From the NCBI GenBank assembly GCA_016931085.1, contig JAFGFO010000077.1:1-22975 (forward strand): a stretch of DNA of 22,975 bases, given 5' to 3'. Below are positions 1 through 22,975 of the stretch, piece after piece. A model generated the notes under the pieces. It worked only from the letters and a program-made list of their open reading frames with translations. It searched no databases and was not told where the DNA came from. This stretch comes from Thermoflexales bacterium (lineage in GTDB: Bacteria; Chloroflexota; Anaerolineae; Fen-1058). A program made the position numbers and the translations under genes. How positions within the stretch are numbered: the stretch's first letter is position 1; each line of letters opens with the position of its first letter.

Positions 1-41
1 TTAGGGCAAGGTGTATCAGGCGTGATAAGCCACGTAAGCCG

Positions 42-70
42 ATTATACCACGTGCCGTGCCAACTTGCTA
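42..70 (-). promoter_or_regulatory. Candidate leftward extended -10 promoter
   Basis: On the minus strand, TGG followed by a perfect TATAAT (-10 at 42-47) forms an extended -10 element. A weak -35 (TAGCAA, 65-70) lies 17 bp away. It would transcribe leftward, out of the window, so the neighbouring gene beyond position 1 may be divergent from the regulator at 260. No coding region on either strand within 1-259 looks real. Confidence 0.3.
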
Positions 71-118
71 GGCCGGGCCTGTGAGAGCATTCGTAGCAAA
101 TCGCTCAAGTGGGGCAAG

Positions 119-147
119 CTCCCCGAAAGCTTAGAGCTTTCGGGGAG
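119..147. repeat. 13-bp perfect hairpin with 3-nt loop
   Basis: Arms at 119-131 and 135-147 are exact reverse complements around the loop TAG. There is no T-run on either side, so a simple intrinsic terminator is unlikely. Its size and 3-nt loop match hairpins at 17038-17062, 21329-21361 and 22934-22966, which suggests a recurrent element. It lies in a 259-bp gene-free stretch that otherwise holds only the two palindromes described next. Confidence 0.75.
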
Positions 148-193
148 GTAAGTGGGGCGCCAGGCCGCAAAATGACGCCATATTTGGGGTGCT

Positions 194-216
194 CGTGTTG
201 CGTTAGGTGCAACACG
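194..216. promoter_or_regulatory. 8-bp palindrome, candidate operator
   Basis: CGTGTTGC (194-201) and GCAACACG (209-216) are perfect inverted arms separated by 7 bp. It lies 44 bp upstream of the small winged-helix gene and just before a second palindrome. Paired palindromes ahead of a small DNA-binding protein are typical of autoregulatory operators. The link is inferred from position only. Confidence 0.5.
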
Positions 217-223
217 CCTGCGG

Positions 224-247
224 TACAGTAGAGCTAAATCTACTGTA
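224..247. promoter_or_regulatory. 9-bp palindrome abutting the ribosome binding site
   Basis: TACAGTAGA (224-232) and TCTACTGTA (239-247) are perfect inverted arms with a 6-nt spacer. The Shine-Dalgarno GGAGGTG follows at 249-255 and the ATG at 260. It could be an operator for the adjacent winged-helix protein, or an RNA hairpin beside the ribosome binding site. No convincing -35/-10 pair could be fixed here. Confidence 0.55.
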
Positions 248-259
248 TGGAGGTGTGAT

Positions 260-463
260 ATGGCACGCAAACACGAGACAGAGCGTTTGGAAGCAATCTA
301 TGAAAGCGTGGAAGAGAACCCCGGCGAGCGATCGGGCTTTATCGCCCGCTTACTGGGCTTGTCGCGCTCTGCCGTTACCCGTTCATTGCCGGCTATGGAC
401 GAGCGTGGCTACCTGCTCAGCGAAGATGACGATGGCCGGCTGTGGCCGTTTCGGCGGGGATGA
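260..463 (+). CDS. Small winged-helix DNA-binding protein
   Basis: This 67-residue protein starts at ATG 260 behind a strong ribosome binding site (GGAGGTG, 249-255). It is almost entirely one winged helix-turn-helix. An N-terminal helix is followed by the helix-turn-helix around residues 26-47 (FIARLLGLSRSAVTRSL), and a wing hairpin with an acidic turn (SEDDDGRLWPF) ends the protein. There is no ligand or catalytic domain. It probably acts as a dimeric repressor. Two palindromes lie directly upstream, which fits autoregulation, and the next gene is another helix-turn-helix regulator leading into CRISPR remnants, so it may once have controlled the cas operon. The overlapping frame beginning at 207 is a shadow without a ribosome binding site. 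The fold is clear, but the regulatory target is inferred. Confidence 0.75.
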   Translation: MARKHETERLEAIYESVEENPGERSGFIARLLGLSRSAVTRSLPAMDERGYLLSEDDDGRLWPFRRG

Positions 464-498
464 ATTTCAAAAATGTTGCATAATTCTGCCGCCCGTTG

Positions 499-511
499 TG
501 ATATAATATCA
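499..511 (+). promoter_or_regulatory. Perfect extended -10 promoter overlapped by a palindrome
   Basis: TG at 499-500, one base, then TATAAT at 502-507 form a consensus extended -10. No good -35 is present at 16-18 bp. The start of transcription should be near 514. The -10 is itself palindromic (arms TGATAT 499-504 and ATATCA 506-511), so a dimeric regulator could bind over it. It precedes the ribosome binding site AGGAGGTG (531-538) and the ATG at 545. Confidence 0.65.
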
Positions 512-544
512 TAAACCGAGTTTGTGTTGCAGGAGGTGACCGCT

Positions 545-763
545 ATGAGCCGTGTAGGCAACAAGGCTGACCGCCTATTGCAAATCGAGGCTATGCTGCT
601 GGCGTATCCCGAAGGCTTGACCCAGGCCGAGATTGCCCGCAAGCTGGATGTGCATCGCTCCATCGTCCATCGCGATCTGGGCGATCTTCCCAGGCATATC
701 TACATTGACGATTTGGATGGGGGCAAGCTCAAAGTTGACCGGGAAGCCTACCTGATCAATGTT
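545..763 (+). pseudogene. Truncated HTH/WYL-type regulator, N-terminal domain only
   Basis: The start is ATG 545 behind AGGAGGTG at 531-538. Residues 1-73 form the N-terminal winged helix-turn-helix of a WYL-type transcriptional regulator: LTQAEIARKLDVHRSIVHRD is the HTH, followed by DREAYLINV. In full-length relatives of this type the protein continues into a WYL ligand-binding region of a few hundred residues; that comparison is from memory. Here homology stops at about position 763. The same frame continues with an unrelated tail, closing at 979, because it is reading an internal casA piece out of frame. Its promoter and ribosome binding site look intact, so a roughly 144-residue HTH protein with a junk tail could still be made. 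WYL regulators commonly sit at the head of CRISPR-Cas operons, which fits the remnants downstream. Confidence 0.7.
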
Positions 764-1108
764 CTTACCTGGCAGTGGAAATGCCGGCCGGAACAGGTAT
801 CACGCACTATCGACACGGCGCGGATAGCACACAGATGTTTTGCCCGGCCTGCGCTGCTTATGGCTTGGCATGCATCCCGGCCTTTGCTACCTCGGGTGGC
901 GCGGGTATCAAGCCGTCTATCAACGGTGTGCCGCCGATTTATGTCCTGCCCGGCGGGCGCTCACTGTTTGAAAGCCTGACCGCGTCGCTGCTCATGCCTA
1001 ATTATCAGCCGCCAACCGCTTCCAAAAAGCGCGATGACGCCTGGTGGGTGCGCAAGCCGGTGGTGCAACGGGCTTACGAAGTGCACGAAGTGGGCTACTT
1101 GCACAGCC
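764..1108 (+). pseudogene. Internal fragment of casA/cse1 (type I-E Cascade large subunit)
   Basis: In the frame with a GTG at 775, about 115 codons read as the middle of Cse1/CasA. Key stretches are HYRHGADSTQ, then CPACAAYGLACIPAF, GGAGIKPSINGVPPIYVL, LFESLTASLL and finally EVGYLHS. The CxxC, the glycine-rich loop and the following PP-Y-L segment match the central region of this subunit, which recognises the PAM in the Cascade surveillance complex. Full-length CasA is about 500 residues, so both ends are missing. The left edge joins the HTH regulator near 763-772 and the right edge meets the first CRISPR repeat at 1108/1109. The frame has no stops or frameshifts and runs on through repeat 1 and spacer 1 to a stop at 1192-1194. 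It cannot be functional. The family assignment rests on motif recognition. Confidence 0.75.
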
Positions 1109-1258
1109 GTATTCCCCGCACGCGCGGGGGTGAACCGAATCCGCGCAAGCGCGTGCTGCGGCTGCCTAGGTATTCCCCGCACGCGCGGGGGTGAGCTGGT
1201 GCCCAAGTCGCTGGCGTGCCAAACGTGGTCGTATTCCCCGCACGCGCGGGGGTGAGCT
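1109..1258 (+). CRISPR. Residual type I-E CRISPR array, 3 repeats and 2 spacers
   Basis: Repeats lie at 1109-1136, 1170-1197 and 1231-1258. Each is 28 bp with a 33-bp spacer, giving an exact 61-bp period. The repeat begins GTATTCCCC and holds the palindromic stem CCCCGC-acgc-GCGGGG, typical of subtype I-E. Repeat 1 ends in GTGAACC, the canonical handle form. Repeats 2 and 3 both end in GTGAGCT. In the usual I-E orientation the leader would be to the left and the altered repeats at the old, leader-distal end. Instead of a leader, the casA fragment abuts repeat 1 directly. No cas1, cas2, cas3, cas5, cas6, cas7 or cse2 is present in the window. Transcription could only come from promoters upstream of the pseudogenes. 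Confidence 0.92.
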
Positions 1259-1299
1259 CCTCGCGATTGAGAAGGTCTCGAGCTTGCTTCCCTCTAGCT

Positions 1300-1327
1300 T
1301 TGCAGTATGCCCGTGATATGGTATACT
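1300..1327 (+). promoter_or_regulatory. Promoter of the zinc-ribbon gene
   Basis: A -10 TATACT at 1322-1327 is preceded by TGG (extended -10). TTGCAG at 1300-1305 is a fair -35 with 16 bp spacing. The start of transcription should fall near 1334, giving a 39-nt leader with the ribosome binding site AAGGAGG at 1359-1365. The 3' end of the CRISPR remnant is only about 40 bp upstream. Confidence 0.6.
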
Positions 1328-1372
1328 CATACAGGCTATTCCGAGAGCCTGTGATTTCAAGGAGGCAATACG

Positions 1373-1771
1373 ATGGTCAGTCAAGATTTGCTCGATATTT
1401 TGCGTTGTCCAGCTTGCGTGAGCGGCCCCACTCGCCGCCCCGGCGACGACCCCGGCCGGCTGCTGTTGGTCAAGAACACCTGGCTGGTGTGCCAGGAGGA
1501 AGGCTGCGGCCGCAAGTACCCGATCCGAGACGATATCCCGGTCATGTTGATCGAAGAGGGAGACAAGTACGTTGGCACGTCTGTGGAGGAATTGGCCGAA
1601 CTTCCCCCCGAACCCGCCCCACCAGCCCCGGCGCCTGTCCGGGCCCAGGCTGTAACGGAACCGGCCTCCCAGCCGCTTTACGCGCGCGCCGAAGCCCAGC
1701 GGCTGCTCCTGGTCATCGTCTTGCTGCTGAGCGGTGTGTTCGTGTGGCTGTGGCTGCAGCGCAAGAGATAA
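1373..1771 (+). CDS. Trm112-like zinc-ribbon protein with C-terminal membrane anchor
   Basis: This 132-residue protein starts at ATG 1373 with AAGGAGG 7 bp upstream. Residues 1-62 match the Trm112/YcaR (UPF0434) fold: LLDILRCPAC at the N-terminus, a second Cys pair (C40 and C45, in LVCQEEGCGRKYPI) and the closing DDIPVML strand. C12, C15, C40 and C45 would bind one zinc ion. A proline- and alanine-rich linker (about 78-105) leads to a hydrophobic helix at 110-128, followed by QRKR. Trm112 proteins are usually small soluble partners of methyltransferases. The tail anchor here is unusual and would hold the ribbon on the cytoplasmic face of the membrane. Its partner is unknown. The stop is 2 bp from the stop of the convergent PHP gene, leaving no room for a terminator. 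Confidence 0.8.
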   Translation: MVSQDLLDILRCPACVSGPTRRPGDDPGRLLLVKNTWLVCQEEGCGRKYPIRDDIPVMLIEEGDKYVGTSVEELAELPPEPAPPAPAPVRAQAVTEPASQPLYARAEAQRLLLVIVLLLSGVFVWLWLQRKR

Positions 1772-1773
1772 CG

Positions 1774-2829
1774 TCAGGACACGTAAATCGGATTGCTGAA
1801 AATCCAGCCTTTTCCGTGCCGGTAAACCTCGACGCGATACGGCCCAGCCTCGGCCGTGGTGAACTGGAGCTGCGTGGCGGTCGCGTGCGCCACAACCCGC
1901 CCGCCCATCACCAGGCGGATGTCCCCTGCCAGCGGGGTCTGCACCTGGAATGTCACCGCGCCGTGCCGCCGCAGCTCTTCGCCTAGGATGGCACTGGCCG
2001 CGCTGCTGCGGGCGCTAAAGCTGAATCCACGCGTGCTGCCCAGCAAATCGCACCCCACCCAACAACGGCCGGCCCGCAGCGCCTCCAAGACGAGGGCCTT
2101 GTCAGAGGCCAGGTCGCCGCTGAAACGCTGCGGGGCCAGGATGTGCGTGTTGACCGCTTTAAACAAATAGGTATACGGGAAGATCACCCGCCGCAGCGGC
2201 CCCAGGCTGTACGTGGTGCCGTGCGCGTCCGCCCCACCAATGCCCACCACCCGCTGCCCACTGGCCAGCAGGCGATCCCACAACTGGAGCGTCTGCCGGA
2301 ACGGGCCGCGGATAGCGCCCAGGGGGAAGTAGGCATAGTACACCGCGTGGAGCAGGGTAGGGAGGCGGGCCTTGAATTCGGACATATAGTTCCAGATCTC
2401 GATGCCGGTGTAACCCGATATGTCCCAATCCACCCACGGAAAGGTGCCTTCGCCCGCCGCTCGGCCCGCAAACTCGACCGGGTGGGCCAGGAAGGCCAGG
2501 GCCCCAGCTTCGCGCGCGAGGTCCAGCAAGCGCTGCGGTGACCCGGCCTCGGTGGCCAGCTCGCGCTCTGCGCCGTAGACCAGCATGTGATTGGCCTGCG
2601 TGGAGCGCCGGCAGTCGTGTACTTCTTCGCCGGCCAACAGCAGCAGGCCATTAGGAAATGGCGCGCCATAAAATCCTTCTACGCCGCTCACCCAGACATT
2701 GTGGTCGGTGACGATCAAGTAATTCAAGCCAGCCTGGGCGGCCGCCTCGGCCAGGCCGCGGTGTGACCAAGTGCCGTCCGAGTACAAGGTGTGCGCGTGC
2801 ATGTTGCCAGCGTACTCAATGTAAGGCAT
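1774..2829 (-). CDS. PHP-domain metallohydrolase (CehA/McbA type)
   Basis: This 351-residue protein starts at the ATG complement of 2827-2829 with GGAGGAG (2835-2841) five bases upstream. The PHP metal-binding motifs are all present: HAHTLYSDG (11-19), TDHN (41-44), GEEVHD (67-72), LAHPVEF (114-120), E144 and GGADAHG (198-204). These would coordinate a multinuclear metal centre for phosphoester or related hydrolysis. After the barrel, residues from about 255 form a beta-rich C-terminal domain that recalls the accessory domain seen in CehA-like enzymes. No signal peptide is visible, so it is probably cytoplasmic. The true substrate cannot be read from sequence. The alkyltransferase-like gene ends 46 bp upstream on the same strand, so the two may be co-transcribed. 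Confidence 0.85.
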   Translation of the reverse strand: MPYIEYAGNMHAHTLYSDGTWSHRGLAEAAAQAGLNYLIVTDHNVWVSGVEGFYGAPFPNGLLLLAGEEVHDCRRSTQANHMLVYGAERELATEAGSPQRLLDLAREAGALAFLAHPVEFAGRAAGEGTFPWVDWDISGYTGIEIWNYMSEFKARLPTLLHAVYYAYFPLGAIRGPFRQTLQLWDRLLASGQRVVGIGGADAHGTTYSLGPLRRVIFPYTYLFKAVNTHILAPQRFSGDLASDKALVLEALRAGRCWVGCDLLGSTRGFSFSARSSAASAILGEELRRHGAVTFQVQTPLAGDIRLVMGGRVVAHATATQLQFTTAEAGPYRVEVYRHGKGWIFSNPIYVS

Positions 2830-2871
2830 TCCTGCTCCTCCATTATCAGCCCGAGCCTGTCAAGGCCAGTT

Positions 2872-2895
2872 CGTTTTACGTTTCACGTTTCACGT
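2872..2895. repeat. Heptamer array CGTTTTA/CGTTTCA at the end of the ATL gene
   Basis: Units are CGTTTTA (2872-2878), CGTTTCA (2879-2885), CGTTTCA (2886-2892) and a partial CGT. On the minus strand the array encodes the last residues VKRET and the TAA stop (2876-2878) of the alkyltransferase-like protein. It belongs to the same period-7 class found at eight other places in the window. Confidence 0.75.
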
Positions 2896-3202
2896 GGCCA
2901 TCCCACCCGAAGTGCTCCATCTCCACCCGACCCTGCTCGTCGAATACAACCCCCTCAGCCTCCAGCCGCTGGCGCTGCAAGTGCGCGCCCAGGCCCTTGA
3001 GGCTGATCTTGCCCCGGCTGTTGATGACGCGCTGCCAGGGGATGTCGTCTGCCGGCGTGGAGGCCATGGCCCAGCCGACCAGGCGGGCGTCGCAGCCTGC
3101 CAGGCGGGCGATTTGCCCGTAGCTGCTCACCCGGCCGCGCGGGATTTGGCGCACCAACTCGTAAATGCGCGCGAATATGGCCGTCTGCCGCGAGTCGCTC
3201 AT
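2876..3202 (-). CDS. Alkyltransferase-like DNA repair protein (MGMT-type DNA-binding fold)
   Basis: This 108-residue protein has the MGMT/Ada C-terminal DNA-binding fold: RGRVSSYGQIA (22-32) with the nucleotide-flipping tyrosine Y28, an arginine-finger region ARLVGWAM (39-46), and IPWQRVI (54-60). True O6-methylguanine methyltransferases have PCHRV here. The cysteine is replaced by tryptophan (W56), so the protein should bind O6-alkylguanine without removing the group and recruit nucleotide excision repair, as known for alkyltransferase-like (ATL) proteins. The ATG at 3202 lies 6 bp past a -10 element, predicting a leaderless mRNA. The last five residues and stop codon are made by a heptamer repeat, so the natural C-terminus has been edited by it. 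It is transcribed divergently from the polX gene. Confidence 0.9.
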   Translation of the reverse strand: MSDSRQTAIFARIYELVRQIPRGRVSSYGQIARLAGCDARLVGWAMASTPADDIPWQRVINSRGKISLKGLGAHLQRQRLEAEGVVFDEQGRVEMEHFGWDGHVKRET

Positions 3203-3208
3203 AGGGCC

Positions 3209-3236
3209 ATTTTACCACAGCCCTACAGGAGGGCAA
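3209..3236 (-). promoter_or_regulatory. Leaderless promoter of the ATL gene
   Basis: On the minus strand the -10 is TAAAAT (3209-3214) with TGG before it. TTGCCC (3231-3236) is a -35 at 16 bp. Six bases separate the -10 from the ATG at 3202, so transcription would begin at or next to the start codon. A small inverted repeat (GCCCT 3220-3224, AGGGC 3230-3234) lies in the spacer, between this promoter and the divergent one. Confidence 0.6.
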
Positions 3237-3243
3237 GGAGGCA

Positions 3244-3272
3244 TTGACCAATCGCGGCAGACGGGGTATACT
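3244..3272 (+). promoter_or_regulatory. Leaderless promoter of polX
   Basis: TTGACC (3244-3249), a 17-bp spacer and TATACT (3267-3272) make one of the best sigma-70-type promoters in the window, with five of six consensus bases in each box. The GTG start at 3279 is 7 bp after the -10, exactly where transcription should start. No Shine-Dalgarno precedes the GTG, which agrees with leaderless translation. Confidence 0.7.
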
Positions 3273-3278
3273 TGGCCT

Positions 3279-5009
3279 GTGAACAATCAGCAAGTCGCCG
3301 ACATCCTGCGCTACGTGGCCGATTGCCTGGAAATCCAGGGAGAGCTCATCTACAAGACCCTGGCTTATCGCAAGGTGGCCGATCAGATCGCCGCCTTGCC
3401 CAACGACATCGCCCAAATCTGGCAGGCCGGCCAGCTCCGCTCGATCCCCGGCGTGGGACAAGCCATCGCCGAAAAGCTGGATAGCCTGCTGTCTACGGGC
3501 ACCTTTGACCTGTACGAGCGTGTCCAAACCGAGGTGCCGGCCGGCGTGGTCGAGATGCTGCGCGTGCCCGACGTCGGCCCCAAGAAGGCCCGCTTGTTTT
3601 GGCAAGAGCTGGGCACGAGCTCGGTAGCTGAGCTGCGCCAGGCGGCCCTGGATGGCCGGCTGCGCAGCCTGCCGGGGATGGGTGAAAAATCAGAGGCCAA
3701 GATACTGGCCGGCGTTGAAGCCTATCTGCGCCGGGCTGCCAACCCCCGCCTGCCTCTCGGCAAGGCGTATGGCCTGGCGTGCGCCATCCTGGACGAGCTG
3801 CACGGCGTCCCCGGCGTCCAACGCGCCGCCGTCGCAGGCTCCCTGCGCCGTTGGCGCGAAACCGTGGGCGACCTGGATTTCCTGGTGGCTGCCGATTCGT
3901 CTGGCACGACGGCTGAGGCTGTCATGGAGCGTTTTGCCAATCTGCCGCCCGTGGCCGAGGTCCTGCTGCGAGGCGCGACCAAGACCAGCGTGCGCCTGGA
4001 TAACGGGGCACAGGCCGATCTGCGCGTGGTGGAGGCCGCCCGCTGGGGCACGGCATTGCAGTACTTTAGCGGCAGCCAGGCCCACAACGTGCGCCTGCGC
4101 GAGATCGCTCAAAAGAAGGGCTATTCGCTGTCGGAATACGCCCTCACACACGTGGCAAGTGGGAAGGAGATCACGTGCGCTGAAGAGGCCGAGGTCTATA
4201 ACCACCTGGGCTTGCCGTATATCCCGCCCGAGCTGCGCGAGGACCGCGGCGAGTTCGAGGCCGAGCTGCCACGGCTCGTCGAGATGGCCGATATCCAGGG
4301 CGATCTGCACATGCACTCGACCTGGAGCGATGGCAAGGGCTCGATAGCGGACATGGCGGCCGCCGCCCGCCGGCGTGGCTTGAGCTATGTCGCCATCACC
4401 GATCACAGCCAGAGCATGGCTATAGCGGATGGGCTGTCGGTCGAGCGGCTGCGCCGGCAGCGGGCCGAAGTCGACGCCGCCAACCGCGCGATGGGCAAGG
4501 AGTTCCGCGTGCTGCACGGCATCGAGGTGGAAATCCGGGCCGGCGGCGAGTTGGATTTCGCCGACGAGGTGCTGGCCGAGCTGGATATCGTGGTGGCCTC
4601 GCTTCACACCGGGCTGCACCAGGGCCGCGAAAAGACCACGCGCCGCTTCCTGGCCGCGATCCGCAACCCACACGTGGATATCATCGCTCACCCCTCGGGC
4701 CGGCTGATCGGTGAGCGCGAAGGCGCCGACCTGGATTACGAGGCGATTCTGCATGCGGCGGCCGAGACGCACACGATCATGGAGATCAACGCCAACCCCG
4801 CCCGGCTCGACCTGGACGACATTCACGCTCGCCGCGCGCTAGAGCTGGGCTGTGTGCTGGCCATAAGCACCGATGCGCACACCCCGGATACCCTTGACCT
4901 GATGCCCTTTGGCTTGGCGACCGCTCGCCGGGCGTGGGCCACGGCCGAGAGCGTGGCCAATACGTGGCCGGTGGACAGGCTGCTGGCGTGGATCAAGGCC
5001 AGAACCTGA
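3279..5009 (+). CDS. polX: Family X DNA polymerase / 3'-5' exonuclease with PHP domain
   Basis: From GTG 3279 this is 576 residues, the normal size for bacterial PolX. An N-terminal lyase-like domain carries helix-hairpin-helix turns SIPGVG (55-60), VPDVG (96-100) and SLPGMG (130-135). The polymerase palm has GSLRR (187-191) and the metal aspartates D198, D200 and D247, then YFSGSQAHN (262-270). The C-terminal PHP exonuclease has DLHMH (342-346), TDH (374-376), E416, H443, H471 and DAH (532-534), all intact. The enzyme fills short gaps in base-excision repair. An upstream in-frame ATG at 3165 is rejected because it would overlap the divergent ATL gene and lie upstream of the promoter. The stop codon lies inside a degenerate heptamer array. 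Confidence 0.93.
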   Translation: MNNQQVADILRYVADCLEIQGELIYKTLAYRKVADQIAALPNDIAQIWQAGQLRSIPGVGQAIAEKLDSLLSTGTFDLYERVQTEVPAGVVEMLRVPDVGPKKARLFWQELGTSSVAELRQAALDGRLRSLPGMGEKSEAKILAGVEAYLRRAANPRLPLGKAYGLACAILDELHGVPGVQRAAVAGSLRRWRETVGDLDFLVAADSSGTTAEAVMERFANLPPVAEVLLRGATKTSVRLDNGAQADLRVVEAARWGTALQYFSGSQAHNVRLREIAQKKGYSLSEYALTHVASGKEITCAEEAEVYNHLGLPYIPPELREDRGEFEAELPRLVEMADIQGDLHMHSTWSDGKGSIADMAAAARRRGLSYVAITDHSQSMAIADGLSVERLRRQRAEVDAANRAMGKEFRVLHGIEVEIRAGGELDFADEVLAELDIVVASLHTGLHQGREKTTRRFLAAIRNPHVDIIAHPSGRLIGEREGADLDYEAILHAAAETHTIMEINANPARLDLDDIHARRALELGCVLAISTDAHTPDTLDLMPFGLATARRAWATAESVANTWPVDRLLAWIKART

Positions 5010-5025
5010 AGCCTAAAACTTGAAA
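5005..5025. repeat. Degenerate heptamer array between polX and the mannosidase
   Basis: Three units in phase: CCTGAAG (5005-5011), CCTAAAA (5012-5018) and CTTGAAA (5019-5025). The first supplies the TGA stop of polX. The array fills most of the 34-bp gap before the next gene. Confidence 0.6.
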
Positions 5026-5043
5026 CATCTTGGGAGTATCACT

Positions 5044-7656
5044 ATGAAACAACTTTCTCTTAACGGCGACTGGCAGCTCTACCAGTCAGACCAGCCAGAG
5101 GCTATCCCGGCCATTGTGCCAGGCTGCGTCCACACCGCCTTGCTGGCGGCGGGCAAGATACCGGACCCCTTTTACCGCGATAACGAGCTGGACGTGATGT
5201 GGATCGGCGAGACGGATTGGGTCTACCGCCGCGCGTTTGACGTGCCGGCAGACTTGCTGGCCCACGAGCGCGTTTTGCTGCGCTGCGAAGGACTGGATAC
5301 CCTGGCGACCATCACGCTCAACGGGCAAGAAGTGGCACGGACGGACAACATGTTCCGCACCTGGGAGTTTGACGCCAAGCCATTCTTGCAGGCCGGCGAG
5401 AACCGCATCGAGGTGCGGTTGGCTGCGCCGCTGCCTTACGGACGCCAACGCCTGGCCGAAAGACACCTGCCCGACTGGAGCACCGACAGTCACAAGCTGG
5501 CCGGCGGCAATTGGCTGCGCAAGGAGCCGTGTAACTTTGGCTGGGACTGGGGACCCAAGCTGGTAACCAGCGGCATCTGGCGTGACATCGGCCTGGTGGC
5601 CTTTAACACGGCGCGGCTGGCCGACGTCCACATCTTGCAGGATCATGGTGAATGTCGCCCCAAAGGCGACAATCACGCGCAGGCCGGGTCAGTTATGATG
5701 GGCCAGCCCATTATAACTGCGGTCGGCTTGACATGCCGCGTCTCGGCCGAACGCATCGCCACACCTGCCTTGAAGGCTGTCGTTAGCGTTTCTTTCGAGG
5801 GCGGCCTCGTTGCCCAGGCTGAATTGCCCCTTGCCGGCGCGCCATCTCTTGATGGCGCCATGGCCGAGGCTGTGCTCGCTGTCCGCGACCCACACTTGTG
5901 GTGGCCCAACGGCATGGGCGAGCAGTCGCTGTACGACGTGCGAGTCGAGCTGTTGGACGAGGCGGGTGTCCTGCTCGATGCGTGGACGAAACGCATCGGC
6001 TTGCGCACACTCAAGCTGGAACGCAAGCTGGACGCCTGGGGGCAGAGTTTTTGCTTCGTCGCCAACGGGGTGCCTTTCTTTGCCAAGGGTGCTAATTGGA
6101 TACCGGCCGACAGCTTTCTCGATCGGATTGGCCGCGATCAGTACGCCCAACTGCTGCGCGACGGCGCGGCGGCCCACATGAACATGCTGCGCGTGTGGGG
6201 TGGGGGGATTTATGAGCCAGACGTATTTTACGATTTGTGCGACGAGCTGGGCTTGTGTATCTGGCAGGATTTCGCCTTTGCCTGTGCCACTTATCCCACC
6301 TTTGACCAGCCTTTTATGGCCACAGTCGAGCGGGAGGCCGAGGATAACGTGCGCCGCCTGCGCCATCACGCCTGCCTGGCCCTGTGGTGCGGCAACAACG
6401 AGCTGGAACAGGGCCTGGTGGGTGAGGCCGCCGGTAACTTTGTGCTGAGGAGCTTGGGCTTTGGCCCTCGCGAGCCGGGACAGGGTTGGACCGAGCACTC
6501 GATGAGTTGGGACGACTATGCCCGTTTGTTCGACCAACTGCTGCCCCAAATCGTGACCCGGCTGGATCCAGAAACGGACTATTGGCCCAGCAGCCCCCAC
6601 AGCCCGTTGGGCAATCGCTACGATTGGAACAACCCGTGTTGGGGCGATGCCCACATCTGGGACATCTGGCACGGCAAAAAACCGTTCGAGTTTTACCGCA
6701 CCTGTCATCACCGCTTCGTCAGCGAGTTTGGCTTCCAATCCTTTCCCGAGCCACACACCGTGGACCACTTTACCGAGCCGGGGGACCGCAACGTCACCAG
6801 TTTTGTGATGGAGCACCACCAGCGCAGCGGCATCGGCAACCAGACGATCATTCATTACATGCTCGACTGGTTCCGGCTGCCTGGTTCGTTCGAGATGACG
6901 TTGTGGTTGAGCCAAATCTTGCAGGGTATGGCGATCAAGTATGCCGTGGAAGGTTGGCGGCGCAGCCAGCCGCGAGGGATGGGTGCGCTGTATTGGCAGC
7001 TCAACGACTGCTGGCCGGTGGCCAGTTGGTCGTCGATCGACTATTACGGCCGCTGGAAGGCGCTTCACTACATGGCGCGCCACTTTTTCGCTCCCTTGCT
7101 GCTGTCCGGCGTGGAGGATTTGAAGGCGGGCACGGTTGAGCTGCACGTGACCAGTGATCTGTTGGAAGCGTTTGACGCAGAGCTGATCTGGCAGTTGACG
7201 ACGGCCGGCGGTGAAAAGGTCGATGGTGGTAGTATGAGCGTCCGTGTCCCGGCACAGGCGAGCACGCTCGTCGAGTCCTTGGACCTGCGCGCCCACCTCG
7301 ATCGCCACGGCCCGCGCAACTTGCTGCTCTGGCTGGACCTGCGCGTCCAAGGTGCCACGGTGTCGTCGAACCTGGTGTTGTTCGCGCGGCCCAAGCACCT
7401 GAATTTGACTGATCCGGGCCTCCGCACGGAGATCGAGGCTGCGGGCGATGGCCGTTACCTCGTCACACTCACTGCGGCCAGGCCCGCGCTGTGGACGTGG
7501 CTGGCGCTCGACCAGGGGCAGGCCCGCTTTTCCGACAACTTTTTTCACTTGTTACCTGGCCAGCCTGTCACGGTGACCATGACGTTGAGCGGCGAGCCGC
7601 CGGCCGACCTCCAGCAGGCTCTGCATGTCTATTCTCTCGTAGATACCTATAGATAG
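5044..7656 (+). CDS. Beta-mannosidase (glycoside hydrolase family 2)
   Basis: The start is ATG 5044, preceded by GGGAG at 5032-5036, giving 870 residues. A TTG 24 bp upstream is in frame but lacks a ribosome binding site. The order is typical of GH2 mannosidases: an N-terminal sugar-binding sandwich (LNGDW, GCVHTALL, TLNGQEV, FGWDWGPKL), an immunoglobulin-like domain, a TIM barrel with the acid/base glutamate E453 in WCGNNE and the nucleophile E561 in SEFGFQSFPE, then C-terminal sandwich domains. It removes terminal beta-linked mannose from oligosaccharides. No signal peptide is present, so it acts in the cytoplasm on imported sugars. Residues about 200-226 look like an insertion built of two DNA palindromes. 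It follows polX by 34 bp, but a functional link is not evident. Confidence 0.9.
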   Translation: MKQLSLNGDWQLYQSDQPEAIPAIVPGCVHTALLAAGKIPDPFYRDNELDVMWIGETDWVYRRAFDVPADLLAHERVLLRCEGLDTLATITLNGQEVARTDNMFRTWEFDAKPFLQAGENRIEVRLAAPLPYGRQRLAERHLPDWSTDSHKLAGGNWLRKEPCNFGWDWGPKLVTSGIWRDIGLVAFNTARLADVHILQDHGECRPKGDNHAQAGSVMMGQPIITAVGLTCRVSAERIATPALKAVVSVSFEGGLVAQAELPLAGAPSLDGAMAEAVLAVRDPHLWWPNGMGEQSLYDVRVELLDEAGVLLDAWTKRIGLRTLKLERKLDAWGQSFCFVANGVPFFAKGANWIPADSFLDRIGRDQYAQLLRDGAAAHMNMLRVWGGGIYEPDVFYDLCDELGLCIWQDFAFACATYPTFDQPFMATVEREAEDNVRRLRHHACLALWCGNNELEQGLVGEAAGNFVLRSLGFGPREPGQGWTEHSMSWDDYARLFDQLLPQIVTRLDPETDYWPSSPHSPLGNRYDWNNPCWGDAHIWDIWHGKKPFEFYRTCHHRFVSEFGFQSFPEPHTVDHFTEPGDRNVTSFVMEHHQRSGIGNQTIIHYMLDWFRLPGSFEMTLWLSQILQGMAIKYAVEGWRRSQPRGMGALYWQLNDCWPVASWSSIDYYGRWKALHYMARHFFAPLLLSGVEDLKAGTVELHVTSDLLEAFDAELIWQLTTAGGEKVDGGSMSVRVPAQASTLVESLDLRAHLDRHGPRNLLLWLDLRVQGATVSSNLVLFARPKHLNLTDPGLRTEIEAAGDGRYLVTLTAARPALWTWLALDQGQARFSDNFFHLLPGQPVTVTMTLSGEPPADLQQALHVYSLVDTYR
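5653..5718. repeat. Two palindromes inside the mannosidase coding region
   Basis: First, TGTCGCC (5653-5659) pairs with GGCGACA (5665-5671). Second, arms at 5691-5703 and 5706-5718 pair through AGTTAT/ATAACT and ATGGGC/GCCCAT with one G-T wobble. Together they encode about residues 204-225, a stretch without resemblance to the surrounding beta-sandwich domain. This looks like a frame-preserving insertion of repeat-type DNA. Confidence 0.5.
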
Positions 7657-7681
7657 CAGACTGTCGGAGAAAGCGTCGTAG

Positions 7682-7701
7682 GGCAGGTTTCCATACCTGC
7701 C
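7682..7701. terminator. Hairpin between convergent genes
   Basis: GGCAGGT (7682-7688) and ACCTGCC (7695-7701) pair around a 6-nt loop. A second, imperfect pairing (AAGCCTG with CAGGCCTT) follows to about 7730. It is the only structure in the 83-bp gap between the mannosidase and the convergent DUF2723 gene. It could end transcripts from both sides or be a dispersed repeat. There is no T-run. Confidence 0.4.
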
Positions 7702-7739
7702 GCAAGCCTGGCGGCTATCCGCAGGCCTTACAGATAACG

Positions 7740-10502
7740 CTATGGCGCCATTTCCCACGCCCCCAGCAGGATGCTGTCACCCATGCGGTTGTCCAGGGGC
7801 GGGAGGATGGCCTGGCGGAACTCGTCGTATACCTTCAGATGCGCGTCGGCCCAGCCGCTCGCCGCGTCGGCCGGCAAGTGGAAGCGATGCGGGTCGAGGA
7901 CACGCGAGCCGGCGATCCACTTGAGCGTGCGGATCGTGTCGAGTGCCGGCTTGGTGTCCTGCGGCAGCCACCAGGCGCCTTCTCTGTGCTGCAATCGGAC
8001 GCTAAAGCTATAGTCGTTGACCAACGAGCGGCGCGCCACGAAAGTCAGGTCCAGGCGTAATTGCCCACCGGGGCGGGGCCGCTGCGGCGAGGCGCTGACG
8101 CCGGTCAAGGCCAGTTGCTCGCCGATCAGTACGTAGCGACTGCCCGGTGTAGGTCGCGGCAGCGCCAGGCGCGCAGGAGCCAGCCCCCATATACCAGGCT
8201 TGACTGCTCGGCCTGCTTCATCGTGTAAGCTCACGCTCAGATCCACCCCCGTGCTTGCCGCCGGCAAATCGTGGATCGTGCTGAAATATCCTCCCACTGG
8301 CACGGTCGGCAGTCCTTGCTCTTTTACAGCCCCGCCAGCTTCCAGGCGGGCGACCAGCGCCGTCTGTGCGCCACGGCAGTCATCCCAATGCAGATACACC
8401 CGCAGCGTGACCGGGTCGCTGTAATCGTAATCCACACCTGCCAGGCGCAGCCCGCCCTCGAACGGCACGTCCAGCCGGTGCAGGGTGAGCGGCGGCTGGC
8501 TGGAAGGGATCAGCGAGATTTGCGCCAGCGCCGCCAGCGTTTGACCGCCAGCGGCCAGGTTGTGCCAGCCTCCCTCGGGTAGGGAGTAGTAGGCACCAAT
8601 GACGATGGTATACTCCCCCGACAGCAGTTCGGGAAAGAGCGGCAGCCCGAACCGCTCGATGTATACGGCGCCAGCCGCATAATCCCGGGCCGGCAGGCGG
8701 CTGTCACGTTGCGCCACGTGCCGGCCGGCCGCGTCGAGCACGTGGACGGTAAACGAGTAATCGTGGTCGAGCGCTGCCAGCGGGCGCCAGGCCACGGCCA
8801 GCTCGACAACCTGCCCGGCCTGGAAGGCGCGGCGGTCCAGGCGATAGCCGGCGACGGCGATTTGCCCTTCAAAGTCAATCTGTGTTAGCTCGCTTTCGAG
8901 CCGCACTGGCTCAAACCCGGCTGGCAAGTCCTGGGCTGGCTGCTTGAGCACCCGAAATGCCTGCCCAATGGGCTGAAAGATGTAGCCGCTCGCGGCGTAT
9001 TCGACGCCCGAGTAGCGCGTGACCAGTACCGGGTGGCTATCGATTTCCGCCTCGATGCGCTGCAGCCACACCTGGGCGTAGTCGATGCCTCCCAGGGGAT
9101 ATACGTATTCCACGCTGACGTCGGGCCGCTGGCCTTCGACGTTTTGCAAATAGGCCAGCGGGGTGAACCAGTGCCAATCGGCCAGGATCACGGCCCCTGC
9201 CGGCGCTTCTTGCAAGATCGGGGCGACGTAATCGCGCGTGGAGTGGTCGCCGGCCAATTGGATGTAACCAGGCGCGTGCGCGATGCCGTTGAGCAGCCCG
9301 GCCAACAAAATGCTTATGGCTAGAGTGGTGGAGAGGAAGCGTGAGACTGAATTAACAATTAACAATTGACAATTAACAGTTAACAATTGACTTGTTCCTA
9401 CGCCCAACGCGATGGCTTGCAAAAGATAGGCCGGCATCATATACTCGACGGTCTGCGGCGCGCGATAGGTGATGGTGATGTACACCTGCGCCACCCATCC
9501 GCCGATCAACATCAGCCCGGTTCGCCAGTCGCGCCACGTGACGATCAGCGCGCCGAGGGCCGAGGCCGCCAGCAGCGCCGGGTTGAACTGAAATTGCAGC
9601 AAGGTGGGCAGCAGCTCCAGGCGCGCGGGAAGATACTCCAGCCCGGCGAAGGCGAACATATCGCCGCCAAAGCCGCGAGCCGTCACGTGATACAAAAAGC
9701 CCTGCAGTGTGGCCAGGTCGTCCGGCGCGAATACCGCCCCGGATGCCGCCCGCAGCGGCAAGTACAACCAAACCAGTTGGCCAGCCGCAAAGGCAGCCAG
9801 CGGCCTCACCCAGCGGCGTGGCGTCCACAGCAGGCGGGGATCGAGCAGTACGAGGTACAGGACCAGGAACGCGCCCACAAAGGCCAGCGGCGGATAATGC
9901 CCCAGCCCCAACGACAACGCCAGCGCCAGGCGCGTAAGGCTGTTTCGATAGCTCGATTTCTTGTCCACTAACGTGCGCGCATTTTCACCCATTCCTATAG
10001 CCATTGGTGTAGATTCGCGCAGATTCGCGGATAAAGTCGCGATTTCGCGCACACTCCACGCCAGCAGCGCCATGGTGGGCATGCGGATATTGGTCGTTGT
10101 GGCTTGCGACCAGAACGTGGTGGAGGTGCCCAGGGCCAGCACCGCCGCCAGCCCGCCCCACACGCCTGCACCGGTGGGTAGGTTGGGGATGACGCCGGCC
10201 AGGCGGCGGACTGTCTCAAAGAGCAGCGTGAGCGTGGCAGCCGCCAGCACGGCGCTCATCAAGTTGAGGCCGAGAGCGGGCCTGGCAGGCATGAGCAAGC
10301 TGAATAACTTGCCCACCATCGTATAGAGCGGGAAGCCGAACGGGTGCGCCACGCCCAATTGGCTGGCGACCACTTGAAACTCGCCGCTGTCGGCCGGCAG
10401 AACGTCCTGTTGCAGGGTCAGGAGATAGACGGCCAGGGAGATGACGAACACCATCCCCCTCAGGACATGTGCAAAAACCAGTTTGTTTTTTGTAGTGTCC
10501 AT
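7740..10502 (-). CDS. DUF2723 polytopic membrane protein with C-terminal beta-sandwich modules
   Basis: From ATG 10502 this is 920 residues. The N-terminal half is a DUF2723 membrane domain, related to GT-C/PMT glycosyltransferases: YLLTLQQDVLPADSGEFQ then LGVAHPFGFPLYT, followed by many hydrophobic helices up to about residue 400. A soluble part follows (ILADWHWFTPLAYLQNVEG), then several beta-sandwich modules with the shared motifs GYRLD, DYSFTVHVLD and SGEYTIVIGAYY. It probably uses a lipid-linked sugar donor and acts outside the membrane. Two insertions break the membrane domain: about residues 155-175 from a decamer-type repeat and residues 370-384 from a heptamer array. A longer frame opens upstream to 10784 but overlaps the previous gene. 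No strong ribosome binding site precedes the chosen ATG. It is the last gene of a four-gene minus-strand cluster. Confidence 0.8.
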   Translation of the reverse strand: MDTTKNKLVFAHVLRGMVFVISLAVYLLTLQQDVLPADSGEFQVVASQLGVAHPFGFPLYTMVGKLFSLLMPARPALGLNLMSAVLAAATLTLLFETVRRLAGVIPNLPTGAGVWGGLAAVLALGTSTTFWSQATTTNIRMPTMALLAWSVREIATLSANLRESTPMAIGMGENARTLVDKKSSYRNSLTRLALALSLGLGHYPPLAFVGAFLVLYLVLLDPRLLWTPRRWVRPLAAFAAGQLVWLYLPLRAASGAVFAPDDLATLQGFLYHVTARGFGGDMFAFAGLEYLPARLELLPTLLQFQFNPALLAASALGALIVTWRDWRTGLMLIGGWVAQVYITITYRAPQTVEYMMPAYLLQAIALGVGTSQLLTVNCQLLIVNSVSRFLSTTLAISILLAGLLNGIAHAPGYIQLAGDHSTRDYVAPILQEAPAGAVILADWHWFTPLAYLQNVEGQRPDVSVEYVYPLGGIDYAQVWLQRIEAEIDSHPVLVTRYSGVEYAASGYIFQPIGQAFRVLKQPAQDLPAGFEPVRLESELTQIDFEGQIAVAGYRLDRRAFQAGQVVELAVAWRPLAALDHDYSFTVHVLDAAGRHVAQRDSRLPARDYAAGAVYIERFGLPLFPELLSGEYTIVIGAYYSLPEGGWHNLAAGGQTLAALAQISLIPSSQPPLTLHRLDVPFEGGLRLAGVDYDYSDPVTLRVYLHWDDCRGAQTALVARLEAGGAVKEQGLPTVPVGGYFSTIHDLPAASTGVDLSVSLHDEAGRAVKPGIWGLAPARLALPRPTPGSRYVLIGEQLALTGVSASPQRPRPGGQLRLDLTFVARRSLVNDYSFSVRLQHREGAWWLPQDTKPALDTIRTLKWIAGSRVLDPHRFHLPADAASGWADAHLKVYDEFRQAILPPLDNRMGDSILLGAWEMAP
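9352..9393. repeat. Heptamer array TTAACAA/TTGACAA inside the DUF2723 gene
   Basis: Six units in exact phase: TTAACAA, TTAACAA, TTGACAA, TTAACAG, TTAACAA, TTGACTT. The 42 bp keep the frame and encode the peptide QLLTVNCQLLIVN in a loop between membrane segments. Confidence 0.85.
10011..10030. repeat. Decamer repeat AGATTCGCG(C/G) inside the DUF2723 gene
   Basis: Two copies lie at 10011-10020 and 10021-10030, followed by the related ATTTCGCG at about 10042-10049. The repeat encodes the in-frame peptide NLREST in an insertion of about 25 residues. Similar TTCG(C/T)G words recur in the 62-bp gap at 10503-10564 upstream of this gene. Confidence 0.5.
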
Positions 10503-10564
10503 ACCCAGCTTTCGCGTTTTTAGTGACCTTTCGTGCGCAAAGCATTCGTGATCCAAATTCCCGC

Positions 10565-13525
10565 CTACCTCACCTGGAATCGCTCGAGCACGATGGCGTT
10601 GTGCATCACCGCCTGCCCGTCTTGCACGGCCGGCAGCCGCTCGCCGGTGTCGTGCCGGTACATGCCCACCAGCAGCCGGTATTCGCCGGCCTGGGCCTGG
10701 GCAGAGAAGGGGACGAGATATTCGTCGCTGATCACCTCGCCCTTCATCCAAAAGGGAGTGGGATAGTCGCCGTCGCGCGGCCAACTGTCTTTTTGACCGG
10801 CAGCCTTGTCGGCCGGGTCAAGGATGTGCGTAAAGACGGTGTAGGGGACGTCCATCTCGCGCAGCGCCTGCCAGTAGAGCACCAGGCATACATCCTGGCC
10901 TGGCTGGGGTGGGCCGTCCCAATCGTAGCCTAACAAGCGCACGCTGTCGCCCAACGTCACGTCGAGTGGGTGGCTGATTGGGCCTGGGCGAAAGACCCGC
11001 TCGCGGGCGCGCACGCTCACCTGGCCCACGTCGACTTCTGTCCCGCTCAGCACAGTGCTACGCTGAAACAGGCCCAATACCTTTTCGCTGTGACGGCCGC
11101 TCACGGCTAATGCCTGGCCGCCAGGCGCCAACACGCTGATGCGCAGTGTGTAGAGGCCAGGCGACAGGCGGGGCGGTACCAAGAGCGCTTGCCGGTCCAT
11201 CATCCACTGGCCGGGTGGCCACTGCGAGGTGGGATACCAGGCTGCCACCGGATCTGTTTCTGCCCTGGTCACCACGCGGCCGGCCCGGTCGACCAGGGCG
11301 ATGTGCAGCCGGTAATCCTGCTCGATCTGGCGCTCCGGCCGCCAGAGCAGGCGGAACGCGATATAGTGCCCCTGCCAGAACTCGCGCCCGGCAAAGTAGA
11401 CACCGCTCAGGGCCAGGCGGTCTCCAAAGCTGGCATCGAGGGGGCTCAATTGAACATCTTGAGCCACGACAAGCTCGCTCGAGCACTCTGTACACGGCAG
11501 CACGTGAATGTCACCGACTTCAATGTAGGGCGTGGGCAGCGGGCGGCTGCCCTGGCTGGGCCACAGACCGGCCCGGCTGGGGTATAGAAAGGCGCTGATT
11601 CGCAGCACATACTCACCCGGTGGCGTGCCGCTTGGAACCACGACACCCTGGCGGACGGTGAGCAGGTCGCCGCTTTGCCATTTGGCCGGGGGGTTGAAAT
11701 CACTGCCGGGCCGCAGCGCCAGCGTCGTCCAGCCATCGCCGTCACGATCGACCAGTTGAAGCCCCATGGCCAGGTCCCCACCAGGCGGAGTGATAACGCG
11801 CAAGGATAGGCTGGCCAATACGGGCTGACCAGGATACACCTGGGCGCGCGTGAGCGCCACTTGCTCCAGGTGAAACGCCGTATCAAAACTGGCCTGGAGC
11901 GGCTGGACGATTTCAGCCTGGGTGCGATCCAAGACGTACAGCTTTAGCTCTTTATAACTGCCCGAATAATAGGCGTGCTCGTCAAGCCAGTTGGCGACTA
12001 CTTTCTGAGGATCGACGTCGCTGACTGCCGCCGGCAATACCCAGGCACGCTCGTATTGGCTGGCGATTTCCTGAAGCGTTTGATGGGCGGCGGCCGGCTC
12101 GATCGGGATTGCATGGGGCAGCCAGTAGACGGGCCGCTCGGAATCCGGCGGAGCGTAGAGTTGTTCCACCGGCTGCTGTTCCCTGTTGATCGCCGACACT
12201 GTCTCGGCCAGGGGCGTGATCGGATAATACAGTTGTTGTACCCACTGCCACGGACCATTGAAGATGATGGCGTCGCCTGGCTGCAAGTGCGCGTTGAGAT
12301 AGCTCACCACCTTGCCATAGTCGCTTTTAACCACCGCCGCGTTCATGTCGGACACGTGCGCGTTGGCAGCCATTAGCACGCCCCAGAGCGCTATGGCCGG
12401 CAGCCAATGCCACCTGGCTAGCCAGGCCACCACCAACCCCAGGCTCAGGCAGTAGGCTGGGATGACGGCGGCGGCATAGCGCGGGTAGAGCCGCTCCGGC
12501 GAAGCGATGACCAGCGCCAGGGGAACGAGCAGGTAAATCGGCACGAGCCATCTGCTCCACCGGCCTGGCTTGTCCGGCGCTCCGTTTAGCCCCCGCCTCC
12601 AGACAGCTAGCAGCGATAGGCACAGCCCGGCCGCCACGAGCACGAGCACCGCGTTGGACCAGCTTGGCCATGGACGCGCCTGAACGCCCCACATCAATTC
12701 GTCTACCAGCCCCCAACCCGGCTCTATTCGCCCCAGCACCGAGTGCAGCGTAAATCCTTGCAGCGAGCGCAGCACGTTGCGGGCCGCCCGGGATGAGAAC
12801 AAATAGAGCGCGAACAGACTGCCCACGGCGACTTGCGCCCCAAACCACCAGGCCGCGAATAACAGTGCCGGACGCCTGGTGTTCAGCGTCGAGAGCGCGT
12901 ACACGTTGATGGCGACCAGCACGAACGCCATCAGGTAATGCGTGAGGACCGACACCACGGCCAACGCGCCAAAGGCCAGCCACCAGGTCCATCGTCCGCC
13001 GCCGCGCACGCGTTGAAACAACTCGAATAAGATCAACCCTTCCACGATCATGAGCACGTAGGGACGGGCGTCTTGCGAGTAGTGGATGTGGAAAGGCTGC
13101 ACGACCAACAGCGTGGCGGCTGCCAGGGCCGCCAGGCGATCCAGCCGGCGCCGGCCGACGCGGTAAAGCAGCGCCACGCTCAGAACTCCTAAGCAGGCCG
13201 ACGGAAAGCGCAGGGCGTATTCGCAAGCCCCGGCAGCCAGTCGCCAGGCACGTAGTCCCACGTAATAGACCGGCGGCAGCTCGTGAAACGCTTGGAGCAG
13301 ATAAGCCAGCATGCCGCTGTAGGACTTGGCGGAAATAAAGGCGCTGGCCGATTCGTCAAAGGTCAAATCCGCCGCCCCCAGGCGATCCAGGCGGATGGCA
13401 AAAGCGACCAGGACTGCCAGCAGGAGCAGCGTGGAACGTGGAATGGAAGACCTAAGACGTAAAACGTAAAACGTAAAACGTAAAACTCTAGACCTGAAAC
13501 CCTTGCCCTGCAACCTGAAACTCAT
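10565..13525 (-). CDS. GT39-like glycosyltransferase with C-terminal beta-sandwich modules
   Basis: From ATG 13525 this is 986 residues. The first 28 or so are repeat-encoded. A hydrophobic helix (32-47) then leads to the first periplasm-side loop with the acidic pair in TFDESASAF (55-63) and the motif YSQDARPY (149-156), hallmarks of GT39/PMT-type GT-C glycosyltransferases. Further membrane helices run to about residue 400. The C-terminal half holds about three beta-sandwich modules with GVYFAG and GYDWD, DYRLHIALVD and PYTVFTHILD, and SPGLYTLRISV and AGEYRLLVGMY. The ATG overlaps the previous gene's TGA (ATGA), so translation is probably coupled. The first module carries an odd CTEC pair. 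It probably transfers a sugar from a polyprenyl-phosphate carrier to an extracellular acceptor. The acceptor is unknown. Confidence 0.8.
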   Translation of the reverse strand: MSFRLQGKGFRSRVLRFTFYVLRLRSSIPRSTLLLLAVLVAFAIRLDRLGAADLTFDESASAFISAKSYSGMLAYLLQAFHELPPVYYVGLRAWRLAAGACEYALRFPSACLGVLSVALLYRVGRRRLDRLAALAAATLLVVQPFHIHYSQDARPYVLMIVEGLILFELFQRVRGGGRWTWWLAFGALAVVSVLTHYLMAFVLVAINVYALSTLNTRRPALLFAAWWFGAQVAVGSLFALYLFSSRAARNVLRSLQGFTLHSVLGRIEPGWGLVDELMWGVQARPWPSWSNAVLVLVAAGLCLSLLAVWRRGLNGAPDKPGRWSRWLVPIYLLVPLALVIASPERLYPRYAAAVIPAYCLSLGLVVAWLARWHWLPAIALWGVLMAANAHVSDMNAAVVKSDYGKVVSYLNAHLQPGDAIIFNGPWQWVQQLYYPITPLAETVSAINREQQPVEQLYAPPDSERPVYWLPHAIPIEPAAAHQTLQEIASQYERAWVLPAAVSDVDPQKVVANWLDEHAYYSGSYKELKLYVLDRTQAEIVQPLQASFDTAFHLEQVALTRAQVYPGQPVLASLSLRVITPPGGDLAMGLQLVDRDGDGWTTLALRPGSDFNPPAKWQSGDLLTVRQGVVVPSGTPPGEYVLRISAFLYPSRAGLWPSQGSRPLPTPYIEVGDIHVLPCTECSSELVVAQDVQLSPLDASFGDRLALSGVYFAGREFWQGHYIAFRLLWRPERQIEQDYRLHIALVDRAGRVVTRAETDPVAAWYPTSQWPPGQWMMDRQALLVPPRLSPGLYTLRISVLAPGGQALAVSGRHSEKVLGLFQRSTVLSGTEVDVGQVSVRARERVFRPGPISHPLDVTLGDSVRLLGYDWDGPPQPGQDVCLVLYWQALREMDVPYTVFTHILDPADKAAGQKDSWPRDGDYPTPFWMKGEVISDEYLVPFSAQAQAGEYRLLVGMYRHDTGERLPAVQDGQAVMHNAIVLERFQVR
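13450..13519. repeat. Ten-unit heptamer array at the start of the GT39-like gene
   Basis: Units in unbroken 7-bp phase: ACCTAAG, ACGTAAA four times, ACTCTAG, ACCTGAA, ACCCTTG, CCCTGCA, ACCTGAA. It begins 3 bp inside the start codon and encodes residues 3-25 of the protein at 10565-13525. The four identical units are the most homogeneous run in the window. Confidence 0.9.
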
Positions 13526-15840
13526 TTGACCTCGATTGTCGCCAATGGGATGGCGTCATCTTTCACCTGGCCTTGTGGGCCGCGCGCAGTGAGGCGTGTC
13601 ATTGTGGGCTGATGATACATCCCAACGCTCAAAGTGTAAAGCCCGGCCGGCAGCGCCAACACGTGCGTGTCGGCCACGGCCTCCCCCTCGATCCAGCTCG
13701 AGGTGGGGTATTCTCCGCCGCATGGCTTGCCGTCGCCCTGGGCGGCGACCTGCCCATGTTCGTCGAGGGCGTGAACGAACACGGTGTAATCGCCCCGGGT
13801 GTACTCACCCCCGGTGTAATCACCCGTCCCGCCGCTTTGAGCCTGCCAATGCAATGTCAGACTGATGGGCCGGCCGGCTTGCAGCTTGGCAGGAGATCCG
13901 GGTCCCCCGTCTATGGAAGCTTGGCCTTGCAGGTCGTAGCCAATAAGCTTGATGGCATCGCTCAGGCTGTACGAAACTGGGTGTTGAGGCGGCGGCGGGG
14001 GTGAGCCGCGTATGACCAACTGGCCGACGATGGGCAGTCCGCCTTCAAATTCTAACCGCTCACCCGTTTCGGCCAGGTACAGTCCCACTTCCACGGCATA
14101 AACGGCCGGCCGCGGCGCCCAGCTTTCGATTTGCACCTGCACCACGTCGCAAAAGGGTTGGTAGGGCGTCCACAGGCTGGTCGGAAAGCGGCCCAGGCCG
14201 GGCCACGTGTCGCGCGCTCCAACGATCAGGTTATCCTTGCCCAGGATGTGCACAAACACCGTATAATCGCGCTTCATAGGCTGATGTGCTTGCCAGCACA
14301 GCGTTATGGGCACGAACTCGCCAGCTCGCGCCGATGTCTTGCCTGGTTGCCAGGCGACCAGCTCGGCCACACCGCCATAAACTCGCTGAATGGGCTCGGC
14401 GCGCGCTTGCACTTGTGCCTGGCTCAAGGAGGGTGGGGGCAGCAGGGCCGGCCGGATGGCGACAAAGGGGCTGGCCAACGCCAGTGTACCCAGCAAGCCA
14501 AGCCCGGCCAGGCTCACGCCTCGGCCCAGGCGTGAGCCAAGCCTCTCCCACCCGCTCGCTAACAGCACAGCCCCCGCGCCCAGGGCGGGGAACAACAGCC
14601 GGCCGTGAGCCGCCTCGACTTGCGTCAGCCAGCGCAAGAGCGCGGCCATGACGGCCAGGCACCAGAGGAGCAGGAAGCTGACGGCAGGCATCTGCCAGTT
14701 GGATTCGCGTAGCAAAAACCTGAAGCCTGAAACCTGAAACCTGAAACTCTCTTTGATCCACCCCACCGCCGCGGCGATCACCAGCACGCCGATCGCCGCG
14801 TAGGTCCAATCCGGCAGCCCAATGCCGCCCCAGCCGAAAGCGGCCCAGAATGAACGATAGACCTTGGGCAACTCCGTCCAGATAGGTTGGGGTTGTCCCC
14901 AGGGGGTGTTGGTGTGAACGTTCAGTCCCAACGCGTCGCCGTACAGCACCAGGTTGCGCATGTACCACCACCCACCGACGAGCAACGCAGCACACGTCGA
15001 TACGATGCTGTATTGAAGCATGCGCCGGATGTTTCGCGGCTGTTCATTAACAATTAACAATTGACAATTAACAATTAATACCGCCAACGGCAAGAGCGGC
15101 AGTGTGCTGGTTTTGGTCAGTGCAGCCAGGCCGATCAGCGTGCCGCTCAGGGCTGCCTGGTGTAGGGTAGGCCGGCGGGCCAGCCTGACGATGCTCCACA
15201 GGGCCGCAGTCGACAACGCGGCGGCGGCCGAATCGTTGCTGACCACGCCTGATATGAATGCAAACTGCGGTGTAGAGGCCACCACGCCGGCCGCGACCAG
15301 GGCCAGGCGAGGGCGAGCGGGGAACACCTGGCCGGCCAATCCCCACGTGGCCAATACCATCAGCCCGCCATAAGCCAGCGATACCAGCCGCGCCAGGTGC
15401 AGCGCCAGCGTAAAGTCGTGCCATGGCCAGCCCTCACGCCCGGTGTGCACGAGCATGTTCTTGTTGTCGTTCGATGTGGCCGGCGACTGGTAACCAAAGC
15501 CTGGGTTATGCCAGATGAGTTCTGATTGGTCGTCGTCGGACGCTGCCGCGCTGGCCAGTGCGGCGCTCAGGTAATACAGCGGCGGCTGGGCAGCCTCCTG
15601 GTAAGCGCCGTGGCGCTCGTCGTCTAGCGCCGGCAAGCCGTGCCCTTCAGCGATGTGACGCACATAGGCATAGTGCCACACCTCGTCCGGCGCTTCGAAC
15701 ACGGGCGTGGTCGCGTTGTAGGTAAAGCCGAGCAACCCAAAGGCGAGCAGTAAGACGGCGATGGGTGAAACCTGAAACCTGAAATCTGAAACCTGAAACA
15801 TATTGCTGATTCGCCCTGACCGAAGGTCGGCATTTGCCAT
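13522..15840 (-). CDS. GT-C glycosyltransferase-like membrane protein with two C-terminal modules
   Basis: From ATG 15840 this is 772 residues, a paralogue of the gene at 15844-18183. The membrane part begins with a hydrophobic helix (about 27-41) and the acidic loop TPVFEAPDEVWHY (45-57), typical of ArnT/GT39/DUF2142-type proteins. Many helices run to about residue 455. Two tandem beta-sandwich modules follow, each with a DYTVFVH strand (KRDYTVFVHILGKDN and RGDYTVFVHALDEHG) and a YPTS/FPTS-W loop. Three heptamer arrays are inserted: residues 15-26, 254-265 and 363-377. A 15-bp triplicate lies in the last module. The start codon lies inside a further heptamer repeat that also forms the stop of the previous gene, and the start has no ribosome binding site. 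An internal ATG at residue 14 is possible. Confidence 0.8.
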   Translation of the reverse strand: MANADLRSGRISNMFQVSDFRFQVSPIAVLLLAFGLLGFTYNATTPVFEAPDEVWHYAYVRHIAEGHGLPALDDERHGAYQEAAQPPLYYLSAALASAAASDDDQSELIWHNPGFGYQSPATSNDNKNMLVHTGREGWPWHDFTLALHLARLVSLAYGGLMVLATWGLAGQVFPARPRLALVAAGVVASTPQFAFISGVVSNDSAAAALSTAALWSIVRLARRPTLHQAALSGTLIGLAALTKTSTLPLLPLAVLIVNCQLLIVNEQPRNIRRMLQYSIVSTCAALLVGGWWYMRNLVLYGDALGLNVHTNTPWGQPQPIWTELPKVYRSFWAAFGWGGIGLPDWTYAAIGVLVIAAAVGWIKESFRFQVSGFRFLLRESNWQMPAVSFLLLWCLAVMAALLRWLTQVEAAHGRLLFPALGAGAVLLASGWERLGSRLGRGVSLAGLGLLGTLALASPFVAIRPALLPPPSLSQAQVQARAEPIQRVYGGVAELVAWQPGKTSARAGEFVPITLCWQAHQPMKRDYTVFVHILGKDNLIVGARDTWPGLGRFPTSLWTPYQPFCDVVQVQIESWAPRPAVYAVEVGLYLAETGERLEFEGGLPIVGQLVIRGSPPPPPQHPVSYSLSDAIKLIGYDLQGQASIDGGPGSPAKLQAGRPISLTLHWQAQSGGTGDYTGGEYTRGDYTVFVHALDEHGQVAAQGDGKPCGGEYPTSSWIEGEAVADTHVLALPAGLYTLSVGMYHQPTMTRLTARGPQGQVKDDAIPLATIEVK
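13783..13827. repeat. Three tandem 15-bp repeats in coding sequence
   Basis: Copies start GGTGTAATCGCC, GGTGTACTCACC and GGTGTAATCACC at 13783, 13798 and 13813. On the minus strand they encode three pentapeptides of the form (G/R)-(D/E)-Y-T, GDYTGGEYTRGDYT, just before the conserved VFVH strand. The first two copies extend the module by ten residues. Confidence 0.85.
14711..14752. repeat. Heptamer array (AGCAAAA, ACCTGAA) in a membrane-protein loop
   Basis: Units in phase: AGCAAAA, ACCTGAA, GCCTGAA, ACCTGAA, ACCTGAA, ACTCTCT. The 42 bp encode SFRFQVSGFRFLL on the minus strand, a loop after a helix ending VIAAAVGWIKE. The paralogue at 15844-18183 carries its own tract at the equivalent place. 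Confidence 0.85.
15047..15081. repeat. Heptamer array TTAACAA/TTGACAA
   Basis: Units: TTAACAA, TTAACAA, TTGACAA, TTAACAA, TTAATAC. It encodes VLIVNCQLLIVN within the glycosyltransferase at 13522-15840. Nearly the same sequence lies at 9352-9393 in the DUF2723 gene, 5.7 kb away. Confidence 0.85.
15764..15798. repeat. Heptamer array CCTGAAA near the start of the glycosyltransferase
   Basis: Units: GGTGAAA, CCTGAAA, CCTGAAA, TCTGAAA, CCTGAAA. It encodes FQVSDFRFQVS, residues 15-25 of the protein at 13522-15840, immediately before its first membrane helix. Confidence 0.85.
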
Positions 15841-15851
15841 TTGCTATTGGC
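15831..15851. repeat. Heptamer array CATTTGC forming a stop and a start codon
   Basis: Units: CATTTGC (15831-15837), CATTTGC (15838-15844), TATTGGC (15845-15851). On the minus strand the TAG at 15844-15846 ends the upstream glycosyltransferase, and the ATG at 15838-15840 starts the downstream one. Confidence 0.75.
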
Positions 15852-18183
15852 TGCCCGCCACCCGTACTTTGCTGAGCAGGATATAATCTTGCTGTTGGCG
15901 GCCGTCACGGGTGAGCACCTTGAGCCGCTCGATGCTCGCGCCAGTGCTGAAATAGTACACGCCCAACTCGATGTCGTACACGCCCGGCGGGGTGGCGGCG
16001 TCAATGACCAGGGGGTAGCTTTCGCTGACCACCTGGCCTGGCTGCCAGATTGACGTGGGGGGCGTGGGCTGTTGGTCCACGCCCGCCCACTTGGTCTGCG
16101 GCAGTTGCAAGACGTGCACAAAGACCGTGTAATCGCGCTCGGGCCTGCCGAGGGCGCGCCAGGCGAGCTGCAAGGTGATGGTGTCACCAGGGGCGGCTGT
16201 GCGCCGGTCCAGGTCAAAGCCGGTCAACTCCAGTTGGTCGCCGAAATTGTAAGAGACCGGGTTGAACGAGCCGCCGGCTGCCCGCTCGAGCGCGACCTGG
16301 CCAAAGCGAATATGGTCACCCAGGCTCTGCCCGCTTTCGTCGACGGCGGCCAGGCGCTGGCCGCTGCCCGCGTCGTACAGGCCGATTTCCCAGCGCAGGC
16401 GGGCAGGGGTGTAGGCCGTGGAATGTACCGGCACCACCCAGGTCTCGGCCCAGCTTTGACCAGGCTGGAGCGTTGTGGCCAGCAAATTGCCGCGCCCTGG
16501 ATAAGCCGGGCCTTTGGCCTGTACCTCCAGCTCGTGTTCGTCCAGCAGGTGCACGAACACGCTATAGTCTCGGTCTGGCTTGCTTAGCGTCTGCCAGTAC
16601 AAGGTGATCGAGATCGAGCCGCCAGCTTGAACGCTTGTGGCTGGCGCGTCGTAGCCCAGCAGCGCCAGGCTTGAGCCAAAGGTCACGTTGACCGGCTGTT
16701 GGATTGAAGCGAGCTGGGCCGGCGTGAGCTGCGCTGGGCGGGCGTAGGCTGGCGCGATGAGGCCAAACGGCAAGCTGGCCGATAAGAGTGTCATCCCTCC
16801 CCCTATGGCTCCGATAAGATAGGGCGCGGCGCGGCGCGGCAGAAGCCCCGCCAGCCCGGCTGCCATCCAGATCGAGTAAGTGAAAATGGCCGAAAAGACC
16901 AGCCGCCCCTGGCTCGACCAGGTGGACGTGGTCCAGTTGAGCCAGGAAACGAAAACGACCAGCCCCCAGGCGGTGATCAAGAACAGGGGGAAAAAGCGTG
17001 ACACGTGAAGCTCACTTGCAACTTGCAACCTGACACTTGCGCTGTCCCCTTGGGACAGCGCAGGTGAACCTGAAACCAGAGACCTGAAACCTGAAACAGC
17101 CTCCCTGGCTATACCGGCTATGGCGAGAATTGCGACCCCATTGAGCAGCATGTACGCCCATTTTGGAATCGGCAAGTTCAGCCCGCCAAAATTGCCCCAG
17201 TAACCGTACAAGAAGCTGGTGCGCTCGCTCCAAATCTGGGCCAGGTCGGCCGGCACGGCGCGCGTAAAGTAGGGGGTGAACAAGCTGTAACCGAGCAAGT
17301 CGCCGTACAACTGCACGTTGCGCCAGAACCACCAGCCGCTCAACAGCAGCACGGGCAACCCGATGGCCAGGCCGGCCGCAAACAGATGTCGCCAACTGCG
17401 GCGCTGCCAGGCGGCCCACGCGCCGCTCAAGGCCGCCAGTGGCAGCAGCGCCAGCCCGCTAATTTTGCTCAGTATGGCTAGTCCAATGACTACGCCTAGC
17501 GCCACCCAACCAGGAGAGAAACCCGGTTTCTGGTTTTGCCTCCGGCAAAGCCGGATCATAATCAGCAGCGCCAGGGCACAGAGGGGGATGACGAGATTAT
17601 CGTTGTTGACTGAGCCGCTGATAAAGAGAAACATTGGCGTGCATGCGTTGATGGCGGCCGCACCCAGGGCGATCTCTGGCCGGGTGGGGAAGGCTTCGCG
17701 TGCCAGGCGGTAAGCCAGGTAGACCGTGGCCGCGCCCAGTGTGACCGAAAGCAGGCGGCAGAGGTGGACGGCCAGGACGGCGCCCTGCCAGGGCCAGCCC
17801 TCGCGCGCAGGGTCGTGCGTGACCATATTGATGTTGCCGTCGGGGCTGACTACGCCAATTGCCGCGTGGGGATTGGGACGCAGCGTGCCATTAAGAAATG
17901 GTGCGCCCAGCTCGCCTGTGTCGATCCAGGCCGTCAGCAGCCCCGCCAACGCGTAATACAGCGGCGGCTGGCTGGCCTCTTGTTTCCACAGGCCGGGCCT
18001 GTCCGGCGGGGTCTGGACGGGCAATCCGCGCCCGGCGGCGATGTGCCAGACGACCGGGTAGTGCCACAGCTCGTCCGAGGCCTCGAAAATCGGCGTGACG
18101 GCGCTGTAGGTGATGCCCAGGATGCAATAGGCGGCCAAGATGGCGCCGAGCCAGACGGTGTGAGATGTTAGCTTCTTTTGCAC
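15844..18183 (-). CDS. GT-C glycosyltransferase-like membrane protein, first gene of the cluster
   Basis: From GTG 18183 this is 779 residues. A TTG at 18237 gives a longer frame but lies upstream of the predicted transcription start (about 18210), so the GTG is preferred; its ribosome binding site is weak (AAAGAGAA). The membrane domain starts with a helix at about 10-28, then the acidic loop TPIFEASDELWHY (30-42), as in its neighbour at 13522-15840. About ten further helices follow. Two C-terminal beta-sandwich modules carry GYDAP and DYSVFVHLLDEHE, then GFDLD and DYTVFVHVLQLP. Insertions from repeat DNA lie at about residues 212-222 and 363-390. It is probably the promoter-proximal gene of a four-gene operon for transfer of sugars to extracellular acceptors; donor and acceptor are unknown. 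Confidence 0.8.
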   Translation of the reverse strand: MQKKLTSHTVWLGAILAAYCILGITYSAVTPIFEASDELWHYPVVWHIAAGRGLPVQTPPDRPGLWKQEASQPPLYYALAGLLTAWIDTGELGAPFLNGTLRPNPHAAIGVVSPDGNINMVTHDPAREGWPWQGAVLAVHLCRLLSVTLGAATVYLAYRLAREAFPTRPEIALGAAAINACTPMFLFISGSVNNDNLVIPLCALALLIMIRLCRRQNQKPGFSPGWVALGVVIGLAILSKISGLALLPLAALSGAWAAWQRRSWRHLFAAGLAIGLPVLLLSGWWFWRNVQLYGDLLGYSLFTPYFTRAVPADLAQIWSERTSFLYGYWGNFGGLNLPIPKWAYMLLNGVAILAIAGIAREAVSGFRSLVSGSPALSQGDSASVRLQVASELHVSRFFPLFLITAWGLVVFVSWLNWTTSTWSSQGRLVFSAIFTYSIWMAAGLAGLLPRRAAPYLIGAIGGGMTLLSASLPFGLIAPAYARPAQLTPAQLASIQQPVNVTFGSSLALLGYDAPATSVQAGGSISITLYWQTLSKPDRDYSVFVHLLDEHELEVQAKGPAYPGRGNLLATTLQPGQSWAETWVVPVHSTAYTPARLRWEIGLYDAGSGQRLAAVDESGQSLGDHIRFGQVALERAAGGSFNPVSYNFGDQLELTGFDLDRRTAAPGDTITLQLAWRALGRPERDYTVFVHVLQLPQTKWAGVDQQPTPPTSIWQPGQVVSESYPLVIDAATPPGVYDIELGVYYFSTGASIERLKVLTRDGRQQQDYILLSKVRVAGSQ
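17014..17097. repeat. Twelve-unit composite heptamer tract with embedded hairpin
   Basis: The tract runs in unbroken 7-bp phase: ACTTGCA, ACTTGCA, ACCTGAC, ACTTGCG, three units of hairpin DNA, then GGTGAAC, CTGAAAC, CAGAGAC, CTGAAAC, CTGAAAC. Its 84 bp keep the frame and encode about residues 363-390 of the glycosyltransferase at 15844-18183. Confidence 0.85.
17038..17062. repeat. 11-bp perfect hairpin with 3-nt loop inside the heptamer tract
   Basis: TGCGCTGTCCC (17038-17048) and GGGACAGCGCA (17052-17062) flank the loop CTT. It encodes SQGDSA in the surrounding gene. Stem length and loop size match the intergenic hairpins at 119, 21329 and 22934. Confidence 0.8.
17517..17549. repeat. Two small palindromes inside the glycosyltransferase gene
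   Basis: AGAAACC and GGTTTCT (17517-17531) pair around one base. TTTGCC and GGCAAA (17535-17549) pair around TCC. On the minus strand they encode the peptide RQNQKPGFSPG in a loop between membrane helices, apparently another in-frame repeat insertion. Confidence 0.6.
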
Positions 18184-18216
18184 GCTTTTCTCTTTGATGT
18201 GTGATAGAACGTGCCA

Positions 18217-18244
18217 ATCATACCATTTTACGACCAAGTTGCAA
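18217..18244 (-). promoter_or_regulatory. Promoter of the glycosyltransferase cluster
   Basis: On the minus strand, TTGCAA (18239-18244), 16 bp, then TATGAT (18217-18222) preceded by TGG. Transcription would begin near 18210, leaving a leader of about 27 nt before the GTG at 18183. It is divergent from the minC promoters. Confidence 0.55.
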
Positions 18245-18275
18245 GCCGTCCAAAAAAACTAGATGCTCGTTGCAC

Positions 18276-18302
18276 TTGCCAATCCAGAGGATGTGGTATA
18301 AT
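18276..18302 (+). promoter_or_regulatory. First minC promoter
   Basis: Perfect extended -10 TGGTATAAT with the -10 at 18297-18302. TTGCCA at 18276-18281 is a possible -35 with a short 15-bp spacer. It would give a leader of about 80 nt. Confidence 0.6.
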
Positions 18303-18336
18303 AACGCTAATGCCTCACCACCTATTTTCGGAACAG

Positions 18337-18345
18337 TGGTATAAT
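18337..18345 (+). promoter_or_regulatory. Second minC promoter
   Basis: A second perfect extended -10, TGGTATAAT, lies 43 bp after the first (-10 at 18340-18345). It has no clear -35. The ribosome binding site GGAAGG (18378-18383) and the GTG at 18393 follow. Confidence 0.55.
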
Positions 18346-18392
18346 AGGCCCTACGTGTCCTGCCCAGCTTTGCCCCTGGAAGGTAGTATTGT

Positions 18393-19112
18393 GTGAGAGA
18401 TCAAGAACACGTTGATCCAGTCGTGATCAAGGGAACGCGAGAAGGGTTGGTCATCACGCTAGGAGGAGAGCGGTGGTCCAACCAACTCTCTCTGCTTGAG
18501 GACAAGCTGCAAGCGATGTCGGCTTTCTTCAAGGGGGCGCGAGTCGCATTGATCGTAGGTCCCCAACGCCTTTCGGAAGACGACATTCGCGCTGCGCGTG
18601 ATTTACTGCTCAAGTACGATGTGGCGTTGTGGGCCTTGGTCAGCAATGAAATACATACTCGCCAGGCTGCGGCCGCCTTGGGGCTAGACACGTCCTTGGC
18701 TCCCCGCCAGCCCTCTCCAGGTTCAGCCCCCCCCATCGCGTCGCCGGCGGTCGAGGCTACGCCAGATGCTGGCTTGGTCATCCGGCGCACGCTTCGCTCA
18801 GGCCAAAGCGTACGCCATACCGGCGCGATTATCGTCATCGGCGACGTGCATTCGGGAGCCGAGTTGATCGCCGGCGGCGACGTCGTCGTGTGGGGTAAAC
18901 TGCACGGCACGGTGCACGCCGGCGCCTTTGGCGACGAGGAGGCTGTGGTGTGTGCACTTGACTTGATGCCCATGCAGTTGCGTATCGGCCGGCAGATTAG
19001 CCGCAGCCCTGATGATCGCCGGCGCAAGGTTGTGCCAGAAATGGCGTGTGTAACGAATGGCCGCATCGAGGCTGTTGCCTGGAACCCCAAGGGGCGGGCA
19101 GGCTTGTGGTAG
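18393..19112 (+). CDS. minC: Septum site-determining protein MinC
   Basis: This 239-residue protein starts at GTG 18393 with GGAAGG about 9 bp upstream. Residues 10-100 form the N-terminal FtsZ-inhibiting domain (VIKGTREGLVITLG, ARVALIVGPQRLSEDDI). A proline-rich linker spans about 103-125. The C-terminal beta-helix dimerisation domain begins with RTLRSGQSVRHTGAIIVIG (132-150) and continues with the regular G-turn repeats GAELIAGGDVVVWGKLHGTVHAG and LMPMQLRIGRQI, the MinD-binding and dimer face. MinC blocks FtsZ ring assembly away from midcell and is brought to the membrane by MinD. minD starts 17 bp after the stop, so they form one operon. An antisense frame across this gene is not credible. 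Confidence 0.95.
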   Translation: MRDQEHVDPVVIKGTREGLVITLGGERWSNQLSLLEDKLQAMSAFFKGARVALIVGPQRLSEDDIRAARDLLLKYDVALWALVSNEIHTRQAAAALGLDTSLAPRQPSPGSAPPIASPAVEATPDAGLVIRRTLRSGQSVRHTGAIIVIGDVHSGAELIAGGDVVVWGKLHGTVHAGAFGDEEAVVCALDLMPMQLRIGRQISRSPDDRRRKVVPEMACVTNGRIEAVAWNPKGRAGLW

Positions 19113-19129
19113 AAGGAGAAGGGTGTGGA

Positions 19130-19939
19130 ATGACTGCAAGAATCGTCACGATTACGTCGGGCAAGGGTGGCGTAGGTAAAACGACCATCACGGCTAATAT
19201 CGGCGTGGCGCTGGCACAGTTGGGACAGCGTGTGCTTTGCATGGATGCCGACATTGGTTTGCGCAATCTCGATATGGCCATGGGCCTGGAGAATCGTATC
19301 GTTTACGACGTTGTCGACGTTGTGGAGAGCCGCTGCAAGTTGCGCCAGGCCATGGTCAAGGATAAACGCTTGCCTGAGCTGTATCTTTTGCCGGCTGCCC
19401 AGACACGGGACAAGACGGCTGTGAAGCCAGACGACCTGGTTCGCGTGTGCGAGGAAGCGGGGGAACTGATGGATTTCATTTTGATTGACTCGTCGGCCGG
19501 CATCGAGGATGGCTTCCGTACTGCCATGGCGCCAGCCAACGAGGTGATCATCGTGACCAATCCAGAAGTGAGCGCCGTGCGTGACGCCGATCGGGTCATT
19601 GGCCTGGTGGAAGCGGCTGAGAAAGGCCCGGCACGCCTGATTCTCAATCGCCTCAAGCCCGAGATGATCAATCGCGGGGATATGCTCGATACAGCCGATG
19701 TGCTGGATATCCTGGCGATCGAGCTGATCGGGCTTGTGCCGGAGGATGAGACCGTCCTGGTGTCGACTAACCGCGGCAACCCGGTTGTGCTCGGCGATCA
19801 CTCGCTGGCTGGCCAGGCGCTCCGCAACATTGCGCGGCGGCTGATGGGCGAAGAAGTGCCCTTCCTAACCCTGCGCGAGAGTGGCAATTTCTTTCAACGT
19901 TTTGTCCGCCTCATTCGACCTGATAGGAGTCACTCATGA
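19130..19939 (+). CDS. minD: Septum site-determining ATPase MinD
   Basis: From ATG 19130 this is 269 residues, with AAGGAG at 19113-19118. A longer frame from 19046 is rejected because it overlaps minC and lacks the usual N-terminus. The deviant Walker A GKGGVGKTT (11-19) follows the first strand directly, and MDADIGLRNLD (38-48), LIDSSAG (118-124) and VTNPEVSAVRDADR (142-155) are standard MinD motifs. The C-terminal segment SGNFFQRFVRLIRP (251-264) is an amphipathic membrane-targeting helix. ATP-bound MinD dimers recruit MinC to the membrane and are released by MinE. The last four bases overlap minE (ATGA), which suggests coupled translation. Confidence 0.97.
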   Translation: MTARIVTITSGKGGVGKTTITANIGVALAQLGQRVLCMDADIGLRNLDMAMGLENRIVYDVVDVVESRCKLRQAMVKDKRLPELYLLPAAQTRDKTAVKPDDLVRVCEEAGELMDFILIDSSAGIEDGFRTAMAPANEVIIVTNPEVSAVRDADRVIGLVEAAEKGPARLILNRLKPEMINRGDMLDTADVLDILAIELIGLVPEDETVLVSTNRGNPVVLGDHSLAGQALRNIARRLMGEEVPFLTLRESGNFFQRFVRLIRPDRSHS

Positions 19940-20220
19940 ACCGTTTTTTTGATTTCTTGCGTGGAGGGGGAGGGCCGGCTTCAAGCCGTGATTTAGCCAA
20001 GCAGCGCTTGCAGTTCGTGCTGGTGCACGACCGGGCCAATATCGCTCCCGGCTTGCTGGAGGTGATCAAGGATGAGATCATCGCGGTCATCTCACGCCAC
20101 CTGACTATCGATGAGGCTGGCGTGGAGGTTACCTTTACACAGGGCCGGCGTGAAAGCCGCCTGGTGGCTGACATTCCCTTGCTAGAAGGCCGCCGCCGCC
20201 GTCCGGCCGGAGGAGGGTAG
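19936..20220 (+). CDS. minE: Cell division topological specificity factor MinE
   Basis: This 94-residue protein has all MinE parts: an N-terminal amphipathic membrane-binding segment MNRFFDFLRG, the anti-MinCD segment AKQRLQFVLVHDRANIAPGLL (21-41) that contacts MinD, and the dimerisation beta-sheet region IDEAGVEVTFTQGRRESRLVADIPL (58-82). It stimulates the MinD ATPase and so drives pole-to-pole oscillation, implying that this bacterium uses an oscillating Min system rather than a DivIVA-anchored one. The ATG overlaps the minD stop by 4 bp. The C-terminus RRRRPAGGG is basic and beyond the conserved fold. rodA begins 4 bp after the stop. Confidence 0.93.
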   Translation: MNRFFDFLRGGGGPASSRDLAKQRLQFVLVHDRANIAPGLLEVIKDEIIAVISRHLTIDEAGVEVTFTQGRRESRLVADIPLLEGRRRRPAGGG

Positions 20221-20224
20221 GGCG

Positions 20225-21325
20225 GTGTTTGACGCTCGCTTGTGGCGTCACTTTGACGCCTGGCTGCTGCTGTCTGTCCTGCTGCTGTGCGTTTTTGGCG
20301 TGGCGATGGTCTACAGCGCCACCTTGAGCACGCCGGACTTGGCCGACTATCCGGCCCGGCAGGCAGTCTTTGCTCTGGTTGGCCTGGTCGCTTTTTTCTT
20401 CATGACCGCCTGGAATTATCGCGAGCTGGGGAAAGCTTATCGCGTGCTGTATGCCGTTATCATCGCCCTGTTGTTGATTGCATTGCTGATGGGCGGCAGC
20501 CAGATTGGCTCGGTACAGCGTTGGGTGAGTTTTCCACTCTTTGACGTTCAACCGGCTGAACCGGCCAAGGTACTGCTCATCATTGTCCTGGCCAGTTTCC
20601 TGGCCAATCACGAGGAAGAGGTGATGAGCTGGCGGGTGCTGTTGGGTTCATTGGTGCTGGTAGCCATCCCGATTGGCCTGGTCGCAGCCCAACCGAACTT
20701 GAGCACGGTTATCGTCCTGTTGGTGATTTGGGCTGCCATGGTGTTCGCCGCTGGCTTGCGTTGGTATCACGTGCTGGCCTTTGGCGGCCTGGGTGTGCTG
20801 GCTACGCCCCTCGCCTGGTTGGCTATGAAAGACTATATGCGTGGGCGCATCCTGATGTTTTTGTTAGACATTGAGCCTGTGCCGGGGGCGCGCTACAATC
20901 TCGACCAGGCCCTCATTAGCATCGGCAACGGCGGCCTGTTGGGCAAGGGCTTTGCCGGCGGCAGCCAGAGCCAATTGCACTTTTTGCGCGTGCGGCACAC
21001 GGATTTCATTTTTTCGGTGATCGCCGAAGAGATGGGCCTGTTGGGCGCGCTATGCTTGTTCGCCCTCTTTATGTTCCTGTTGTTTCGCTTGCTGCGGATC
21101 GCCTACATGGCGCGCGACTCGATGGGACGTTATTACGTGATCGGCGTGGTGGCCATGATCTTTTTCACCGCCGTGGTCAATATCGCCATGAATTTGAGCC
21201 TCATGCCGGTGGCAGGGCTGCCGCTGCCGTTTGTCAGCTATGGCGGCAGCTCGCTGCTGACTTTGTTGTTTGCCCTGGGCGTTGCCCAGAGCGTGCTGAT
21301 GCGGCACAAAACCTTAGAATTCTAA
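20225..21325 (+). CDS. rodA: SEDS peptidoglycan glycosyltransferase RodA
   Basis: From GTG 20225 this is 366 residues, with GGAGGAGGG about 8 bp upstream inside the end of minE. Some ten membrane helices are visible. SEDS motifs are present: QRW near 99-100, FDVQPAEPAK (106-115), RYNLDQALISIGNGGLLGKG (223-242), RHTDFIFSVIAEEMGLLG (257-274, with the conserved acidic D260) and LPLPFVSYGGSSLL (332-345). RodA polymerises lipid II glycan strands for sidewall synthesis with a class B penicillin-binding protein partner. RodA is preferred over FtsW because of the minE-rodA order, known from several bacterial phyla, though motifs alone do not separate the two cleanly. No partner PBP or mreBCD genes lie in the window. 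Confidence 0.88.
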   Translation: MFDARLWRHFDAWLLLSVLLLCVFGVAMVYSATLSTPDLADYPARQAVFALVGLVAFFFMTAWNYRELGKAYRVLYAVIIALLLIALLMGGSQIGSVQRWVSFPLFDVQPAEPAKVLLIIVLASFLANHEEEVMSWRVLLGSLVLVAIPIGLVAAQPNLSTVIVLLVIWAAMVFAAGLRWYHVLAFGGLGVLATPLAWLAMKDYMRGRILMFLLDIEPVPGARYNLDQALISIGNGGLLGKGFAGGSQSQLHFLRVRHTDFIFSVIAEEMGLLGALCLFALFMFLLFRLLRIAYMARDSMGRYYVIGVVAMIFFTAVVNIAMNLSLMPVAGLPLPFVSYGGSSLLTLLFALGVAQSVLMRHKTLEF

Positions 21326-21328
21326 GCC

Positions 21329-21361
21329 AGGTGACCGGCACCTCCGAGGTGCCAGTCACCT
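21329..21361. terminator. Long hairpin between rodA and gltX
   Basis: Outer arms AGGTGAC (21329-21335) and GTCACCT (21355-21361), one C/A mismatch, inner arms GGCACCT (21337-21343) and AGGTGCC (21347-21353), loop CCG. It starts 3 bp after the rodA stop and is followed by CTTT, so it may act as a terminator. It also fits the 3-nt-loop hairpin family of this window. Confidence 0.65.
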
Positions 21362-21377
21362 CTTTGGAATAAATGAC

Positions 21378-22907
21378 ATGACTGTTCGCGTTCGCTATGC
21401 ACCCAGCCCGACCGGCGAACCTCACATCGGCAATATTCGCACGGTTGTTTTCAACTCCTTGTTCGCGCGCCACACGGGCGGAAAGCTCGTGTTGCGCATC
21501 GAGGACACCGACCAACAGCGTTATACCCCCGGCTCGGCGCGCGTCACGATCGAGGCCTTGAATTGGCTGGGGATCGAGTTTGACGAAGGCCCCAGCCGCG
21601 ACGAGTTGCGCGCCATCGGTGAAGATTGGGACGGTGCGCCGGAAATCGGCGGCCCTCACGGCCCCTATATCCAATCGCTGCGCAGCCAGTTGTACCAGCA
21701 GTACGCCCAAGAGCTGCTCGCGCGCGGCTGGGCCTATCGCTGCGATTGCTCGCCGGAGCGCTTGGCTGCCGTGCGCCAGCAGCAGACCGCCAACAAGCAG
21801 TCGCCCGGCTATGATCGCTTGTGCCGTGCCAAAAAGCCTGGCGAGGTCTCGCCTGATGAACCCCACGTCGTCCGCCTGGCCGTTCCACTCGAGGGCTGCA
21901 CGTCGTTTCACGACCAGATCAAGGGCAAGCTGACAGTTGAAAATGCCCAACTCGATGACCAGGTGCTGGTCAAGAGCGACGGCTTGCCAACTTACCACCT
22001 GGCCGTCGTCGTGGATGACCACACGATGGGGATAACGCACGTCATCCGCGCCGACGAATGGCTGCCCAGCACGCCCAAGCACGTCTTGTTGTACCAGGCC
22101 TTGGGTTGGGACTTGCCGGTCTTTGCTCACGTGCCGATGGTGCTGGGCGAGGATGGACGCAAGCTGTCCAAGCGGCACGGCGCAACTTCGATCAGCGAGT
22201 TTCGCAAGCAGGGCTTTTTGCCCGAAGCGCTGTTCAATTTCCTGGTCTTCTTGGGCTGGTCGCCGGGTGAAGGGGAAGAGCGCGAGTTTTTTAGCCGCCA
22301 AGAGTTGGTGGAGCGTTTTAGCCTGGATCACGTCAACCGGGCCGGGGCGGTTTTCTCGTATCCCAAGCTGGATTGGATCAATGGTGAATACATTCGCGCT
22401 TTAGCGCACGACGAGCTGGCCCGCCGGCTGCTGCCCTACCTGGCCGCCGGCCTGGGGCTGCCCGAGGAAGAGATCGGCCTTGATAAAGTGCGGCAGCTCG
22501 TCCCGCTCGTCCGCGAGCGCCTGAAGCGCCTGACCGATGTGGTCGAATGGTGCGACGTGTTTTTCGTCGACTTTCCGCCGCCGGAGGCCGATCGCCTCAT
22601 CGGCAAAAAGATGGAGGCTGCCACGAGTTTGGCTGCGCTTCGGCGCGCCATCGCTGTGCTGGAGGGCCTGCCCGATTCGGAGTGGGGCGAGGCGACCCTG
22701 GAAGAGCTGCTGCGCAAGCTGGTTGACGAGCTGGGCCTGAAGACTGGCCAATTGTTCGGCATCGTGCGCGTGGCGGTGACCGGCAAGGATGTGGCGCCGC
22801 CTCTCTTTGGCACCTTGGCCGTGTTAGGCCAGGCCAAGTCGCTGGAGCGCCTGCGAGCGGCCGAGGCTCAACTGGCATCAAAACCCTTAGGGTCCGTAAA
22901 TAAATAA
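21378..22907 (+). CDS. gltX: Glutamyl-tRNA synthetase
   Basis: This 509-residue class I synthetase attaches glutamate to tRNA-Glu. The HIGH signature appears as HIGN (16-19) in YAPSPTGEPHIGNIRT, and KLSKR (262-266) is intact. LRIEDTDQQR (39-48) and GLPTYHLAVVVDDH (202-215) are standard active-site elements. A CDC pair (122-124) with C149 recalls the zinc-binding site of bacterial GluRS. The C-terminal anticodon-binding helical cage is present with normal length. A short extension between residues 76 and 92 (ELRAIGEDWDGAPEIGG) lengthens the loop before GPYIQS. The ATG at 21378 has only a weak upstream GGAA. A hairpin separates it from rodA, so it may have its own transcript. Confidence 0.95.
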   Translation: MTVRVRYAPSPTGEPHIGNIRTVVFNSLFARHTGGKLVLRIEDTDQQRYTPGSARVTIEALNWLGIEFDEGPSRDELRAIGEDWDGAPEIGGPHGPYIQSLRSQLYQQYAQELLARGWAYRCDCSPERLAAVRQQQTANKQSPGYDRLCRAKKPGEVSPDEPHVVRLAVPLEGCTSFHDQIKGKLTVENAQLDDQVLVKSDGLPTYHLAVVVDDHTMGITHVIRADEWLPSTPKHVLLYQALGWDLPVFAHVPMVLGEDGRKLSKRHGATSISEFRKQGFLPEALFNFLVFLGWSPGEGEEREFFSRQELVERFSLDHVNRAGAVFSYPKLDWINGEYIRALAHDELARRLLPYLAAGLGLPEEEIGLDKVRQLVPLVRERLKRLTDVVEWCDVFFVDFPPPEADRLIGKKMEAATSLAALRRAIAVLEGLPDSEWGEATLEELLRKLVDELGLKTGQLFGIVRVAVTGKDVAPPLFGTLAVLGQAKSLERLRAAEAQLASKPLGSVNK

Positions 22908-22933
22908 CTTCCTGCGTCCATCCAGGAGTGGGA

Positions 22934-22966
22934 AGACTTCCGAAGTCTTTGAGACTTCGGAAGTCT
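22934..22966. terminator. 15-bp perfect hairpin downstream of gltX
   Basis: Arms at 22934-22948 and 22952-22966 are perfect complements around the loop TTG. Each arm (AGACTTCCGAAGTCT) is itself nearly palindromic. It lies 27 bp after the gltX stop and has no T-run in the remaining 9 bp of the window. It may be a terminator or a dispersed hairpin repeat. Confidence 0.65.
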
Positions 22967-22975
22967 GGCCTGAAA

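Follow-up and report, generated by a model that had tools for sequence, protein, structure and literature searches.

Probable loss of a type I-E CRISPR-Cas locus through two deletions

The window analysed here (the whole stretch of 22,975 bases) very probably carries what two deletions have left of a type I-E CRISPR-Cas locus in an Anaerolineae-like bacterium. The surviving pieces, their order and their joints can be read directly from a single contig, and the ancestral order can be read from related loci: the start of an HTH-WYL protein runs into an internal segment of casA, which in turn runs into a CRISPR repeat. A first-pass annotation of this DNA had likewise proposed a type I-E locus with two internal deletions, and both pieces and order indeed match related Anaerolineae loci, although its inventory overlooked an intact winged-helix gene at 260–463 (ORF1) and the palindrome belonging to it. 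The remnant is laid out as follows:

196..214, no strand: candidate operator palindrome TGTTGC-N7-GCAACA, beginning 64 bases 5′ of ORF1
224..247, no strand: second inverted repeat TACAGTAGA-6-TCTACTGTA, directly 5′ of the ORF1 ribosome-binding site
260..463, + strand: ORF1, an intact gene for a winged-helix protein of 67 aa that is a candidate regulator of cas genes
499-511: palindrome TGATATAATATCA, which overlaps with a TATAAT 5′ of the HTH gene
545..763, + strand: 5′ end (73 codons) of an HTH-WYL gene, which probably encoded an HTH-WYL-WCX-Cas3 fusion
545..979, + strand: chimeric 144-aa frame made of the HTH and of casA DNA read out of frame
764..1108, + strand: internal segment of casA (Cas8e/Cse1), residues 130–244 of 527
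1109..1136, + strand: CRISPR repeat 1 (R1), directly 3′ of the casA sequence
1137..1169, + strand: spacer 1, 33 nt, without convincing target
1170..1197, + strand: CRISPR repeat 2 (R2), with a variant 3′ end
1198..1230, + strand: spacer 2, 33 nt, no target found
1231..1258, + strand: CRISPR repeat 3 (R3), the final repeat, with a variant 3′ end

What marks these pieces as a I-E remnant is the Cas8e fragment, the I-E-like repeat (28–29 nt, 61-base period, on the cas strand) and the fact that the fragments keep their ancestral order and orientation. The window locus is unable to make interference or adaptation proteins. Cas8e/Cse1 is reduced to residues 130–244 of about 527, and at most 73 N-terminal residues are left of a Cas3 that should contain HD and helicase domains. 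Moreover, tblastn searches of all 22,975 bases with the Cas3, CasA, Cse2, Cas7, Cas5, Cas6, Cas1 and Cas2 proteins of relatives revealed no other cas sequence, leaving the locus devoid of cse2, cas7, cas5, cas6e, cas1 and cas2. Rfam and tRNA scans yielded no matches, and a scan for promoters and terminators performed no better than the shuffle level.

Identity of the casA segment

The earlier assignment of 764–1108 to casA is supported by profile searches as well as by relatives. The segment matched the Cas8e model of PADLOC (E 1.4e-11), solved Cse1 chains (E 8e-9) and, just below the cut-off of 24.7 bits, the Cse1 family of Pfam (PF09481; E 2.7e-5, 24.0 bits), while a search of NCBIfam gave no match. 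Among the 396 genomes of the class to which the genome of locus L001 belongs, the segment was matched in 19, strongly in 16 (E values no higher than 2.2e-24) and weakly in three, and all 16 strong-match loci were fetched as the set of casA relatives. The best of these (L044) is 72% identical across all 115 codons, which correspond to residues 130–244 of a 527-aa CasA. In 13 of the 16 loci, 113–115 of the 115 codons were matched at 54–72% identity; the match in L057 (71% over 77 codons) is truncated by a contig end, and those in L058 and L059 are only 45–46% identical. Within the order of genome G318, casA was found in two of 28 genomes, both already among the relatives. It was found in none of the 17 genomes of polX relatives examined and gave no confirmed match in viral contigs, and no array was found at the weak casA matches L060–L062.

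The casA frame of the segment is free of stops, with 1, 4, 1, 8 and 7 stops in the remaining five frames. In comparison with 14 relatives, none of the 22 invariant columns has changed in the segment, nor has any of the 44 columns that at least 85% of them share, so that no decay is visible in this piece, in agreement with the first-pass description. The undecayed state may reflect either a recent collapse or a wrong contig.

Ancestral gene order and position of the joints

In related Anaerolineae loci the order is HTH-WYL, cas3, casA, cse2, cas7, cas5, cas6e, cas1, cas2 and array, and in 10 of the 16 casA loci cas3 to cas2 are complete or nearly so, in this order and on a single strand. The succession of regulator, cas genes and array that had been presumed ancestral is thus seen in relatives with fuller loci. 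Given this gene order, the window equals such a locus minus about 3.9–4.0 kb and 5.2–7.9 kb, a total of nine kilobases or more. Gene order, casA sequence and I-E-like repeat are shared with Anaerolineae I-E loci such as L044, L046 and L048, but little of cas3 and casA remains in the window, which has no leader and none of the other cas genes.

The first joint, previously put at about 763–772, does connect HTH and casA sequence and could be placed at 763|764: where relatives continue (for example) as YLVNV-RLSLHEA, the window reads YLINV and then CT TAC CTG as in casA. The second joint lies at 1108|1109, where relatives read GYLHS-LTFPARR and the window reads GYLHS, followed by a C and then by the repeat (GTATTCCCC). 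This C agrees with the initial base of the Leu codon, which leaves one base of doubt; the repeat itself begins at 1109, so the claim that this joint falls at a repeat boundary stands with at most one doubtful base in between. Judged from the relatives, neither joint shows more than 1–2 shared bases.

Measured against L048, L044 and L053, the first loss amounts to 3889, 3937 and 4040 bases and the second to 5612, 5244 and 7874 bases, respectively, the figures for the second loss ending at the first repeat of the relative and excluding lost spacers. In L053, cas6e and cas1 are separated by ca. 2 kb of additional DNA. From this layout we infer two separate deletions. The ancestor would have consisted of ORF1 behind its palindrome, an HTH-WYL protein probably fused to Cas3, casA through cas2, a leader and an array. 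Deletion 1 (ca. 3.9–4.0 kb) would then have joined codon 73 of HTH-WYL(-Cas3) to casA codon 130, and deletion 2 (ca. 5.2–7.9 kb by comparison with the three relatives) would have joined casA codon 244 to the start of a repeat, with loss of the leader, the adaptation genes and perhaps the greater part of the array.

Deletions that remove CRISPR-Cas are already known: in Staphylococcus epidermidis, large ones eliminate the system spontaneously (PMC3784566), and the wreck itself is therefore ordinary. In that paper the locus-wide deletions are ascribed to transposons, to homologous regions or to excision of a cassette, whereas the joints in the window, judged by relatives, share at most 1–2 bases. 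The value of the present case lies in a precise pair of joints, one of them at a repeat edge, the recurrence of which can be counted elsewhere.

Origin of the HTH piece

The piece at 545–763 had been described as the HTH half of a WYL-type regulator. It is indeed the HTH part of an HTH-WYL protein, but probably represents the start of cas3 instead of a separate regulator, because eight of the 11 close I-E relatives have HTH-WYL fused to Cas3. The piece matches HTH domains of Pfam and positions 2–70 of a Cas3 model of PADLOC (Cas3c; E 4.7e-20), and is 53% and 52% identical to the Cas3 fusions of L048 and L046, respectively. The region 5′ of casA is retained in 11 of the 16 casA loci (and cut off in the other five), and in eight of these (L044, L046, L048, L053, L056, L057, L058 and L059) HTH-WYL and Cas3 form a single alignment directly 5′ of casA. 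Frames of 1,215–1,260 aa were seen for seven of the eight, all but L057, whose alignment begins at residue 17. Pfam scans of L046, L048 and L056 revealed WYL, WCX, HD and helicase domains in all three, and an N-terminal HTH in L046 and L048. A WYL domain fused to Cas3 is mentioned by Makarova et al. 2014 (PMC4012209); compared with that fusion, only the first 73 residues survive in the window.

When the search was widened, 109 of the 396 genomes proved to contain the HTH, with many of the matches weak and many in frames of 320–420 aa. Twenty of these places were fetched as a second set, comprising 12 stand-alone HTH-WYL frames (329–389 aa), seven fusions to a Cas3-like protein and one frame (in G359) that continues past the WYL part up to a contig end and was counted as cut. 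The stand-alone frames are 53–66% identical to the piece in the window and the seven fused ones 51–61%. Since stand-alone genes match equally well, and since HTH-WYL and Cas3 align apart in L045, L047 and L055, the piece may still derive from a stand-alone HTH-WYL regulator with a separate cas3 downstream. We consider this origin possible but doubtful, as both parts fall in one alignment in the eight of 11 I-E loci mentioned above, which combine a close casA with a retained 5′ region, and as the two best HTH matches among those 11 (L048 and L046) are both fusions. 

Joint 1 has produced the chimeric 144-aa frame (545–979), for which the protein database gave no full-length match beyond the entry of the window itself; its cluster has one member from one contig, and no second assembly was found. 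The recovery of this frame from one contig only would also follow from a misassembly in which the cas 5′ end, the casA piece and the array were falsely joined, while lying apart or within an intact locus in the genome. Arrays are hard to assemble, and a wrong join would leave the casA piece just as undecayed. Such an error nevertheless seems unlikely, as it needs two false joins only 345 bases apart, each apparently with at most 1–2 shared bases, in a window that contains no N and whose pieces agree in third-position GC (0.66–0.68 in ORF1, HTH and casA pieces, versus 0.83 in the neighbouring polX).

The pieces differ in where their closest relatives lie. The HTH is up to 66% identical to the HTH-WYL of other loci and only 37% and 35% identical to the units that adjoin the nearest casA genes (L044 and L045), and ORF1 is 64% identical to its counterpart in L138 versus 46% in L046 and L048. 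As HTH and ORF1 are therefore closest to loci other than that of the nearest casA, the pieces may lack a single ancestral locus.

Another HTH-WYL remnant was encountered in G288:C42 (L144, 6297–6752), covering residues 1–152 with one stop reported; no queried cas gene was matched and no array was found within 14 kb. Further short relatives of the HTH are present in the protein database, and in some of them (P0004–P0010) the match to the family seems to break off early, the length limit of the protein search favouring such short pieces.

CRISPR repeats and the joint at the repeat edge

The array consists of three 28-nt direct repeats starting at 1109, 1170 and 1231, with a period of 61 and 33-nt spacers, and neither strand of the window contains another copy of R1 at up to 8 mismatches. 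R1 ends in GTGAACC, and R2 and R3 end in GTGAGCT. An array is present in 9 of the 16 casA loci, with its repeats oriented as in the window, and the repeats of these nine arrays end in GAACC like R1 in six cases and in GGACC in three. The ending that R1 shares with most relatives' repeats fits a position of R1 nearer to the leader, although perhaps not as the first repeat. The repeat core was not found in the 396 class genomes at up to one mismatch, and an exact search for it in viral contigs gave no match. The spacer cores (22 and 23 bases) had no exact match in viral contigs either. Against phages, spacer 1 yielded a single 19-base match (E 0.3) that we regard as chance, and spacer 2 yielded none; against the fetched loci, the spacers shared short words only, at best 15 of 33 bases in L053.

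The coincidence of joint 2 with a repeat edge had been judged hard to explain by random deletion. That wording was too strong, because, with a unit length of 61 bases, a random break in the array falls on the start of a repeat at one in 61 positions, or two in 61 with the one-base doubt, and chance end joining is the most likely explanation. Another would be that a similarity of casA to the repeat directed the second deletion, as the codons past the joint (LTFPARR) read approximately TTCCCnGCnCGC and are repeat-like. When scored against the repeat in 14 relatives (a 15th, without the motif, was left out), casA at the joint ranks in the top 22 of ca. 1,550 positions in nine, and is best or tied best in five. 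However, 58–224 positions outscore the joint site in the other five of the 14, and a join within the shared stretch would have placed the casA CTNACN before TTCCC, where the window instead carries the repeat's own GTA, which makes such guidance improbable.

Alternatively, the second deletion could be the work of the adaptation machinery, with Cas1-Cas2 taking a chromosome end broken inside casA as prespacer and attaching it to the first base of the repeat. This would be its normal first-site reaction, joining the broken casA 3′ end to the repeat 5′ end, with the intervening DNA then lost; the half-finished reaction would have been resolved as a deletion in which cas genes and leader disappeared and the small regulator and its operator were spared. 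Leader-side joining by Cas1-Cas2 has this polarity, and in the window the casA 3′ end indeed abuts the first base of a complete repeat, with at most one shared base. Although its truth would mean that CRISPR adaptation is able to erase its own locus, we rate it as very improbable, since chance alone meets a repeat start at the above frequency, R1 need not be the leader-proximal repeat, and no second case of such a repeat-edge deletion was found. In looking for repeat-edge deletions, the K-12 locus was matched in 3,518 of 5,426 E. coli genomes, a count that speaks neither for nor against recurrence, and the titles and abstract openings covered in the literature contained no account in which a piece of a cas gene abuts a repeat exactly.

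ORF1 and its palindrome

Both the ORF1 gene and its palindrome are intact in the window, and ORF1 may still be expressed. Judging from sequence and position, ORF1 is a candidate cas regulator and the palindrome at 196–214 a candidate operator, any regulator activity being presumed. In Pfam, ORF1 matched HTH families, all under their cut-offs, and the protein database holds 67 relatives besides ORF1 itself, up to 88% identical. ORF1 lies upstream of HTH-WYL(-Cas3) in 6 of 11 first-set loci and in 16 of 20 second-set loci, the latter having been selected by HTH match.

The palindrome occurs once in the window at up to one mismatch, and this occurrence is exact. Allowing one mismatch, it is found 5′ of ORF1 in 23 of 25 loci (6/6 in the first set, 14/16 in the second and 3/3 in a third), and it is present in 7 of the 11 first-set loci with a 5′ region. 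ORF1 is missing from L044, L125 and L131, which do have the palindrome, and both are missing from L045, L047, L055, L057, L130 and L133; L146, with a partial ORF1-like match and the palindrome, was left out of the counts. Control loci (L001–L023 and L060–L063; 342,508 bases) yielded a single hit at up to one mismatch. Loci were chosen via casA, HTH or ORF1 matches and never via the palindrome, but the palindrome-bearing loci are related, so that the 23 cases are not independent events. 

By eye, a second dyad (5-bp dyads of other sequence, G-T allowed) was seen 32–33 bases past the palindrome start in all six first-set loci that carry ORF1. Such a dyad is contained in 14% of random 26-nt stretches, and at 31–35 bases it was seen in only 7 of 14 second-set loci.

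WYL regulators that adjoin defence genes are known as BrxR-type. Their position beside defence genes is described in a paper that uses "inverted repeat" 23 times (PMC9122601); ORF1 differs from these regulators as a winged helix of only 67 aa that lacks a WYL domain, and its palindrome is a candidate operator only. The conserved unit of ORF1 and palindrome precedes I-E loci in Anaerolineae genomes, and other loci there with a cas3-like helicase, to which no subtype is assigned here, and offers a testable candidate for the control of these loci.

Host and remainder of the window

The polX gene (3282–5006) is at best 58% identical to its counterparts in 23 loci, the nearest of which are labelled Anaerolineales or Chloroflexota. 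The order PHP, ogt, polX recurs in two of these 23 loci, several of which are too short to judge. Further downstream, the frames at 18393–22907 are, from their translations as read by eye, presumably MinC-, MinD- and MinE-like, followed by RodA/FtsW-like and GltX-like proteins.
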